From contig SUZJ01000001.1 in the NCBI GenBank assembly GCA_015059945.1, positions 1 to 64,000 on the forward strand: a stretch of 64,000 bases of DNA. The letters run 5' to 3'. Source of the DNA: Rikenellaceae bacterium (GTDB taxonomy: Bacteria > Bacteroidota > Bacteroidia > Bacteroidales > Rikenellaceae). Shown piece after piece: positions 1-64,000 of this stretch (position 1 is its first letter; the number at the start of each line of letters is the position of its first letter). The notes beneath the pieces were generated by a model. The model searched no databases. It had not been told where the DNA came from and saw nothing but the letters and a program-made list of their open reading frames with translations. A program made the position numbers and the translations under genes.

Positions 1-170
1 ATGCACAAAACATAGACGAAAACCCGATGTTGAGATATTATATAGATAATACCTTTTCAATGTTAGATAAGTCTAATATTTCAACAGGCCTGCTTGCGGA
101 TTATGCGATAGATTTAATAGAGTGGTCTAACTACAATGGAGGTTCTTTTGTTTTTAATAACTCTCTATAA
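1..170 (+). CDS. C-terminal end of an unidentified protein (5' truncated)
   Basis: The frame that begins at base 3 is open from the window edge to the TAA at 168-170, giving the last 55 residues of a protein. The visible part is hydrophilic, with a short stretch GLLADYAIDLIEW followed by an Asn-rich end. I do not recognise the family with confidence. Similar wording (GLL-DY followed by an NG) occurs near some large secreted Bacteroidota proteins, but that is only a vague resemblance. A strong hairpin follows the stop at once, supporting a true gene end. AT content is higher than in the next gene. Confidence 0.55.
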   Translation, partial: AQNIDENPMLRYYIDNTFSMLDKSNISTGLLADYAIDLIEWSNYNGGSFVFNNSL

Positions 171-178
171 AAAAAGAT

Positions 179-198
179 GCGCCCGAAAGTTCGGGCGC
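179..198 (+). terminator. Hairpin after the first gene
   Basis: The arms GCGCCCGA and TCGGGCGC form a perfect 8-bp stem with an AAGT loop, just after the stop codon at 168-170 and an A-run. The downstream side is T/C-rich rather than a clean U-run, so intrinsic termination is likely but not ideal. Confidence 0.6.
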
Positions 199-202
199 AC
201 CA

Positions 203-238
203 TAATTCTCCATTCTCAATTCTCCATTCTCAATTCTT
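203..238. repeat. CATTCTCAATTCTC-type low-complexity repeat
   Basis: Short imperfect tandem copies of ATTCTC(C/A)A. The same wording recurs at 7234-7262 and, reversed, at 13766-13776. The repeat lies directly upstream of the PBP promoter box. Confidence 0.55.
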
Positions 239-242
239 TTTA

Positions 243-250
243 TATCTTTG
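243..250 (+). promoter_or_regulatory. Bacteroidota -7 box for the PBP gene
   Basis: TATCTTTG matches the TAnnTTTG -7 consensus, 57 bp before the start codon. No TTTG or TTG is seen at the expected -33 distance because the upstream bases are the low-complexity repeat, so strength is uncertain. Confidence 0.5.
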
Positions 251-306
251 CGGGTTGTAAGTTGGGTTAATGGGCCAACTGCGCGATTAAAGAAACGAGA
301 AAAACA

Positions 307-2721
307 ATGAAGAGATACAGCGATTTATCTAAGGCATCGAAGGTTACACTGTGGTTTTGGACCATCGTGGGTGTGCCCACCGTAGCCTTCCTCACAATGA
401 TTGTGCTCACCGCAGTGGGCACCTTCGGCAAACTGCCCTCGTTCGAGGAGCTCGAAAACCCAAAGAGCAATCTGGCAACCGAAATCTACTCCGAGGATGG
501 TGTGTTGCTCGGCTCGTACTACGTTCAGAACCGCTCGTATGTCGACTACGACGAGCTCTCACCTGCGCTGGTGGCTGCACTTATCGCCACCGAGGATGCC
601 CGATTTAAGAGCCACTCGGGTATCGACTTCATCTCGCTCGCCCGCGTGGGTATCAAGACCATTGTGCTGGGCGATAGAGGCCAGGGTGGCGGCTCGACCA
701 TCACTCAGCAGCTGGCCAAAAACCTCTTCCCACGCGATACTGCCCGCAACCAGTCGAAGCTTGTACGCACAGGCAAACTGGTGGTGGCCAAGTTCAAAGA
801 GTGGATTACGGCCGTCAAGTTGGAGCACAACTACACCAAAGACGAGATTGTGGCCATGTACTTCAACACCGTATTCTTCGGCAGCAACGCCTACGGTATC
901 AAGGCTGCCAGCAAGACCTTCTTTGGCAAAGAGCCCAGCGAGATAAACGTACAGGAGGCCGCAGTACTGGTGGGTGCCGTAAATGCCCCCACCCGTTACA
1001 GCCCCATTCGCAACCCCGAGAACTCGCTCAAAAGGCGCAATACGGTTATGGCCCGTATGGAGGCGGGAGGTTACATCACCAAGGCCCAGCTCGACTCGCT
1101 CAAAGCGCTGCCCATCGAGCTCGACTTCTCGCCCTCGTCGCACAACGAAGGACTGGCAACCTACTTCCGCGAGATGATTAGGCTCACGATGACCTCGCCC
1201 AAGCCTACGCGCAATATGTACTACACCAAGTACGACTACGAGAAGGAGGTCGAGCGCTGGGAGAACAACCCCCTCTATGGCTGGTGCTTGAAGAACAAAA
1301 AGGCCGACGGCACGACATACAACATCTACCGCGATGGTTTGAAGATTTACACCACCCTCAACTCCACAATGCAGCGCTATGCCGAGGAGGCTGTGCAGAA
1401 GCAGCTCGCCGAGCAGATACAGCCCGCAATGGACCAGCAGTGGCGTAGCACCCGAGTGCTCTTCAACGACCTCGAGAAGGAGGATATAGACAAGATTATG
1501 AACCGCGCCATTCGCCAATCGGACCGCTACCGCGAGATGAAAGACGACGGCTACACCGATAGCGAGATTAACGAGGCGTTCAATACCAAGGTGAGGGCCA
1601 AGATTTTCACCTACAAGGGCGAGGTCGATACGCTCATCACCCCTCGCGACTCTATTCTGCACCACAAGCGCATTATGCGAGCCTCGCTGATGGCGGTCGA
1701 TCCCCACACCGGCCAAGTCAAGGCCTATGTTGGTGGCCCCAACTTCCGCTACTTCAAGTACGATATGGTCAAGCAGGGCAAGCGTCAGGTGGGCTCGACA
1801 ATCAAGCCCTTTATCTACACTTTCGCCTTTGACCACCTGGGCTACAACCCCTGTACTATGGTGCCCAACCTGCCCGTAACCATCGAGACTTATACAGGCG
1901 AGGCGTGGACCCCCAAAGAGGCGGGCACAAAGGTTGTCTACGATGGCGAGCTCTACCCCCTCAAATGGGGCTTGGCGCGTAGCCGCAACAACTACTCGGC
2001 CTGGATTATGAAGCAGGCTAATCAGCCCGAGGCGGTGGCCGACTTTATACACAATATGGGTATTATGAGCTTCCTCGACCCTGTGAACGCAATCTGTCTG
2101 GGTACGCCCGACGTGTCGCTGTTTGAGATGGTGGGTGCCTACTCGACCTTCGTAAACCGCGGTGTCTACACCGAGCCCATATTTGTAACACGCATCGAGG
2201 ATAGGCACGGCAACGTGCTGGCCGAGTTCTCGCCCACAAGCACTGTGGCCATAAGCGAACAGACCGCCTACACTATGATTGATATGCTGCGCGCAGTAGT
2301 TCAGCGCGGTACGGGTGGCCGACTGATTCGCGACTACGGCCAAGCTGCAACCGAGGTGGGTGGCAAAACGGGTACCTCGCAAGAGAACCGCGATGCTTGG
2401 TTTATGTGCGTAGCGCCCAACCTTGTGGGTGGCGTATGGGTAGGTGGCGAGGACCAGAGCGTACACCTCTCGGCCAGGGGCGAAGGCTCGGTGGTGGCTC
2501 TGCCCATCTTTGGCGAGTTTTTGCGCAAGGTGCAGCAGGATGGCTCGCTGGGTGTTACGGTCGAGGATACCTTCTACCGCCCCGCAGGAGCCAAGGAGTA
2601 TGACTGCTGGGATGGCTCCATAACCATCGAGGATGTCGAGAACGAGGGCGAAGAGGGCGAAGAGGTTATTGAAGAGAAGCCCAGCGACGTAATCTTCGAG
2701 GACGACGAAGAGTTCTTTTAG
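307..2721 (+). CDS. Class A penicillin-binding protein (PBP1A-type transglycosylase/transpeptidase)
   Basis: This 804-residue membrane-anchored enzyme polymerises lipid II into glycan strands and cross-links the stem peptides in the periplasm. A single N-terminal membrane segment lies at about 12-37. The GT51 domain shows EDARF at 96-100 (E96 is the expected catalytic Glu) and GGGSTITQQLAKN near 127-139. The transpeptidase domain has all three motifs: STIK (S497 nucleophile, K500), SRN (559-561) and KTG (687-689). The last ~30 residues are very acidic and end EEFF. Length and domain order fit PBP1A/MrcA, but several class A paralogues are possible in Bacteroidota, so no symbol is given. It stands alone, 78 bp before asd. 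Confidence 0.93.
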   Translation: MKRYSDLSKASKVTLWFWTIVGVPTVAFLTMIVLTAVGTFGKLPSFEELENPKSNLATEIYSEDGVLLGSYYVQNRSYVDYDELSPALVAALIATEDARFKSHSGIDFISLARVGIKTIVLGDRGQGGGSTITQQLAKNLFPRDTARNQSKLVRTGKLVVAKFKEWITAVKLEHNYTKDEIVAMYFNTVFFGSNAYGIKAASKTFFGKEPSEINVQEAAVLVGAVNAPTRYSPIRNPENSLKRRNTVMARMEAGGYITKAQLDSLKALPIELDFSPSSHNEGLATYFREMIRLTMTSPKPTRNMYYTKYDYEKEVERWENNPLYGWCLKNKKADGTTYNIYRDGLKIYTTLNSTMQRYAEEAVQKQLAEQIQPAMDQQWRSTRVLFNDLEKEDIDKIMNRAIRQSDRYREMKDDGYTDSEINEAFNTKVRAKIFTYKGEVDTLITPRDSILHHKRIMRASLMAVDPHTGQVKAYVGGPNFRYFKYDMVKQGKRQVGSTIKPFIYTFAFDHLGYNPCTMVPNLPVTIETYTGEAWTPKEAGTKVVYDGELYPLKWGLARSRNNYSAWIMKQANQPEAVADFIHNMGIMSFLDPVNAICLGTPDVSLFEMVGAYSTFVNRGVYTEPIFVTRIEDRHGNVLAEFSPTSTVAISEQTAYTMIDMLRAVVQRGTGGRLIRDYGQAATEVGGKTGTSQENRDAWFMCVAPNLVGGVWVGGEDQSVHLSARGEGSVVALPIFGEFLRKVQQDGSLGVTVEDTFYRPAGAKEYDCWDGSITIEDVENEGEEGEEVIEEKPSDVIFEDDEEFF

Positions 2722-2799
2722 AGTAAAGTAATTTAGGGTAAGTGAATACAATATAGGTATATAACAAGTTAGGTATATCACAAACATCACATAACAACT

Positions 2800-3801
2800 A
2801 TGAAAGTGGCAATCGTTGGCGCAAGTGGCGCCGTAGGACAAGAGTTCCTGAGAATACTGGCAGAGAGAAATTTCCCCGTAGACGAGCTCTACCTCTTTGG
2901 TAGCGAGCGTAGTGCAGGGCGCGAATATGAGTTCAAGGGCAAGAAGGTAAAGGTACAACTACTCGCCCACAACGACGACTTCAAGGGTATCGACGTGGCC
3001 TTTGTGTCGGCAGGTGGCTCGACCTCCAAAGAGTTCGAAAAGACCATCACCAAGTATGGTACCATAATGATTGACAACTCGAGCGCCTTCCGTATGGATG
3101 CCGACGTGCCCCTGGTAGTGCCCGAGGTTAATCCCGAGGATGCTCACAACACCCCCCGCAACGTCATCGCCAACCCCAACTGCTCGACTATACAGATGGT
3201 CGTAGCTCTGGCCGCACTCGAAAAGGTGGCCCACATCAAACGTGTACACGTGGCAACCTATCAGGCCGCTAGTGGTGCAGGTGCAATGGGCATTGCCGAG
3301 CTCGAACAGCAGTACCACCAGATTGCCGCAGGCGAGCAGCCCACAGTGAGCAAGTTTGCTTACCAGCTGGCCGGTAACGTCATCCCCCACATCGACGTCT
3401 TCACCGACAACGACTACACCAAAGAGGAACTCAAGATGTACTACGAGACCCAGAAGATTATGCACTCCGACATTGCCGTCAGCGCTACCTGCGTGCGAGT
3501 ACCCGTAGCGAGGGCCCACTCCGAGGCCATTTGGGTTGAGTTCGAGAGGCCCGTAAGCGTGGCCGAGGCCAAGGCTGCTCTGGCAGCGGGCGAGGGCTTG
3601 GTGGTGGAGGATGTGCCCACCGAGAAGAAGTACCCAATGCCTCTCTTTGTGGCCGAGACTACTCCCGTATTTGTGGGCCGCATCAGGGAGGATATTGCCA
3701 ACCCCTGTGGCCTGACCTTCTGGTGCGTGGCCGACCAAATCCGCAAGGGTGCCGCCCTGAACGCTGTGCAGATAGCCGAAAAGCTGTTCGCCACACGATA
3801 A
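2800..3801 (+). CDS. asd: Aspartate-semialdehyde dehydrogenase
   Basis: A 333-residue cytoplasmic enzyme that reduces aspartyl-4-phosphate to aspartate semialdehyde with NADPH. This feeds lysine, diaminopimelate, threonine and methionine synthesis, so it supports the cell-wall peptide next to the PBP gene. The N-terminus carries the nucleotide-binding GASGAVGQ at 7-14. The catalytic Cys is C128 in NPNCST, and the conserved active-site His is H240 in [10 protein letters not shown]. Length is typical of the short bacterial form. The upstream gap holds two copies of TAGGTATAT but no TAnnTTTG box, so co-transcription with the PBP gene is possible. It converges on the MFS gene across a shared terminator. 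Confidence 0.96.
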
Positions 3802-3830
3802 GGAATTAGGTCAGTCGATGGCCGACTATA

Positions 3831-3873
3831 CAAAGAAAGCCCGATGCAAAAGTTTTGCATCGGGCTTTCTTTG
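3831..3873. terminator. Bidirectional terminator between asd and the MFS gene
   Basis: A long, nearly perfect inverted repeat (CAAAGAAAGCCCGATGCAAAA and its complement) lies between two convergent genes. The A/T-rich outer ends provide a T-tract on either strand, so it can end transcription in both directions. Confidence 0.88.
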
Positions 3874-3895
3874 TGTATGGCTGTAAGCGAGCGCC

Positions 3896-5257
3896 TTATT
3901 TCTTGATGTTGGGCTCCTCGAGACCGTAGTTGTTCTTGCGGTTCTCTCGTTTGAGCCACAAGCTGAACAGCAGAGCCAGCACGCCAAACGACGAGAAGAT
4001 AACCATAGGCAGGGTGTAACCACCGGTTGCGTCGAGCACCTCGCCAATCAGAATGGGCACTGCAAACAGACCGATGTTCTGAATCCAGAAGATGATGCAG
4101 TAGGCCGAGCCCAAGATGCGGTTGTCGATAATCTTGGGTACGCTGGGCCACAGAGCTGCGGGCACAAGCGAGAACGATACACCCAAGATAACGATAATCG
4201 AAATAGCCAACCACTTGTAGGGGAATGCGGGCAGTAGGAAAGCAAAGCTCAGGTGGCAGATAATCATCACCAGCGAGCCCACCATCAGCATCGAAGCAGC
4301 CTTACCCTTGTTGTCGATAAATGCACCCAGGACGGGGGTAAGCACCATTGCCAAGATGGGGAAGCAGCTGAACAGCTGTGCGCCATTCTCTACACCCAGA
4401 GTGGTATTGAGGAAGTCGGGAGCGTAGCGCTGGAAGGGGAAGATTGCCGAGTAGTAGAGCACACACAGCAGAGCCACCAGCCAGAACATCTTGCTCGAAA
4501 AGATTTTGCCCAGGTCTTTGAACTTGAACTCCTCTTCGTTGGCCTCTTTGGTCAGCTCACCGGCAGCCTCAAGCTGTTTGTCGAATTTCTTGTCGAGAAC
4601 TACAAATACGGTGTAGAAGATAAGGCCGATAATGAGCAGAATTGCGCCAAAGGCAACGGGAGCCGACACGTTCTGGCCAAACTTCTCAAATACCATAGGC
4701 GAGAGCCACATTGCTGCAAATACGCCCAAACGTGCAATCGACATCTCCAAGCCCATAGCCATAGCCATCTCTTTACCCTTGAACCACTTGGCAATAGCTT
4801 TCGACACTGTGGTACCTGCCATCTCGCAGCCGCAGCCAAAAATCATAAAGCCCAAGCACGACATCTTGGCGGTTGCGGGCAGAGCCACCCACCACGAGCC
4901 GAGCCACTGCTCCAAGCCGCTACCGATAAACCAGTCGCTCATACCGTAGAACTTGATGCAGGCACCGATAACCATCAGCGAGGCCGACAGCAGACCTGTG
5001 AAGCGGATACCCATCTTGTCGAGGATGATACCTGCGAAGATGAGGAAGAAGCAGAACACATTGAGGAAGTACTCGCTGGCTGCATAGGTGCCGAAGGTGC
5101 CGCTATCCCAACCGAGCGAACTTTCGAGTTGGCTTTTCAGTGGCGACAGCATATCGACAAACATATAGCCAAAGAACATCATCAGTGCGATGAGAATCAA
5201 CGCCGACCAACGGATAAAGGCCGAGTCGTTAAGTTTCTTTTGAATTTGTGCTACCAT
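3896..5257 (-). CDS. Major facilitator superfamily transporter, substrate unknown
   Basis: A 453-residue inner-membrane protein with about 12 hydrophobic segments in two halves, joined by a charged central loop around residues 215-240 (KKFDKQLEAAGELTKEANEEEF). An MFS motif-A-like stretch, ILDKMGIRFTG, follows the second segment. Transport by alternating access is known for the family, but nothing in the sequence fixes the substrate. Homologues of the MFSD1/oxalate-formate-like groups have this layout, which is only a suggestion. The start is 29 bp downstream of the TPR gene's stop, so the two are probably one transcript. Codon use matches the neighbours. Confidence 0.85.
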   Translation of the reverse strand: MVAQIQKKLNDSAFIRWSALILIALMMFFGYMFVDMLSPLKSQLESSLGWDSGTFGTYAASEYFLNVFCFFLIFAGIILDKMGIRFTGLLSASLMVIGACIKFYGMSDWFIGSGLEQWLGSWWVALPATAKMSCLGFMIFGCGCEMAGTTVSKAIAKWFKGKEMAMAMGLEMSIARLGVFAAMWLSPMVFEKFGQNVSAPVAFGAILLIIGLIFYTVFVVLDKKFDKQLEAAGELTKEANEEEFKFKDLGKIFSSKMFWLVALLCVLYYSAIFPFQRYAPDFLNTTLGVENGAQLFSCFPILAMVLTPVLGAFIDNKGKAASMLMVGSLVMIICHLSFAFLLPAFPYKWLAISIIVILGVSFSLVPAALWPSVPKIIDNRILGSAYCIIFWIQNIGLFAVPILIGEVLDATGGYTLPMVIFSSFGVLALLFSLWLKRENRKNNYGLEEPNIKK

Positions 5258-5286
5258 AGTTTTGTTTTTGTGTGTTTTTTGTGTTA

Positions 5287-7239
5287 TTAGTTTGTTGAGT
5301 ATCTCTTGATTACGTCATAAGCCTCTTTTATACCCAGCTCGCCTGCCTTGCTCAGGTCGATGCACCCCTTGCGGGTATCTTTCATATAGATTTGCACCAG
5401 TCCTCGGTTAAAGTAGGCATCGGCCAACTCGGGTGCCAGCTCAATAGCTCGGGTGTAGTCGTCGTAGGCGGCAGGCATATCGCCCGCGAGGGCATAGAGG
5501 TTTGCTCGGTTGAAGTATATGTAGGCCAACTCGGGATAGAGCCTTGCGGCGCTATTCAGGTCGGCAATGGCCTCGTCGTAGCTGTAGGTATGCGTGGGGT
5601 TGTGCTGCAACACCATATCCGAGTCGATAGATATACGGTCGGTGCGGTTGATTGAGGATATAAAGTCAATCATCTCGGCCCTTGCCACAGCCCTATTTAT
5701 ATATAGGAATGGGTTGTTGGGGTTGTCGAGTATGGCCTCGGTGAAGAGGTTTACCGACGAGGTGTACTGCCTTACGCCCAACTGACTTATGCCATACTTA
5801 AACTTGCCGAGCCACTCGTAGGCCCCCTTTTCGTAACCTCTGTCGAGCAACTGCATCGAGTCGGCCACCAGGGTTGTGGGGTTGTTGGTAAAGACAATGT
5901 TGGTATCGGCCACCTCGCCCTCGAAGGCCACCAGTCGCTCAGCATAGTAGTGCCTCTGGGTGGGATTGGGCTCGGCCACCAGCACAAAGCGGAACATTGG
6001 TCGCAGGGTAATGGGCTTTTCGTTTTGGTCGGTCAGCTTGCGCCCCGCCAGTTTTGACTCAAACGACACCAGCTGGTTGAAACGGCTCGAGGTGTCGGCG
6101 TAGATAGAGAACTCCTCGGGGTTTTCATCCAGTCGGGCCTCGTACTCCTCAATCTTGCGTGTAGCGATGGCTCGGTCGTGGTTGGCGCCTGCAATGTCGT
6201 GTATGCGCTCCTTCACGAGGGCCCTGTTGAGGTAGGCATTTGCAAAGTCGGGATAGAGCTCAATGGCCTTTGAGTAGTCGCCCAACGACTCGGCAAAGCG
6301 GCCCAGTTGGAGGTAGACACCCGCACGATTGTAGTAGCCCTTGACGTTGTCGGGGGCGTGACGCAATACCTCGTCGTAGTTCTCCAGAGCCTTTTGGTAG
6401 TCGCCCGTAATGGAGTAGACAATAGCCCTGTCGAAGTAGGCGCCCACAACGTAGTTGTCCAGCTCGATAACCTTGTCAAAGTCGGCCAGAGCCTCATCGT
6501 AGCGCTCCAACTCGCAGTATACCAGTGCGCGGTTGAAGAGGGGTTGCAGATAGGTGCTGTCGCACTTGATGGCCATATCGAAGTTTTCCAGCGCCCCCTG
6601 GTTGTCACCCTGCTGCATCAGCAACATAGCCTTCTGGTTGTAGCCCTCGGTGTAGTTGCGATTGGTGCGTATGGCCTTGTCGAAACAGCCGTGAGCCCCC
6701 AGCGTGTCGCGCAGGTTGAGCAGTGCCACACCGCGATTGATGTGAGTCTGGGCATCCTTGTCGGTGAAGCGCAAAATCATATCAAAGTCTACCAACGACT
6801 TTACGAACTGCTTGTTGCGCAGGTGTGTAACGCCACGCGAGTAGTACGAGTTTGGCAGGTCGGGCCTCAGGTCGATGGCTGCCGTCAGGTCGCTGATAGC
6901 ATCTTCGTAGTTGCCCAGCTCCGAGCGCACGATGCCTCGGTAGTGGAACGCCTCGGTGTAGACGGGGTTGATGTCGATAGCTCGGGTGAGGTCTTGCTCG
7001 GCACCGAGCAGGTCGCCCAGCCCCAACTTGGCATAGCCGCGCAGGTAGTAAGCCTCGTAGGACTCTTTGTCGCTGCGCAACAGCACATTGAGAATGTCGA
7101 TAGCCTCTTTGTAGTTGTCGGCCGCCAGCAGGTTACGACTTGCCCAAGCAATATAACGCTTGTTGTACTGGGCCTCGCACCTCTCGGGCACAAAGCTCAG
7201 CACAAAAACCAACAATGCTATGTAGAGAAGCTTTCTCAA
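5287..7239 (-). CDS. Secreted tetratricopeptide-repeat protein
   Basis: 650 residues with a signal peptide at about 1-23 (hydrophobic core LLYIALLVFVLSF, likely cleavage near EA-QY). Consecutive 34-residue TPR units run from about 30 to 355, with typical A-Y-x-N-R-A/G and Y-x-x-A-L-x-D signatures. A stretch of roughly 360-465 does not look like TPR (it includes KLTDQNEKPITLRPMF), and further TPR units follow to the end. TPR arrays are protein-binding scaffolds, and the signal peptide places this one in the periplasm or at the outer membrane. The partner is unknown. It is upstream of the MFS gene in the same direction and separated from valS by an 84-bp dispersed repeat. Confidence 0.85.
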   Translation of the reverse strand: MRKLLYIALLVFVLSFVPERCEAQYNKRYIAWASRNLLAADNYKEAIDILNVLLRSDKESYEAYYLRGYAKLGLGDLLGAEQDLTRAIDINPVYTEAFHYRGIVRSELGNYEDAISDLTAAIDLRPDLPNSYYSRGVTHLRNKQFVKSLVDFDMILRFTDKDAQTHINRGVALLNLRDTLGAHGCFDKAIRTNRNYTEGYNQKAMLLMQQGDNQGALENFDMAIKCDSTYLQPLFNRALVYCELERYDEALADFDKVIELDNYVVGAYFDRAIVYSITGDYQKALENYDEVLRHAPDNVKGYYNRAGVYLQLGRFAESLGDYSKAIELYPDFANAYLNRALVKERIHDIAGANHDRAIATRKIEEYEARLDENPEEFSIYADTSSRFNQLVSFESKLAGRKLTDQNEKPITLRPMFRFVLVAEPNPTQRHYYAERLVAFEGEVADTNIVFTNNPTTLVADSMQLLDRGYEKGAYEWLGKFKYGISQLGVRQYTSSVNLFTEAILDNPNNPFLYINRAVARAEMIDFISSINRTDRISIDSDMVLQHNPTHTYSYDEAIADLNSAARLYPELAYIYFNRANLYALAGDMPAAYDDYTRAIELAPELADAYFNRGLVQIYMKDTRKGCIDLSKAGELGIKEAYDVIKRYSTN

Positions 7240-7262
7240 TTCTCAATTCTCAATTCTCAATT
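7234..7262. repeat. TCTCAATTCTCAATT tandem repeat
   Basis: About four copies of CTCAATT overlap the first codons of the TPR gene and abut the 84-bp dispersed repeat. The wording is the same as at 203-238. Confidence 0.55.
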
Positions 7263-7341
7263 GACCAAGCTAACGCTTGCTCTAAAATGCTCACGCTCGG
7301 CATAGCTTGCAAGCAATCTCTGCTCTCGCTTACTCGCATTT
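7258..7341 (-). repeat. 84-bp dispersed intergenic repeat, copy 1
   Basis: The reverse complement of this segment matches 13859-13942 at 81 of 84 positions by eye. It lies wholly in the gap between valS and the TPR gene, contains the palindrome GCTTGCAAGC, and is flanked by CAATT-type repeats. No coding potential was seen. Confidence 0.85.
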
Positions 7342-7365
7342 GCCTCAATTTTCAATTCAAACTCC

Positions 7366-9996
7366 TTACTTTTTCAGTGCAGTCATTCGCTCGCGGATAG
7401 CGGCCAGTTTGGCCTCGGCATCGCGCTGTTTGTTGCGTTCGTTCTCGACCACTGCTGCGGGGGCATTGGCCACAAAGCGCTCGTTCGACAGCTTGGCCAT
7501 AACACCGCGCAAGAAACCCTCGTAGTGGGCCAAGTCTTTCTCCAACTTGGCAATCTCCTCCTCTACGTTGATATTCTCGCTCATAGGAACGAAGTACTGG
7601 GTGGTCTTAACTATGAAGGCCGAAGCGGTGGGGTTCTTCTCGGCAACCTCACTGATGGCCGACAGGTTTGCCATCTTCACAACCACCGAGTTGAGCTCGG
7701 CGTGGTAGTTCTCGTCGGCAATCACCTCGAGAGCCATCTGCTCCTTATTAGGTACGTTTTTCTGAGCCCTGATATTGCGTACACCCGTTACAACCTCGCG
7801 TGCCAGGTCGAAGGCTGCCAGCAGAGCCTCATCAACCTCGCCCGCTGCAGGCATCTGGCTCAGCATAACACTCTCGCCCTCGGTGCGCTCTTTGACATTC
7901 TGCCACAGTTCCTCGGTAACGAAGGGCATAAAGGGGTGGAGCACCTGCAACAGCTTCTCGAAGAAGCCCTTGGTGGCCTCGACGGTAGCTGCGTCGGCAG
8001 GCGAGCCGTATGCGGGTTTAACCATCTCGAGGTACCAACCGCTGAAATCATCCCAGAAGAGTTTGTAGGCGGTCATCATAGCATCCGAGATGCGGTAGGC
8101 TGCAAAGTGGTCGTCAATCTCCTTCAAAGCCTTGTTCAGCACTGCATCGAACCACTTGATAGCCAACTGCGAGTGCTCGGGCTGAGCGATGGTGTTATCA
8201 ACGCTCCAAGTGCCCAGCAGGCGGTAGGCATTCCAAATCTTGTTGCAGAAGTTACGGCCCTGCTCGCAGAGGCTCTCGTCAAACATCAGGTCGTTACCGG
8301 CCGAGGTGCAGAGCATCAGTGCCACCCTCACACCGTCGGCACCATACTGGGCAATCAGGTCCAGTGGATCGGGCGAGTTGCCCAACTGCTTCGACATCTT
8401 GCGGCCCAGTTTGTCGCGCACAATACCGGTGAAGTATACGTTGCGGAAAGGCCTCTCGCCCCTCCACTCATAGCCCGCCATAATCATTCGGGCAACCCAG
8501 AAGAAGATAATATCGGGACCGGTCACCAGGTCGTTGGTGGGATAGTAGTACTTAATCTCCTCGTTCTCGGGGTTGCGGATGCCGTCGAATACGCTGATGG
8601 GCCACAACCACGAGCTGAACCAAGTATCGAGTACATCCTCATCTTGGCGCAGGTCGGCCAGCGTGAGCGACTCATCACCACTCTTCTGGCGAGCCAGTTG
8701 CAGAGCCTCCTCGGCACTCTCGGCCACCACGAAGCCACCTTTGGGCAGGTAGTAGGCAGGGATGCGCTGGCCCCACCAGAGCTGACGCGAGATGCACCAG
8801 TCTTTGATGTTCTCCATCCAGTGGCGGTAGGTATTTTTGTACTTCTCGGGCACAAATTTGATTACATCTTCGAGCACTGCGGCAGTTGCGGGTTTGGCCA
8901 ACTCCTCCATCGAGAGGAACCACTGCATCGACAACTTGGGCTCGATAGCCACGCCTGTACGCTCCGAGTAACCCACGTTGTTGGTGTAGGCCTCGGTCTT
9001 TTCGAGCAGGCCTGCGGCAGCCAAGTCGCCCTCAATCACCTTGCGGCACTCAAAGCGGTCCATACCCACATAGAGGCCCACCTTGTCGTTGATGGTGCCG
9101 TCGGGGTTGAAGATGTCGATTGTTTCCAGACCATACTTCTCGCCCAGCATATAGTCATTTACGTCGTGTGCGGGGGTAACTTTCAGCGCACCTGTACCAA
9201 ACTCGATATCGACATACTCGTCGCGAATTACGGGCACCGAGCGACCAACCAGAGGTACGATAACCCTTGCATCGGCAGGCAGGTCGGCATAACGGGGGTC
9301 GTTGGGGTTTACACACACTGCCGAGTCGCCCAAGATGGTCTCGGGACGGGTGGTAGCCACAATCAGCGAGCGGTCGCTACCCTCGACCTTGTAGCGCAGG
9401 TAGTAGAACTTGCCCTGCGACTCTTTGTAGATAACCTCCTCGTCCGACAGAGCGGTCTGTGCCGAGGGGTCCCAGTTTACCATCCTCACGCCACGGTAGA
9501 TTTTGCCCTTGTTGTAGAGGTCTACAAATACCTTGATAACACCCTCGGTGCGAGCCTCGTCCATAGTGAAGCAGGTGCGGTCCCAGTCGCACGAAGCGCC
9601 CAAGTGGCGGAGCTGTTTGAGGATTATGCCGCCGTGTTTCTCTTTCCACTCCCAGGCGTGGGCCAAGAACTCTTCGCGAGTCAGGTCGGCCTTGTCGATA
9701 CCCTCGGCTTTGAGTTTAGCCACCACCTTGGCCTCGGTTGCAATAGAGGCGTGGTCGGTGCCGGGTACCCAGCAGGCGTTGTAGCCCTTCATACGGGCGC
9801 GACGCACCAACACATCCTGCAAGGTGTTGTTGAGCATATGGCCCATATGGAGCATACCCGTCACGTTTGGTGGGGGAATAACGATGGTGTAGGGCTCACG
9901 GTTGTCGGGTTCGGAGTGGAACATTCGGTGTGCCATCCAGTAGTCGTACCACTTACCTTCGATGGTCTGTGGGGTGTATTTGTCGGCGATTTGCAT
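7366..9996 (-). CDS. valS: Valyl-tRNA synthetase
   Basis: An 876-residue class Ia synthetase that charges tRNA-Val and edits mischarged threonine. The HIGH-class motif is HMGH at 50-53 within [13 protein letters not shown]. The KMSKS-class motif is KMSKQ at 533-537; Gln at the fifth position is an acceptable variant. The CP1 editing domain spans about 200-350 ([10 protein letters not shown] at 215-224), and a C-terminal coiled coil starts near 815. I chose the ATG at 9996, which gives MQIADKY, because the 22 codons upstream overlap the promoter and encode non-conserved sequence. It is divergent from lon, with a promoter of its own. Confidence 0.96.
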
Positions 9997-10040
9997 AGTT
10001 TGTATGTTTTTTGTTTTGTTGATTCGTGTCCTAAAACTTG

Positions 10041-10070
10041 CAAATATAATCAAAAAAGTCAAACGTCAAA
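10041..10070 (-). promoter_or_regulatory. Promoter of valS
   Basis: On the minus strand TATATTTG (10048 to 10041) matches TAnnTTTG, and TTTG (10070 to 10067) lies 18 bp upstream. The box is 45 bp before the chosen valS start. Confidence 0.6.
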
Positions 10071-10231
10071 CGACAACCCACCCTCTAAAACGGCCTACGG
10101 CCGCGAAAAACCCTATTAACTGCCCAAATTATGCGCCTTACAGCCCAAATAACCCCATTTTCTATGGGCTCGTTAAACGGATTGTTGATAACTTTTTGGC
10201 GTGGTGTGCAACTTTTGGGCACGAAAGTCGT

Positions 10232-10239
10232 TATATTTG
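10232..10239 (+). promoter_or_regulatory. -7 box upstream of lon
   Basis: TATATTTG matches TAnnTTTG, 57 bp before the lon ATG. The nearest upstream TTTG (10214-10217) is only 14 bp away, so the -33 element is not ideal. Confidence 0.5.
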
Positions 10240-10296
10240 CCGTTACATTATGGCGTAATGTTTTTTTACGAGTAAAAAAGAGAACACCTAAGAGAT

Positions 10297-12720
10297 ATGA
10301 GAAAGAAAAATGATAGCGTAGAATTGGAGATTGTAACGGGCATTGGCGATGCTGCCGATGGCGTTCAGCAGGTCATCCCCATTGTAGCCGATGAGGACGG
10401 CTTCTCCGAGTCTGTAACCATACCCAACACCCTGCCAATCTTGTCGTTGCGTAGCTCGGTGCTCTTCCCCGGCTCGATTACCCCCATTACCGTTGGTCGC
10501 GAAAAGTCTATCAAACTGGTTAGGGATATCGAGAAGAATGGTGGTGTGCTGGGCGCAGTGCTCCAACGCGAGGCCGACGTAGAGCAGCCCGCAGGCGACG
10601 ATATGTACAAGGTGGGTACTGCAGCAAGCATCATCAAGATTTTGGAGATGCCCAATGGCAACCTGACCGTCATTCTGCACGGCTTGGAGAAGATTGAGAT
10701 TGTCGAGTACCTCTCGTCGGAGCCCTACTTTACCGCCTCGGTAAATGTACTGAAAGATGTTTCGCCCGACAACAACAATGTCGAATTTGTGGCCTTGGTA
10801 GACTCTATTCGCGACGTGGCGCTGAACATCATCAGCATCTCGCCCAACATCCCCAAAGAGGCCAGCTTTGCCATCAAGAATATCGACTCGAAGAGAGGTA
10901 TCATCAACTTCATCTGCTCGAATCTGGATTTCAGCGATGCCGACCGCCAGAAGCTTCTGGAGGCCCCTGGCTTGTTAGCTCGCAGCCGCAAGTTGTTGGA
11001 GATTTTGGTACACGAGCAGCAACTTGTCGAGTTGAAGAACAAAATCCAGAGCAAGGTTAAACAAGATATCGACCAGCAGCAGAAGGAGTACTTCTTGCAG
11101 CAGCAGATTCGCACCATTCAGGAGGAGCTGGGCGACACCGACGAGGGCGACATCAAACGTCTGCGTGACCGCGCAGCCAAGAAGAAATGGAGCAAGGCTG
11201 TGGCCGAAAGGTTTGAGAAGGAGGTATCGAAGCTCGAGAGGCTCAATCCCGCAGTGGCCGAGTACTCGGTACAGATGACCTATCTCGAAACTATGCTCGA
11301 GCTTCCCTGGGACGAGTACACCACCGACAATATGGACCTGAGTCGTGCCCACGAGAGGCTCGATGCCGACCACTTTGGGCTCGACGAGGTCAAGGAGCGC
11401 ATATTGGAGCACTTGGCTGTCATAAAGCTCAAAGGCGACCTCAAATCGCCCATCATCTGTCTGTATGGCCCTCCGGGAGTTGGTAAGACCTCGCTGGGTA
11501 AGTCGGTTGCCGAGGCTCTGGGGCGCAAGTTTGGCCGCATATCGTTGGGCGGTCTGCACGACGAGTCGGAGATTAGGGGCCACCGCCGCACCTACATAGG
11601 CTCGATGCCCGGTCGTATTATCGAAACAATCAAACGCTGTGGCTCGTCTAACCCCGTAATCATCCTCGACGAGGTAGATAAGGTTGGCCGAGGCACTCAC
11701 GGCGACCCTGCATCGGCACTGCTCGAAGTACTTGACCCCGAGCAGAATGCCACCTTCCACGACAACTATATCGACGTAGACTACGACCTGTCGAAGGTGC
11801 TCTTCATAGCTACGGCTAACAACGTGGGCGCCATCAGCCCTGCCCTGCGCGACCGTATGGAGATGATTAACATTGCGGGCTACATATTGGATGAGAAGCT
11901 CGAAATTGCCGAGCGCCACCTCATCCACAAGCAGTGCGAGGCCCACGGTGTACCTGCCGACAAACTCACCATCGACAAAGAGGTTGTAGCCCAGATTATC
12001 GAGGACTACACTCGCGAGAGTGGTGTGCGCTCGCTCGACAAACAGCTGGCCAAGATTGCCCGCTATCGCGCAAAACAGATTGGCTTTGAGGAGGAGTTCA
12101 GCCCCGCAGTTACCATTGATGATGTGCGCAAAATCTTGGGCGTGCAGAAGTTCCAGCGCGACCAGTACGAGGTTGGCGGTATGGTGGGCGTAGTTACGGG
12201 CTTAGCTTGGACCGAGGTGGGTGGCGACATCCTCTATATCGAGTCGGTGCTCACACCCGGCAAGGGCGTGCTGAACCTGACGGGCAACTTAGGCGACGTG
12301 ATGAAAGAGTCGGCCACCATTGCGTGGGAGTGGGTGAAGGCCCACCACCAAGAGCTGGGTATTGAGGTCGAGAAGTTTGAGAAGTACGACATAAACATAC
12401 ACGTACCCGAGGGCGCAATTCCCAAAGATGGCCCCAGCGCAGGTATCACTATGGTAACCTCTATCGTGTCGACCTACACAGGCCGCAAGGTTACCGAGCG
12501 CATTGCAATGACGGGCGAAACCACCCTGCGTGGCCGAGTAACCCCCATCGGAGGTGTGAAGGAGAAGATTTTGGCAGCCAAACGTGCTGGTATCACCACC
12601 CTGATACTATGCGAGGACAACCGCAAAGATGTGTCGGAGATAAAGGCCGACTACCTCGAGGGGCTCACCTTCCACTACGTTCGTACCAACGACGACGTGT
12701 TGCGTCTGGCGCTGCAATAG
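10297..12720 (+). CDS. lon: ATP-dependent Lon protease
   Basis: An 807-residue cytoplasmic AAA+ serine protease that degrades misfolded and regulatory proteins. The N-terminal LON substrate domain spans about 43-240, followed by a coiled coil rich in KQDIDQQQKEYFLQQQ. Walker A is GPPGVGKT at 391-398 and Walker B is VIILDEVD at 454-461. The protease dyad is S714 (KDGPSAGITM) with K757 (GGVKEK), at the same 43-residue spacing as in E. coli Lon. It is longer than the 784-residue E. coli enzyme because of an N-terminal acidic extension of about 40 residues. moxR follows 42 bp later. Confidence 0.97.
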   Translation: MRKKNDSVELEIVTGIGDAADGVQQVIPIVADEDGFSESVTIPNTLPILSLRSSVLFPGSITPITVGREKSIKLVRDIEKNGGVLGAVLQREADVEQPAGDDMYKVGTAASIIKILEMPNGNLTVILHGLEKIEIVEYLSSEPYFTASVNVLKDVSPDNNNVEFVALVDSIRDVALNIISISPNIPKEASFAIKNIDSKRGIINFICSNLDFSDADRQKLLEAPGLLARSRKLLEILVHEQQLVELKNKIQSKVKQDIDQQQKEYFLQQQIRTIQEELGDTDEGDIKRLRDRAAKKKWSKAVAERFEKEVSKLERLNPAVAEYSVQMTYLETMLELPWDEYTTDNMDLSRAHERLDADHFGLDEVKERILEHLAVIKLKGDLKSPIICLYGPPGVGKTSLGKSVAEALGRKFGRISLGGLHDESEIRGHRRTYIGSMPGRIIETIKRCGSSNPVIILDEVDKVGRGTHGDPASALLEVLDPEQNATFHDNYIDVDYDLSKVLFIATANNVGAISPALRDRMEMINIAGYILDEKLEIAERHLIHKQCEAHGVPADKLTIDKEVVAQIIEDYTRESGVRSLDKQLAKIARYRAKQIGFEEEFSPAVTIDDVRKILGVQKFQRDQYEVGGMVGVVTGLAWTEVGGDILYIESVLTPGKGVLNLTGNLGDVMKESATIAWEWVKAHHQELGIEVEKFEKYDINIHVPEGAIPKDGPSAGITMVTSIVSTYTGRKVTERIAMTGETTLRGRVTPIGGVKEKILAAKRAGITTLILCEDNRKDVSEIKADYLEGLTFHYVRTNDDVLRLALQ

Positions 12721-12762
12721 GCGCCCCATTGCCACAAGCAAAATATCGAAAAACAATATACT

Positions 12763-13761
12763 ATGAGCGAAGTTGTTAATATCAAAGAACTTAACGAGCG
12801 AATCGAGCGCGAGAGCGTGTTTGTAGACTCGCTGAATATGCAGATGGGCAAGGTGATTGTGGGCCAGCGTCATCTGGTAGACACCCTGCTGATTGGTCTG
12901 CTCACAGGTGGCCACATCCTCTTGGAGGGCGTGCCCGGACTGGCAAAAACTCTGGCCATCACCACTCTGGCAAAGGCCATTGATGCCAAGTTCAGCCGTG
13001 TGCAGTTCACCCCCGACCTGCTGCCTGCTGACCTGGTGGGTACAATGGTCTACTCTCAGAAGAACGAGGAGTTCACCGTAAAGAAGGGCCCCATCTTTGC
13101 AAACTTTGTGCTGGCCGATGAGATTAACCGCTCGCCTGCCAAAGTACAGAGCGCACTGTTGGAGGCTATGCAGGAGAGGCAGGTAACCATTGGCGACGAG
13201 ACCTTCAAGCTGCCCCAGCCATTCCTGGTTATGGCCACCCAGAACCCTATCGAGCAGGAGGGTACCTATCCTCTGCCAGAGGCTCAGGTAGATAGGTTTA
13301 TGCTCAAAGCCAAAATCAGCTACCCCAAGAAGCAGGAGGAGCGCGACATCGTGAGGATGAACTTGGCAGGTGAGGGTATGCCCGAGCCCGCAAAGGTGGT
13401 TACCCCCGAAGATATTGTCAGGGCCCGCCAGGTGGTGAGCGACGTATATATGGACGAGAAGATTGAGAAGTATATCGTCGACATAATCTTTGCCACTCGC
13501 GAGCCTGCCGAGTATGGCCTGTCGAAGATTGCACCTATGATTGCCTATGGTGCGTCGCCCCGTGCAAGTATCGCCCTGGCCAAAGCATCGAAGGCCTATG
13601 CCTTTATCAAACACAGGGGCTATGTCATCCCCGAGGATGTGAGGGCAATGTGCCACGACGTGCTGCGCCACCGCATAGGCTTGTCGTACGAGGCCGAGGC
13701 CGAGAACATCAGCAGCGAGGATATCATCACCGAGATCCTCAACGCAGTAGAGGTTCCTTAG
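12763..13761 (+). CDS. MoxR-family AAA+ ATPase
   Basis: A 332-residue cytoplasmic ATPase of the MoxR group, which are chaperone-like partners of VWA-domain proteins. Walker A is GVPGLAKT at 56-63 and Walker B is VLADEIN at 116-122. The sensor region ATQNPIEQEGTYPLPEAQVDRFM is intact. It heads a run of genes coding for DUF58, a membrane-anchored protein, a TPR protein and two VWA proteins: the Bat (Bacteroides aerotolerance) type of operon. It is only 42 bp after lon, so it may share lon transcription, but a 288-bp repeat-filled gap separates it from the DUF58 gene. Confidence 0.93.
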   Translation: MSEVVNIKELNERIERESVFVDSLNMQMGKVIVGQRHLVDTLLIGLLTGGHILLEGVPGLAKTLAITTLAKAIDAKFSRVQFTPDLLPADLVGTMVYSQKNEEFTVKKGPIFANFVLADEINRSPAKVQSALLEAMQERQVTIGDETFKLPQPFLVMATQNPIEQEGTYPLPEAQVDRFMLKAKISYPKKQEERDIVRMNLAGEGMPEPAKVVTPEDIVRARQVVSDVYMDEKIEKYIVDIIFATREPAEYGLSKIAPMIAYGASPRASIALAKASKAYAFIKHRGYVIPEDVRAMCHDVLRHRIGLSYEAEAENISSEDIITEILNAVEVP

Positions 13762-13858
13762 GAAATTGAGAATTGAGGCAACCGACGCCAAGCCGAGAGC
13801 AATTGAGTATACTCAAATTGCCGAGGCGCGAAGGAGGAAAAGACACCGCAGGAGGATT

Positions 13859-13942
13859 AAATGCGAGTAAGCGAGAGCAGAGATTGCTTGCAAGCTATGC
13901 CGAGCAGGAGCATTTTAGAGCAAGCGTCAGCTTGGTCAATTG
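13859..13942 (+). repeat. 84-bp dispersed intergenic repeat, copy 2 (inverted relative to copy 1)
   Basis: It runs from AAATGCGAGTAAGCG to GCTTGGTCAATTG and differs from the reverse complement of 7258-7341 at three positions. The surrounding gap (13762-14049) contains no gene. It also holds CAATT repeats and an AAGGAGGAAAAG stretch before this repeat and a G/C-rich palindromic element after it. Confidence 0.85.
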
Positions 13943-13949
13943 AAAAATT

Positions 13950-13994
13950 CCCCCTCTAAATTAGAGGGGGTGCCCGAAGGGCGGGGGCGTGTGT
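13950..13994 (+). repeat. C/G-rich palindromic intergenic element, copy A
   Basis: The perfect palindrome CCCCCTCTAAATTAGAGGGGG is followed by TGCCCGAAGGGCGGGGGCG. The same two-part design occurs at 31684-31730 and 32105-32152. GCCCGAAGGGC is itself a small hairpin. Confidence 0.8.
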
Positions 13995-14049
13995 AAAAAA
14001 AGGGCTGCACAACCCCACAAAGTACCACAACCAACCAAAACAGCAGACA

Positions 14050-14943
14050 GTGCGCGACAATACAGCCGACATACTAAAACAGGTTCGTAAGATAGAGATC
14101 AAGACCCGAGGTCTTTCGAATGATATCTTTGCGGGACACTACCACAGTGCCTTCCGAGGTCGTGGTATGGCGTTCAGCGAGGTGAGGGAGTATGCTCTGG
14201 GCGATGATGTGAGAGATATCGACTGGAACGTAACGGCTCGCACACGCAAGCCCCACACCAAAGTCTACGAAGAGGAGCGCGAGCTGACAATGATGTTGGT
14301 GGTAGATGTGAGTGGCTCGGGGCTGTTTGGCTCAGTCGACAAGACCAAGCGTACCATTATGACCGAGGTGGCCGCAGTGTTGGCCTTCTCGGCTGCGTCG
14401 AACAACGACAAGGTGGGCTGCCTGCTATTCTCGGAGGGGATTGAGAAGTTCATCCCACCCAAGAAGGGGCGCTCGCACATATTGCAGATTATACGCACCC
14501 TGCTCGACTACGAGCCTCAGGGCAAAGCCACTTCGCTCACCGAGCCCGTAAAGTACCTGACAAATGCACTCAAAAAGAGGTGTACAACCTTCCTTATCAG
14601 CGACTTCTGCTTGGGCGGAGAAGCCGACGAGGTATATGCCGAGTTGGAGAAGAGTCTGAAAATTGCCTCGGGCAAGCACGACATTGTGGGCATAAGGGTT
14701 TATGACCGGTTGGATGCCGAATTGCCCGACGTGGGACTGATGGAGGTGGTCGATGCCGAGAGCGGCCGCAGGGAGTGGGTAGATACCTCGTCGAGGGCCG
14801 TCAGGGAGCACTACGCCACCACTTGGCGCAACGACCACGAGCGCATAAACCGCATATTGGACAGGGCCCGAGTAGACCACGCCGATGTGGCTACCGACCA
14901 AGACTACGTAAAGGAGTTGATAAAACTTTTCAGCCGCCGATGA
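14050..14943 (+). CDS. DUF58 / VWA-like protein of the Bat operon
   Basis: 297 residues with no signal peptide or membrane segment. The DUF58 signature runs through GDDVRDIDWNVTART and the following HTKVYEEERE (about 52-80). A VWA-like domain follows with DVSGSG, a MIDAS-type D-x-S-x-S/G. DUF58 proteins accompany MoxR ATPases and are thought to act with them on envelope or respiratory complexes; the exact role is not known. The start is GTG at 14050. No ATG fits better, and the next in-frame Met lies inside the DUF58 region. Its stop overlaps the next start (ATGA), which shows tight translational coupling. Confidence 0.88.
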   Translation: MRDNTADILKQVRKIEIKTRGLSNDIFAGHYHSAFRGRGMAFSEVREYALGDDVRDIDWNVTARTRKPHTKVYEEERELTMMLVVDVSGSGLFGSVDKTKRTIMTEVAAVLAFSAASNNDKVGCLLFSEGIEKFIPPKKGRSHILQIIRTLLDYEPQGKATSLTEPVKYLTNALKKRCTTFLISDFCLGGEADEVYAELEKSLKIASGKHDIVGIRVYDRLDAELPDVGLMEVVDAESGRREWVDTSSRAVREHYATTWRNDHERINRILDRARVDHADVATDQDYVKELIKLFSRR

Positions 14944-16004
14944 TAGGTAGAGTTAGACATAATATACTATTAGTAGCCTCGCTGCTCTTTTTTGCCGAGG
15001 TGGCCACAGCCCAAGCCGACTTGGGCCACCTGCGCATCAGGGGTGCGCAGTTCAGCCCCCAGGAGGTGCTGATTGGCGACCACTTCTGGCTCGAGATAGA
15101 GGCCGAGGTAGATGAGGCTCCCGAGGGCGAGCAGGTGCAGGTGGCATTCCCCACCATCTCGGCCGACTTTACCGAAGGGCGCATCGAGCTGCTCGAAGAG
15201 CACCCCACCGACACCGTGGGCCACAAAGAGGGGGTATACCAACTGCGCAAGCGTTATAGGCTCACCTCGTTTGAGCCTGCCGAGTACAGCATCGACTCGT
15301 TGGGTGTGCTGTGGTACGACGGCGTAGACCTCGACACCGTATTTGTGGGCTCGCCACTGAGGGTGAAGGTAGATATGATGCCCGTAGATACAGCCCAAAA
15401 GACCATCTACGACATCAAGCAGCCTATGAAAACTCCGCTTGTGGTAGAGGAGTTTGGAGGCTACTTGGCGTTGATTGTCATAGCAATACTGGCCATCGTG
15501 TCGGCAATATACCTGATTGCCACCCGCACACGCAAGGCCAAAGCTGCCGAGGCCATCGAGAGCAGGCCCAAAGAGGCTCCACACATTGTGGCCATACGCC
15601 AGTTGGAGCAGCTGAGTGCCCAGAAGTTGTGGCAAAACGGCCAGCACAAGCTATACTACACCCGCCTGACCGACATCCTTAGGGAGTACCTCGAAGGTCG
15701 CTTTGGCGTAGGGGCTATGGAGATGACCACCGACGAGATTGTTGCGGCCATAAAGGGGCTCGAACTAACCAAAAAACAGCTTGCCGACCTTAGCGAACTG
15801 CTGCGCGAAGCCGACTTGGTTAAGTTTGCCAAGCACAGCCCCGATGCCGAGACTAACGAGGGGGTCTACTACAAGGTCTACTACTTTGTAGAGGAGAGCA
15901 AAGAGGTGGCCGAGCAGACCAAGGCCGAGGTGGCTACAAGCGATGTTGTAGAACTGGAAATTGAGAACAGCCACAAGGAGGGGCAGAGCGGTGATGAACA
16001 GTAG
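14940..16004 (+). CDS. Membrane-anchored Bat-operon protein (DUF4381-like C-terminus)
   Basis: 354 residues. A signal peptide covers about 1-24 (VATA-Q cleavage). A periplasmic beta-rich domain spans about 28-150, one membrane segment 174-195, and a cytoplasmic helical domain about 205-330 (includes LYYTRLTDILREYLEGRFG). This layout matches the hypothetical protein that usually sits between the DUF58 and BatA genes in Bacteroidota operons. The start ATG overlaps the upstream stop by 4 bp; longer in-frame upstream starts would lie inside the DUF58 gene and encode non-conserved sequence. The function is unknown. It may tether the periplasmic Bat proteins to the cytoplasmic MoxR/DUF58 pair. Confidence 0.8.
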   Translation: MIGRVRHNILLVASLLFFAEVATAQADLGHLRIRGAQFSPQEVLIGDHFWLEIEAEVDEAPEGEQVQVAFPTISADFTEGRIELLEEHPTDTVGHKEGVYQLRKRYRLTSFEPAEYSIDSLGVLWYDGVDLDTVFVGSPLRVKVDMMPVDTAQKTIYDIKQPMKTPLVVEEFGGYLALIVIAILAIVSAIYLIATRTRKAKAAEAIESRPKEAPHIVAIRQLEQLSAQKLWQNGQHKLYYTRLTDILREYLEGRFGVGAMEMTTDEIVAAIKGLELTKKQLADLSELLREADLVKFAKHSPDAETNEGVYYKVYYFVEESKEVAEQTKAEVATSDVVELEIENSHKEGQSGDEQ

Positions 16005-16806
16005 TAGCCTTTTCCGAATGGTAGTTGTGGGGGCTATGGTGCTCCTCTCGTGTGGCGTGGCAAGGGGTCAGCAACTGCCCGAACGCAAACACATACGCAG
16101 TGGCAACAAGCTCTACGAACAGCAGCGTATGGCCGATGCCGAGAAGGAGTACAGAAAGGCTCTGAAAGCCAATTCTGACTCGGTCGAGGGGCTCTTCAAC
16201 TTGGGCGATGCGCAGTTTGCAAGTGGTGCCTTCGAGGCTGCCGAGGAGTCGTTCAAGGGGGTGGCCGAGCGCAAGAGCGGTGTGACCGACCAGCAGAGGG
16301 CCGCAGCCTACTACAACTTGGGCAACAGCCAGTTCCAGCAGCAGAAGTTGCAAGAGGCACTGGCCTCGTACAAGGAGTCGCTTAAGCTCAACCCCAGCGA
16401 CCTGGAGGCCAAGTTCAACTACGCCTACACCAAGGCCCTGTTGGACCAGCAGCAACAAAACCAAGACCAACAGCAAAATCAAGATAATCAGCAGAATCAG
16501 GACCAAAACAACCAAGACCAACAACAAAACCAAAATAACCAAGACCAACAGCAGAACGACCAGCAGCAAAACCCAAATGAGGGCCAGCAACCCGAGCAGA
16601 ATCCCGACCATGGTGAGCAACCCGAGCAGCCCCAGGGCCACAAGCCCAAGCCAAGCGAGCAGCAGGGCCAGCAGCCCGAGCAGGGGCCCAGCAAGGAGAG
16701 CGAGCAGATGCTCAATGCTGTTCAGCAGGCCGAAAATCGCACCCGCGAGAAGGTCGATGAGCAGCAGAAGGGGGTAGCCGTAGGTCGCTCGGGCAAAAAC
16801 TGGTAG
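15994..16806 (+). CDS. TPR protein with a Gln/Asn-rich tail (BatC-like)
   Basis: 270 residues. The signal region ends LLSC at 17-20, which could be a lipobox, or cleavage may fall at ARG-QQ (23-27). Two to three TPR units occupy about 33-150. A very biased Gln/Asn/Asp tract covers 151-193, then a Pro/Glu/Gln/Gly stretch to about 230 and a short charged end. I chose the ATG at 15994, preceded by AGGAGGGG, which overlaps the previous gene by 11 bp. Periplasmic TPR proteins called BatC or BatE are normal members of Bat operons, but usually after batB. Here it precedes the two VWA genes. Confidence 0.8.
   Translation: MNSSSLFRMVVVGAMVLLSCGVARGQQLPERKHIRSGNKLYEQQRMADAEKEYRKALKANSDSVEGLFNLGDAQFASGAFEAAEESFKGVAERKSGVTDQQRAAAYYNLGNSQFQQQKLQEALASYKESLKLNPSDLEAKFNYAYTKALLDQQQQNQDQQQNQDNQQNQDQNNQDQQQNQNNQDQQQNDQQQNPNEGQQPEQNPDHGEQPEQPQGHKPKPSEQQGQQPEQGPSKESEQMLNAVQQAENRTREKVDEQQKGVAVGRSGKNW
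16446..16575 (+). repeat. Coding low-complexity CAGCARAAYCAAGA repeat
   Basis: A run of CAG/CAA/AAC/AAT/GAC codons inside the TPR gene encodes the Gln/Asn/Asp tract. The near-repeats can expand or contract by slippage. Confidence 0.75.
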
Positions 16807-16820
16807 AGAAAGAATTGAAA

Positions 16821-16911
16821 ATTATAACTCTTATAGCTCCTATAACTCCTATCATTCCTTAAGGGCCTTAAGGACTTAGGTCGGTTAGACGTTAGACGTT
16901 GGACGTTAGAC
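16821..16911. repeat. Intergenic short repeats: CTATAACTCCTAT and four GTTAGAC units
   Basis: 16821-16860 carries copies of (C)TATAACTCYTAT, also found reversed at 20651-20692. After the near-palindrome CCTTAAGGGCCTTAAGG come four tandem 7-mers at 884-890, 891-897, 898-904 (GTTGGAC) and 905-911 of this kilobase. They separate the TPR gene from the first VWA gene. Confidence 0.7.
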
Positions 16912-16923
16912 AAAAAAGATAAG

Positions 16924-17910
16924 ATGACATTTGCAAATCCATATATGTTGTGGTTGGCAGCACTGGTGGTGCCAATGGTGGGTTATTACATCTGGCGTGA
17001 CCGCCAAGGGGGTGCCACCGTTACGCTATCGTCGGTCGAGGGGCTCAAAGGGGCACCTCGCACCCTGCGCTACTGGCTGCGCCATCTGCCCGTAGTGTTG
17101 CGCTGTGCGGTGATCATACTGCTGGCGGTTGCCTTGGCGCGCCCCCAGAGCAGCGAGCAGGGCTCGACAACCACCGTTGAGGGTATAGACATAGTGTTGG
17201 CCCTCGACGTGTCGGGCACTATGTTGGCCGCCGACTTCCAGCCCAACCGACTTGTGGCAGCCAAAGATGTGGCAGCCAAGTTTATTGCCGACCGCCCAAA
17301 CGACCGCATAGGACTGGTGGTGTTTGCGGGCGAGAGCTACACCCAGAGCCCTCTGACTACCGACCGAGCCTCGTTGCAGACACTACTGGCAAGGGTTGAG
17401 TTTGGCACCATCGAGGATGGTACAGCCATAGGTATGGGACTGGCTACAGCCGTAAACCGACTGCGCGACTCGGAGGCCAAGAGCAAGGTGGTGATACTGC
17501 TGACCGATGGTGTGAACAACGCCGGTCAGGTGGCCCCAATGTCGGCTGCCGAAATTGCCGCCGAGTATGGCATCAGGGTATACACTATTGGCGTGGGCAA
17601 GCAGGGCTATGCCCCCTACCCCGTCTATGACTCGTGGGGCAACCTGCGCTACCAGCAGGCCAAGGTTGAGATTGACGAGCAGACATTGACCGACATTGCG
17701 GCCAAGACGGGTGGCGAGTACTTCCGCGCTACCGACAAGGGGTCGCTCTATGAGGTCTACGAGCGCATCAATAAGTTGGAGAAGAGCCGCATCGAGACCG
17801 ATGACTTTGTCAAGTACAACGAACTCTATGGCAACTACTTGCTGTGGGCATTGGTATTGCTGTTGGTCGAGTTTGTGGTGCGCCGCCTGTGGCTCAACAC
17901 CATTCCGTAA
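16924..17910 (+). CDS. batA: VWA-domain membrane protein, BatA-type
   Basis: 328 residues. Two membrane segments lie near 8-23 and 56-74, a VWA domain runs from about 88 to 280, and a third membrane segment is near 305-325. The metal-binding (MIDAS) site shows D95-V-S97-G-T99 and a later TDGVNNAG. In Bacteroides fragilis BatA-type proteins were linked to oxygen tolerance; their molecular role remains unclear and is usually placed in the envelope. The gene is 117 bp after the TPR gene and 38 bp before batB. The A/B label follows order and length, as the two VWA proteins are paralogues. Confidence 0.87.
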   Translation: MTFANPYMLWLAALVVPMVGYYIWRDRQGGATVTLSSVEGLKGAPRTLRYWLRHLPVVLRCAVIILLAVALARPQSSEQGSTTTVEGIDIVLALDVSGTMLAADFQPNRLVAAKDVAAKFIADRPNDRIGLVVFAGESYTQSPLTTDRASLQTLLARVEFGTIEDGTAIGMGLATAVNRLRDSEAKSKVVILLTDGVNNAGQVAPMSAAEIAAEYGIRVYTIGVGKQGYAPYPVYDSWGNLRYQQAKVEIDEQTLTDIAAKTGGEYFRATDKGSLYEVYERINKLEKSRIETDDFVKYNELYGNYLLWALVLLLVEFVVRRLWLNTIP

Positions 17911-17948
17911 AAACAAGAAACAGAGAATAAAAGCACCGAGATATAAAA

Positions 17949-18971
17949 ATGTTTAGGTTTGCACATACCGAATACTTTTACCTGCTGCTGTTGGTACCGC
18001 TGATGGTGGTACTCTTTGAGTACTGCCTGGCCCAGCGCAAAAGGCGCCTTGCACGAGTGGGCACCTCGGCCGCTATTGCACGTCTGGCCCCCGAGGCTTC
18101 GGTGAAGCGTGCGAGGTGGAAATTCTGGCTGCTGGTGTTGGCTGTGGTGGCCATTGTGTTGGCACTCGCCAGGCCCCAGTTTGGTTCGAAGCTCAAAGAG
18201 GTCGAGCGCGAGGGTGTAGAGATTATGGTGGCCATAGACGTATCGAACTCGATGCTGGCCAACGACTTCGAGCCCAGCCGCTTGGAGCGCACCAAGTATG
18301 CTGTGGGCCGAGTGATTGAGGGACTCAGCGAGGACAAGATTGGCATCATAGTCTTTGCGGGCGATGCCTACGTTCAGCTACCCATAACGGCCGACTACCT
18401 TACGGCCAAGAACTTTGTGCAACAGATTTCGCCCTCGCAGGTAACCAAGCAGGGCACAGCCATAGGTACGGCTATTGATATGGCCATAGGCTCGTTCTCG
18501 TCGCAGAGCGGCAGCAGCCGAGTGCTGGTATTGGTGACCGATGGCGAAAACCACGAGGACGATGCACTGGTGGCGGCCGAGAGGGCTGCACAGCAGGGCA
18601 TAACCATCTACACAATAGGCATTGGCACCCCCGAGGGAGCCCCCATACGCATTGGCGACGACTTTATACGCGACAGCGAGGGCGAGATTGTGGTCAGCAA
18701 GCTCGACGAGGAGGGGTTGCAGAAGATTGCCCTCACCACGGGCGGAGCCTATGTTAGGGCCTCGAGCCAAAGCGTGGGGCTCGACGAGATTATTGGGCTC
18801 ATAAACCAGACCGAGAAGGCTAAGTTCGAGACCGAGGTCTTTGAGGAGTACGACGAACAGTTTGTGCTGCCCGTAGTGGTGGCACTGGTGCTACTGGTGT
18901 TGGAGTTCTTTGTGCTCCAGCGCAAAAACCGCATCTTTGCAAGGGTGCGCCTGTTCGACGACAACAAGTAG
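17949..18971 (+). CDS. batB: VWA-domain membrane protein, BatB-type
   Basis: 340 residues. It has N-terminal membrane segments near 8-25 and 57-75, a VWA domain from about 90 to 290 and a C-terminal segment near 308-326. The MIDAS motif is D97-V-S99-N-S101, the canonical DxSxS, with TDGENHED further on. It is similar to the preceding VWA protein over its whole length, consistent with an old duplication. It is the last Bat-type gene here, as murA follows 54 bp later. No BatD (long beta-rich protein) or BatE (second TPR protein) gene comes after it. Confidence 0.87.
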   Translation: MFRFAHTEYFYLLLLVPLMVVLFEYCLAQRKRRLARVGTSAAIARLAPEASVKRARWKFWLLVLAVVAIVLALARPQFGSKLKEVEREGVEIMVAIDVSNSMLANDFEPSRLERTKYAVGRVIEGLSEDKIGIIVFAGDAYVQLPITADYLTAKNFVQQISPSQVTKQGTAIGTAIDMAIGSFSSQSGSSRVLVLVTDGENHEDDALVAAERAAQQGITIYTIGIGTPEGAPIRIGDDFIRDSEGEIVVSKLDEEGLQKIALTTGGAYVRASSQSVGLDEIIGLINQTEKAKFETEVFEEYDEQFVLPVVVALVLLVLEFFVLQRKNRIFARVRLFDDNK

Positions 18972-19025
18972 TAACAAATAAGCAAAAAGATAGATACAAC
19001 ACTAACTACCTAATTTCCAAACATT

Positions 19026-20333
19026 ATGGCATATTTTGAAGTCTATGGCGGTCGCCCTCTGAGTGGCGAGATAACCCCCCAGGGAGCCAAAAACGAGGCG
19101 TTGCAAATAATCTGCGCAACCCTGCTGACCAAAGAGCGAGTGGTGTTGCACAACGTGCCCGAGATTGTAGACGTACTGGGGCTTATGGACCTGCTGCGCA
19201 ACTTGGGCGTAGAGGTCGAGCGATTGGGCGAAGGCGAGTATGCCTTCTGCGCACGCAACGTAGACCTGGGCTACCTGCGTACCGAGGATTACAAACTGCG
19301 CGGCTCGAAGTTGCGTGGCTCGGTAATGGTAGTGGGCCCCCTGCTGGCTCGCTTTGGCGTGGCCTATATGCCCAAGCCTGGTGGCGACAAGATTGGCCGC
19401 CGCAGATTAGACACCCACTTCTTGGGCCTGCAAAAACTGGGTGCCGAGGTGAACTTCGACTTGGCCGGCGACTTCTTCGAGATTGCCGCACCCGAGTTGA
19501 AGGGTACCTATATGTTGCTCGATGAGGCTTCGGTTACGGGTACTGCCAATATAATTATGGCCGCGGTGTTGGCCAAAGGTACCACCACCATCTACAATGC
19601 CGCCTGCGAGCCCTACATCCAGCAACTCTGCAAGATGCTGTGCCGTATGGGTGCCAAGATTGAGGGTATTGCCTCAAACCTGCTCCGCATAGAGGGTGTA
19701 GAGGAGCTCCACGCCACCGAGCACACAATGTTGCCCGATATGATTGAGGTGGGTAGCTTTATAGGTATGGCCGCAATGACTCAGTCGGAGCTGACCATCA
19801 AAAATGTGTCGTTCGAGAACTTGGGCATCATTCCCGCCCAGTTTGCCCGTATGGGCATCCGCTTCGAGCAGAGGGGCGACGACATCTATATCCCCCGCCA
19901 AGAGCACTACGAGATTGAGAGCTTTATGGACGGCTCGATTATGAACATTGCCGATGCTCCCTGGCCGGGCCTTACGCCCGACCTACTGAGCGTATTCTTG
20001 GTGGTGGCAACCCAGGCCAAAGGCTCGGTGCTCATCCACCAAAAGATGTTCGAGAGTAGGCTGTTCTTTGTCGATAAGCTGATAGATATGGGCGCACAGA
20101 TTATCCTCTGCGACCCCCACCGCGCCACCGTCATTGGCCACGACCACCAGCGCCGACTGAGGCCCACAAAGATGACCTCGCCCGACATTCGCGCAGGTGT
20201 GGCACTACTGATTGCAGCCCTCAATGCCGACGGCAAGAGCATTATCCAAAATGTTGAGCAGATTGACCGCGGATACCAGAACATCGAGGGCCGCCTGAAC
20301 GCACTGGGTGCCAAGATTGTACGCCGCGATTAG
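19026..20333 (+). CDS. murA: UDP-N-acetylglucosamine 1-carboxyvinyltransferase, Asp-type active site
   Basis: A 435-residue cytoplasmic enzyme that adds enolpyruvate from PEP to UDP-GlcNAc, the first committed step of peptidoglycan synthesis. The N-terminal AKNEALQII carries the conserved Lys-Asn pair (22-23), and the C-terminus has the PDIRAGVALLIAAL signature. The loop residue normally a catalytic Cys (Cys115 in E. coli, PGGC) is Asp121 here, PGGDKIG, encoded at 19386-19388. This substitution is known from naturally fosfomycin-tolerant MurA enzymes. Upstream is the Bat operon with a 54-bp gap, so it may be read through from it. Confidence 0.95.
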   Translation: MAYFEVYGGRPLSGEITPQGAKNEALQIICATLLTKERVVLHNVPEIVDVLGLMDLLRNLGVEVERLGEGEYAFCARNVDLGYLRTEDYKLRGSKLRGSVMVVGPLLARFGVAYMPKPGGDKIGRRRLDTHFLGLQKLGAEVNFDLAGDFFEIAAPELKGTYMLLDEASVTGTANIIMAAVLAKGTTTIYNAACEPYIQQLCKMLCRMGAKIEGIASNLLRIEGVEELHATEHTMLPDMIEVGSFIGMAAMTQSELTIKNVSFENLGIIPAQFARMGIRFEQRGDDIYIPRQEHYEIESFMDGSIMNIADAPWPGLTPDLLSVFLVVATQAKGSVLIHQKMFESRLFFVDKLIDMGAQIILCDPHRATVIGHDHQRRLRPTKMTSPDIRAGVALLIAALNADGKSIIQNVEQIDRGYQNIEGRLNALGAKIVRRD

Positions 20334-20392
20334 GGTGCTAAATTTTCACACAACTATAACATCAAACTTAACTAAAAAACAAAGACACAATT

Positions 20393-20581
20393 ATGGGATT
20401 TATTCTTTACATCGTTGGTCTTGTATGCGCCATTTGGTGCGTGCTCGACGTATTCAAGAAAAACATCGACCTGCCCTGGAAACTTATCGTAGCAGTATTG
20501 GTACTTGGTACCAGCTGGGTTGGTTTGGCAGTTTACTACTTCTTGGTTCGCGAGAACATCGAGAAGTGGCTTAAAAAGTAA
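20393..20581 (+). CDS. Small two-span membrane protein (PLDc_N-like)
   Basis: 62 residues, with hydrophobic helices at about 3-18 and 30-52 and a Lys-rich C-terminus. The pattern LDVFKKNIDLPWKLIV followed by YYFLVREN resembles the phospholipase-D-nuclease N-terminal domain (PLDc_N). It occurs in stand-alone small proteins and as the membrane anchor of cardiolipin synthases. Only the anchor is present, so it has no catalytic HKD motif. It has an A-rich leader 59 bp after murA and its own strong terminator. Confidence 0.8.
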   Translation: MGFILYIVGLVCAIWCVLDVFKKNIDLPWKLIVAVLVLGTSWVGLAVYYFLVRENIEKWLKK

Positions 20582-20602
20582 GCACTATTATTCCCCAAAA
20601 AC

Positions 20603-20647
20603 CAGAACGAGTTGCCCCACAAAAGGCAACTCGTTCTGTTTATTTTT
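20603..20647. terminator. Terminator after the small membrane protein, bidirectional
   Basis: A perfect 14-bp stem, CAGAACGAGTTGCC with GGCAACTCGTTCTG and an 8-nt loop, is followed by TTTATTTTT on the plus strand. On the minus strand it is followed by GGTTTTTGGGG, so it also serves the convergent gene at 20691. Confidence 0.9.
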
Positions 20648-20650
20648 CCC

Positions 20651-20692
20651 ATAGGAGTAATAGGAGCTATAAGAGCTATAAGAACTATAACT
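20651..20692. repeat. AGGAGCTATAAGAGCTATA short repeat
   Basis: Imperfect copies of (A/G)GAGCTATA. The reverse complement resembles 16821-16860. It ends at the stop of the minus-strand gene. Confidence 0.6.
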
Positions 20693-21644
20693 ACTGCTCG
20701 GCGAGGCTGTTGTACATACTCGCCAGAGCTTGGTTGAGCTCCTCGACCGAGGGGTCTTTGAGTAGCACGGTCTTGAGGCCGTCGAGCAGGTAGAGCGTAG
20801 GTATGGCCTTCAAATCGTAGAGGTCACCTTTGAGAATTTTGGTCCCTTTGTCGTAGGCCGAAATCCACCACGATGGGTTTTCGTACAGCGTGGCGCGCCA
20901 CTCTTGAAGCTCCTCGTCGGGGTGAACAGCCACCACCGTCAGCAGCCCAATGCGGTGCAGAGCCTCGGCATAACCGGCCTCGATGAGCAATCGTTTGACA
21001 CGAGCACAATCGGGGCAGCCGGGGTTGTAGAAGTAGAGCAACGTCAGGTCGGCAGGAGTCTTATAGAGTGTGTTCTGGCTGCCATTGACCAGAGTGTAGG
21101 TAAAGTCGGTAGCGCGCGAGCCCTCCTGATTGCGGCTAACCAGCCGCAGCAGCGAGCGGTAGCGCAACTTTGAGGTGTCATCAAGTGGACTTTTGCTCCC
21201 CACTGCGTGGCGCAGGACCGGCTCGAAGAGCCCGTCGTCGCGCATAGGCGAGTTGGGATCATAGAGGCCCTCCTCGGCCATCTCCAAGAATAGCCAATAG
21301 CAATCTTCGCTCACGGCAGCCTTTGTCATCAGCGTTGTCATTGCCTTGGCAGCAGCCTGGGGCGTGGCCTTGAGCACCCCCACAACAAACTCAACGAAGG
21401 CCTGTTGCACCTCGCCCTCGGAGTAGCGCGAGTGGTCGGCAAAGGGGAAGTGGTCCCAGAAATGTATGGCCTCATAATCGACCGCTTGGCGGTCGCTGGC
21501 CATCATTGCAGGGGCCGTCACGCGAGGAAAATCGGCCGCTCGGGGCACATCGACCTGCGAGGCACCACCATAGAGAGCCTGGCCCCAAACCCCACTACTC
21601 CCAAAAACGAGAGCCACCAATACACTAAATATCCTGTTTTTCAT
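20691..21644 (-). CDS. Secreted thioredoxin-fold protein with DUF5106-type N-terminal domain
   Basis: 317 residues. A signal peptide covers about 1-22 (VWG-QA). An N-terminal helical domain of about 45-175 resembles DUF5106 (HFWDHFPF near 61-68 and a conserved helix-rich stretch). A thioredoxin-like domain follows from about 175, with CPDC at 210-213 and a cis-Pro at 282 (AIPTLYLLD). This predicts a periplasmic thiol-disulfide oxidoreductase of the group often found with TlpA/ResA-like proteins. The substrate is unknown. It is divergent from the fumarate reductase operon with a face-to-face promoter pair. Confidence 0.82.
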   Translation of the reverse strand: MKNRIFSVLVALVFGSSGVWGQALYGGASQVDVPRAADFPRVTAPAMMASDRQAVDYEAIHFWDHFPFADHSRYSEGEVQQAFVEFVVGVLKATPQAAAKAMTTLMTKAAVSEDCYWLFLEMAEEGLYDPNSPMRDDGLFEPVLRHAVGSKSPLDDTSKLRYRSLLRLVSRNQEGSRATDFTYTLVNGSQNTLYKTPADLTLLYFYNPGCPDCARVKRLLIEAGYAEALHRIGLLTVVAVHPDEELQEWRATLYENPSWWISAYDKGTKILKGDLYDLKAIPTLYLLDGLKTVLLKDPSVEELNQALASMYNSLAEQ

Positions 21645-21668
21645 AAAAAACTTCTATTGTTCCAACGA

Positions 21669-21676
21669 CAAAGTTA
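21669..21676 (-). promoter_or_regulatory. -7 box of the DUF5106/thioredoxin gene
   Basis: On the minus strand TAACTTTG matches TAnnTTTG, 25 bp before the start. No good -33 element is seen at 18-20 bp. Confidence 0.45.
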
Positions 21677-21685
21677 GTGAAATAA

Positions 21686-21716
21686 TTGTGTTAATCGAAA
21701 AACAATAGTAACTTTG
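21686..21716 (+). promoter_or_regulatory. Promoter of the fumarate reductase/succinate dehydrogenase operon
   Basis: TTG at 21686-21688, a 20-bp spacer and TAACTTTG at 21709-21716 give a good Bacteroidota promoter, 42 bp before the first gene. Confidence 0.65.
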
Positions 21717-21757
21717 CACCAATTGACAAACTATATTTTTCATTAACCTAAATAATT

Positions 21758-22465
21758 ATGAGTGGAAGTATTTTTACCTCTTCGATCGGCAAGAAGATGT
21801 TTATGAGCATCTCGGGCTGTGTGTTGGTCTTGTTCCTCACATTCCACATGTGTATGAACTTGGCTTTGGTTATCTCTAACGACGCCTACAACGCAATTTG
21901 CGGTTTCCTGGGCGCTAACTGGTATGCAGTGGCTGCTACTGTGCTGCTGGCGCTGGTAGTTGTATTGCACTTTGCATTGGCAATCGTGCTGACTATCCAG
22001 AACCGCAAGGCTCGTGGCACCATCCGCTACGCAGTTACCAAACGCGAGAATGGCGTTGAGTGGTCGTCGAAAAACATGTTGGTACTGGGCTTCGTAGTAA
22101 TCATCGGCTTGGCACTCCACCTTGCACACTTCTGGTACAAGATGATGTGGGCCGAATTGCAGGGCGCTCACGAGGTTGTAGTTGGTGCTGCAATGGTAGC
22201 CCCCACCGATGGCGCTGCTATCGTTCGCTACTACTTTGCACAGTGGCCCTACCTGCTGCTCTACCTGATATGGTTTGGCGGTATTTGGCTCCACCTGACC
22301 CACGGTGTATGGAGTATGATGCACTCGCTCGGTTTGAACAGCAAAGTATGGTTCAAACGTATGAAATGCATCTCGTGGATTGTTGCTACCGTTATCATCG
22401 GCGGCTTTGCACTCTGCGCAATTGCAATTTTCTTGCAGGAGAACTTCGGTATCCTCAACTTTTAG
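21758..22465 (+). CDS. Fumarate reductase/succinate dehydrogenase cytochrome b subunit
   Basis: A 235-residue integral membrane protein with five hydrophobic helices. Buried His residues suitable for two haems are present (H30, H71, H121/H124, H179, H182). Together with the flavoprotein and iron-sulfur subunits it forms a B-type quinone-linked complex, in which one diheme membrane protein anchors both soluble subunits. In Bacteroides this enzyme reduces fumarate to succinate as the terminal step of fermentation; direction cannot be read from sequence. The gene is first in the operon, with the promoter at 21686-21716. Confidence 0.93.
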   Translation: MSGSIFTSSIGKKMFMSISGCVLVLFLTFHMCMNLALVISNDAYNAICGFLGANWYAVAATVLLALVVVLHFALAIVLTIQNRKARGTIRYAVTKRENGVEWSSKNMLVLGFVVIIGLALHLAHFWYKMMWAELQGAHEVVVGAAMVAPTDGAAIVRYYFAQWPYLLLYLIWFGGIWLHLTHGVWSMMHSLGLNSKVWFKRMKCISWIVATVIIGGFALCAIAIFLQENFGILNF

Positions 22466-22491
22466 TCTGACTTAAAACTATTAGACGCGAT

Positions 22492-24438
22492 ATGATTAAA
22501 CTGGATTCTAAAATTCCAACCGGCCCTATCGAAGGCCAGTGGACCAAGCATAAAGGCGCAATCAAAGTTGTAAGCCCCGCAAACAAACGCAAACTCGACA
22601 TTATCGTTATCGGTACCGGTCTGGGTGGTGGTGCAGCTGCTGCATCGCTCGGCGAGTTGGGTTACAACGTAAAGGTGTTCTGCATCAGCGACTCGCCCCG
22701 TAGGGCTCACTCGATTGCAGCACAGGGCGGTATCAACGCTGCCAAAAACTATCAGAACGACAACGACTCGGTATATCGCCTCTTCTACGATACCATCAAG
22801 GGTGGTGACTACCGTGCAAGGGAGTCGAACGTATATCGTCTGGCCGAGGTGTCGAACCTGATTATCGACCAGTGCGTGGCTCAGGGTGTACCTTTCGCTC
22901 GCGAGTATGGTGGCAAGTTGGCCAACCGTTCGTTTGGTGGCGCACAGGTTTCGCGTACATTCTATGCTCGTGGCCAGACCGGTCAGCAGTTGCTGCTGGG
23001 TGCCTATGCTGCTCTGAACCGTCAGATTGCCGCAGGTACCGTTAAGAGCTACTCGCGCCACGAGATTTTGGATATCGTTCTGATTGACGGCAAGGCCAGG
23101 GGCGTTATTGCTCGTAACCTGGTGACCGGCGAGTTGGAGCGTCACGGTGCTCACGCTGTGGTTATGGCAACCGGTGGCTATGGCAACGTATTCTTCTTGT
23201 CGACCAACGCTATGAACTCGAACGGTTCGGTGGCTTGGCAGGCTTACAAGAAGGGTGCTGCATTTGCTAACCCCTGCTTTACCCAGATTCACCCCACCTG
23301 TATCCCCGTTCACGGTACACAGCAGAGTAAACTGACTCTGATGAGTGAGTCGTTGCGTAACGATGGCCGTATTTGGGTTCCCAAGAACCTGAGCGACGTG
23401 AAGGCTCTGCGCGCAGGCGTTAAACAGCCTTCGGACATCGCCGAGGAGGATAGGGACTACTACTTGGAGCGTCGTTACCCCGCATTTGGTAACTTGGTAC
23501 CTCGCGACGTTGCTTCGCGTGCTGCTAAGGAGCGTTGCGATGCAGGCTATGGCGTGAACGAGACCGGCTTGGCAGTATATCTCGACTTCAAGACCGCCAT
23601 TGAGCGTCTGGGTATCGACATCATCCGCGAGAGGTATGGTAACCTGTTCCAGATGTACGAGAAGATTACCGCTGTTAACCCCTACGAGCAGCCTATGCAG
23701 ATCTATCCCGCTGTTCACTACACTATGGGTGGTACCTGGGTTGATTACAACCTGATGACTACTATCCCTGGTCTGTATGCAATTGGCGAGGCCAACTTCT
23801 CGGACCACGGTGCAAACCGCCTGGGTGCTTCGGCTCTGATGCAGGGTTTGGCCGACGGTTACTTCGTACTGCCCTACACCATTGGTGATTACCTGTCGCA
23901 CGAGATTCAGTCGCCCAAGGTTAATACCAACGATCCCGCATTCGAGGAGGCCGAGAACGCTATCAAGGCTAAAATAGAGAAGCTCTATGCCATCAAGGGT
24001 AACCAGACTCCCGACGAGCTGCACAAGAAACTCGGTTGCGGCATTATGTGGGAGAAGGTTGGTATGGCTCGTACCAAAGAGTCGTTGGAGAGCGCTATCG
24101 TAGAGATTCAGGCTCTGAGGAAAGAGTTCTGGAGCGACCTGAAACTTGCAGGCAAACCCGACGAGTTGAACCCCGAGTTGGAGAAAGCACTCCGCTTGGC
24201 CGACTTCCTGGAGCTTGGCGAGCTGATGGCACGCGACGCATTGAATCGTAACGAGAGCTGCGGTGGCCACTTCCGCGAGGAGTACCAGACTCCCGAGGGC
24301 GAGGCACTGCGCGACGACGAGAACTATGCATACGTTGCAGTTTGGGAGTACCAGGGCGAGGACAAAGAGCCCGTACTCTACAAAGAGCCTCTGAAATTCG
24401 AGACTATCCACCTGCAGCAGCGTAACTACAAAGACTAA
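22492..24438 (+). CDS. Fumarate reductase/succinate dehydrogenase flavoprotein subunit
   Basis: 648 residues, catalytic subunit A. The FAD-binding Rossmann motif is [10 protein letters not shown] at 41-50. The His for covalent FAD attachment is H73 in [11 protein letters not shown]. Substrate-site stretches include [11 protein letters not shown] and [11 protein letters not shown], and the C-terminus carries [17 protein letters not shown]. Length fits the B-type (Wolinella/Bacteroides) enzymes, which are longer than E. coli SdhA. The gene is 26 bp after the cytochrome gene and 34 bp before the iron-sulfur subunit. Codon use is strongly biased, as expected of a highly expressed gene. Confidence 0.95.
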
Positions 24439-24472
24439 CCACTGGGAGCATTAACCTTTAGAGAAAACGACT

Positions 24473-25216
24473 ATGAATTTAACACTTAAAATATGGCGCC
24501 AGGCTAACGCCAAAGCCAAAGGACAGTTCGAGACATACGTTGTAAAAGATGTTTCGACCGAGAGCTCTTTCTTGGAGATGCTCGATATTTTGAACAACCA
24601 GCTCATTCACGAGGGTAAAGAGCCCGTAGCTTTCGACCACGACTGCCGCGAGGGTATCTGCGGTGCTTGCTCGTTGCGCATCAACGGCCACGCACACGGC
24701 CCCGAGAGCGAGGTTACCACTTGCCAGTTGCATATGCGTAACTTCAAGGACGGCGATACTATCGTTATCGAGCCTTGGAGGAGCCGCGCATTCCCCGTAA
24801 TCAAAGACCTCGTTGTAGACCGCACTGCTTATGAGAGCATTCTCCAGGCAGGTGGCTTCATCTCGGTTGGTACCGGTGGTGTGCCCGATGCAAACGCAAT
24901 TCCTATTGCCAAAGACGATGCAGAGGAGAGTATGGACGCTGCAGCTTGTATCGGTTGCGGTGCTTGCGCTGCTACCTGTAAGAACGGCTCGGCTATGCTG
25001 TTCGTAGCTGCAAGGGTATCGAGCTTGGCCAAACTGCCTCAGGGTCAGGTTGAGGCTGCTCGCAGGGCCAAAGCAATGGTTGCCAAGATGGACGAGCTGG
25101 GCTTTGGTAACTGTACCAACACCGGTGCTTGTCAGGCCGAGTGCCCCAAAGGCATCACTATCAACCACATCGCTCGCCTGAACCGCGAGTACCTCAAAGC
25201 TAAATTCCGTAGCTAA
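24473..25216 (+). CDS. Fumarate reductase/succinate dehydrogenase iron-sulfur subunit
   Basis: 247 residues, carrying electrons between FAD and the membrane haems. The [2Fe-2S] ligands are C58, C63, C66 and C84. The two ferredoxin-like clusters use C159-x2-C162-x2-C165-x3-C169 and C214, C220, C224. All expected cysteines are present. Length is typical. It is the last gene of the operon and is followed by a hairpin terminator at 25256. Confidence 0.95.
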
Positions 25217-25255
25217 TCGGAGCGCGAGGTGTAAAACGATGACTCCACACCAGAG

Positions 25256-26644
<1,389 letters not shown>

Positions 26645-26668
26645 TCCGTTAAGCGTAGATTAACCCCA

Positions 26669-26714
26669 AGCGGGGCTACCCTCAGTGATATGAGAGTAGC
26701 CCCGCTGCTTTTTT
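26669..26714. terminator. Bidirectional terminator between eno and the barrel gene
   Basis: The stem AGCGGGGCTAC-C-CTCA / TGAG-A-GTAGCCCCGCT is followed by GCTTTTTT on the plus strand. Its core is nearly the same as the greA terminator at 29742. Confidence 0.88.
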
Positions 26715-26735
26715 GGTCGCCCCACAACCACTCTC

Positions 26736-27359
26736 TCAGAACATAACGCCAAAGCTGATTTGGAACAGGTTATCGTTCTGAACGGTCAGCTCGGCCGTCT
26801 GGCTGTTGAGCGTTATCTCGGAGGTGGTCTCCTTGAGGTACTGCATATAGCGCACCTCTACGAAGAGCCCATCGAGGTCTATGCCCGCTCCAACCATTCC
26901 GGCAATGTCGTTGTCGTTGAAGCGCACATCAAAGGGAGTTTCACCCTTGCCCTTGTAGTGTTGGTGGGCATCGAGTCGCCACACCGGACCGCCAAAGAAG
27001 CGTGCCGCACCTATCTTGAAGCCCACCATAACGGGCAGTTCGAGCCTTACGGTGCGGATGTTCTTGTACTCGGCCACGCGGCTTGGTCGATGCAGTGCAA
27101 AGGAGTAGTCGCGCAGCACCAGGTCCAACTCGGGCTGCACAAAGATAAACTTGGGTATCGAGAGCCTCATCAGCAGGCCTACCTGATAGCCACTACTGCG
27201 ATCGACGGTGGGGGCAATAGTGTGGCGGTCGATAGTAACCTGGTCGAAGGTGTAGGCACCCGTATTGAGGCCCACACGGGCTCCGAAACGGAGCACCTGG
27301 GCATCGGCAGCCCAGCAAGCCAGCATTGTAGCCAGCCAAATGACAATAAACCTTTTCAT
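26736..27359 (-). CDS. Outer-membrane beta-barrel protein, PorT-like family
   Basis: 207 residues with a signal peptide at about 1-20 (ACWAADA-Q). The rest is alternating hydrophobic/polar strands typical of a small 8-stranded barrel, for example LRFGARVGLNTGAY, YQVGLLMRLSI, RLELPVMVGFKIG, and the final FQISFGVMF with a terminal Phe used for outer-membrane insertion. This matches the outer membrane protein beta-barrel (PorT/OMP_b-brl) families, abundant and mostly uncharacterised in Bacteroidota. The function is unknown. It is a single gene, convergent with eno, with an AT-rich upstream region and no clear promoter box. Confidence 0.82.
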   Translation of the reverse strand: MKRFIVIWLATMLACWAADAQVLRFGARVGLNTGAYTFDQVTIDRHTIAPTVDRSSGYQVGLLMRLSIPKFIFVQPELDLVLRDYSFALHRPSRVAEYKNIRTVRLELPVMVGFKIGAARFFGGPVWRLDAHQHYKGKGETPFDVRFNDNDIAGMVGAGIDLDGLFVEVRYMQYLKETTSEITLNSQTAELTVQNDNLFQISFGVMF

Positions 27360-27565
27360 AACCTAACTCTTTTTTTGTGTGTTGTTAAATATAAATATAT
27401 AGCAATTGCCCACCGACCACGTTGGCTGCGGAGGGTGGGCATATTTCTGCCTACGGTTGGTGGTGTGTGGTCTGTTGCCCACAAGAGGTGCAAACCTTTT
27501 GCCACAAACGGGGGCAGAGGGTAAAAAAGAGTTAGGAAAATGTCGGGGGGCTGAGGCTGAATTTT

Positions 27566-29026
27566 TTAGAACAGCGGAGCGAGCAGTCGCGAGAGCGACT
27601 CCATAATTTTGCGCCACTTGGAGCGCTGTGCCCACTCGTCGGGGGTGATAAGTTTGCTATCGGCCAGGTCATCGAGGAAGTAACCCTTCAACTCTTGTGC
27701 CACGCTGTTTTCGTAGATGAGGGCCTGTATCTCGAAGTCGTCCTCGAAGCTGCGGTGGTCCAAGTTGGCTGAGCCAATGGTGCAGAGTTCGTCGTCGATA
27801 ACGATGAATTTCGAGTGGTTAAATCCCTTCTGGTAGAGGTATACCTTCACACCCGCCTCCAAGAGCGAATCGACATACGAGTAGCCCGCCCAAGCGACAA
27901 ATATGTTGTCGCCCCTGACGGGAATAAGCAGCCTCACATCCACACCGCTTAGAGCAGCCACCTTCAAGGCGGTAACTATAACCTCGTTGGGTAGCAGGTA
28001 GGGGGTTGAGAGGTAGATATACTTCTCGGCCTTGCAGATTGCGGCGTAGTACGACTGCATAATGGCCGCATAGGGGGTATCGGGGCCCGAGGTGGCAATC
28101 TGCACCGGCAACACTTGCTCTACGGGGCTGTGGGCAAAGTATTTGGCATCGTTGAGCACCACTCCGTCGGTAACAAACGACCAATCGGTGACAAATATGG
28201 TCTGCAACATCGTTACGGCCTCGCCCTCGATTCGCAAGTGGGTGTCGCGCCAAATGCCGCCCTGCTTACGCCCATAGATGTAGCGGTCGGCAATATTGAC
28301 ACCGCCTGTATAGCCCACTTTGCCGTCAATGACGACAATTTTGCGGTGGTTGCGGTAGTTTACCGTACTGGTAAAGCGAGTGAAAAATACGGGCATAAAA
28401 CTCTTTACCTCGGCACCCAAAGCTATCAGTCGGTCGCGGTCTTTGTTTTTGAGCTGGCGGCTGCCCACGCTGTCGTAGATTATGCGCACCTCGACACCCT
28501 CGCGGATGCGCTCTTCGAGAACATTGCACAAGTGGTCGAAGAGCTCGCCACCCTCGATTGCAAAAAACTCGATGTGGATATACTCCTTGGCCTGGGCCAT
28601 AGCCCCAAACATATCGGCAAAGGTCTCGTGGCCATTGTTGAGTATGCGCAGGCGGTTGTGGAGTGTCAGGAGCGACTTGTTGTTATTGAGCATCAGTCGC
28701 ACCACGCTCTTGTCGGTCATAGCCAAGCTCTCTTGGTCGGCCAGCCCGCTGAGTTGTTCGTGGCACAACTGGTCTATGGTGGCGGCATCGACCAACTCTT
28801 TGCGTTGGAAAGTGCGCTGCTTGCGGTGATTTTGGCCAAAAACGAGAAACAAAATCATTCCGCCCACAGGGAACATTGTAATAACCATAATCCAAGCCAG
28901 TGTGTTCACCGGCTCGCGCTTCTCGGCAATAACCAGCGCCACCACAATCACTACAAAGATGGTGTAACTGAACGATATGATGGTCCACAAATCGGTGAAC
29001 GAAAATGCGCTGCAAATGAGTGCCAT
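27566..29026 (-). CDS. cls: Cardiolipin synthase (phospholipase D family)
   Basis: A 486-residue inner-membrane enzyme that joins two phosphatidylglycerols into cardiolipin. Two N-terminal membrane helices lie at about 12-33 and 40-63. Two HKD catalytic motifs are intact: H227-x-K229-x4-D234 and H404-x-K406-x4-D411. Length and anchor match ClsA-type enzymes. The 206-bp gap after its stop (27360-27565) holds a weak hairpin (27408-27440) and no gene. It is divergent from greA, with a minus-strand TAATTTTG -7-like box at 29052-29059. Confidence 0.93.
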   Translation of the reverse strand: MALICSAFSFTDLWTIISFSYTIFVVIVVALVIAEKREPVNTLAWIMVITMFPVGGMILFLVFGQNHRKQRTFQRKELVDAATIDQLCHEQLSGLADQESLAMTDKSVVRLMLNNNKSLLTLHNRLRILNNGHETFADMFGAMAQAKEYIHIEFFAIEGGELFDHLCNVLEERIREGVEVRIIYDSVGSRQLKNKDRDRLIALGAEVKSFMPVFFTRFTSTVNYRNHRKIVVIDGKVGYTGGVNIADRYIYGRKQGGIWRDTHLRIEGEAVTMLQTIFVTDWSFVTDGVVLNDAKYFAHSPVEQVLPVQIATSGPDTPYAAIMQSYYAAICKAEKYIYLSTPYLLPNEVIVTALKVAALSGVDVRLLIPVRGDNIFVAWAGYSYVDSLLEAGVKVYLYQKGFNHSKFIVIDDELCTIGSANLDHRSFEDDFEIQALIYENSVAQELKGYFLDDLADSKLITPDEWAQRSKWRKIMESLSRLLAPLF

Positions 29027-29051
29027 AGGCTATTTATCAAAGTGTCTACCA

Positions 29052-29059
29052 CAAAATTA
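29052..29059 (-). promoter_or_regulatory. Possible -7 box of cls
   Basis: On the minus strand TAATTTTG fits TAnnTTTG, 26 bp before the start. No -33 match was found. Confidence 0.35.
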
Positions 29060-29067
29060 GCACAAAT

Positions 29068-29098
29068 TTTGTTTTCTCGAAAAGAATACATATCTTTG
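29068..29098 (+). promoter_or_regulatory. Promoter of greA
   Basis: TTTG at 29068-29071, a 19-bp spacer and TATCTTTG at 29091-29098 give the full consensus. The predicted leader to the ATG is about 115 nt and contains no other gene. Confidence 0.75.
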
Positions 29099-29219
29099 TG
29101 GTGAAAATAGGGGCACAATGTGCCAAATGCATCATTTGGGTTTCGGCCGCAAGGTCGGAATTCATATTTTTTTCGCTTTATACTAAACGATAATTATACA
29201 CTAAAAACAGACAAAAAAG

Positions 29220-29696
29220 ATGGCAAAAGAAGCAATTCTTCTTACCAAAGAGGGGTACAACAAAATGAAGGCCGAGCTCGATCAGCTGCGCATCGTTGAG
29301 CGCCCAAAAGCTGCTGAGGCTATTGCCGAGGCTCGCGACAAAGGCGACCTCTCAGAGAATGCAGAATACGACGCTGCAAAAGAGGCTCAGCGTAACCTCG
29401 AAGAGCGTATTATGCGTATGGAGATGAACCTCGCAAATGCACGCATCATCGACGAGTCGCACCTCGACCTGAACAAAGTGCAGATTCTCAACCGCGTAAA
29501 ACTCCGCAACTGCACCACCGGTAGCGAGATGGAGTATACCCTCGTTGGCGACCACGAGGCTAACCTGGCCGAGGGCAAACTCTCGGTCGAGACACCTATT
29601 GGCCACGCACTGCTGGGCCACAAAAAGGGCGACAAGGTAGAGGTTCAGGTACCCGTAGGAATTATGGAGTTTGAGATTTTGGATATCTCTATCTAA
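29220..29696 (+). CDS. greA: Transcript cleavage/elongation factor GreA
   Basis: A 158-residue factor that enters the RNA polymerase secondary channel and rescues backtracked complexes by stimulating transcript cleavage. The N-terminal coiled coil has the expected acidic tip in ARDKGDLSENAEYDAAKEAQ (about 39-58). The C-terminal FKBP-like domain carries TPIGHALLGHKKGD. Length is the same as E. coli GreA. It is a single gene with a good promoter and a terminator shared with ferritin. Confidence 0.96.
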   Translation: MAKEAILLTKEGYNKMKAELDQLRIVERPKAAEAIAEARDKGDLSENAEYDAAKEAQRNLEERIMRMEMNLANARIIDESHLDLNKVQILNRVKLRNCTTGSEMEYTLVGDHEANLAEGKLSVETPIGHALLGHKKGDKVEVQVPVGIMEFEILDISI

Positions 29697-29741
29697 TCTA
29701 CCTTTCAGGCGGCACTTCCGCCAAACAAACGCCAAAAAGTT

Positions 29742-29783
29742 AGGGCTACCCTCCACACTGTTGGAAGGTAGCCCTGCTTTTTG
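29742..29783. terminator. Bidirectional terminator between greA and ferritin
   Basis: The stem AGGGCTACC / GGTAGCCCT, extended by partial CTCC/GGAA pairing, is followed by GCTTTTTG. It lies between convergent genes. Confidence 0.85.
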
Positions 29784-29800
29784 TTTCAGACTATATACGC

Positions 29801-30334
29801 TTACTCGGCGTCAGCTGCCAGGGGCGAAGGAGTGGTATAAACCCTTGCACCAAGCTCTTTGTCGTACTCGTAGAGGCCGTATTTGTTGTCGCCAATCTTC
29901 TCCAAGATGTCGATAATATCGCGGGCACTCTCCTCCTCCTCAATCTGCTCGTCTACAAACCATTTGAGGAAGCTCTCCGAAGCGTAGTCATTCTCCTCTT
30001 TGGCAATCTTCATCAAGTCGTTGATGCGGCCAGTTACAATCTGCTCGTGTTTGAGGGTATCCTCCCAAGCTGCCAGAGGGCTCTCCCACTCGGTATCCAC
30101 CTCGGCAATGGGCTGCAACTTAACCTCGCCACCGCGCGAATTGATCATATTCATAAAGATACGGGCGTGGTCTTGCTCCTCGCGGAACTGGATGAAAAAC
30201 CAGTTTGCAAAACCCTTGTTACCCTTTGCCTCCTGGTCCATCGACATCGAGAGGTAGAGATATGCCGACCACAGCTCGGCGTTAATCTGGTCATTGATAG
30301 CTGCCTCGAGGCGGCTGCTGATGTTCTTTTTCAT
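29801..30334 (-). CDS. ftnA: Non-haem ferritin
   Basis: A 177-residue iron-storage protein expected to form a 24-mer that oxidises Fe2+ and stores it as mineral. All ferroxidase ligands are present at E. coli FtnA +3 positions: E20, E53, H56, E97, Q130 and E133. I chose the ATG at 30334 (MKKNISSRLE); an in-frame start 25 codons upstream would cross the promoter. In Bacteroides fragilis ftnA responds to iron and oxygen, which fits the palindrome found in its promoter, though that link is inferred. It lies downstream of the TIR gene on the same strand. Confidence 0.95.
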   Translation of the reverse strand: MKKNISSRLEAAINDQINAELWSAYLYLSMSMDQEAKGNKGFANWFFIQFREEQDHARIFMNMINSRGGEVKLQPIAEVDTEWESPLAAWEDTLKHEQIVTGRINDLMKIAKEENDYASESFLKWFVDEQIEEEESARDIIDILEKIGDNKYGLYEYDKELGARVYTTPSPLAADAE

Positions 30335-30386
30335 AGTTGTATTTGTTTTTAGTTCGTTATTTCGTGTTAACTTCTGTTTTGTAGTA

Positions 30387-30394
30387 CAAATATA
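30387..30394 (-). promoter_or_regulatory. -7 box of ftnA
   Basis: On the minus strand TATATTTG fits TAnnTTTG, 53 bp before the ftnA start. The usual -33 spacing is not met: the nearest TTTG is 12 bp upstream and is part of a palindrome. Confidence 0.5.
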
Positions 30395-30404
30395 GTGCAG
30401 AAAA

Positions 30405-30416
30405 TCCAAATTTGGA
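30405..30416. promoter_or_regulatory. Palindrome TCCAAATTTGGA in the ftnA promoter
   Basis: A perfect 12-bp palindrome sits 10 bp upstream of the -7 box. This is a typical position for an operator or activator site. The cognate regulator is not identifiable from sequence. Confidence 0.4.
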
Positions 30417-30473
30417 ACACCTTGCGGCTATGATATTTTTCTATCTGCCCATAGGCAAATGTTATGCAAATAC

Positions 30474-31610
30474 CTAAAAAGTCGCTACGGCGCGGACATA
30501 GATGTCATATTTCTTATGGTACTCGCGAATGTCGCCATTGTACATATTGATGCATTGCGCTAAGTCCTTACTTACGAACTCGCCCGCTTCTGCCTCCCAA
30601 CGCCGATACTCGGTTGAAGACCAATAGAACCTCGTGTCCCCTTTGTCATATAACTTGGTTGCCCCTTTTTGGGCAAGGGTTTTGTTTACCGCATCGTGTA
30701 CCGAATCGTTCAACAGCAACCGTTCCAATTCGTGTATGGCCGGTAGATACCATCCATCGCCCTTGGCACAACACCAAGCAAAAGCAGGATACTTCTCCCT
30801 CCAATTATCAATTTGCTTAATCTTATCGGTGTTAATCATTCCATTCCAAACGTCATTACCATCTGTCGACACCTTGCTTGGATTTTGCCTATTGAAAATT
30901 TTGCCAAAGTCTTTATCCACAGCCCACTGCTTCTCGGCTTGGTCAAGGCTCACAATTTTGCCGTGAAGGCCGTCATCCGTCACCTCAAAAACCACTCCTT
31001 TCTTGCCGTTTTTATCGTAGTAATCGCCAACCTTGTAGGTATTTACGGCCGGCTTGGGTGGATTTATTGGCTCGGCCTGTACTTTCGGTTGGGGAGCAAC
31101 TTTCGGTTGGGGGACAACCTTGGGTTGTGGTGCAACTTTGGCTTGGGGCTCAGCCTCTGCCTTGGTCTGAGAATTTACGGGTGCAGGAGCGCTTGGGACA
31201 ACGTTTTGGGGCTTGCCGAGCAACCCCAATATGTCGTTGACCAATACGGGCTCTATGGGCTGATTATCTATGGTGCGCCAGTTGATACTCGCAAAGACAA
31301 AGCGCAACGCAGGGGGCATAGTGCTGCCGTCTATAATGTAGGGCAGGATGCTGTTTTTGGGCTTCTCGTTGAAGGCAAAGGTGAGCTCGGCATTGGTAAA
31401 CTTAGAGTCGTAGGAGTGTTCACTCGCCAAGAAGAGTATCACTTGGCTCTCTAAGATAGCCTCGGCCAGTACCACTGGGAACTCAAAGCCACCACCAATA
31501 CCTTGTCGGTCAATGAAGTAGCTGATGCCTGCACGGTCAAAGGCAGCACAAATCTGGTCGGCTATGGGGGTATCTTTGCGTGAGTAGCTTATAAAGACGT
31601 CGTATTTCAT
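30474..31610 (-). CDS. TIR-domain protein with PQPKV linker and DUF1566-like C-terminal domain
   Basis: 378 residues, no signal peptide. The N-terminal TIR domain (1 to about 135) starts DVFISYSRKD and carries the Glu expected for NAD+ hydrolysis, E75 in FTNAEL. A low-complexity linker of about 140-187 contains the repeated hexamer KVxPQP. The C-terminal domain (about 190-378) has GDGWYLPAIHELERL, FYWSSTEY and a final YVRAVATF, the pattern of DUF1566-type C-type-lectin-fold domains. TIR proteins can be NADases, scaffolds or signalling parts; no partner gene is adjacent. I chose the ATG at 31610 (MKYDVFISYS) because the 23 codons upstream overlap the -7 box. Confidence 0.82.
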   Translation of the reverse strand: MKYDVFISYSRKDTPIADQICAAFDRAGISYFIDRQGIGGGFEFPVVLAEAILESQVILFLASEHSYDSKFTNAELTFAFNEKPKNSILPYIIDGSTMPPALRFVFASINWRTIDNQPIEPVLVNDILGLLGKPQNVVPSAPAPVNSQTKAEAEPQAKVAPQPKVVPQPKVAPQPKVQAEPINPPKPAVNTYKVGDYYDKNGKKGVVFEVTDDGLHGKIVSLDQAEKQWAVDKDFGKIFNRQNPSKVSTDGNDVWNGMINTDKIKQIDNWREKYPAFAWCCAKGDGWYLPAIHELERLLLNDSVHDAVNKTLAQKGATKLYDKGDTRFYWSSTEYRRWEAEAGEFVSKDLAQCINMYNGDIREYHKKYDIYVRAVATF

Positions 31611-31633
31611 CGGTCGTGAGTTTTTGGTAGTAA

Positions 31634-31641
31634 CAAAGATA
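31634..31641 (-). promoter_or_regulatory. -7 box of the TIR gene
   Basis: On the minus strand TATCTTTG lies 23 bp before the start codon. A TTTTG lies 14 bp upstream, closer than the usual 18-20 bp. Confidence 0.5.
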
Positions 31642-31683
31642 TACTTTTTCTGCCACAAAACGCACTCCCCCCACCACAAAAAA

Positions 31684-31730
31684 CTCCTCCCCTAAGTTAG
31701 GGGAGGTGCCCGAAGGGCGGAGGGGTCTGT
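31684..31730 (+). repeat. C/G-rich palindromic intergenic element, copy B
   Basis: CTCCTCCCCTAAGTTAGGGG is followed by AGGTGCCCGAAGGGCGGAGG. It has the same two-part design as 13950-13994: a long palindrome, then TGCCCGAAGGGCGG. Confidence 0.8.
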
Positions 31731-31810
31731 CAATTTTCAATTCCGTCTTGCCACGACTCGGCATTGGCCGAGGCGTTTGGCATCTACCTCTTGGCCTTTT
31801 GATTGTTTTG

Positions 31811-31832
31811 TACCTTTTGGTGGCAAAAGGTA
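31811..31832. repeat. Perfect hairpin TACCTTTTG / CAAAAGGTA
   Basis: 9-bp arms with a GTGG loop, inside the gene-free region. No U-run follows, so it is unlikely to be a terminator. Confidence 0.65.
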
Positions 31833-31866
31833 CCCAAAACCACTGCGATGCATTTCGGCGGGGCGT

Positions 31867-31954
31867 TGTGGTGTCGTCGGCTAAAACAAACGCACCACAA
31901 AGGGCGGTGCCCTAAGCGGGCACTTCTTTGTTTTTTAACGCCCACGACACCACA
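31867..31954. repeat. 11-bp inverted repeat enclosing about 66 bp
   Basis: TGTGGTGTCGT (31867-31877) and ACGACACCACA (31944-31954) are exact complements. The enclosed piece has no gene. It could be the termini of a miniature element, but no target duplication was identified. Confidence 0.5.
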
Positions 31955-32104
31955 CGCCTGCTTCCGCCTGCAATGCGGTCGCAGGATTGGGTGTGGCCTT
32001 CGGCCATACAGACCTCTCCGTCACTTCGTGCCACCTCTCCTAACTCAGTAGAGGAGTTGTCGTGGAGCTAAACTTTGATAGTGGCTAATGGAAATCCCAC
32101 AACC

Positions 32105-32152
32105 ACTCTCCCCCTAAGTTAGGGGGAGTCCTCGAAGAGGGAGGGGGTCTGT
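32105..32152 (+). repeat. C/G-rich palindromic intergenic element, copy C
   Basis: CTCCCCCTAAGTTAGGGGGAG is an exact palindrome, followed by TCCTCGAAGAGGGAGGGGGT. The second hairpin has changed from GCCCGAAGGGC to CCTCGAAGAGG but keeps pairing, a compensatory change that suggests the RNA or DNA fold matters. Confidence 0.75.
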
Positions 32153-32180
32153 TAAGAAGGCTGACTGCTGATAGCTAAAA

Positions 32181-32215
32181 CACACGCCCCCGCCTTACAA
32201 CTCAGGGGGCGTGTG
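32181..32215. repeat. Perfect 11-bp stem CACACGCCCCC / GGGGGCGTGTG
   Basis: Strong hairpin with a 13-nt loop. Its left arm is the reverse complement of the end of palindromic element copy A (GGGGGCGTGTG), so it is probably a rearranged part of the same family. Confidence 0.6.
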
Positions 32216-32277
32216 GGTACCCCAGGAGAGAGTGTAGAAAGGGCTTCCGCGTAGCAAGGGCAGGAGTTCGGGCAAAC

Positions 32278-32312
32278 AAAAAAGGCCGAACCTTTATGGG
32301 GTTCGACCTTTT
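32278..32312 (-). terminator. Terminator of the rplQ end of the ribosomal cluster
   Basis: On the minus strand AAAAGGTCGAACC pairs with GGTTCGGCCTTTT across a short loop and is followed by a T-run. It lies 62 bp after the rplQ stop. Confidence 0.85.
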
Positions 32313-32373
32313 CGCTTATGATTGTGCATCGGGGCGCATAGCCCTCGGTGCGCACTATCACAAATTGGTTTTG

Positions 32374-32964
32374 TTAAGCCTTCTTCGAAGCACCGGTCTT
32401 AACTGCGGCTACTTTTGCACCCGAAGTTTTAGCGGCGGTGTTCTTGGGAGCCTTAGGAGCTGCGGGCTTCTTAGCGGCCTTTTTCTCAGCCTTAGGAGCC
32501 TCAGCACCCTCTGCAACTACCTCTGCGTCCTCAGCAGCCTTTTTCGAGCGGCTACGGCGGGTTTTGGGAGCGGCAGCTTTGGGAGCAACGCCCTCTACAT
32601 AGGTCTCGTTGAAGTCAACCAGCTCGATGATACACATCTCTGCTGCGTCGCCTACGCGGAAACCGGTGTGGAGAATACGGGTGTAACCACCGGGGCGGTC
32701 AGCAATCTTGGGAGCTACGGTGCGGAACAACTCTGCGGTAGCATATTTGTCTTTCAGGTAGCTGAAAACAACACGACGCTGGTGGGTGGTGTCCTCTTTC
32801 GATTTGGTAATCAGGGGCTCAACAAATTTTTTCAGAGCCTTTGCCTTTGCCACGGTGGTCTCGATGCGCTTGTGGAGAATAAGGCTCGAAGCCATATTCG
32901 ACATCAGTGCTTTGCGGTGCGAAGCCTGGCGGCCAAGGTGGTTAATTTTCTTATTGTGTCTCAT
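32374..32964 (-). CDS. rplQ: 50S ribosomal protein L17 with long basic tail
   Basis: 196 residues against 127 in E. coli. The L17 core is residues 1 to about 120 ([20 protein letters not shown], then TRI near 95). The rest is a Lys/Ala/Pro-rich extension ([32 protein letters not shown]), presumably disordered and RNA-binding. Such tails are usual for Bacteroidota L17. L17 sits near the peptide exit tunnel. It is the last gene of the cluster, 24 bp after rpoA, and is followed by a terminator. Confidence 0.96.
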
Positions 32965-32988
32965 TGTAAATGTTTCTTTTTAGTATGG

Positions 32989-33981
32989 TTAGTCCTTATC
33001 CAACTTATAGACTGAAACGTCCATTCCGAACTGCAAGTTGAGCGATGCCAACAGGTCGTCAAGCTCGGTCAGCGACTTCTTACCGAAGTTGCGGAACTTC
33101 AGCAGGTCGTTGCGGTTGTAACGTACCAGGTCGCCAATGGTGTCAACCTCGGCAGCTTTGAGGCAGTTGAGTGCCCTCACCGAGAGATCCTGATCCGAGA
33201 GTTTGGTCTTCAAGAGCTGACGCATATGCAGTACGCCCTCGTCGAACTCCTCGGCCTGCGAGGTCTCCTCCATATTGATGGTAATCTTCTCGTCCGAGAA
33301 GAGCATCAGGTGGTGAATCAGAATCTTGGCAGCCTCTTTCAGAGCCTCTTTGGGATGAATCGAACCGTCGGTAGTAACCTCGAGGTTAAGCTTGTCGTAG
33401 TCGGTCTTCTGCTCAACACGATAGGGCTCAACCGAGTACTTAACATTGATGATAGGGGTGTGAATCGAGTCGATAGGCAGCAGACCGAACTCTGCATCTG
33501 CAGGACGGTTCTCCTCTGCGGGTACATAACCACGACCCTTGCCGATGGTCAAGTCGATAGTCAACTTGGTGTCGGGAGTCAGGTGGCAGATTACCAACTC
33601 GGGATTCAACACTTTGAAGTTAGTCAGGAAATTGGAGATATAGCCTGCGGTCAGCTCGGTCTGGCCGGCTACGTTGATAGTAACCTTCTCAGCCTCGGCA
33701 GTCTCAATAGTACGGATAAAGCGTACTTTCTTGAGGTTCAGGACAATATCAATCATTCCTTCCATAACTCCGGGGATGGCGGCAAACTCGTGGTCGACAC
33801 CGGCGATCTTTACGGTAGTGATTGCAAAGCCTTCGAGCGAAGAGAGCAATACACGGCGCAAAGCATTACCGATGGTCATACCGAATCCGGGCTCCAAGGG
33901 ACGGAACTCAAATTTTCCGAACGTGGAGGTCGATTCGAGCATAATCACCTTCTCAGGTTTCTGGAATGCTAAAATTGCCAT
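32989..33981 (-). CDS. rpoA: RNA polymerase alpha subunit
   Basis: 330 residues. The N-terminal domain (about 1-230) dimerises and nucleates the core enzyme. The C-terminal domain (about 250-330; [34 protein letters not shown] in two parts) binds UP-element DNA and activators. Length nearly equals the E. coli subunit (329). I chose the ATG at 33981 ([12 protein letters not shown]); an upstream TTG six codons earlier is less likely. It lies between rpsD and rplQ as in the classical alpha operon. Confidence 0.97.
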
Positions 33982-34013
33982 AATTTTTGTATCAATCAAT
34001 TATTAGTTAAGCA

Positions 34014-34619
34014 CTATTTCGAGTACAACTCAACGATGAGCTGCTCTTTGATGTTCTCGGGAATATCCTCGCGCTCGGGCAGCTGGAGGAACTTACCGGT
34101 CAGAGTCTCAGCGTTCCACTCCAACCAGCTGTACTGGTTGCGGCGGCCTGCTACACACTCTACGATAATCTCGAGCGATTTCGATTTCTCGCGAACTGCA
34201 ACTACATCACCTGCGCGGAGGCTGTACGAAGGAATGTTCACTACGTTGCCGTTAACGGTGATGTGGCGGTGCGATACGAGCTGACGAGCAGCAGCGCGGG
34301 TAGGAGCAATGCCCAGACGGTATACTACGTTGTCCAGACGCGACTCGAGAATCTTCAACAGGTTCTCACCGGTAATGCCACCCATAGCAGCAGCTTTGTC
34401 GAAAGCATTGTGGAACTGACGCTCCAACAGACCATAGGTGCTTTTTGCTTTCTGCTTCTCGCTGAGCTGAGTACCATACTCAGAAACTTTTTTACGTTTG
34501 CGGTTCAGACCGTGCTGGCCAGCAGGATAGTTCTTTTTCTCAAGAACTTTGTCTGCACCGAAAATAGGCTCGCCAAACTTACGAGCGATCTTGCTTTTTG
34601 GTCCAATATATCTTGCCAT
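34014..34619 (-). CDS. rpsD: 30S ribosomal protein S4
   Basis: 201 residues (E. coli 206). A primary 16S rRNA binder that starts small-subunit assembly. The S4 RNA-binding domain is at about 90-155 ([20 protein letters not shown]). The N-terminus has no cysteines, so this is the zinc-free form. In many bacteria S4 represses its own operon through a leader pseudoknot. Here the 180 bp between rpsK and rpsD is pyrimidine-rich on the plus strand and unexplained. Confidence 0.97.
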
Positions 34620-34799
34620 TGTTTTTTACTGTTTTTGTGTTGTTTGCGGGCTCTGGCCTGCGTGGTGTTTTACTTGTTTCTTCACAAAGCGTGGCTACTA
34701 ATCTTCACCCCACCCTGCCTTTGTTGTTTACGCCACTTGCGCAGCCTTCTGCCCAAGGAATTAAAAACTCTTAATGCTCTTTGTTCCTCTCGTGCGTGA

Positions 34800-35189
34800 T
34801 TATACGCGACGGCGGTTAGGAGCGCGGCAACCGTTGTGTGGCAGTGGAGTTACGTCGATAATCTCCATTACCTCGATGCCAGCACCGTGGATAGTACGGA
34901 TAGCCGACTCACGGCCCTGACCGGGACCTTTAACATATACTTTTACTTTGCGCAAGCCCAAGTCGTAAGCAACCTTAGCGCAGTCTGCGGCAGCAGTCTG
35001 AGCTGCGTAGGGAGTATTCTTCTTCGAGCCGCGGAAGCCCATCTTACCTGCCGAGCTCCAGCTAATAACCTCACCAACACCATTGGTAATGGTTACGATT
35101 ACGTTGTTAAAAGTCGAGTGAACAAAAGCCATACCGACTGCATCAACTTTTACGACGCGTTTCTTAACTGTTCCTGGTTTCTTTGCCAT
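34800..35189 (-). CDS. rpsK: 30S ribosomal protein S11
   Basis: 129 residues, the same as E. coli. It binds the platform of the small subunit near the mRNA exit with S7 and S18. Conserved stretches [13 protein letters not shown] and the C-terminal [15 protein letters not shown] are intact. It is 12 bp after rpsM and is followed by a 180-bp gap before rpsD. Confidence 0.97.
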
Positions 35190-35201
35190 AACTCTCTACG
35201 A

Positions 35202-35582
35202 TTATTTAGTTGCTTTTTTCTTGTTAGCTACAGTCTTCTTCTTACCCTTGCGAGTACGAGCGTTGTTTTTGGTGCTCTGGCCGCGAACGGGAAGGCCAAG
35301 ACGGTGACGGATACCACGGTAGCAACCGATATCCATAAGACGTTTGATGTTCAGCTGTACGAGCGAACGGCACTCACCCTCCACTTTGATACCGCTCTCG
35401 GCGATAGCGTTACGGATGGCAGCTACCTGCTCATCGGTCCAGTCATCAACTTTGGTATTGTAGTCGATGCCGGCCATATCAAGAATCTTGCGAGCGGTGC
35501 TGCGACCGATACCATAGATATAGGTCAGACCGATCTCGCCTCGTTTGTTTTTGGGTAAATCTACACCTACTATACGTGCCAT
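35202..35582 (-). CDS. rpsM: 30S ribosomal protein S13
   Basis: 126 residues (E. coli 118). A head protein that contacts P-site tRNA and forms intersubunit bridges with L5 and 23S rRNA. The helix-two-turn-helix near [11 protein letters not shown] and the end [28 protein letters not shown] (in two parts) are standard. The last ~10 residues are a Lys-rich tail. It follows rpmJ by 25 bp. Confidence 0.97.
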
Positions 35583-35607
35583 AAATCTTTTTCTGTTTTC
35601 TTGTTAA

Positions 35608-35724
35608 TTACTTTTGGCGCATTTTGAATTTAGGATTCTTCTTGCAAATTACATAAAGGTGGTTGCCACGCTTTACGATTTTGCAATCCTCGCTTCTTTT
35701 CTTAATTGATGCTCTAACTTTCAT
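35608..35724 (-). CDS. rpmJ: 50S ribosomal protein L36, incomplete zinc site
   Basis: A 38-residue protein beginning [14 protein letters not shown] and ending KFKMRQK. L36 stabilises 23S rRNA near the peptidyl-transferase region. Zinc-binding L36 has C11, C14, C27 and H33. Here only C14 and C27 remain (position 11 is Ser and 33 is Phe), so tetrahedral zinc binding is not expected. It lies 25 bp upstream of rpsM, in the expected position after infA. Confidence 0.95.
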
Positions 35725-36017
35725 CTTTGAAAAGCTTTTTTAATTAGTTGTGTTTTTGTGGCATAATCTCTTCGCCGAAAGGTCTTAACCAACAGTAGCG
35801 GCTGCCGCATATTTTCCTAATCTTGTTGTACAAGCACCACTAATTATCGGTCCTTGTTTTCCGCAATGCCAATTCCTCCTTGAAGAATTGCACCATTGCC
35901 TATGCAACACCCTTTACTCTTGGCCTCCCAACTCGGACAAGTGCTCGCGACCTGCAAAACGAAATCCAATATCCGCCTGCTCGTCTTTGCCCCCTGCCCC
36001 TTTAACTCGGCCCGGGA

Positions 36018-36236
36018 TTATTTGTAACGGAATGAGATGCGGCCCTTGGTCAAATCGTAGGGCGACATTTCAACCTTTACTTTGTCACCTGGAAGAATCT
36101 TGATGTAGTGCATCCTCATCTTTCCAGAGATGTGGGCGGTGATAACGTGACCATTGTCCAACTCAACGCGAAACATCGCATTCGAGAGGGCCTCCACGAT
36201 AGTACCGTCCTTTTCAATAGCAGCTTGCTTTGCCAT
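36018..36236 (-). CDS. infA: Translation initiation factor IF-1
   Basis: 72 residues, the usual length, a single OB-fold protein that occupies the A site during initiation. The sequence [20 protein letters not shown] and the end [12 protein letters not shown] are typical. It has its own full-consensus promoter at 36291-36321. A 293-bp gap to rpmJ (35725-36017) holds no gene, only a small hairpin (CAATTC/GAATTG type) and pyrimidine-rich sequence. Confidence 0.97.
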
Positions 36237-36290
36237 AGAGAGTTACTTAAATAATTGGTTTTTAATTCCTTGTTTTTACTGTTTAGCGCG

Positions 36291-36321
36291 CAAAGATAAC
36301 AAAATTCTTTGGATTACCAAA
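36291..36321 (-). promoter_or_regulatory. Promoter of infA-rpmJ-rpsM-rpsK-rpsD-rpoA-rplQ
   Basis: On the minus strand TTTG (36321 to 36318), a 19-bp spacer and TATCTTTG (36298 to 36291) form the full consensus, 55 bp before infA and just past the map stop. Confidence 0.78.
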
Positions 36322-36328
36322 TTTTCAG

Positions 36329-37108
36329 CTACTTACGCTCTGCCAGTGCCTGTTCGATGATACCAAAATCCGTCAGCACGTCGGCCTCGCCGTTGCGTAT
36401 TGCCACCGCAAACTCAAAGTGAGCCGAAGGCTTGCGGTCGCGGGTGCGAACCGTCCAACCATCTCGCTCAAAGACCACGTTTTTGGAGCCCATATTGATC
36501 ATCGGCTCGATGCAGATGACCATACCCTCCTTCAAGAGTGGACCTGTACCCCTGCGACCATAGTTGGGTACTTCGGGCGACTCGTGCATCTTCTTGCCGA
36601 GGCCGTGACCAACCAGCTCGCGGACTACTCCATAGCCATAGTGTTCGGCGTGGGCCTGTACTGCTGCACCTATATCGCCCACACGATTGCCGGCTACTGC
36701 CTGCTCTACACCTTTGTAAAGAGCCTCTTTGGTTACCTCGAGGAGCTGTTTCACCTCGGGAGCCACCTCGCCCACACAGAATGTGTAGGCCGAGTCGCCA
36801 TAGAACCCCTTCATAATGGTACCGCAATCGACCGAAACTATGTCGCCCTCTTTAAGGGCGTAGTTCGACGGAATACCGTGGACCACGTTTTCGTTCACCG
36901 ACACACACAGTGTGTTGGGAAAGCCACCGTAGCCCAGGAAGCCTGGAACTGCTCCGTGCGAACGGATAAAATCCTCGGCAATCCTATCGAGCTCAAGAGT
37001 CGTAACCCCGGGCTTGATATGACGGCCTACCTCTGCGAGTGTTGCGCTAACCAGCAGGTTATTCTCACGCAGCAGTTCTACCTCTTCCTTTGTTTTGATA
37101 TGTATCAT
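36329..37108 (-). CDS. map: Methionine aminopeptidase, type I
   Basis: A 259-residue cytoplasmic metalloenzyme that removes the initiator Met from new proteins. The five metal ligands are present: D94, D105, H168, E201 and E232. Length fits type I (E. coli 264). It is encoded right after secY (56 bp), the usual Gram-positive-like order, but without adk between them. Confidence 0.97.
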   Translation of the reverse strand: MIHIKTKEEVELLRENNLLVSATLAEVGRHIKPGVTTLELDRIAEDFIRSHGAVPGFLGYGGFPNTLCVSVNENVVHGIPSNYALKEGDIVSVDCGTIMKGFYGDSAYTFCVGEVAPEVKQLLEVTKEALYKGVEQAVAGNRVGDIGAAVQAHAEHYGYGVVRELVGHGLGKKMHESPEVPNYGRRGTGPLLKEGMVICIEPMINMGSKNVVFERDGWTVRTRDRKPSAHFEFAVAIRNGEADVLTDFGIIEQALAERK

Positions 37109-37164
37109 TCTTACTCTTTAAGAACTTCTACTTAAAAGCTCACTGACAACTATCTGTCTTTTGA

Positions 37165-38472
37165 CTAACGACCTTTGATACGGCCGGTCTTCATCAGACC
37201 GTCGTAGTGACGCAGCAACAGATAGCTCTCAATCTGCTTGAGAGTGTCAAGTACCACACCCACCAAGATCAGCAGCGAAGTACCTCCGAAGAAGAGCGCA
37301 AACTGACGGTTGATGCCCAACATCTCAGCAAAAGCGGGCAGGATAGCCACAATTGCCAAGAAAATCGAGCCGGGAAGGGTGATCCTTGTCATGATGGTAT
37401 CAATGTAGCGGACAGTCTCTTTGCCAGGTTTAACACCAGGAATGAAACCACCGTTGCGTTTCAAATCGTCGGCCATCATCTGTGGGTTCACAATGATAGC
37501 GGTGTAGAAATAGGTAAACGCAAATACCAACAGTGCAAATACAAAGTTGTACCAGAAACCTGTGTAGTTGTTGAAAGCAGCAGCGATACCGCGAGTTGCC
37601 TCCCAGTTACCAAACAGCATAGGGATAAACATCAGTGCCTGAGCAAAGATGATAGGCATCACGTTAGCTGCATTGATTTTCAGAGGGATGTACTGGCGAA
37701 CGCCACCGTACTGTTTGTTACCAACAATACGTTTTGCATACTGCACGGGAATCTTACGGGTAGCCTGCACGAGTGCGATAGCTGCCATAAAGATAAGGTA
37801 GAGCAGTACGAGCTCAACAACCAACATTACCCAACCACCGGTAGCGGCACTGGTGCGAGCGTCCAACTCAGCCAACAGAGCGTGAGGCAGACGTGCAACG
37901 ATACCAACCATAATGATCAGCGACACACCATTACCAAGGCCTTTGTCGGTGATCTTCTCACCCAACCACATTACAAACATAGTTCCGGCAATAAGAACTA
38001 CCAATGCGCTGAGGATGAATGCGGTGTTATACTCCATAACGAATGCGCCAGGAGCCTGAGCGTGGAGGTTAGCAAGATATGCAGGACCTTGCAGGCACAA
38101 CACTGCAATAGTCAGATACCTTGTAATCTGGTTCATCTTGCGGTGACCGCTCTCGCCCTCTTTCTGCAACTTCTGGAAGTAGGGAACTACCAAACCCAGA
38201 AGCTGTACGATAATCGAGGCCGAGATGTAGGGCATAACACCCAACGCAAAGATAGAAGCGTTCGAGAACGCACCACCCGAGAAGATGTCCAAAAGGCCCA
38301 TCAAACCCTCCGAGGTCTGGCTCTCCATTGCTGCCAATGCGTTGGGGTCAATTCCTGGAATCACCACAAAACTTCCGAACCTATAAATAAGAAGAAGGCC
38401 CAATGTGTAGAGAATCCTCTTCTTGAGCTCCTCAATCTTAGATATATTCTTAATGGTTTCGATAAGTTTCAT
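37165..38472 (-). CDS. secY: Protein translocase subunit SecY
   Basis: A 435-residue inner-membrane channel for Sec-dependent export, with ten hydrophobic segments (E. coli 443). Landmarks include the plug-region start IDPNALAAMESQ and the cytoplasmic loop KRNGGFIPGVKPGKET. With SecE and SecG (not in this window) it forms the translocon used by all signal-peptide proteins here. It is 33 bp after rplO. Confidence 0.97.
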   Translation of the reverse strand: MKLIETIKNISKIEELKKRILYTLGLLLIYRFGSFVVIPGIDPNALAAMESQTSEGLMGLLDIFSGGAFSNASIFALGVMPYISASIIVQLLGLVVPYFQKLQKEGESGHRKMNQITRYLTIAVLCLQGPAYLANLHAQAPGAFVMEYNTAFILSALVVLIAGTMFVMWLGEKITDKGLGNGVSLIIMVGIVARLPHALLAELDARTSAATGGWVMLVVELVLLYLIFMAAIALVQATRKIPVQYAKRIVGNKQYGGVRQYIPLKINAANVMPIIFAQALMFIPMLFGNWEATRGIAAAFNNYTGFWYNFVFALLVFAFTYFYTAIIVNPQMMADDLKRNGGFIPGVKPGKETVRYIDTIMTRITLPGSIFLAIVAILPAFAEMLGINRQFALFFGGTSLLILVGVVLDTLKQIESYLLLRHYDGLMKTGRIKGR

Positions 38473-38505
38473 CGCTTAATTTGTGTTAGTGATGATTGTT
38501 GTTTC

Positions 38506-38952
38506 TTAGAGTTTCTCCACTTTACCGCCCTTAGCCTCGATTGCTGCGATAGCGCTCTGGCTGAAAGCGTGAGCAGTTACGTTGAGAGCTTTGGTCAACT
38601 CGCCTTTACCGAGGATTTTAACCCTGTTGTTCTTCGAGATAAAACCTGCCTCGATAAGAGTCTCAATGTTGATGTCGGTAATGTTTTTGTTTGCTGCCAA
38701 AGCCTCGAGGGTATCCAAGTTGATGGGTTTGTACTCAACTCGTTTGATGTTGGTAAAACCAAACTTGGGCATACGACGCTGCAAAGGCATCTGACCGCCC
38801 TCGAAACCGAGCTTGTGGCTGTAGCCCGAACGCGACTGAGCACCTTTGTGACCACGTGTAGAGGTACCACCGTGACCCGAACCCTGACCGCGACCAATTC
38901 GTTTCTCGTGGTGAGTCGAACCTGCTGCGGGTTTAAGATTGCTTAAATTCAT
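38506..38952 (-). CDS. rplO: 50S ribosomal protein L15
   Basis: 148 residues (E. coli 144). It is a late-assembly 23S binder with the Gly-rich N-terminus (RIGRGQGSGHGGTSTRGHKG) that threads into rRNA. It lies between rpmD and secY, as in most bacteria. Confidence 0.97.
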   Translation of the reverse strand: MNLSNLKPAAGSTHHEKRIGRGQGSGHGGTSTRGHKGAQSRSGYSHKLGFEGGQMPLQRRMPKFGFTNIKRVEYKPINLDTLEALAANKNITDINIETLIEAGFISKNNRVKILGKGELTKALNVTAHAFSQSAIAAIEAKGGKVEKL

Positions 38953-38994
38953 CGTTATCCTGTGTTTTTTTAGTTACTAATTTATGAATGTCTA

Positions 38995-39177
38995 TTATTT
39001 AACGGTCTCAACCTTTACCAGATGTTTAACCTTGTTAAGCATACCGAGGATGATGGCCGAATCGTCGTGCTCTACGGTCTGATTTACTTTGTGAAGACCA
39101 AGTGCGTCGAGGTTGGCGCACTGGGTTTTGGTCTGGCCGATACGACTTTTTACCTGAGTGATTTTCAATCTTGCCAT
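38995..39177 (-). CDS. rpmD: 50S ribosomal protein L30
   Basis: 60 residues (E. coli 59), starting MARLKITQVKSRIGQTKTQ, with the ferredoxin-like L30 fold expected. It is a small peripheral 23S-binding protein, 17 bp after rpsE. Confidence 0.96.
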   Translation of the reverse strand: MARLKITQVKSRIGQTKTQCANLDALGLHKVNQTVEHDDSAIILGMLNKVKHLVKVETVK

Positions 39178-39194
39178 TTCTATTTTCTCCTTGA

Positions 39195-39710
39195 TTAGCC
39201 GTTAAATACTTGATTCATAGAAATACCGCGCAACTGGGCAACCGAAGCTGCATCGCGGAGCTCCATCAGAGCACCTACGGTAGCTTTAACCAAGTTGTGG
39301 GGGTTCGACGAACCTTTGCTCTTTGCGAGTACGTTGTGGATACCTACGCTCTCAAACACTACACGCATTGCACCACCTGCCTTAACACCGGTACCGGGGG
39401 CAGCGGGACGCATCAACACCTCCGAGCCACCGAAGCGGAACTCCTGAGCGTGAGGAATAGTGCCGTTGATAATAGGAATCTTCACGAGGTTTTTCTTTGC
39501 ATCCTCTACACCTTTTGCGATAGCCGACTGTACCTCGCTGGCTTTACCCAGGCCGTAGCCTACTACGCCAGCCTCATTACCTACAACTACGATGGCAGAG
39601 AAGCTCATAGTGCGACCACCTTTGGTAGTTTTCGATACCCTTTTGATTGCTACGAGCCTATCTTTCAGCTCGAGGTCGCTAGTTTTTACTTTGATGTTAT
39701 TGTTTGCCAT
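39195..39710 (-). CDS. rpsE: 30S ribosomal protein S5
   Basis: 171 residues (E. coli 167). It has the double-stranded RNA-binding domain ([19 protein letters not shown] region) and a C-terminal domain contacting S4 and S8. It influences decoding fidelity and the mRNA helicase activity of the ribosome. It is 11 bp after rplR. Confidence 0.97.
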
Positions 39711-39721
39711 AGTTGCCTTAA

Positions 39722-40084
39722 TTAGAATTTAAGTCCGCCCTCACGTGCGGCGTCTGCCAACATTTTTACTCTTCCGTGGTAGAGGTAGCCGTTACGGTCG
39801 AACGATACAGCCTCGATGCCTTTTGCAAGGGCACGCTCTGCTGCCAATTTGCCAACCAATTTAGCCTGCTCAATACCATTTACTTTCTGTGCCTGCTCGG
39901 CGATCTCTTTGTCCAACGACGAAGCCGACGCCAAAGTAACACCGTTCAGGTCATCAATCAACTGTACATAAATCTGCTTGTTGCTGCGGAATACAGTCAT
40001 ACGAGGCCTCTGTGCGGTACCCTCAACTACTTTGCGGATACGCATCTTGATCCTCTCTCTTCTTTCAATCTTATTCAATGACAT
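39722..40084 (-). CDS. rplR: 50S ribosomal protein L18
   Basis: 120 residues (E. coli 117). It binds 5S rRNA with L5. The ending [18 protein letters not shown] is the family signature. It is 16 bp after rplF. Confidence 0.97.
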
Positions 40085-40100
40085 AGTTTACGCGATTTTA

Positions 40101-40658
40101 CTATTTAGCGTTGGCCGACTTACCAGCCTTACGACGAATGGTTTCACCAATGAACTTAATACCTTTACCTTTGTAGGGCTCGGGTTTGCGGAACGAGCGG
40201 ATCTTAGCTGCAACCTGACCAACAAGTTGTTTGTCGATGCTCTTGAGAGTGAGAATGGGGTAGCCTTTCTTCTCCTGTTTTGCCTCGGCGGTAACCTCGG
40301 GGGGCAACATCAGGTAGATATCGTGCGAATAACCCAACGAGAGTTTGAGGAGCTGGCCCTCTACCTCTGCTTTGAAACCTACACCTACGAGTTCCTGTTT
40401 AATCTCGTAGCCTTTCGAAACGCCCACTACCATATTGTTGATAAGTGCGCGGTACAAGCCGTGCATCGAGCGGTGGCGTGGCTGGTTCGTAGGACGAGTT
40501 ACTGTCAATACGTTTCCCTCTACGGTTACGGTGATGTCAGCGTCTACTTGCTGGCTCAAGGTACCCAGGGGGCCTTTCACGCTTACCACGTTGTTGGGAG
40601 CAACCTCTACGGTTACGCCTGCGGGCAAGTTTACAGGTAATTTACCAATTCTTGACAT
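40101..40658 (-). CDS. rplF: 50S ribosomal protein L6
   Basis: 185 residues (E. coli 177), two repeated alpha/beta domains. It lies near the GTPase centre and the sarcin-ricin loop. The signature PEPYKGKGIKF is present near the C-terminus. It is 55 bp after rpsH. Confidence 0.97.
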   Translation of the reverse strand: MSRIGKLPVNLPAGVTVEVAPNNVVSVKGPLGTLSQQVDADITVTVEGNVLTVTRPTNQPRHRSMHGLYRALINNMVVGVSKGYEIKQELVGVGFKAEVEGQLLKLSLGYSHDIYLMLPPEVTAEAKQEKKGYPILTLKSIDKQLVGQVAAKIRSFRKPEPYKGKGIKFIGETIRRKAGKSANAK

Positions 40659-40713
40659 TGTTTTACTTTTTGTTTAGTGTTTTGTAATTGTTTGTTTACT
40701 AACTCTTTGGAAA

Positions 40714-41112
40714 TTAGTAGATGTAGCAGAGTACCTCGCCACCTACATTCTCCTGGCGTGCTTTCTTGTCGGTCATAATACCTTTGGGAGTCGAAACGAT
40801 GGCGATGCCAAGACCGTTCTGTACCTTAGGCATATCGGCAGCCGACGAGTAGCGACGCAGACCGGGACGCGACACACGCTCGAGAGCCTTGATAGCGCAC
40901 ACTTTGGTCTGAGGGTGGTATTTCAACGCAATCTTGATGGTCGAAAAACCTTTCTCGTTTTTGTCGAATTTGTAGGCAAGGATGTAACCCTGTTCGAAGA
41001 GGATTTTGGTAATCTCTTCTTTCATTTTTGAACCAGGAGCTTCAACCGTTTTGTGGTTGGCTTTCGCTGCGTTTCTAATCCTTGTGAGGAAATCCGCAAT
41101 TGGATCTGTCAT
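40714..41112 (-). CDS. rpsH: 30S ribosomal protein S8
   Basis: 132 residues (E. coli 130). A central 16S binder; in E. coli it is the translational repressor of the spc operon. The C-terminal signature STPKGIMTDKKARQENVGGEVL is present (in two parts). Unusually, it is preceded by a 343-bp gap with its own promoter instead of following rpsN closely. Confidence 0.97.
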   Translation of the reverse strand: MTDPIADFLTRIRNAAKANHKTVEAPGSKMKEEITKILFEQGYILAYKFDKNEKGFSTIKIALKYHPQTKVCAIKALERVSRPGLRRYSSAADMPKVQNGLGIAIVSTPKGIMTDKKARQENVGGEVLCYIY

Positions 41113-41455
41113 AGTTGTAAAAATGGATTAAAAGTTAAAAATGTTTGTTAATTTATTTTCACCTCGATTGCCGGCCACCCATTTCTGGATAGTCGGCAAC
41201 GTCGGTTAGTTTTCTGTTTTTTCGCTATAAAGCCGCCAAAGATAGGTATTTTTCTTTGATTATCAACACTCTTGGGCCCGAAAATTTCACGCAGTGTGCA
41301 AAATTGCTCTTGCTATGTGCAAAATTTCTTATCAACCTCCGCCGAGTGCTTACACCAAAGAACCTTTTTCAAGGGTTTGGCACCTGCGCATTTTCAGCAC
41401 AGATGCCACCCAACTTAGTCTATTTTATAGCCTCCTCTCTTTGGCTTTGAGGCGA
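41113..41455 (-). other. 343-bp gap inside the ribosomal cluster, before rpsH
   Basis: No gene was found on either strand. It contains a consensus promoter (41237-41266), leaving a leader of about 120 nt before rpsH. The 190 bp between that promoter and rpsN are AT-rich with no clear terminator. The leader could host autoregulation by S8, but I see no specific known structure. Confidence 0.6.
41237..41266 (-). promoter_or_regulatory. Internal promoter upstream of rpsH
   Basis: On the minus strand TTG (41266 to 41264), a 19-bp spacer and TATCTTTG (41244 to 41237). Confidence 0.7.
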
Positions 41456-41752
41456 CTACCACGAAGCTTTCTTCACGCCGGGAATCAGACCGTTCGATGC
41501 CATCTCACGGAACTGGATACGGCTCAGACCGAACTGACGGATGTAACCTTTGGGACGGCCGGTGATTTTGCAGCGGTTGTGCTGGCGGATGGGGTTCGAG
41601 TTGCGGGGCAGCTTCGACAGTGCCTGCCAAGCCTCCATCTCGTTCATCTCACCTGCTTTAACGGCAGCAGCGATAGCCTCACGCTTTGCAGCATAGCGGT
41701 TTGCGAGTTTCACACGTTTAACCTCGCGAGCTTTCATTGATTCTTTTGCCAT
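41456..41752 (-). CDS. rpsN: 30S ribosomal protein S14 (zinc-free type)
   Basis: 98 residues (E. coli 101). The C-terminal signature [17 protein letters not shown] is intact, and the CxxC zinc pairs of the short S14 form are absent, so this is the long zinc-independent type. It is a head protein near S3 and S10. Its start is 3 bp from the rplE stop, and it is followed by the 343-bp gap. Confidence 0.97.
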
Positions 41753-41755
41753 AGC

Positions 41756-42313
41756 TTATGCTTTTTTTGCGTTTTTGAATGGTAAGCCAAACTCGCGCAG
41801 CAGGGCGTAACCCTCCTCGTCGGTTTTAGCGGTTGTTACGAAGCAAATCTCCATACCGAGGATTTTGGTAATCTTGTCGATATCGATCTCGGGGAAGATG
41901 ATCTGCTCTTTGATACCGAGGGTATAGTTGCCCATACCGTCGAATTTCTCGTTGATGCCTTTGAAGTCGCGGATACGGGGCAGAGCAACTGCGATCAGAC
42001 GCTCCAAGAACTCGTACATCCTCTCGCCGCGGAGGGTTACACGTACGCCTACGGGCATACCCTTACGCAGTTTGAAGTTCGAGATATCTTTACGCGAGCG
42101 GGTCTGAACAGCTTTCTGACCTGCGATAATGGTGAGCTCCTCCTGAGCAATCTCGATGAGCTTTTTGTCAGCTACGGCCTCACCAACGCCTTCGTTGATA
42201 ACGATTTTCTCCAGCTTGGGTACCTGCATGATGCTGGTATAGCCAAACTCTTTCATAAGGGCTGGTACAATCTGCTCCTTATAAGTTGTTTTAAGTGTAG
42301 GAATGTAAGCCAT
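41756..42313 (-). CDS. rplE: 50S ribosomal protein L5
   Basis: 185 residues (E. coli 179). It binds 5S rRNA and forms the bridge to S13. Conserved stretches include [32 protein letters not shown] and the [10 protein letters not shown] end. Its start overlaps the rplX stop by one base, showing translational coupling. Confidence 0.97.
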
Positions 42314-42639
42314 TATTTAATCTCCTCTCCTGATTTTTTAGCGTAACGTACAAGTTTGCCATTCTCACCAGCCTTGCGACCTACGCGGGTAGGTTTGCCG
42401 GTTTTGGGATCAGCGAGCATAAGGTTCGAGATGTGGATGGGTGCCTCCTGCTCAACGATACCGCCCTGGGTGTTCTTGGCGCTGGGTTTGGTGTGTTTTT
42501 TGATGATGTTGAAACCCTCAACGATTGCGCGCTGGTTTTTGGGATCAACCTCCAATACACGACCGGTTTTCTCTTTGCTCTTGCTACCGCCTGCGATAAC
42601 AAAAACAGTATCACCTTTTTTGATGTGTAATTTTGCCAT
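42313..42639 (-). CDS. rplX: 50S ribosomal protein L24
   Basis: 108 residues (E. coli 104). An assembly initiator that contacts the 5' end of 23S rRNA. The KOW motif lies at the N-terminus ([22 protein letters not shown]). It is 26 bp after rplN. Confidence 0.97.
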
Positions 42640-42665
42640 AATACTAATCTTTGTTTTTTAGCGGA

Positions 42666-43031
42666 TTACAATACTTCGGGTGCAAGCGAGATAATCTTCA
42701 TATACTGGTCACGAAGCTCACGAGCTACGGGGCCGAAGATACGGGTACCACGCATCTCACCCTGGGGGTTCAGGAGTACTACGGCGTTGTCGTCGAAACG
42801 AATGTACGAACCGTTAGCACGACGAATCTCCTTCTTTGTCCTAACTACAACCGCTTTCGATACGGTACCCTTCTTGATGTCGCCCGAAGGGGTTGCGCTC
42901 TTGACGGTCACAACAATTTTGTCGCCAATGGTGGCGTACTTCTTCTTGGTGCCACCGAGAACGCGGATGCACAGAACCTCTTTTGCACCGCTGTTGTCAG
43001 CTACAACCAATCTGCTTTCCTGTTGTATCAT
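42666..43031 (-). CDS. rplN: 50S ribosomal protein L14
   Basis: 121 residues (E. coli 123). It lies at the subunit interface and is the docking site of silencing factor RsfS. The start [22 protein letters not shown] is typical (in two parts). It is 2 bp after rpsQ. Confidence 0.97.
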
Positions 43032-43033
43032 AA

Positions 43034-43288
43034 CTATTTAGCTCTTTCAATAATTTCTACTAATCTCCAACGCTTAGTCTTGCTCAGAGGTCGCGTCTCC
43101 ATAATCTTAACGGTGTCGCCTTCGTTGCAGGTGTTCTGCTCGTCCTCGGCCACAAAGCGAGTGGTCTTGTTAACGAATTTACCATAAATGGGGTGTTTCA
43201 CTTTACGGTGAACTGCAACTACGATAGATTTCTCCATCTTATTGCTGACTACCACGCCGATTCTCTCTTTTCTAAGATTTCTTTCCAT
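43034..43288 (-). CDS. rpsQ: 30S ribosomal protein S17
   Basis: 84 residues, the same as E. coli. A primary 16S binder with an OB fold. The conserved [14 protein letters not shown] stretch is present. It is 14 bp after rpmC. Confidence 0.97.
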
Positions 43289-43302
43289 AGCGTCAATCTT
43301 CT

Positions 43303-43494
43303 CTATTTGTTGTTCTTCTGGTGCAGTACAGTCTGCATACGCGCGATGTCTCTGCGAGCTTTCTTAATAACGGTGGTATCCTCTACGGGAGATACTGCGT
43401 GATTAACCTTCAAAGTGGCAAGCTTTGCCTGCTCAGCTTCCAGACGCTCAACCAAGTCGCTGATTGCCATCTCTCGAATTTCTGCTGTTTTCAT
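43303..43494 (-). CDS. rpmC: 50S ribosomal protein L29
   Basis: 63 residues, the same as E. coli. A two-helix protein at the exit tunnel, where trigger factor and SRP bind near L23. The ending [13 protein letters not shown] fits the family. It is 26 bp after rplP. Confidence 0.96.
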
Positions 43495-43520
43495 TCTTTC
43501 TTGTCTCTTTTTAATGGTTA

Positions 43521-43940
43521 TTACTCAGTATAGTCACGACGAACTACCAACTTAGTTTCGATAGGCAGCTTCTGTGCGCCGAGGCGGAGTGCCTCTTTTG
43601 CCACCTCAAAGGGTACGCCCTCAATCTCAAACATAATGCGACCGGGGGTAACAGGAGCTACATATCCTTCTGGGTTACCTTTACCTTTACCCATACGAAC
43701 CTCGGCGGGTTTCTTGGTGATGGGTTTGTCGGGGAAGATGCGGATCCAAATCTGACCCTCACGTTTCATATAACGTACGATGGCCTGACGAGCTGCCTCA
43801 ATCTGACGACCGGTGATCCAAGTCGAGTCGAGTGCTTTGAGACCGAACGAACCGAACGCAAGCTGGTTACCACGCTGAGCGAGGCCTTTCATGCGTCCCT
43901 TCTGCATTCTTCTAAATTTAGTCCTTTTTGGCTGTAACAT
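43521..43940 (-). CDS. rplP: 50S ribosomal protein L16
   Basis: 139 residues (E. coli 136). It helps position A-site tRNA next to L27. The start [19 protein letters not shown] and [14 protein letters not shown] are characteristic. It is 28 bp after rpsC. Confidence 0.97.
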
Positions 43941-43968
43941 TTCTTATATTATTTAGAAGGGTTCTTAA

Positions 43969-44715
43969 CTATTTGTTATTGTTATTATTGCGCCTGCGTT
44001 TGCGGTCGCCACGGGGTTTGCCACCGCGCTCATCGCGCTGTGCGGGGCCTGCTACCGACGAAGCACCTGCGATCTCAAACAGATCACGTTTTGCGTATAC
44101 CTCGCCTACGCAGATCCATACTTTAACACCCATGATACCAACTTTGGTCAGCGCCTCGGCCAAGCAGTAGTCTACGTCTGCACGGAAGGTGTGCAGAGGA
44201 ATACGGCCCTCTTTGTAGGTCTCGCTACGAGCCATCTCAGCACCACCGATACGGCCGCTGATCTGGATTTTGATACCCTCAGCACCCATACGCATAGTCG
44301 ATGCGATAGTGGTTTTGATAGCGCGACGATACGATACACGGCCTTCGAGCTGGCGAGCCAAGTTGTTAGCAACAATTACGGCGTCGATCTCGGGGCGTTT
44401 TACCTCAAAGATGTTGATCTGTACCTCTTTGCCGGTGAGTTTCTTCAACTCCTCTTTCAGCTTGTCAACCTCCTGGCCACCTTTACCGATGATCAGACCG
44501 GGACGAGCGGTGCTGATGGTTACAGTCACGAGCTTCAAGGTGCGCTCGATGATGATTTTCGAAATGCTAGCCTTTGCAAGACGGGCGTTCAGATATTCGC
44601 GAATTTTAGCATCCTCAACCAACTTAGTCGAGAAGTCCTTACCGCCATACCAGTTGGAGTCCCAACCGCGAATAATACCAAGACGGTTTGCTATTGGATT
44701 AACTTTCTGTCCCAT
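43969..44715 (-). CDS. rpsC: 30S ribosomal protein S3
   Basis: 248 residues (E. coli 233). It lines the mRNA entry tunnel. The KH domain with [14 protein letters not shown] is present near 60-75. The C-terminus adds a basic, Asn-rich tail ([14 protein letters not shown]) not found in E. coli. It is 5 bp after rplV. Confidence 0.97.
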
Positions 44716-44720
44716 TCTTT

Positions 44721-45137
44721 TTACTCAGCTGATTTAGTTTCTACTACCATTTTGTCTACAATAATTGTAACGTGGTTCGAGCGTTTGCGGATGCGGTGTG
44801 CACGACCCTGGGGTGCGGGCTGGATGCGTTTGAGCATACGACCACCGTCTACCTTAATCTCTTTCACGCAAAGCTTGGTATCCTCCAACCTCTCGGTGGG
44901 GTTTTTAGCCTCCCAGTTGGCGATAGCCGATTTGAGGAGTTTCTCCAGTTTGGTAGAAGCCTCTTTCTTCGAGTAACGAAGGAGAGCCAAAGCTTTGTTA
45001 ACCTCTACGCCGCGAACGGTGTCGGCAACGATACGCATCTTACGGGGCGAGGTTGGGCAATCACGCAGCGAGGCGATAGCCACCTGCTTCTTTGCGGCCT
45101 TCATTTTCTCGGCCATTTGATATTTTCTTGCTCCCAT
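44721..45137 (-). CDS. rplV: 50S ribosomal protein L22
   Basis: 138 residues (E. coli 110). The extra length is about 20 N-terminal residues plus a short tail. Its beta-hairpin loop ([17 protein letters not shown]) lines the peptide exit tunnel and is a known site of macrolide-resistance mutations; no such change can be called here. It is 7 bp after rpsS. Confidence 0.97.
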
Positions 45138-45144
45138 AGTTTAG

Positions 45145-45414
45145 TTATTTTTTACGGTTACCGGCGTGACCGCGGAAGGTGCGTGTGGGCGCGAACTCTC
45201 CAAGTTTGTGGCCTACCATATTTTCAGTTACATATACGGGTATGAACTTGTTGCCGTTGTGAACAGCAATAGTCTGACCCACGAAGTCGGGCGAAATCAT
45301 ACTTGCCCTCGACCAAGTTTTAATAACGGTCTTCTTGTTGCTCTCGTTCTGAGCGATAACCCTCTGCTCGAGTTTCAGCTCAATGAACGGTCCTTTTTTA
45401 AGTGAACGACTCAT
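45145..45414 (-). CDS. rpsS: 30S ribosomal protein S19
   Basis: 89 residues (E. coli 92). A head protein that pairs with S13 and contacts A-site tRNA. The start [15 protein letters not shown] and the end [15 protein letters not shown] are standard. It is 15 bp after rplB. Confidence 0.97.
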
Positions 45415-45429
45415 TATGCTACTATTTTA

Positions 45430-46254
45430 TTATTTTGTTTTCTTTGAGATAATGAATTTGCTGGTAGTCTTCTTAGGATTGCGAGTTTTGTAACCCTTAG
45501 CCAGCAAACCTTTGCGCGAACGGGGGTGACCACCACTCGAACGACCTTCACCACCACCCATGGGGTGATCAACAGGGTTCATGGTTACACCACGGTTGTG
45601 AGGCTTGCGACCCAACCAGCGTTTGCGACCTGCCTTACCGTGCTGCTCGAGGCTGTGATCGGGGTTCGATACAGCACCTACGGTTGCGCGGCAAGCGCAC
45701 AGAACCATACGAGTCTCGCCCGAGGGCAGTTTGATAATAGCATATTTACCCTCACGAGCCAGAAGCTGTGCATAGGTACCGGCACTACGAGCCAATACTG
45801 CGCCCTGACCGGGGTAGAGTTCGATTGCGTGGATAACAGTACCCAGAGGAATGTTAGCCAACGAAAGGGTGTTACCAACCTCGGGGGCAACTGCGTCGCC
45901 GCTCAGTACGGTCTGACCTACTTTCAGGCCGTTGGGAGCCAAGATGTAGCTCTTCTGGCCGTCTGCGTATACGATCAGGGCGATACGAGCCGAACGGTTG
46001 GGGTCATACTCGATGGTTGCAACGGTTGCTGCCATACCATCTTTTGCACGTTTGAAGTCGATAACACGGTACATCTGTTTGTGGCCGCCACCGATGTAGC
46101 GAACGGTCATCTTACCGGCGTGGTTACGACCACCGCTGCTCTTCTTAGGCTCGAGCAGCGACTTCTCAGGCACCGAGCAGGTGATATCTGTAAAGGTACC
46201 TGCAATTTTATGTCTTGTTCCCGGAGTTACGGGGTTAAACTTTTTTACTGCCAT
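45430..46254 (-). CDS. rplB: 50S ribosomal protein L2
   Basis: 274 residues (E. coli 273). It is needed for subunit joining and peptidyl-transferase integrity. The conserved [16 protein letters not shown] loop, which reaches toward the catalytic centre, is intact. It is 8 bp after rplW. Confidence 0.97.
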
Positions 46255-46262
46255 CTCTCAAA

Positions 46263-46553
46263 TTAGATATTACTGTAGAAATCAATTGTATCGCCCTCTT
46301 TCAAGGTTACGATAGCTTTTTTCACTGCGTTGGTGCGGCCTACCAGATAGCCTGCTTTGGTGTAGCGAGCTTTCAGTTTACCTTTCTCGTTGATAGTGTT
46401 TACGCTCTCAACGACTACGCTGTACATCTGCTCTACGGCTTTGCGAATCTCCAACTTGTTGGCCCTGCGGTCAACAATAAATCCGTACTGACCGAGCTTC
46501 TCGCCCTGACCGGCCATTTTCTCGGTCAAGATGGGTTTGATAATTACGTTCAT
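46263..46553 (-). CDS. rplW: 50S ribosomal protein L23
   Basis: 96 residues (E. coli 100). It forms the docking site for trigger factor and SRP at the exit tunnel. The N-terminal IIKPILTEKMAGQGEKLGQY is typical. It is 30 bp after rplD. Confidence 0.96.
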   Translation of the reverse strand: MNVIIKPILTEKMAGQGEKLGQYGFIVDRRANKLEIRKAVEQMYSVVVESVNTINEKGKLKARYTKAGYLVGRTNAVKKAIVTLKEGDTIDFYSNI

Positions 46554-46583
46554 AATGTTGTCTCTTTCAGTTTTTGGTGTGGA

Positions 46584-47207
46584 TTAGAACATTTCGTTAA
46601 CCTTAGCAACTGCGCTCTCGGTGAACAGCATAACACCGGCGTTCATCACGTCATAGGTGTTCAAGTTGGCCACCTGCATAACCTTTACTTTGGGCAGGTT
46701 GCGAACGCTGAGGCAGATGTTGTGGTCGGTCTCTGCTACTACGAGCAATACCTTTTTGTCAGCCAGTTTGAGGGCCTCGGCCATTGCAACGAACGATTTG
46801 GTTTTGGGAGTCTCCATAACGAAATCCTCTACAACGGTGATTGCCTCAGCCTGGGCTTTCAGTGAGAGTGCGCTGCGGCGAGCCAGAGCTTTGAGCTTTT
46901 TGTTCAGCTTGAAGCTGTAGTCGCGAGGTACGGGACCAAAGATGCGACCGCCGCCGGGGAAGAGAGGCGAGAGGATGCTACCTGCACGAGCACCGCCTGT
47001 ACCTTTCTGACGTTTGAGTTTGCGGGTCGAACCAGCTACTTCGTTACGCTGTTTCGCCTTGTGAGTTCCTTGGCGCTGGTCAGCAAGATACTGCTTTACG
47101 GCCAAGTAGATGGCGTGAGTGTTAGGCTCAATGCCAAAGACCTCCTGCGAAAGCACTGCTTTCTTCTCGGTCTGGGTTCCTGTGGTGGTGTAAATTGCTA
47201 ATTCCAT
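46584..47207 (-). CDS. rplD: 50S ribosomal protein L4
   Basis: 207 residues (E. coli 201). A tunnel-lining protein, and in E. coli the autorepressor of the S10 operon. The extended loop with RKLKRQKGTGGARAGS and FGPVPRDYSFKLNKK is present. It is 8 bp after rplC. Confidence 0.97.
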   Translation of the reverse strand: MELAIYTTTGTQTEKKAVLSQEVFGIEPNTHAIYLAVKQYLADQRQGTHKAKQRNEVAGSTRKLKRQKGTGGARAGSILSPLFPGGGRIFGPVPRDYSFKLNKKLKALARRSALSLKAQAEAITVVEDFVMETPKTKSFVAMAEALKLADKKVLLVVAETDHNICLSVRNLPKVKVMQVANLNTYDVMNAGVMLFTESAVAKVNEMF

Positions 47208-47215
47208 CTCCTTAA

Positions 47216-47833
47216 CTACTTCTCAATGATTACATAAGTACCTTTTGCACCAGGAATCGAACCTTTCACGAGGAGAAGGTTGTTCTCGGCAATAACTTTG
47301 AGAACTTTAAGGTTCTGAACCTTAACTCTCTCACCGCCGGTCTGGCCGGGCAAGCGTTTGCCCTTGAAGACGCGCGAAGGATAAGAAGATGCACCCAGCG
47401 AACCGGGTTTGCGCTGACGGTTGTGCTGACCGTGGGTCTGACCGCCTACACCGGCGAAACCGTGGCGTTTCACAACACCCTGGTAGCCTTTACCCTTCGA
47501 TACGCCTACAACGTCTACCCAGTCACCCTCCTCGAAGGTGTCTGCAACGCTGAGTACCTGACCGAGGGTAACCTCGCCGAACTCTTTGAACTCTACCAGT
47601 TTGGCTTTGGGGGTAACACCCGATTTGCCAAAGTGGCCTAACAAGCTTTTGCTGGTGTGTTTTTCACTTTTCTCGCCATAGGCAATCTGAACAGCCGAGT
47701 AACCATCTTTCTCTTCGTTCTTGATTTGCGTAACTACACAGGGACCAGCTTCAATAACAGTGCATGGTATATTTTTACCCTCGGCACTGAAAACGGAAGT
47801 CATTCCGATTTTTTTTCCAATTAGTCCTGACAT
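47216..47833 (-). CDS. rplC: 50S ribosomal protein L3
   Basis: 205 residues (E. coli 209). An early 23S binder near the peptidyl-transferase centre. The Gly-rich loop ([21 protein letters not shown]) is characteristic. A 177-bp gap with a large hairpin separates it from rpsJ, more than elsewhere in the S10 block. Confidence 0.97.
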
Positions 47834-47934
47834 TTTTCGTGTCTTTAATTACTTGTTGTTTATAAAAAAGTGTTTGTTGTATGAAAAGTTTTTCTTTCTC
47901 TCTTTTCTTTTCGTTGTTCGCCCCTCCCAGAGTT

Positions 47935-47982
47935 GCCCCCTCGCGCGCACGTTATATTATTTATAGGTATCGAGCGAGGGGC
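47935..47982 (-). other. Large hairpin in the rpsJ-rplC gap
   Basis: Arms GCCCCCTCGC (47935-47944) and GCGAGGGGC (47974-47982, one G short) can pair across a ~29-nt AT-rich loop in the minus-strand transcript, between rpsJ and rplC. No promoter box is visible in the gap. It could be an attenuator, a processing site or an L4/L3 leader. Confidence 0.45.
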
Positions 47983-48010
47983 TATTCTGTGTGGGACATT
48001 CGGGCAACTA

Positions 48011-48316
48011 TCAAACTTTGATGTTTACCTCTACACCCGAAGGCAACTCGAGCTTCATCAGAGCATCGATAGTCTTGGGGGTCGAGCTGTAAATATCCAA
48101 GATACGTTTGAAGGTGCTGAGCTGGAACTGCTCGCGAGCTTTCTTGTTAACGAAAGTCGAGCGGTTCACGGTGAAGATCTTTTTCTGGGTAGGCAGTGGA
48201 ATAGGACCGCTAACTACTGCACCTGTGGTCTTCACAGTTTTTACGATTTTCTCGGCCGATTTGTCAACCAAGTTGTGGTCGTAAGATTCGAGTTTGATTC
48301 TAATTTTCTGACTCAT
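48011..48316 (-). CDS. rpsJ: 30S ribosomal protein S10
   Basis: 101 residues (E. coli 103). A head protein that also acts as NusE in antitermination complexes. The conserved [20 protein letters not shown] is present. It sits 17 bp after fusA, so it belongs to the str part of the cluster and not to the start of the S10 block; tuf is missing between them. Confidence 0.97.
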
Positions 48317-48333
48317 AGTTGTTTATGCTTCTT

Positions 48334-50448
48334 TTATTCCAATTCTTGTTTTTTGCCACCGCATTTCTCGATTACCTCTTTTGCGATGTTGGCAGGTACC
48401 TCGTCGTAGTGCGAGAACTCCATAGTCGAAGTTGCGCGGCCCGACGACAGGGTACGCAGTACGGTTACATAACCGAACATACCCGACAGGGGCACTTTGG
48501 CCTTGATTGCGGTTGCAACACCTTTGCTCTCGGTGCCCTCAATCTGACCGCGGCGTTTGTTCAGGTCGCCGATAATGTCACCCATATACTCCTCGGGGGT
48601 TACTACCTCTACCTTCATAATAGGCTCTTTCAGTACGGGCTGGCACTTGGGAGTAGCCTCGCGGAAACCGTTGCGAGCGCAAATCTCAAACGACAGAGCA
48701 TCCGAGTCTACGGGGTGGAACGAACCATCTTTCAGAGTAACCTTCATCGAGTCCAGACCGAAGCCTGCCAGAGGACCGTTGGCCATAGCCGACTCGAAAC
48801 CTTTCTGAACTGCGGGGATAAACTCCTTAGGTACGTTACCGCCTTTAACCTCGTCGATAAACTGCAAGCCAACCACGCCCTCATCTGCGGGACCAATCTC
48901 GAAGATGATGTCGGCAAACTTACCGCGACCACCCGACTGTTTCTTGAATACCTCACGCATCTGGAAGGTACCATTGAGGGCCTCTTTGTACGATACCTGG
49001 GGCTGACCTACGTTAATCTCAACGCCAAACTCCCTGCGGAGACGGTCGATGATGATATCGAGGTGCAACTCGCCCATACCGTTGATAATGGTCTGGCCGC
49101 TATCCTGGTCGGTCTTAACGGTAAAGGTGGGATCCTCCTCAGCCAATTTGCCGAGTGCGATGCCCAGTTTGTCGAGATCTTTCTGAGTTTTGGGCTCAAC
49201 TGCGATACCGATTACAGGCTCGGGGAAGGTCATCGACTCCAGAGTAATCTGCTTGTCCTCTACGCAGAGGGTGTCGCCGGTGCGAACATCCTTAAAGCCA
49301 ACCACTGCACAGATATCGCCTGCGCCGATGGTGTCCATAGGATTCTGTTTGTTGGCGTGCATCTGGTAGATACGGCTGATACGCTCTTTCTTGCCCGAAC
49401 GGGTGTTGAATACATAGGTACCGGCGTCGAGTTTACCCGAGTAGATACGGATGAAAGCCAAGCGACCTACATAGGGGTCGGTAGCAATCTTGAATGCCAG
49501 TGCGCAGAAGGGATCCTCAACGGTAGGATAGCGCTTAACGGTGCTCTCGTTACGGGGATCGGTACCCACGATAGCCTCGATATCGAGGGGCGAGGGCAAG
49601 AACTCCATAATGTAGTCGAGCAGCAGCTGTACGCCTTTGTTCTTGAACGACGAACCGCAGAGCATAGGAATAATCTGCATACCCATAGTGGCCTTGCGGA
49701 TTGCGCTCAACAGCTCCTCGGGAGTAATCGAGTCGGGATCGTCAAAGAATTTCTCCATCAGTGCCATATCTACGGTAGCAACCTCCTCAATCAGGTGTGC
49801 GCGAGCCTCCTCGGCCTCTGCAACCATCTCGGCAGGAATCTCCTCGTAGGTGAAGTTCACCAACTGATCCTTCTTTGCATCATCGTAAATGATAGCCCTA
49901 TTATAAATAAGGTCTACCAGACCGCGGAACGACTGCTCGCTACCAATGGGCAGAACGATAGGCACTGCGTTAGCACCCAGACGCTCTTTAACCTGCGAGC
50001 AAACATTCATAAAGTCAGCACCTGTACGGTCCATTTTATTAACGTAACCGATACGGGGTACATTGTATTTGTCGGCCTGGCGCCATACGGTCTCACTCTG
50101 GGGCTCAACACCACCTACTGCACAGAAGGTAGCCACAGCACCATCCAACACACGCAGCGAACGCTCTACCTCTACGGTAAAGTCAACGTGTCCGGGGGTG
50201 TCGATCAGGTTGATCTGGTACTGTTTGCCTTTGTAGTTCCAGAAAGCGGTAGTTGCTGCCGAAGTAATGGTGATACCACGCTCCTGCTCCTGAACCATCC
50301 AGTCCATAGTAGCCGAACCATCGTGAGTCTCACCAATCTTGTGAGTTTTACCGGTATAGAACAGGATTCGCTCGGATGTAGTGGTCTTACCGGCATCGAT
50401 GTGAGCCATGATACCGATATTACGAGTATATGTTAAATCTCTTGCCAT
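48334..50448 (-). CDS. fusA: Translation elongation factor G
   Basis: 704 residues, the same as E. coli. A GTPase that drives tRNA-mRNA translocation and, with RRF, ribosome recycling. G motifs are AHIDAGKTT at 15-23, DTPGH at 83-87 and NKMD at 137-140. All five domains are present. It is 11 bp after rpsG. Confidence 0.98.
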
Positions 50449-50459
50449 CTACAATCCTC

Positions 50460-50936
50460 CTAGAACCTGAAGTGTGCGAATGCTTTATTTGCCTCTGCCA
50501 TACGGTGCATCTCCTCTTTACGTTTGAAGGCAGCACCCTCGTTGTTGTAGGCAGCCATAATCTCGCCGCAGAGTTTCTCTGCCATCGATTTACCTGCGCG
50601 CTTACGAGAATAAAGGACCATGTTTTTCATCGAAATCGAAATCTTGCGCTCAGGACGAACCTCCATAGGTACCTGGAAAGTTGCACCACCGATACGACGC
50701 GATTTAACCTCGACCTGTGGGGTAATATTCTCCAATGCTTGTTTCCAAACCTCCAGAGGAGCCTTGTCTGCATCCTTCATCTTCTCGCCCACCATATCCA
50801 ACGCATCGTAGAAAATGGTGTATGCAATACTCTTCTTACCATCCAGCATCAGGTTGTTTACAAAGCGGGTAACCATAACGTCACCAAACTTGGGATCTGG
50901 AAGTAGAATGTGCTTTTTAGGCTTTGCTTTTCTCAT
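50460..50936 (-). CDS. rpsG: 30S ribosomal protein S7
   Basis: 158 residues (E. coli 156-179). A primary binder of the 16S head domain and, in E. coli, repressor of the str operon. The start [17 protein letters not shown] and [15 protein letters not shown] are typical. It is 43 bp after rpsL. Confidence 0.97.
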
Positions 50937-50979
50937 TTTTTCTTAAAATTTTTGTTGTTTAGTTCTTAGTTGTGAGAGA

Positions 50980-51363
50980 TTACTTTTTGGCTGCTTTGGG
51001 ACGTTTAGCACCGTATTTCGAACGACGCTGACGACGACCATCTACACCTGCGCTATCGAGTGCACCGCGTACCAAGTGGTAACGTACACCGGGAAGGTCT
51101 TTAACACGACCACCGCGCACCAAAACGATTGAGTGTTCCTGCAAATTGTGACCCTCGCCGGGGATGTAGGCGTTGACCTCTTTCTGGTTGGTGAGTTTCA
51201 CACGTGCAACTTTACGCATTGCCGAGTTAGGCTTCTTGGGGGTGGTGGTGTAAACACGCACGCACACACCGCGCCTCTGTGGACAAGCGTCGAGGGCGGG
51301 AGATTTACTCTTCATCTCCAACTGAACCCTGCCTTTTCGTACTAACTGTTGAATAGTAGGCAT
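50980..51363 (-). CDS. rpsL: 30S ribosomal protein S12
   Basis: 127 residues (E. coli 124). It monitors decoding in the A site. The streptomycin-determinant regions read [13 protein letters not shown] and [12 protein letters not shown], the unmutated, sensitive-type residues (both Lys present). It is the first gene of the cluster, 65 bp after its -7 box. Confidence 0.97.
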
Positions 51364-51427
51364 TTTAACTTCTTTTAGTCCTTGTTTTTGTTAAACATTT
51401 ATTCTCGTTTTCCCAATTTTGGGCCTG

Positions 51428-51457
51428 CAAAGATACGCCATTTTTTTGAACCTACAA
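51428..51457 (-). promoter_or_regulatory. Promoter of the rpsL-rpsG-fusA-rpsJ... cluster
   Basis: On the minus strand TTG (51457 to 51455), a 19-bp spacer and TATCTTTG (51435 to 51428). The leader to rpsL is about 60 nt. Confidence 0.72.
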
Positions 51458-51667
51458 TATATATAGCAACTTTTTCACCCCGTTTTGGCCCGATTTTTCA
51501 GCATTTTGCCCCCAAAACACCCCTTTGTGTTATTCTTTTTTCTTATCGTTTTGTCAATTTTATAAGCACAGCATATTAACACAAAATTAACATTGCTACA
51601 ACTCACTGCAATTCTGCACGTTATAAAAAATATTTCAAAGTATGGCGAATAACCAACCAAATATGCT

Positions 51668-51675
51668 TATCTTTG
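51668..51675 (+). promoter_or_regulatory. -7 box of leuS
   Basis: TATCTTTG lies 65 bp before the leuS ATG. No -33 TTTG/TTG is seen at the expected spacing. Confidence 0.5.
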
Positions 51676-51739
51676 TGGCTCATACGCTTATGACGATTTG
51701 ATTTTTTCGACAAAAAAACAAAAAAATACAACTCAGACT

Positions 51740-54496
51740 ATGGAATACAACTTCAAAGAGCTCGAGGCCCGTTGGCAGGCCGAGTGGCAGAAAAATGGCA
51801 CCTACCGAGTGGATGTAGACCCCTCGAAACCAAAGTTTTATGTATTGGATATGTTCCCCTACCCCTCGGGTGCGGGACTCCACGTTGGTCACCCCCTGGG
51901 CTACATCGCTTCGGACATCTACTCGCGCTACAAACGCTCGTGCGGCTTCAACGTGCTGCACCCTATGGGCTACGACGCATTTGGTCTGCCCGCCGAGCAG
52001 TATGCCATCCAGACCGGTCAACACCCTGCCGTAACCACCGAGCAGAACGTCAATCGCTACCGCAGCCAGCTCGACAAGATTGGTTTCTCGTATGATTGGT
52101 CACGCGAGGTGCGCACCTGCGAGCCCGAGTATTACAAATGGACCCAGTGGGCCTTTTTGGAGATGTTTGCACACTACTACGACAACACCACCAACAAGGC
52201 TGAGAAGATAGAGAAACTGATTGCCCACTTCGAGGCTCAAGGTACTGAGGGTGTGGACGCTGCTTGCAGCGAGCAACTGTCGTTCACCGCAGCCGAGTGG
52301 AACGCCTACGACAAGCAGCAAAAGGAGAATGTACTGCAAAACTACCGCCTCGCCTTCCGCGCCGACACTATGGTAAACTGGTGTGCCGAGCTGGGTACCG
52401 TATTGGCCAACGACGAGGTCAAAGACGGCCTGTCGGTGCGTGGCGGCTACCCCGTTGTTCAGCGCAAGATGAAACAGTGGTTGCTGCGCGTTACCGCCTA
52501 CGCACCTCGCCTGTTGGAGGGCTTGGACAAGTTGGAGTGGAGCGAGTCGCTCAAAGAGATTCAGCGCAACTGGATTGGCAAGAGCACCGGTGCGCAGGTA
52601 TTCTTCGATATTGAGGGTAGCGACAAGAAGTTGGAGATTTTCACCACCCGCCCCGACACCATTTTTGGCGTAACCTTTATGGTTATTGCCCCCGAGCACG
52701 AGTGGGTTAAAGAGCTCACCATCTCCGATGCCCAAACCGAGGTAGAGGCCTACTTGGAGGCTACCAAGAAACGCTCGGAGAGGGAGCGCATTGCCGAGAC
52801 CAAACGTGTGAGCGGTGTCTTTACGGGTAGCTACGCCATCAACCCTTTCACCGGCAAGCGTATTCCTATCTATGTGAGCGACTACGTGTTGGCAGGTTAT
52901 GGTACCGGTGCAATTATGGCCGTACCCGCTCACGACTCGCGCGACTGGGCATTTGCCAAACACTTTGGCCTCGACATCATTCCAGTAGTCGAGGGTGGCA
53001 ATGTCGAAGAGGCAAGCTACGATGCCAAAGAGGGCAAATTGATTAACTCGGACTTCATCACAGGTCTGGATGTGAAGGTTGCCATCGAGCGTATGTGGGA
53101 CGAGATTGAGGCTCGTGGCCTGGGCAAACGCAAGGTAAACTACCGCCTGCGCGATGCTATTTTCAGCCGCCAGCGCTACTGGGGCGAGCCCTTCCCAATC
53201 TATTATAAAGATGATATTGCCGAGCCCCTCACACTGGCCCAATTGCCATTGGAGTTGCCCGAGGTCGAGAAGTTCACCCCCACCTCGCAGGGCGAGCCAC
53301 CACTGGCACGCGCCGAGGGCTGGCACAATGCCGAGGGCTACCCCTACGAGACCAGCACAATGCCCGGCTTTGCAGGCTCGTCGGCCTACTACCTGCGCTA
53401 TATGGACCCCCACAACAACGAGGCTCTGGTGAGCGAAGTGGCAAACAACTACTGGCGCAACGTAGACCTCTATGTGGGTGGTATTGAGCACGCTACGGGC
53501 CACCTTATCTACTCGCGTTTCTGGAATAAATTCCTCTTCGACCTGGGCGTTATCTGCGAGGACGAGCCTTTCAAGAAGCTCGTAAATCAGGGTATGATTC
53601 AGGGCCGCTCTAACTTTGTTTACCGCGTTGTGGGCACCAACAAGTTTGTGTCGCTGGGCCTGAAAGGCGACTACGACACCCAGGAGATTCACGTAGACGT
53701 AAACATCGTTAAGAACGACGTTTTGGACCTCGATGCCTTCCGCGCTTGGAGGCCCGAGTTTGCCGATGCTGAGTTTATCTTGGAGGACGGCAAATACGTT
53801 TGCGGCTGGGCAATCGAGAAGATGAGTAAGAGTATGTTCAATGTGGTTAACCCCGACTATATCGTTGATAACTATGGCGCCGACACACTGCGTATGTACG
53901 AGATGTTCCTCGGCCCATTGGAGCAGAGCAAACCTTGGGATACCAACGGTATTGATGGCGTGCACAAGTTCTTGCGCCGCTTCTGGGGCAAGTTCTTCGA
54001 CAAAGCTGGCAACCTCTGCGTGAGCGACGAGGCGGCCACCCCTGCCGAGCTGAAGATACTCCACAAGACCATCAAGAAGGTGAGGGAGGATATCGAGAAC
54101 TTCTCGTTCAACACCTCGATTCCTGCCTTTATGATCTGTCTCAACGAGCTGGGCTCGTGCAACAAGAGGGCCATTTTGGAGCCCCTGACCGTACTGCTCT
54201 CGCCCTTCTGCCCCCACATCAGCGAGGAACTGTGGCACCAGCTGGGTAACGAGGGCTCGGTTTGCGATGCTGCCTACCCCGAGCACAACGAGGCCTACTT
54301 GGTAGAGAACTCGTTTGAGTACCCCGTGTCGTTCAACGGCAAGATGAGGTTCAAGAAGGAGCTGCCTCTGGGTATCTCGAAAGAGGAGATTGAGGCTGCT
54401 GTGCTGGCCGACGAGCAGACCCTGCGCTATACCGAGGGCAAAGCGCCCAAGAAGGTGATTGTCGTTCCTGGCAAGATTATCAACATCGTATTGTAA
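51740..54496 (+). CDS. leuS: Leucyl-tRNA synthetase
   Basis: A 918-residue class Ia enzyme with editing. HIGH-class HVGH lies at 48-51 in [11 protein letters not shown]. The CP1 editing domain contains [10 protein letters not shown], and KMSKS is at 694-698. It is longer than E. coli LeuRS (860), mainly in the region before the KMSKS motif, where a large insert is typical of Bacteroidota. I chose the ATG at 51740 ([12 protein letters not shown]); an in-frame ATG 14 codons upstream encodes a Lys/Thr/Gln-rich non-conserved stretch. Confidence 0.96.
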
Positions 54497-54510
54497 TACA
54501 CTTTACACGC

Positions 54511-54540
54511 TCGGTGGGCCCTCTCGCGGGGGCCCACCGA
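54511..54540 (+). terminator. Terminator after leuS
   Basis: TCGGTGGGCCC pairs with GGGCCCACCGA across a short loop and is followed by TTTAT. It begins 15 bp after the stop. Confidence 0.8.
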
Positions 54541-54583
54541 TTTATAACACCCCATACACTCCCCCAAAAACCACAAGAAAACG

Positions 54584-55177
54584 ATGGATTTTGTTTCGCT
54601 ATTTCTGATTGCCGTAGGTCTCTCGATGGATGCCTTTTCGGTAGCCATTTGCAAGGGGCTCTCGATGCAGAGGGCCACCGCTGGGCGATGCTCGGTGGTG
54701 GGCTTGTGGTTTGGTGGCTTCCAGGCACTTATGCCTGTGGCGGGCTACTTTTTGGGTTACAACTTCCGCGATGCCATTGTGAGCGTAGACCACTGGATTG
54801 CCTTCGCGCTGCTGGCCCTGATTGGCGTGAATATGATACGCGAAGCGGTGAGCAAGGACAACGAGAACGAGGGGGCCACTTGCGGCTGCGGCTGTGGGCG
54901 CGAGAGCGAGGAACTCTCGACGCGTAAGATGTTCCCGATGGCGGTGGCCACGAGCATCGATGCACTGGCAGTGGGAGTGTCGTTTGCCTTCTTGAATGTG
55001 AATATCTGGACCTCGGCTGCTGCCATTGGCGCAACGACGTTTGTGCTGTCGTTTGTGGGCGTGAAGGTGGGCAACATCTTTGGTGCGAAGTATAAGTCTA
55101 AGGCCGAGCTTGCAGGCGGCACAATCCTCATACTCATTGGCCTAAAAATCCTCCTAGAACATCTATTAGAGGGCTAA
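54584..55177 (+). CDS. mntP: Manganese efflux pump MntP-like protein
   Basis: A 197-residue inner-membrane protein with six hydrophobic helices. The two internally related halves each carry a conserved Asp: D16 in GLSMDAFSVAI and D126 in ATSIDALAVGV. MntP exports Mn2+ to prevent toxicity. The central cytoplasmic loop (about 93-113) contains closely spaced cysteines, TCGCGCGRESEE, with C100, C102 and C104, which could bind a metal. In other species a Mn-sensing yybP-ykoY riboswitch controls mntP; I see none in the 87-bp leader. Confidence 0.88.
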   Translation: MDFVSLFLIAVGLSMDAFSVAICKGLSMQRATAGRCSVVGLWFGGFQALMPVAGYFLGYNFRDAIVSVDHWIAFALLALIGVNMIREAVSKDNENEGATCGCGCGRESEELSTRKMFPMAVATSIDALAVGVSFAFLNVNIWTSAAAIGATTFVLSFVGVKVGNIFGAKYKSKAELAGGTILILIGLKILLEHLLEG

Positions 55178-55223
55178 GCTGTCAATTTTCAATTTTCCAC
55201 TTTCAATTTTGCATTTTCCATTG

Positions 55224-55231
55224 TATCTTTG
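55224..55231 (+). promoter_or_regulatory. -7 box of dnaX
   Basis: TATCTTTG lies 31 bp before the dnaX ATG. The nearest upstream TTTG is 12 bp away in a CAATTTT repeat, so the -33 element is weak. Confidence 0.5.
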
Positions 55232-55247
55232 TGAGGTTATACCTCAC
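55231..55247. promoter_or_regulatory. Palindrome GTGAGGTTATACCTCAC over the predicted dnaX start site
   Basis: Perfect 7-bp arms with a TAT centre, starting on the last base of the -7 box, so it covers the likely transcription start. It is a candidate repressor site or 5' mRNA hairpin. Confidence 0.4.
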
Positions 55248-55261
55248 AAGCAAGTAACACA

Positions 55262-57067
55262 ATGGAGAACAACTTTATAGTTTCGGCACGCAAGTACCGC
55301 CCCGCAACTTTCGAGTCGGTGGTGGGGCAAGGCCACATCACCTCTACTCTAAAAAACGCTATCGCTCGCGGTCAGCTGGCTCACGCCTATCTGTTCTGCG
55401 GCCCCCGAGGTGTGGGCAAGACCACCTGCGCACGTATCTTCGCCAAGACAATCAACTGTCTGAACCCCAACGCCGAGGGCGACGCCTGTGGCGAGTGCGA
55501 GTCGTGCAAGAGCTTCAACGAGGGGCGCAGTTTCACCATCCACGAGCTCGATGCCGCATCGAACAACTCCGTTGAGAACATTCGCGACCTAACGGACCAG
55601 GTGAGGGTCCCACCCCAAGTAGGTCGCTACAGCGTCTACATCATCGATGAGGTACATATGCTCTCGCAGGCCGCCTTCAACGCCTTTCTGAAAACCCTCG
55701 AGGAGCCACCACAGCACGCCATATTCATTCTGGCCACCACTGAGAAGCACAAAATCATACCCACCATTCTGTCGCGTTGCCAAATCTACGACTTCAACCG
55801 CATACGCATCGAGGACACGGTTAGTTACTTGAAGAGCATCGCTGCCAAAGAGGGTGTAGAGTATGACGACGAGTCGTTGCACCTGATTGCGCGCAAGGCC
55901 GATGGTGGTATGAGGGATGCGCTGTCGATGTTCGACAAGGCGGTGTCGTTCTGCGAGGGGCGCCTGAGCTTCAAGGAGGTTGCCGCCACGCTAAACGTGC
56001 TCGACTATGACACCTACTTTGGCATAACCAACAACATACTGGCGGGCGACTACAAGAGCGCCCTGGTGACCTTTGACGAGGTACTCAAAAAGGGCTTCTC
56101 GGGCCAGACCTTTATGTCGGGCCTGGCGAGCCACTTCCGCGACCTGCTGATGTGCAAAGACCCCCAGACGTTGCCTCTGCTGGAGATTACCGGCTCGGTA
56201 TTGGAGCGCTATCGTCAGCAGAGTCAGGCTTGCGCCATCGACCTGCTCTTTGGTGGCATATCGCTGCTGAGTGCCCTCGATGGAGGTTTCCGCACCGCCA
56301 CCAACCAGCGCCTGCACGTCGAGCTGGGACTGATGAAATTGTGTGGCCTTGGTCAAAAAAAAAACTCTGACGTAGAGCCCTCGGCTGCCCCCACGCTGCC
56401 CCCTCTGACAAAGGAGGCACCCGCACCAGTGGCACAGCCACAACCAGTGCAGCAGCCACAACAACCTCAGGTACGGCAGCCCGTAGCACAGCCACAGCCC
56501 ACCGTTGCGGCGCAACAAATACCACAACCTCAACAGCTCAGGCAAGTTGTTGAGCAGTCGCAGCAACCCAGGCCCACCGCCACACCCCGACCAATGGCTC
56601 AGGCTACAACCGCAACGGCTCACAAGCCCCTATTTGGCGGCTCGATAAATGCAGTGTTGATGGGCCAGAAGCCCACCTCGGATGATGACGAGAACCCCCA
56701 GAACGAAGAGTTCAAGCCCGAGAGCGGTGCAAAGGTAGAGGCCAAGCGCGAGGCTTTTTTGGCCGAGCTGTACAACCTCAACCCACGCCTTGCCAATGCC
56801 CTCAGGAGTATGACCATCGAGGGTTTCACCATCAGGGCGTGTGTGATGACCGAGATGGTGAGGGATGAGTTGTTGCGCAACCGAGGAGAGATAAACAACA
56901 TTTTGCGCGAGGTGTGTGGCATAGAGGGCAGTATGGCATTTGAGATTGAGGTGGCCAGGAGCCGCGATGCCAAGCCCGTAAAGGCCGAAGACAAGTTGCG
57001 CTTCCTGGTTGGTCGCAACCCCGAGGTTACTAACCTCATTCAGGCCTTGGACCTCGATTTGAAATAA
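55262..57067 (+). CDS. dnaX: DNA polymerase III subunit gamma/tau
   Basis: 601 residues, the clamp-loader ATPase. Walker A is GPRGVGKT at 47-54, zinc ligands are C66, C76, C79 and C82, Walker B is IIDEVH at 127-132, and the sensor/SRC motif is SRC at 171-173. Clamp-loader domains I-III end near residue 365. A Pro/Gln/Ala-rich linker covers about 372-446. A C-terminal domain of about 470-601 would bind the polymerase and helicase (tau function). An A10 run at 56355-56364 lies exactly at the domain III/linker junction, and both shifted frames stop within a few codons (see findings). Confidence 0.96.
   Translation: MENNFIVSARKYRPATFESVVGQGHITSTLKNAIARGQLAHAYLFCGPRGVGKTTCARIFAKTINCLNPNAEGDACGECESCKSFNEGRSFTIHELDAASNNSVENIRDLTDQVRVPPQVGRYSVYIIDEVHMLSQAAFNAFLKTLEEPPQHAIFILATTEKHKIIPTILSRCQIYDFNRIRIEDTVSYLKSIAAKEGVEYDDESLHLIARKADGGMRDALSMFDKAVSFCEGRLSFKEVAATLNVLDYDTYFGITNNILAGDYKSALVTFDEVLKKGFSGQTFMSGLASHFRDLLMCKDPQTLPLLEITGSVLERYRQQSQACAIDLLFGGISLLSALDGGFRTATNQRLHVELGLMKLCGLGQKKNSDVEPSAAPTLPPLTKEAPAPVAQPQPVQQPQQPQVRQPVAQPQPTVAAQQIPQPQQLRQVVEQSQQPRPTATPRPMAQATTATAHKPLFGGSINAVLMGQKPTSDDDENPQNEEFKPESGAKVEAKREAFLAELYNLNPRLANALRSMTIEGFTIRACVMTEMVRDELLRNRGEINNILREVCGIEGSMAFEIEVARSRDAKPVKAEDKLRFLVGRNPEVTNLIQALDLDLK
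56355..56370 (+). promoter_or_regulatory. A10 slippery run and -1-frame stop in dnaX
   Basis: Codons CAA AAA AAA AAC (365-368) form an A10 tract. A -1 shift, or insertion of one A, reads K-L then TGA at 56368-56370, giving a 369-residue product. A +1 shift, or loss of one A, stops at TAG 56373-56375, giving 371 residues. Both products would keep domains I-III only, like gamma. Confidence 0.65.
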
Positions 57068-57117
57068 GTGAGAAAACAGACAAAATTATATAACACAAAC
57101 AAAAGCAGACAGGAAAG

Positions 57118-58410
57118 ATGAATTTCGTTGATGAGATGAGGTGGAGGGGTATGATCCACGATATGATGCCCGGCACCGAGGAACAGCTTAACAAAGAGAT
57201 GACAACGGCCTACTTGGGCATTGACCCCACGGCCGACTCGCTACATATTGGCCACCTGGTGGGTGTGATGATTCTGAAGCACCTCCAGCGTTGCGGCCAC
57301 AAACCTATCGCTCTGGTGGGCGGTGCAACTGGTATGATTGGCGACCCCTCGGGCAAGTCGCAGGAGCGCAACCTGCTCGATGAGGCCACCTTGCGCCACA
57401 ATCAGGAGGCCATTAAGGCTCAGCTCTCGAGGCTTATCGACTTCGACAGCGATGCCCCCAATGCCGCCGTTATGGTAAACAACTACGACTGGATGAAGGA
57501 CTTCTCGTTCTTGGAGTTCATCCGCGATATCGGCAAGCACATCACCGTAAACTATATGATGGCCAAAGACTCGGTCAAGAAGCGCTTTAATGGCGAGGGC
57601 GAGGGTATGTCGTTCACCGAGTTTACCTACCAGCTGGTGCAGGGCTACGACTTCTTCCACCTCTACGAGGCCTATGGCTGTAAGCTGCAGGTGGGCGGTA
57701 GCGACCAGTGGGGCAACATCACCACCGGCACCGAGCTCATCCGCCGCAAACTGGGCAAAGATGATGCTTATGCGCTGACCTGCCCCCTTATCAAAAAGGC
57801 CGACGGCACCAAGTTTGGCAAGACCGAGAGCGGCAACGTGTGGCTCGACGCCCGTTACACTTCGCCCTACAAGTTCTACCAGTTCTGGCTCAATGTGAGC
57901 GACGAGGATGCCAAACGCTACATCTGCATCTTCACCCTGCTCAACAAGCAGACCATCGACAACCTGATTGCCGAGCACGAAGAGGCTCCCCACGAGCGCA
58001 AACTCCAAAAACGTCTGGCTCAGGAGATTACCACAATGATTCACTCGGCCGAGGAGTACGAGAAGGCTGTTGCAGCCAGTGGCATACTGTTTGGTGCCAA
58101 CGCTGCCGAGGCCCTCAAAACCATTGACGAGCAGACTTTCTTGCAGGTATTCGAGGGTGTTCCACAGTACAAGATTTCGGCTGCCGAGTTGGCCGAGGGC
58201 GTTGATATGCTCAGCCTCTGCGCCGAGAAGTGCAACATCTTCCCCTCGAAGGGCGAGTTGCGCAAGCTGATTCAGGGTGGTGGCGTGTCGCTCAACAAGG
58301 AGAAGGTTGCCGACCCCTATATGGTCGTTAGCAGCGCTAACCTGATTGCCGGCAAGTATCTGCTTGTCCAGAAAGGCAAGAAGAACAACTACATTGTTAT
58401 TGCAGAATAA
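57118..58410 (+). CDS. tyrS: Tyrosyl-tRNA synthetase
   Basis: A 430-residue class Ic enzyme, dimeric, charging tRNA-Tyr. HIGH is at 43-46 (SLHIGHLVG). The KMSKS-class motif is KFGKT at 232-236, the TyrRS variant. An S4-like RNA-binding domain is at about 365-425 ([16 protein letters not shown]). Length fits the bacterial TyrRS of E. coli type (424). It is 50 bp after dnaX, possibly co-transcribed. Confidence 0.96.
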
Positions 58411-58484
58411 AACGATGTAAGGTCGTTTGCACAACTAATAGTTCTGATTTAACAACACTTAAACACTTTTACATTCCCCCTAAA

Positions 58485-58533
58485 TCCCCCTTTGACAAAG
58501 GGGGACTTGGTCAAAGAGCCACGAGGCTCTTTG
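58485..58533. repeat. Two adjacent palindromes in the tyrS-peptidase gap
   Basis: TCCCCCTTTGACAAAGGGGGA (58485-58505, split at the central GAC) and CAAAGAGCC-ACGA-GGCTCTTTG (58512-58533) follow CCCCCTAAA. The layout recalls the palindromic elements at 13950, 31684 and 32105 but the sequence is different. Confidence 0.65.
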
Positions 58534-58567
58534 ATGGGTGGAGCTCACTAAAAGCTGAATATATTCC

Positions 58568-58605
58568 AAGGGTGGGTTCTTGACACACAAAGACAACCCA
58601 CCCTT
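58568..58605 (+). terminator. Hairpin downstream of tyrS
   Basis: AAGGGTGGGTT pairs with AACCCACCCTT across 16 nt and is followed by ATTATATT. It lies 158 bp after the tyrS stop and 82 bp before the next gene, and is a probable terminator. Confidence 0.65.
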
Positions 58606-58686
58606 ATTATATTCGAGCGGTGCGGATGTTACAAATTGCCCCCTCAAACGTCTACATAGTGTAACAACACAATTATCTATAAAAAT

Positions 58687-60120
58687 ATGAAACGACTACT
58701 GACTCTTTTGGTGGTGCTCGGTGCCACCCTGACTGTGGGCCTTGCCCAAGATGTCGAAAAACAGCTCCGCAGCCACGTCGAATATCTCACGAGCGATGCT
58801 CTGGCAGGTCGCAAGGCAGGCAGCGAGGGTGCCGAGGCCGCAGCAGCCTATATCGAGAAACACTTCGACTCGACACTGCACCTACCCACTCGCCTGCAAT
58901 ACTTTACCGTAACCCTCGAAGAGTCGAGCTTCTGCAACGTGATTGCCCGCATCGAGGGTGTGCAGCCCAACAAGTATATTATTATAGGTGCCCACTACGA
59001 CCACCTCGGCACCAAGCGTGGCAAAATCTACCACGGAGCCGACGACAACGCCTCGGGCACAGCAGCCCTGCTTGAGGTTGCCCGCTCGTTTACGCGTCGC
59101 AACTACAAGCCCCAGTACACTCTGCTCTTCGTGGCCTTCGATGCCGAGGAGTTGGGGCTCTATGGCTCAAAAGCCTATGTCGAGAAGTACCACCTGACGG
59201 CCGACAACGTAAAGGCTATGATAAATATGGATATGGTGGGCTGGCTCAAAGACGGAGCCCTCAACATCGAGGGTACAGGTACGCTCAACGGTAGCGAGGA
59301 GGCCATCAACCGCCTGGCCACCAAGCACTCGCTGGTCGTAGAGACCAAAAACTTCGAGACCTCGTGCCTGACGGGTACCGACACCGAGTCCTTTGCCCTG
59401 CAAGGCATCCCCACCCTATCGCTCAATACGGGTATGGAGTCGCCCTACCACAAGCCCGAGGATACGGCCGACAAGATTGACTACGAGGGCCTGGCCAAGA
59501 TTACCAACTTTGTGGGCGACTTGGTGGTAGAGATTGACAAGACCAACTCGACCGTTGCCTCATCGGGCAAGGTCGCACGCAAGCACCGCGCCAACACCCT
59601 CGACATAGCCCTCGCCTATGGCGCAGGCTCAACCCACCAGCACATTCCCAACGCTGCCGTCGACGGTCGCCCCGACGACTGCTGGCACATTGGCCTAACG
59701 GCCCAATATGCGCTGCGCCACGTTGGTCTGCGCGCCTCGGTGCTCTACGACAAGCGTAAGGCCCTCGCCCCTGCCGACGTGAACAACATCTACGGCCCTG
59801 CCGCCACTCTGGGGCTCAAATCGGTAACCGTACCCGCCGAGCTGATGCTCAAAACCAAGGGCAAGAGTTGCCTCTACATTGCCGGTGGTGGCTACTACTC
59901 GTGGATTTTCGAGAGCCGCTTGGATGGCGAAAAGATTGATATGCTCTCGCGTGGCATCGACAGTACCGAGTACGGCTTGCAGTGGAGCCTTGGCGGTCGC
60001 CTGTCGAGCTTCTACATCGAGCTGACCCGTCGCTACTCGCTTGTCCCCCTCTCGCAGGGAGGTATGATGCCTACGGTTTACAATCGTTCGTCGCTCTGCT
60101 CGATGGGTATATTCTTCTAA
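58687..60120 (+). CDS. Secreted M28 metallopeptidase fused to a putative outer-membrane beta-barrel
   Basis: 477 residues. A signal peptide covers about 1-20. The M28 (aminopeptidase) domain spans about 22-290 with zinc ligands H103, D119, E155, D182 and H255 and the general base E154 (HYDH, HGADDNASG, DAEELG). From about 300 to the end the sequence turns into alternating strands (DIALAYGAGS, IGLTAQYALRHVGLRAS, CLYIAGGGYYSWIFE, GLQWSLGGRLSSFYIELTRRYSL) and ends MGIFF, the terminal aromatic of outer-membrane barrels. This predicts a peptidase tethered at the outer membrane. Secreted M28 enzymes are common, but this fusion is not one I recognise. Confidence 0.85.
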   Translation: MKRLLTLLVVLGATLTVGLAQDVEKQLRSHVEYLTSDALAGRKAGSEGAEAAAAYIEKHFDSTLHLPTRLQYFTVTLEESSFCNVIARIEGVQPNKYIIIGAHYDHLGTKRGKIYHGADDNASGTAALLEVARSFTRRNYKPQYTLLFVAFDAEELGLYGSKAYVEKYHLTADNVKAMINMDMVGWLKDGALNIEGTGTLNGSEEAINRLATKHSLVVETKNFETSCLTGTDTESFALQGIPTLSLNTGMESPYHKPEDTADKIDYEGLAKITNFVGDLVVEIDKTNSTVASSGKVARKHRANTLDIALAYGAGSTHQHIPNAAVDGRPDDCWHIGLTAQYALRHVGLRASVLYDKRKALAPADVNNIYGPAATLGLKSVTVPAELMLKTKGKSCLYIAGGGYYSWIFESRLDGEKIDMLSRGIDSTEYGLQWSLGGRLSSFYIELTRRYSLVPLSQGGMMPTVYNRSSLCSMGIFF

Positions 60121-60153
60121 TATGGTACTTAATTGGTATTAAACCATACAAAA

Positions 60154-60190
60154 AGAGAGGGCCTCCCAAATCGGGAGGCCCTCTCTTTTC
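60154..60190. terminator. Bidirectional terminator between the peptidase gene and rpoC
   Basis: A perfect 14-bp stem, AGAGAGGGCCTCCC / GGGAGGCCCTCTCT with loop AAATC, has T-runs on both outer sides and lies between convergent genes. Confidence 0.9.
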
Positions 60191-60214
60191 TATGTGTTGT
60201 AGTCTATACCTAAA

Positions 60215-63200
60215 CTACTCGGTCTTAGCGATATTCTCGTAGTTGGCCTTCGAGCCTACGCTCACATTCTGCCAATCGCGAACACCGGTACCTGCGGGAA
60301 TCAGGTGACCACAGATTACGTTCTCCTTCAAGTTCAACAGAGGATCGACCTTACCATTGATTGCGGCCTCGTTGAGCACCTTGGTAGTCTCCTGGAACGA
60401 TGCAGCCGACATAAACGAGCTGGTCTGCAAAGCTGCACGAGTGATACCCTGCAATACCTGACGCGAAGTAGCGGGAACAATCTCGCGCACCTCTACCTGT
60501 GCCAAGTCTTTGCGTTTGAGCGACGAGTTCTCGTCCCTCAACTGGCGTACCGAGATAATCTGGCCGGCCTTGACATTCTGCGAGTCGCCTGCGTTGGTAA
60601 CAACAACCTTGTCGTACAAGGCGTCATTAACCTCCATAAACTCCCACTTGTCAACAATCTGCTCCTCCAAGAAGCGAGTGTCGCCGGGATCGTCAATCTG
60701 AACTTTGTTCATCATCTGGCGAACGATAACCTCAAAGTGCTTGTCGTTAATCTTAACACCCTGACCACGATAAACCTCCTGTACCTCGTTAACGATGTAC
60801 TCCTGTACCTTGGTAGGACCAAGAATCGAGAGGATATCGCTGGGGGTGATAGCACCATCCGACAGAGGCATACCTGCCCTGATGTAGTCGTTCTCCTGTA
60901 CCAAAATCTGACGGCTCAGAGGTACCAGATACTTGCGCTCCTGACCATCGCGCGAGATAACGATAATCTCGCGGTTACCACGTTTGATTTTGCCGAATGC
61001 AACCTCACCATCAATCTCCGAAACAATTGCGGGGTTCGAGGGGTTACGTGCCTCAAACAGCTCGGTAACTCGGGGCAGACCACCGGTAATATCGCCTGCC
61101 TTACCGAACGAACGAGGTATCTTGATCATAATCTCGCCAGCCTTAATCTTGGCATTCTCCTTAACTACGATGTGAGCACCCACAGGCAAGTTGTACTGTT
61201 TCTGCTCAATACCCTCTTTGTCGAGAATCTTGATGATGGGGTTCTTGGTCTTGTCACGCGACTCGATAATAACCTTCTCGCGCAGACCGGTCTGCTCATC
61301 ATACTCGTCGCGATAGGTAGCACCCTCAACTACGTTCTCAAAGACAACCTTACCATCGAACTCCGAGATAATAACTGCGTTGAAGGGATCCCACTCGCAG
61401 ATGATATCGCCTTTCTGTACACTCTCGCCATCGAGTTTGTAGAGAGTCGAGCCGTAAGCCAAGTTGTAGGTAAACAGCACACTACCGGTCTCTTTGCTCA
61501 CGATGCGCAACTCGGCCTGACGGCTGACAACCAAGTTCTTTGGATTGCCATCGCGGTCTTTGGCCTTGATGAGGCGCAACTCCTCAATCTCGATAACACC
61601 GTCGTATTTAGCCACCAAGCGGTTGTCGATCGACGAGCCACTTGCAACACCACCGACGTGGAATGTACGCAGAGTCAGCTGAGTACCTGGCTCACCAATC
61701 GACTGTGCTGCGATAACGCCCACAACCTCACCCTTCTGAACGGGGCGACCTGTTGCCAGGTTACGGCCGTAGCACTTGGCGCACACACCGTGGCGCGACT
61801 CGCAGGTAAGTACCGAGCGAATCTCCACCTGCTCGATGGGCGAAGCCTGAATTGCGGCAGCAGCATCCTCGTTAATCTCCTCGCCACCGCGAACCAAAAT
61901 CTCGCCGGTGATGGGGTGAACAACATCCTGCACTGCTGTACGGCCCAGAATCCTCTCATAGAGGCTCTGGATAACTGCGTCGTTGCGCTTAACAGCCGTA
62001 GCGGTCAAGCCACGCAGAGTGCCGCAATCCTCCTCGTTGATAATAACGTCGTTGGCAACGTCTACCAAACGACGGGTCAGATAACCTGCGTCGGCAGTCT
62101 TAAGTGCGGTATCTGCCAAACCTTTACGAGCACCGTGGGTAGAGATAAAGTACTCCAACACCGACAGACCCTCCTTAAAGTTCGACAAGATGGGGTTCTC
62201 GATAGTCTGACCGCCCTCGGCACCCGACTTCTGGGGTTTAGCCATCAGACCACGCATACCGCCCAACTGACGAATCTGCTCCCTACTACCACGAGCACCC
62301 GAATCAAGCATCATAAATACGGGGTTGAAGCCGTCTTGGTCTGCTTTCAGGTGGTTATAAACGGCTGCGGTAACCTTGTTGTTCACATTGGTCCACACGT
62401 CGATAACCTTGTTATAACGCTCGTTGTTGGTAATAAGACCCATATTATACTGCTCCAAGAACTGAGCAACCTGCTGGTTACCCTGCTCTACCAGAGTCTT
62501 CTTCTCCTCGGGGATGATAACTGCACCCAGGTTGAACGACAGACCACCCTGGAATGCCATCCTATAACCCATAGCCTTGATATCATCGAGGAATGCGGCT
62601 GCCTTGTCGGCACCCGACTTCTTCATCACTACACCGATGATGTCCCTCAGGGTGTTCTTCTTCAACAGCAAGTTGATGTAGCCAACCTCTTTGGGAACAA
62701 CCTGGTTGAACAGCACTCGACCAACCGAGGTGGGGATAATCTTGGTAATGTCGTTACCCTCCTCGTCTACGGTGTTGATCTTCACATTAACCAGAGTGTG
62801 GATGTCTACGCGGCCCTCGTTGTAGGCAATGATAGCCTCCTCGGGACCGTAGAAGGTAAATGCAGGCTTAACACCCTCCCTGGGACGAATCTCGCCATTC
62901 TGCAAGTCATCCCACTGATTAACCTTCTCGCCCTTCTCGATGAGCTCTTTACGATAGATAGCCTTCTCCCTGTCGGGGCGAGCCTCGGTGCCGTAAATCT
63001 TAGTAATGTAGTACAGACCAAGCACCATATCCTGCGAAGGTACGGTAATAGGCGCACCGTTAGCGGGGTTAAGGATGTTGTGCGAGCCGAGCATCAGCAG
63101 CTGTGCCTCCAAGATTGCAGCGTTGCCCAGGGGCAAGTGAACCGCCATCTGGTCACCATCAAAGTCGGCGTTGAATGCCGTACAAGCCAGTGGGTGCAAC

Positions 63201-64000
63201 TGCATTGCCTTGCCCTCAATCAGCTTGGGCTGGAAGGCCTGAATACCCAATCGGTGCAGGGTAGGAGCACGGTTCATCAGTACGGGGTGACCCTTGATTA
63301 CGTTCTCCAAGATATCCCAGATGATGGGGTCTTTCCTATCGATAATCTTCTTAGCCGACTTAACAGTCTTAACGATACCGCGCTCGATGAGTTTGCGGAT
63401 GATGAAAGGCTTGTACAACTCAGCCGCCATATCCTTAGGAATACCCATCTCGTGCATCTTCAGCTCGGGACCTACAACGATAACCGAACGTGCCGAGTAG
63501 TCTACACGTTTACCGAGCAGGTTCTGACGGAAGCGGCCCTGTTTACCCTTCAAGCTGTCGCTGAGCGATTTCAGAGGCCTATTGCTCTCGGTCTTGACTG
63601 CGCTGGTCTTGCGCGAGTTGTCAAACAGGCTATCAACAGCCTCCTGCAACATACGCTTCTCGTTACGCAAGATAACCTCGGGAGCCTTAATCTCGATGAG
63701 TCGTTTCAGACGGTTGTTGCGGATGATAACCCTACGATAAAGGTCGTTCAAATCCGAGGTTGCAAACCTACCGCCATCCAGAGGTACCAGAGGACGCAGT
63801 TCGGGAGGAATCACGGGGATTACCTTCAAAACCATCCACTCGGGATTGTTCACCTCACGCGACTCGCGGAAAGCCTCAATAATGTTGAGCCTCTTCAAAG
63901 CATCAGCCTTACGCTGCTGCGAGGTCTCTTTGTTGGCCTTGTCGCGCAACTCATAGCTGAGCGAGTCCAAATCGAGCCTCTGCAACATAGTCAGCACAGC
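60215..64000 (-). CDS. rpoC: RNA polymerase beta' subunit (N-terminus beyond the window)
   Basis: 1,261 codons are visible. The frame is open to base 64000, so the first ~160 residues, with the zinc ribbon, are missing. The Mg2+-binding NADFDGD of the active site is at 63152-63172. The second zinc site is seen as CGTLRG then [11 protein letters not shown]. The trigger-loop and bridge-helix regions read as continuous, intact sequence. Bacteroidota beta' is ~1,420 residues, so length fits. The upstream neighbour should be rpoB. It is followed by a strong terminator. Confidence 0.97.

Follow-up and report, generated by a model that had tools for sequence, protein, structure and literature searches.

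A Conserved A10 Run at the Gamma/Tau Junction of dnaX in Bacteroidota: A Probable RNA-Polymerase Slippage Site

Introduction

How might a dnaX gene encoded in one uninterrupted frame provide both the full-length tau protein and the shorter gamma protein? The question is raised by a run of ten A residues in the dnaX of a Rikenellaceae bacterium (assembly GCA_015059945.1), located on a stretch of 64,000 nucleotides of contig SUZJ01000001.1, hereafter the window. The original prediction, made from these letters alone, held that slippage on the run yields a short gamma-like product, probably during transcription. Here, we compared the locus with its relatives across the family and the phylum, and these sequence comparisons lead us to consider it likely that the A10 is a conserved RNA-polymerase slippage site through which one gene would give both tau and gamma.

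Materials and Methods

Relatives were sampled at several depths. The family draw comprised 61 genomes, 59 of them with a match, from which 58 loci were classed and 55 had enough downstream sequence, window included. The phylum draw comprised 178 genomes, 176 with a match; 148 loci were read among the matches listed and 144 were usable, the others being three alignments that were too short and one contig end. To these were added the best 80 of 593 named loci (77 usable, one of which duplicates a family locus) and an extra Bacteroidales set of 50 loci, made of the 30 best matches to locus L072 and of 20 fetched loci, 19 of which were picked for short open frames, such that this set shows existence and not frequency. 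Of the 333 pooled loci, 311 were put in frame classes and 22 were dropped for having no tau end on the contig, a stop distant from the run, or no run; in the dropped loci L129, L144, L398, L400, and L401, a run is present and the break is distant or doubtful. Defining the tau frame by the longest open reading frame was rejected, as it misfired in GC-rich genes, and a tau C-terminal profile was used instead. This profile was built from 207 sequences that include the tau end of the window, which therefore matches it by construction.

Results

The A10 Run Lies at the End of the Part Common to Tau and Gamma

The dnaX open reading frame is complete in the window and encodes 601 amino acids. Its features are as follows:

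55262..57067, plus strand: dnaX, single 601-codon frame for full-length tau (open reading frame list; TIGR02397; Pfam clamp-loader ATPase and lid domains)
55262..56347, plus strand: clamp-loader domains I–III part, common to tau and the predicted gamma (PF13177, PF22608, PF12169)
56355..56364, plus strand: A10 run, predicted RNA-polymerase slippage site (sequence; sole A10/T10 of the assembly inside an open reading frame; conserved)
56365..57064, plus strand: tau-only part, a Pro/Gln-rich linker and C-terminal domain absent from the predicted gamma (translation)
56368..56370, plus strand: TGA closing the −1 frame (one extra A; 369 aa; sequence and in-silico lengths)
56373..56375, plus strand: TAG closing the +1 frame (one A fewer; 370 aa; sequence and in-silico lengths)

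The dnaX family model TIGR02397 matches with 428 bits, above its cut-off, and its match ends at base 56344, ten bases 5′ of the run. Pfam places PF13177 at residues 23–180, PF22608 at residues 188–233, and the domain III model PF12169 at residues 238–362, the latter below threshold (20.2 bits against a curated cut-off of 24.4), and residues 5–286 match E. coli gamma/tau structures. The run thus sits just 3′ of the domain III part, about 61% into the gene, which agrees with its original placement where domains I–III end. Open reading frames of 197 and 430 codons flank dnaX, which we take to encode an MntP-like membrane protein and a tyrosyl-tRNA synthetase.

Both the sequence and the list of open reading frames bear out the ten A residues in frame with the 601-codon gene, read as CAA AAA AAA AAC (QKKN), and the two stops are where they had been placed, the −1 stop 3 nt and the +1 stop 8 nt past the end of the run. 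In silico, an RNA with 11 A encodes 369 aa ending in QKKKL and an RNA with 9 A encodes 370 aa ending in QKKTLT. The product has 368 aa with 8 A and 371 aa with 12 A, and it reaches 601 aa with 10 A and 602 aa with 13 A. The short product of 369–371 residues announced at the outset therefore holds for 9, 11, and 12 A and has to be widened to 368–371 by the message with 8 A. If the polymerase slips on the A10, mRNAs of varied A number would be produced: those with 10 or 13 A would be translated into full-length tau, and translation of the others would run into a stop a few codons on, yielding the predicted gamma of 368–371 residues.

A Run of This Length Is Rare within Genes of the Assembly

Across the 1,807,802 bases (1.81 Mb) of the assembly, there are two runs of ten A or T, and the dnaX run is the only one within an open reading frame of at least 60 codons; runs of at least nine A or T number five. 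With the codon usage of the window (CAA for 0.189 of Gln, AAA for 0.430 of Lys), QKK would be written CAA AAA AAA with a chance of 0.035. Taken by itself, the 64-kb window is unremarkable in having two overlapping A9 matches: two or more also turned up in 23 of 100 dinucleotide shuffles. It is the genome-wide and comparative results, and not the window shuffles, that carry the weight against chance.

Two other tracts of the assembly may be mentioned in passing. The only other run of at least nine inside a long open reading frame is an A9 at G000:C12:1656-1664 (L303 around 1501), near the start of a 486-codon frame. The second A10/T10 of the genome is a T10 followed by a G9, at G000:C10:39704-39713 (L177 around 1501), in no open reading frame of at least 60 codons; since the T10 lies, by eye, directly 3′ of a 12-bp perfect inverted repeat, it reads as a terminator tract, apparently of an intrinsic terminator in which, unusually, one homopolymer follows another.

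The Run Is Conserved in Place and in Length

One check set for the original prediction was whether close relatives keep the run. An A9 or A10 is kept in all four usable congeners (the fifth stops at a contig edge), and 46 of the 55 family genes, window included, have a run of at least nine A at this position (38 A10, seven A9, and one A12), so that conservation stands within the genus and is incomplete further out, with 9 of the 55 lacking it. At the scale of the phylum draw, 103 of the 144 usable genes have the run and 41 do not, and among the best 80 of 593 named loci, it is present in 56 of the 77 usable ones.

The usable family genes without a run of at least nine at the junction are those of G011, G020, G021, G029, G031, G033, G034, G042, and G050; family genome G009 is likewise below nine, with a longest run of six. 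Over the 360 nt of the junction region, the congener locus L109 (G045) is identical to L011, which is labelled Tidjanibacter, a genus that NCBI's taxonomy places in Rikenellaceae.

We measured the longest A run at residues 351–405 in 325 pooled genes and found it to be below 9 in 96, 9 in 58, 10 in 150, 11 in 17, and 12 in four. The distribution is bimodal, with a gap at 8 (exactly 8 in only two genes) and a mode at 10; 229 of the 325 genes fall at 9–12, and only 10 have a run of 7 or 8. Windows of equal size elsewhere in the gene reach nine A in none of 975 cases upstream and in 4 of 645 downstream, and runs of T, G, or C at the junction of the 325 genes are at most 7 long.

The Frame of Tau Changes around a Constant Run

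The 311 classed loci comprise 156 direct genes with the run, as in the window, 90 direct genes without it, 57 with tau in the −1 frame, and eight with tau in the +1 frame. The latter two classes amount to 65 relatives in a two-ORF, or inverse, layout that is absent from the window, with the gamma stop in the DNA frame and tau elsewhere. The run is found in each of the three codon phases, and among direct genes the five-residue peptides that begin with it are of 77 kinds. Of 151 direct genes with the run, all 151 have a stop within 30 nt in the −1 frame and 138 have one in the +1 frame, against fractions of 0.44–0.50 at random anchors in the same genes; in 66 direct genes without the run, the corresponding fractions are 0.39 (−1) and 0.50 (+1). 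In the same way, the third frame is closed within 30 nt in 98% of 50 inverse genes (null 0.52), one of these 50 being L129, which was later dropped. The median distance from run to stop is 3 nt in the −1 frame and 11 nt in the +1 frame, a nearer −1 stop that either mechanism, polymerase or ribosome, would allow.

The inverse −1 class is robust. Its members are not misread direct A10 genes, since 46 of the 57 have exactly A10, which is also the mode of direct genes (95 of 156), and all nine loci of genus g27 in family f5 (completeness given as 100) are inverse with A10. The eight genes with tau in +1 comprise three with A10 (L083, L175, and L391), three with A11, and two with A12. The picked Bacteroidales set contributes six of these genes, and in the five with A11 or A12, the length may be an error or have changed recently. 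On a single-gene FastTree phylogeny of the gamma part, we counted at least 29 changes of frame organization among run-bearing genes and 33 changes between run and no run, counts that are inflated by tree error and by length errors in draft genomes. Such frame switching would be explained if slippage makes all frames, because a one-A change in the DNA would then be nearly neutral. The site would in this sense be frame-neutral: 9–12 A are kept while codon phase, peptide, and DNA-frame product change between relatives.

Two of the 22 dropped loci, L086 and L397, have no A run, and their tau C-terminal end follows the gamma stop in the +1 frame, an arrangement that may be a sequence error.

Discussion

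Polymerase or Ribosome

That the run is kept in most sampled relatives and that stops close both other frames make polymerase stutter likely. Stops in every unused frame suggest a message of variable length, as a −1 ribosomal shift would put no constraint on the +1 frame, and the occurrence of tau in −1 or +1 among relatives points to transcriptional realignment under a view set out in PMC3711429, where a shift direction that varies within one function is taken as its sign. The main alternative, programmed −1 ribosomal frameshifting to gamma on A_AAA_AAA or A_AAA_AAC in the manner of E. coli, seems unlikely to us. It can draw on the fact that A_AAA_AAA always lies within the run and that ribosomes can slip on this heptamer too, as they can slide on iterated AAA (PMC4363877), on the nearer −1 stop, and on the 57 of 65 inverse genes that need a −1 shift; against it, +1-frame stops are enriched as well, eight genes need a +1 shift, and a ribosomal site would need no more than A7, but runs of 7–8 are few beside the 229 of at least nine. 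The signals that accompany such frameshifting are also near background: SD-like words precede the run in 28 of 205 genes (0.14, vs. 0.11 in the background), no AGGA, GGAG, or GAGG is seen by eye over the 20 bases that precede the run in the window, and the hairpin z-score over the 60 nt 3′ of the run averages −0.37 against −0.28 at control sites (+0.43 in the window itself). An Rfam search over 54500–57500 gave no match up to E = 1. The original preference for transcriptional slippage, which cited the lack of a clear stimulatory stem or Shine–Dalgarno, is supported by these near-background signals along with tau in −1 or +1 and with stops closing the two remaining frames. The E. coli dnaX frameshift signal contains a Shine–Dalgarno sequence (PMC3711429), and Bacteroidia ribosomes do not recognize Shine–Dalgarno sequences (PMC9976891), which counts against a ribosomal −1 shift and is likely a reason why the polymerase rather than the ribosome would be used.

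An addition of polymerase and ribosomal slippage on the same run is less probable still; poly-A can be slippery for both (PMC3711429 and PMC4363877), the search for Shine–Dalgarno and hairpin stimulators of ribosomal frameshifting found none, and sequence alone cannot tell the two contributions apart. A phase-variable DNA tract, on which replication slippage would turn tau on and off between cells, appears very improbable: run length does vary from 9 to 12 among species, but dnaX belongs to the core replication genes, direct and inverse −1 genes alike have their mode at A10, and all species with inverse genes would have to have been caught with tau off. As for a run devoid of any programmed function, arising by chance from a lysine pair and A-rich codons in an unconstrained linker, the variability of the linker and the unexceptional count in the 64-kb window speak for it, but the position of the run, the length gap at 8, the stops in both frames, and the 65 inverse genes leave it barely credible.

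Comparison with Known dnaX Systems

Polymerase slippage in dnaX has a precedent in Thermus thermophilus (Larsen 2000, via PMC1088944, PMC3711429, and PMC5009743), and we compare the two as these sources describe it. In both, dnaX has a single frame whose gamma part ends at a sense-strand run of at least nine A, stops lie nearby in both other frames, and gamma is predicted from off-length messages. Separate tRNA-Lys for AAA and AAG have been proposed as a correlate of Thermus slippage (PMC5009743), and in the window's genome a tRNA family search likewise identified both kinds of tRNA-Lys gene, UUU and CUU (anticodons ttt and ctt). An anticodon-arm pattern search for tRNA-Lys had been discarded in its favor after returning 10 matches and no tRNA. 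The two systems differ in that the run is A10 here and A9 there, slippage here being predicted from sequence, and in that it directly follows domain III at about 61% of the gene here, against seven-eighths of the gene in Thermus (PMC1088944).

A second precedent is the GeneTack cluster of two-ORF dnaX described in PMC3711429, with 17 genes, nine of which have 10 A, all shifting −1, and for which transcriptional realignment was predicted. The window resembles it by a poly-A, often A10, at the gamma/tau junction and by the predicted mechanism, and departs from it in that the DNA frame encodes gamma there and tau, in one 601-codon frame, here. This set of 17 may include Bacteroidota species, and our +1 relatives, as read from sequence, would add the direction lacking among them. 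With E. coli dnaX and its −1 programmed ribosomal frameshifting, the window shares the same two predicted products and a −1 stop directly after the site, but it has neither A_AAA_AAG, its run ending in AAA AAC, nor an upstream SD-like stimulator or 3′ hairpin. On these grounds, the window's dnaX can be assigned, with strong comparative support, to the known kind of dnaX predicted to use slippage. The titles, abstract openings, and passages covered by our search contained no report of phylum-wide dnaX slippage in Bacteroidota or of UAG readthrough in dnaX.

A UAG Codon in Place of the Run in One Bacteroidales Genus

Outside the window, loci L072 and L077 have no A run and have a TAG at residue 367/368, with tau continuing in the same frame. 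Together with all eight drawn genomes of genus g307 (family f116), they form a set of 10 genes carrying a UAG-type dnaX element, each with an in-frame UAG, AUW GCN AGR, and a hairpin:

L072:2788-2826, plus strand: UAG-type dnaX element
L077:3596-3634, plus strand: UAG-type dnaX element
L404:2611-2649, plus strand: UAG-type dnaX element
L412:2614-2652, plus strand: UAG-type dnaX element
L415:2599-2637, plus strand: UAG-type dnaX element
L417:2599-2637, plus strand: UAG-type dnaX element
L421:2662-2700, plus strand: UAG-type dnaX element
L407:1450-1488, minus strand: UAG-type dnaX element
L411:1447-1485, minus strand: UAG-type dnaX element
L422:1447-1485, minus strand: UAG-type dnaX element

In all 10, the UAG lies at residue 367–389 and is followed by AUW GCN AGR, A runs at the junction are at most 5 long, 189–226 sense codons separate the UAG from the next stop, and the tail matches the tau C-terminal profile (31–71 bits); third codon positions vary most in the five pairs of tails compared. 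The hairpin begins 10 nt 3′ of the UAG, and a stem of at least three pairs starts from element nucleotide 14 in 10 of 10 genes, against at most four in shuffles and at most five at other offsets. A sequence model of the element, built from the same 10 sequences and scored on 150 of 669–1,785 first-look candidates per genome, has one match per genome in all 10 at E below 1e-5, none in G000, G626, and G644, and one weak match (E = 0.33) in G629. RF1 is encoded in the three UAG-type genomes checked, and the UAG should therefore act as a stop. Three of the 10 tails have no ATG, GTG, or TTG in their first 60 codons, which speaks against ordinary re-initiation. We propose these genes as candidates for programmed UAG readthrough; their tau may otherwise be made by re-initiation on AUU or AUA after the stop, or via a suppressor tRNA.

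Taken with the frame classes, this leads to a broader view, to which we give an even chance of being correct, namely that in Bacteroidota the output of gamma and tau would be under selection while the decoding drifts, most often through an A run with tau in any frame and, in one genus, through a UAG readthrough. If so, much of a major phylum would rely on RNA-polymerase stutter for a core replication gene, and 36 of the 144 phylum-draw genes, about a quarter, would be without full-length tau unless stutter occurs. It would also follow that split dnaX genes are not by default pseudogenes or sequencing errors, and that the role of gamma could be tested by comparing lineages in which the run was kept, lost, or swapped. 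Frame-neutral drift across a phylum and a swap to UAG would come as a surprise to specialists.

An Rfam search over seven UAG-type loci gave 10 matches, all under gathering scores and taken as chance. Among the sister genera, nine loci read in g321 and g319 are in one frame with no run at the junction, and four loci of g328 have an A9 or A10.
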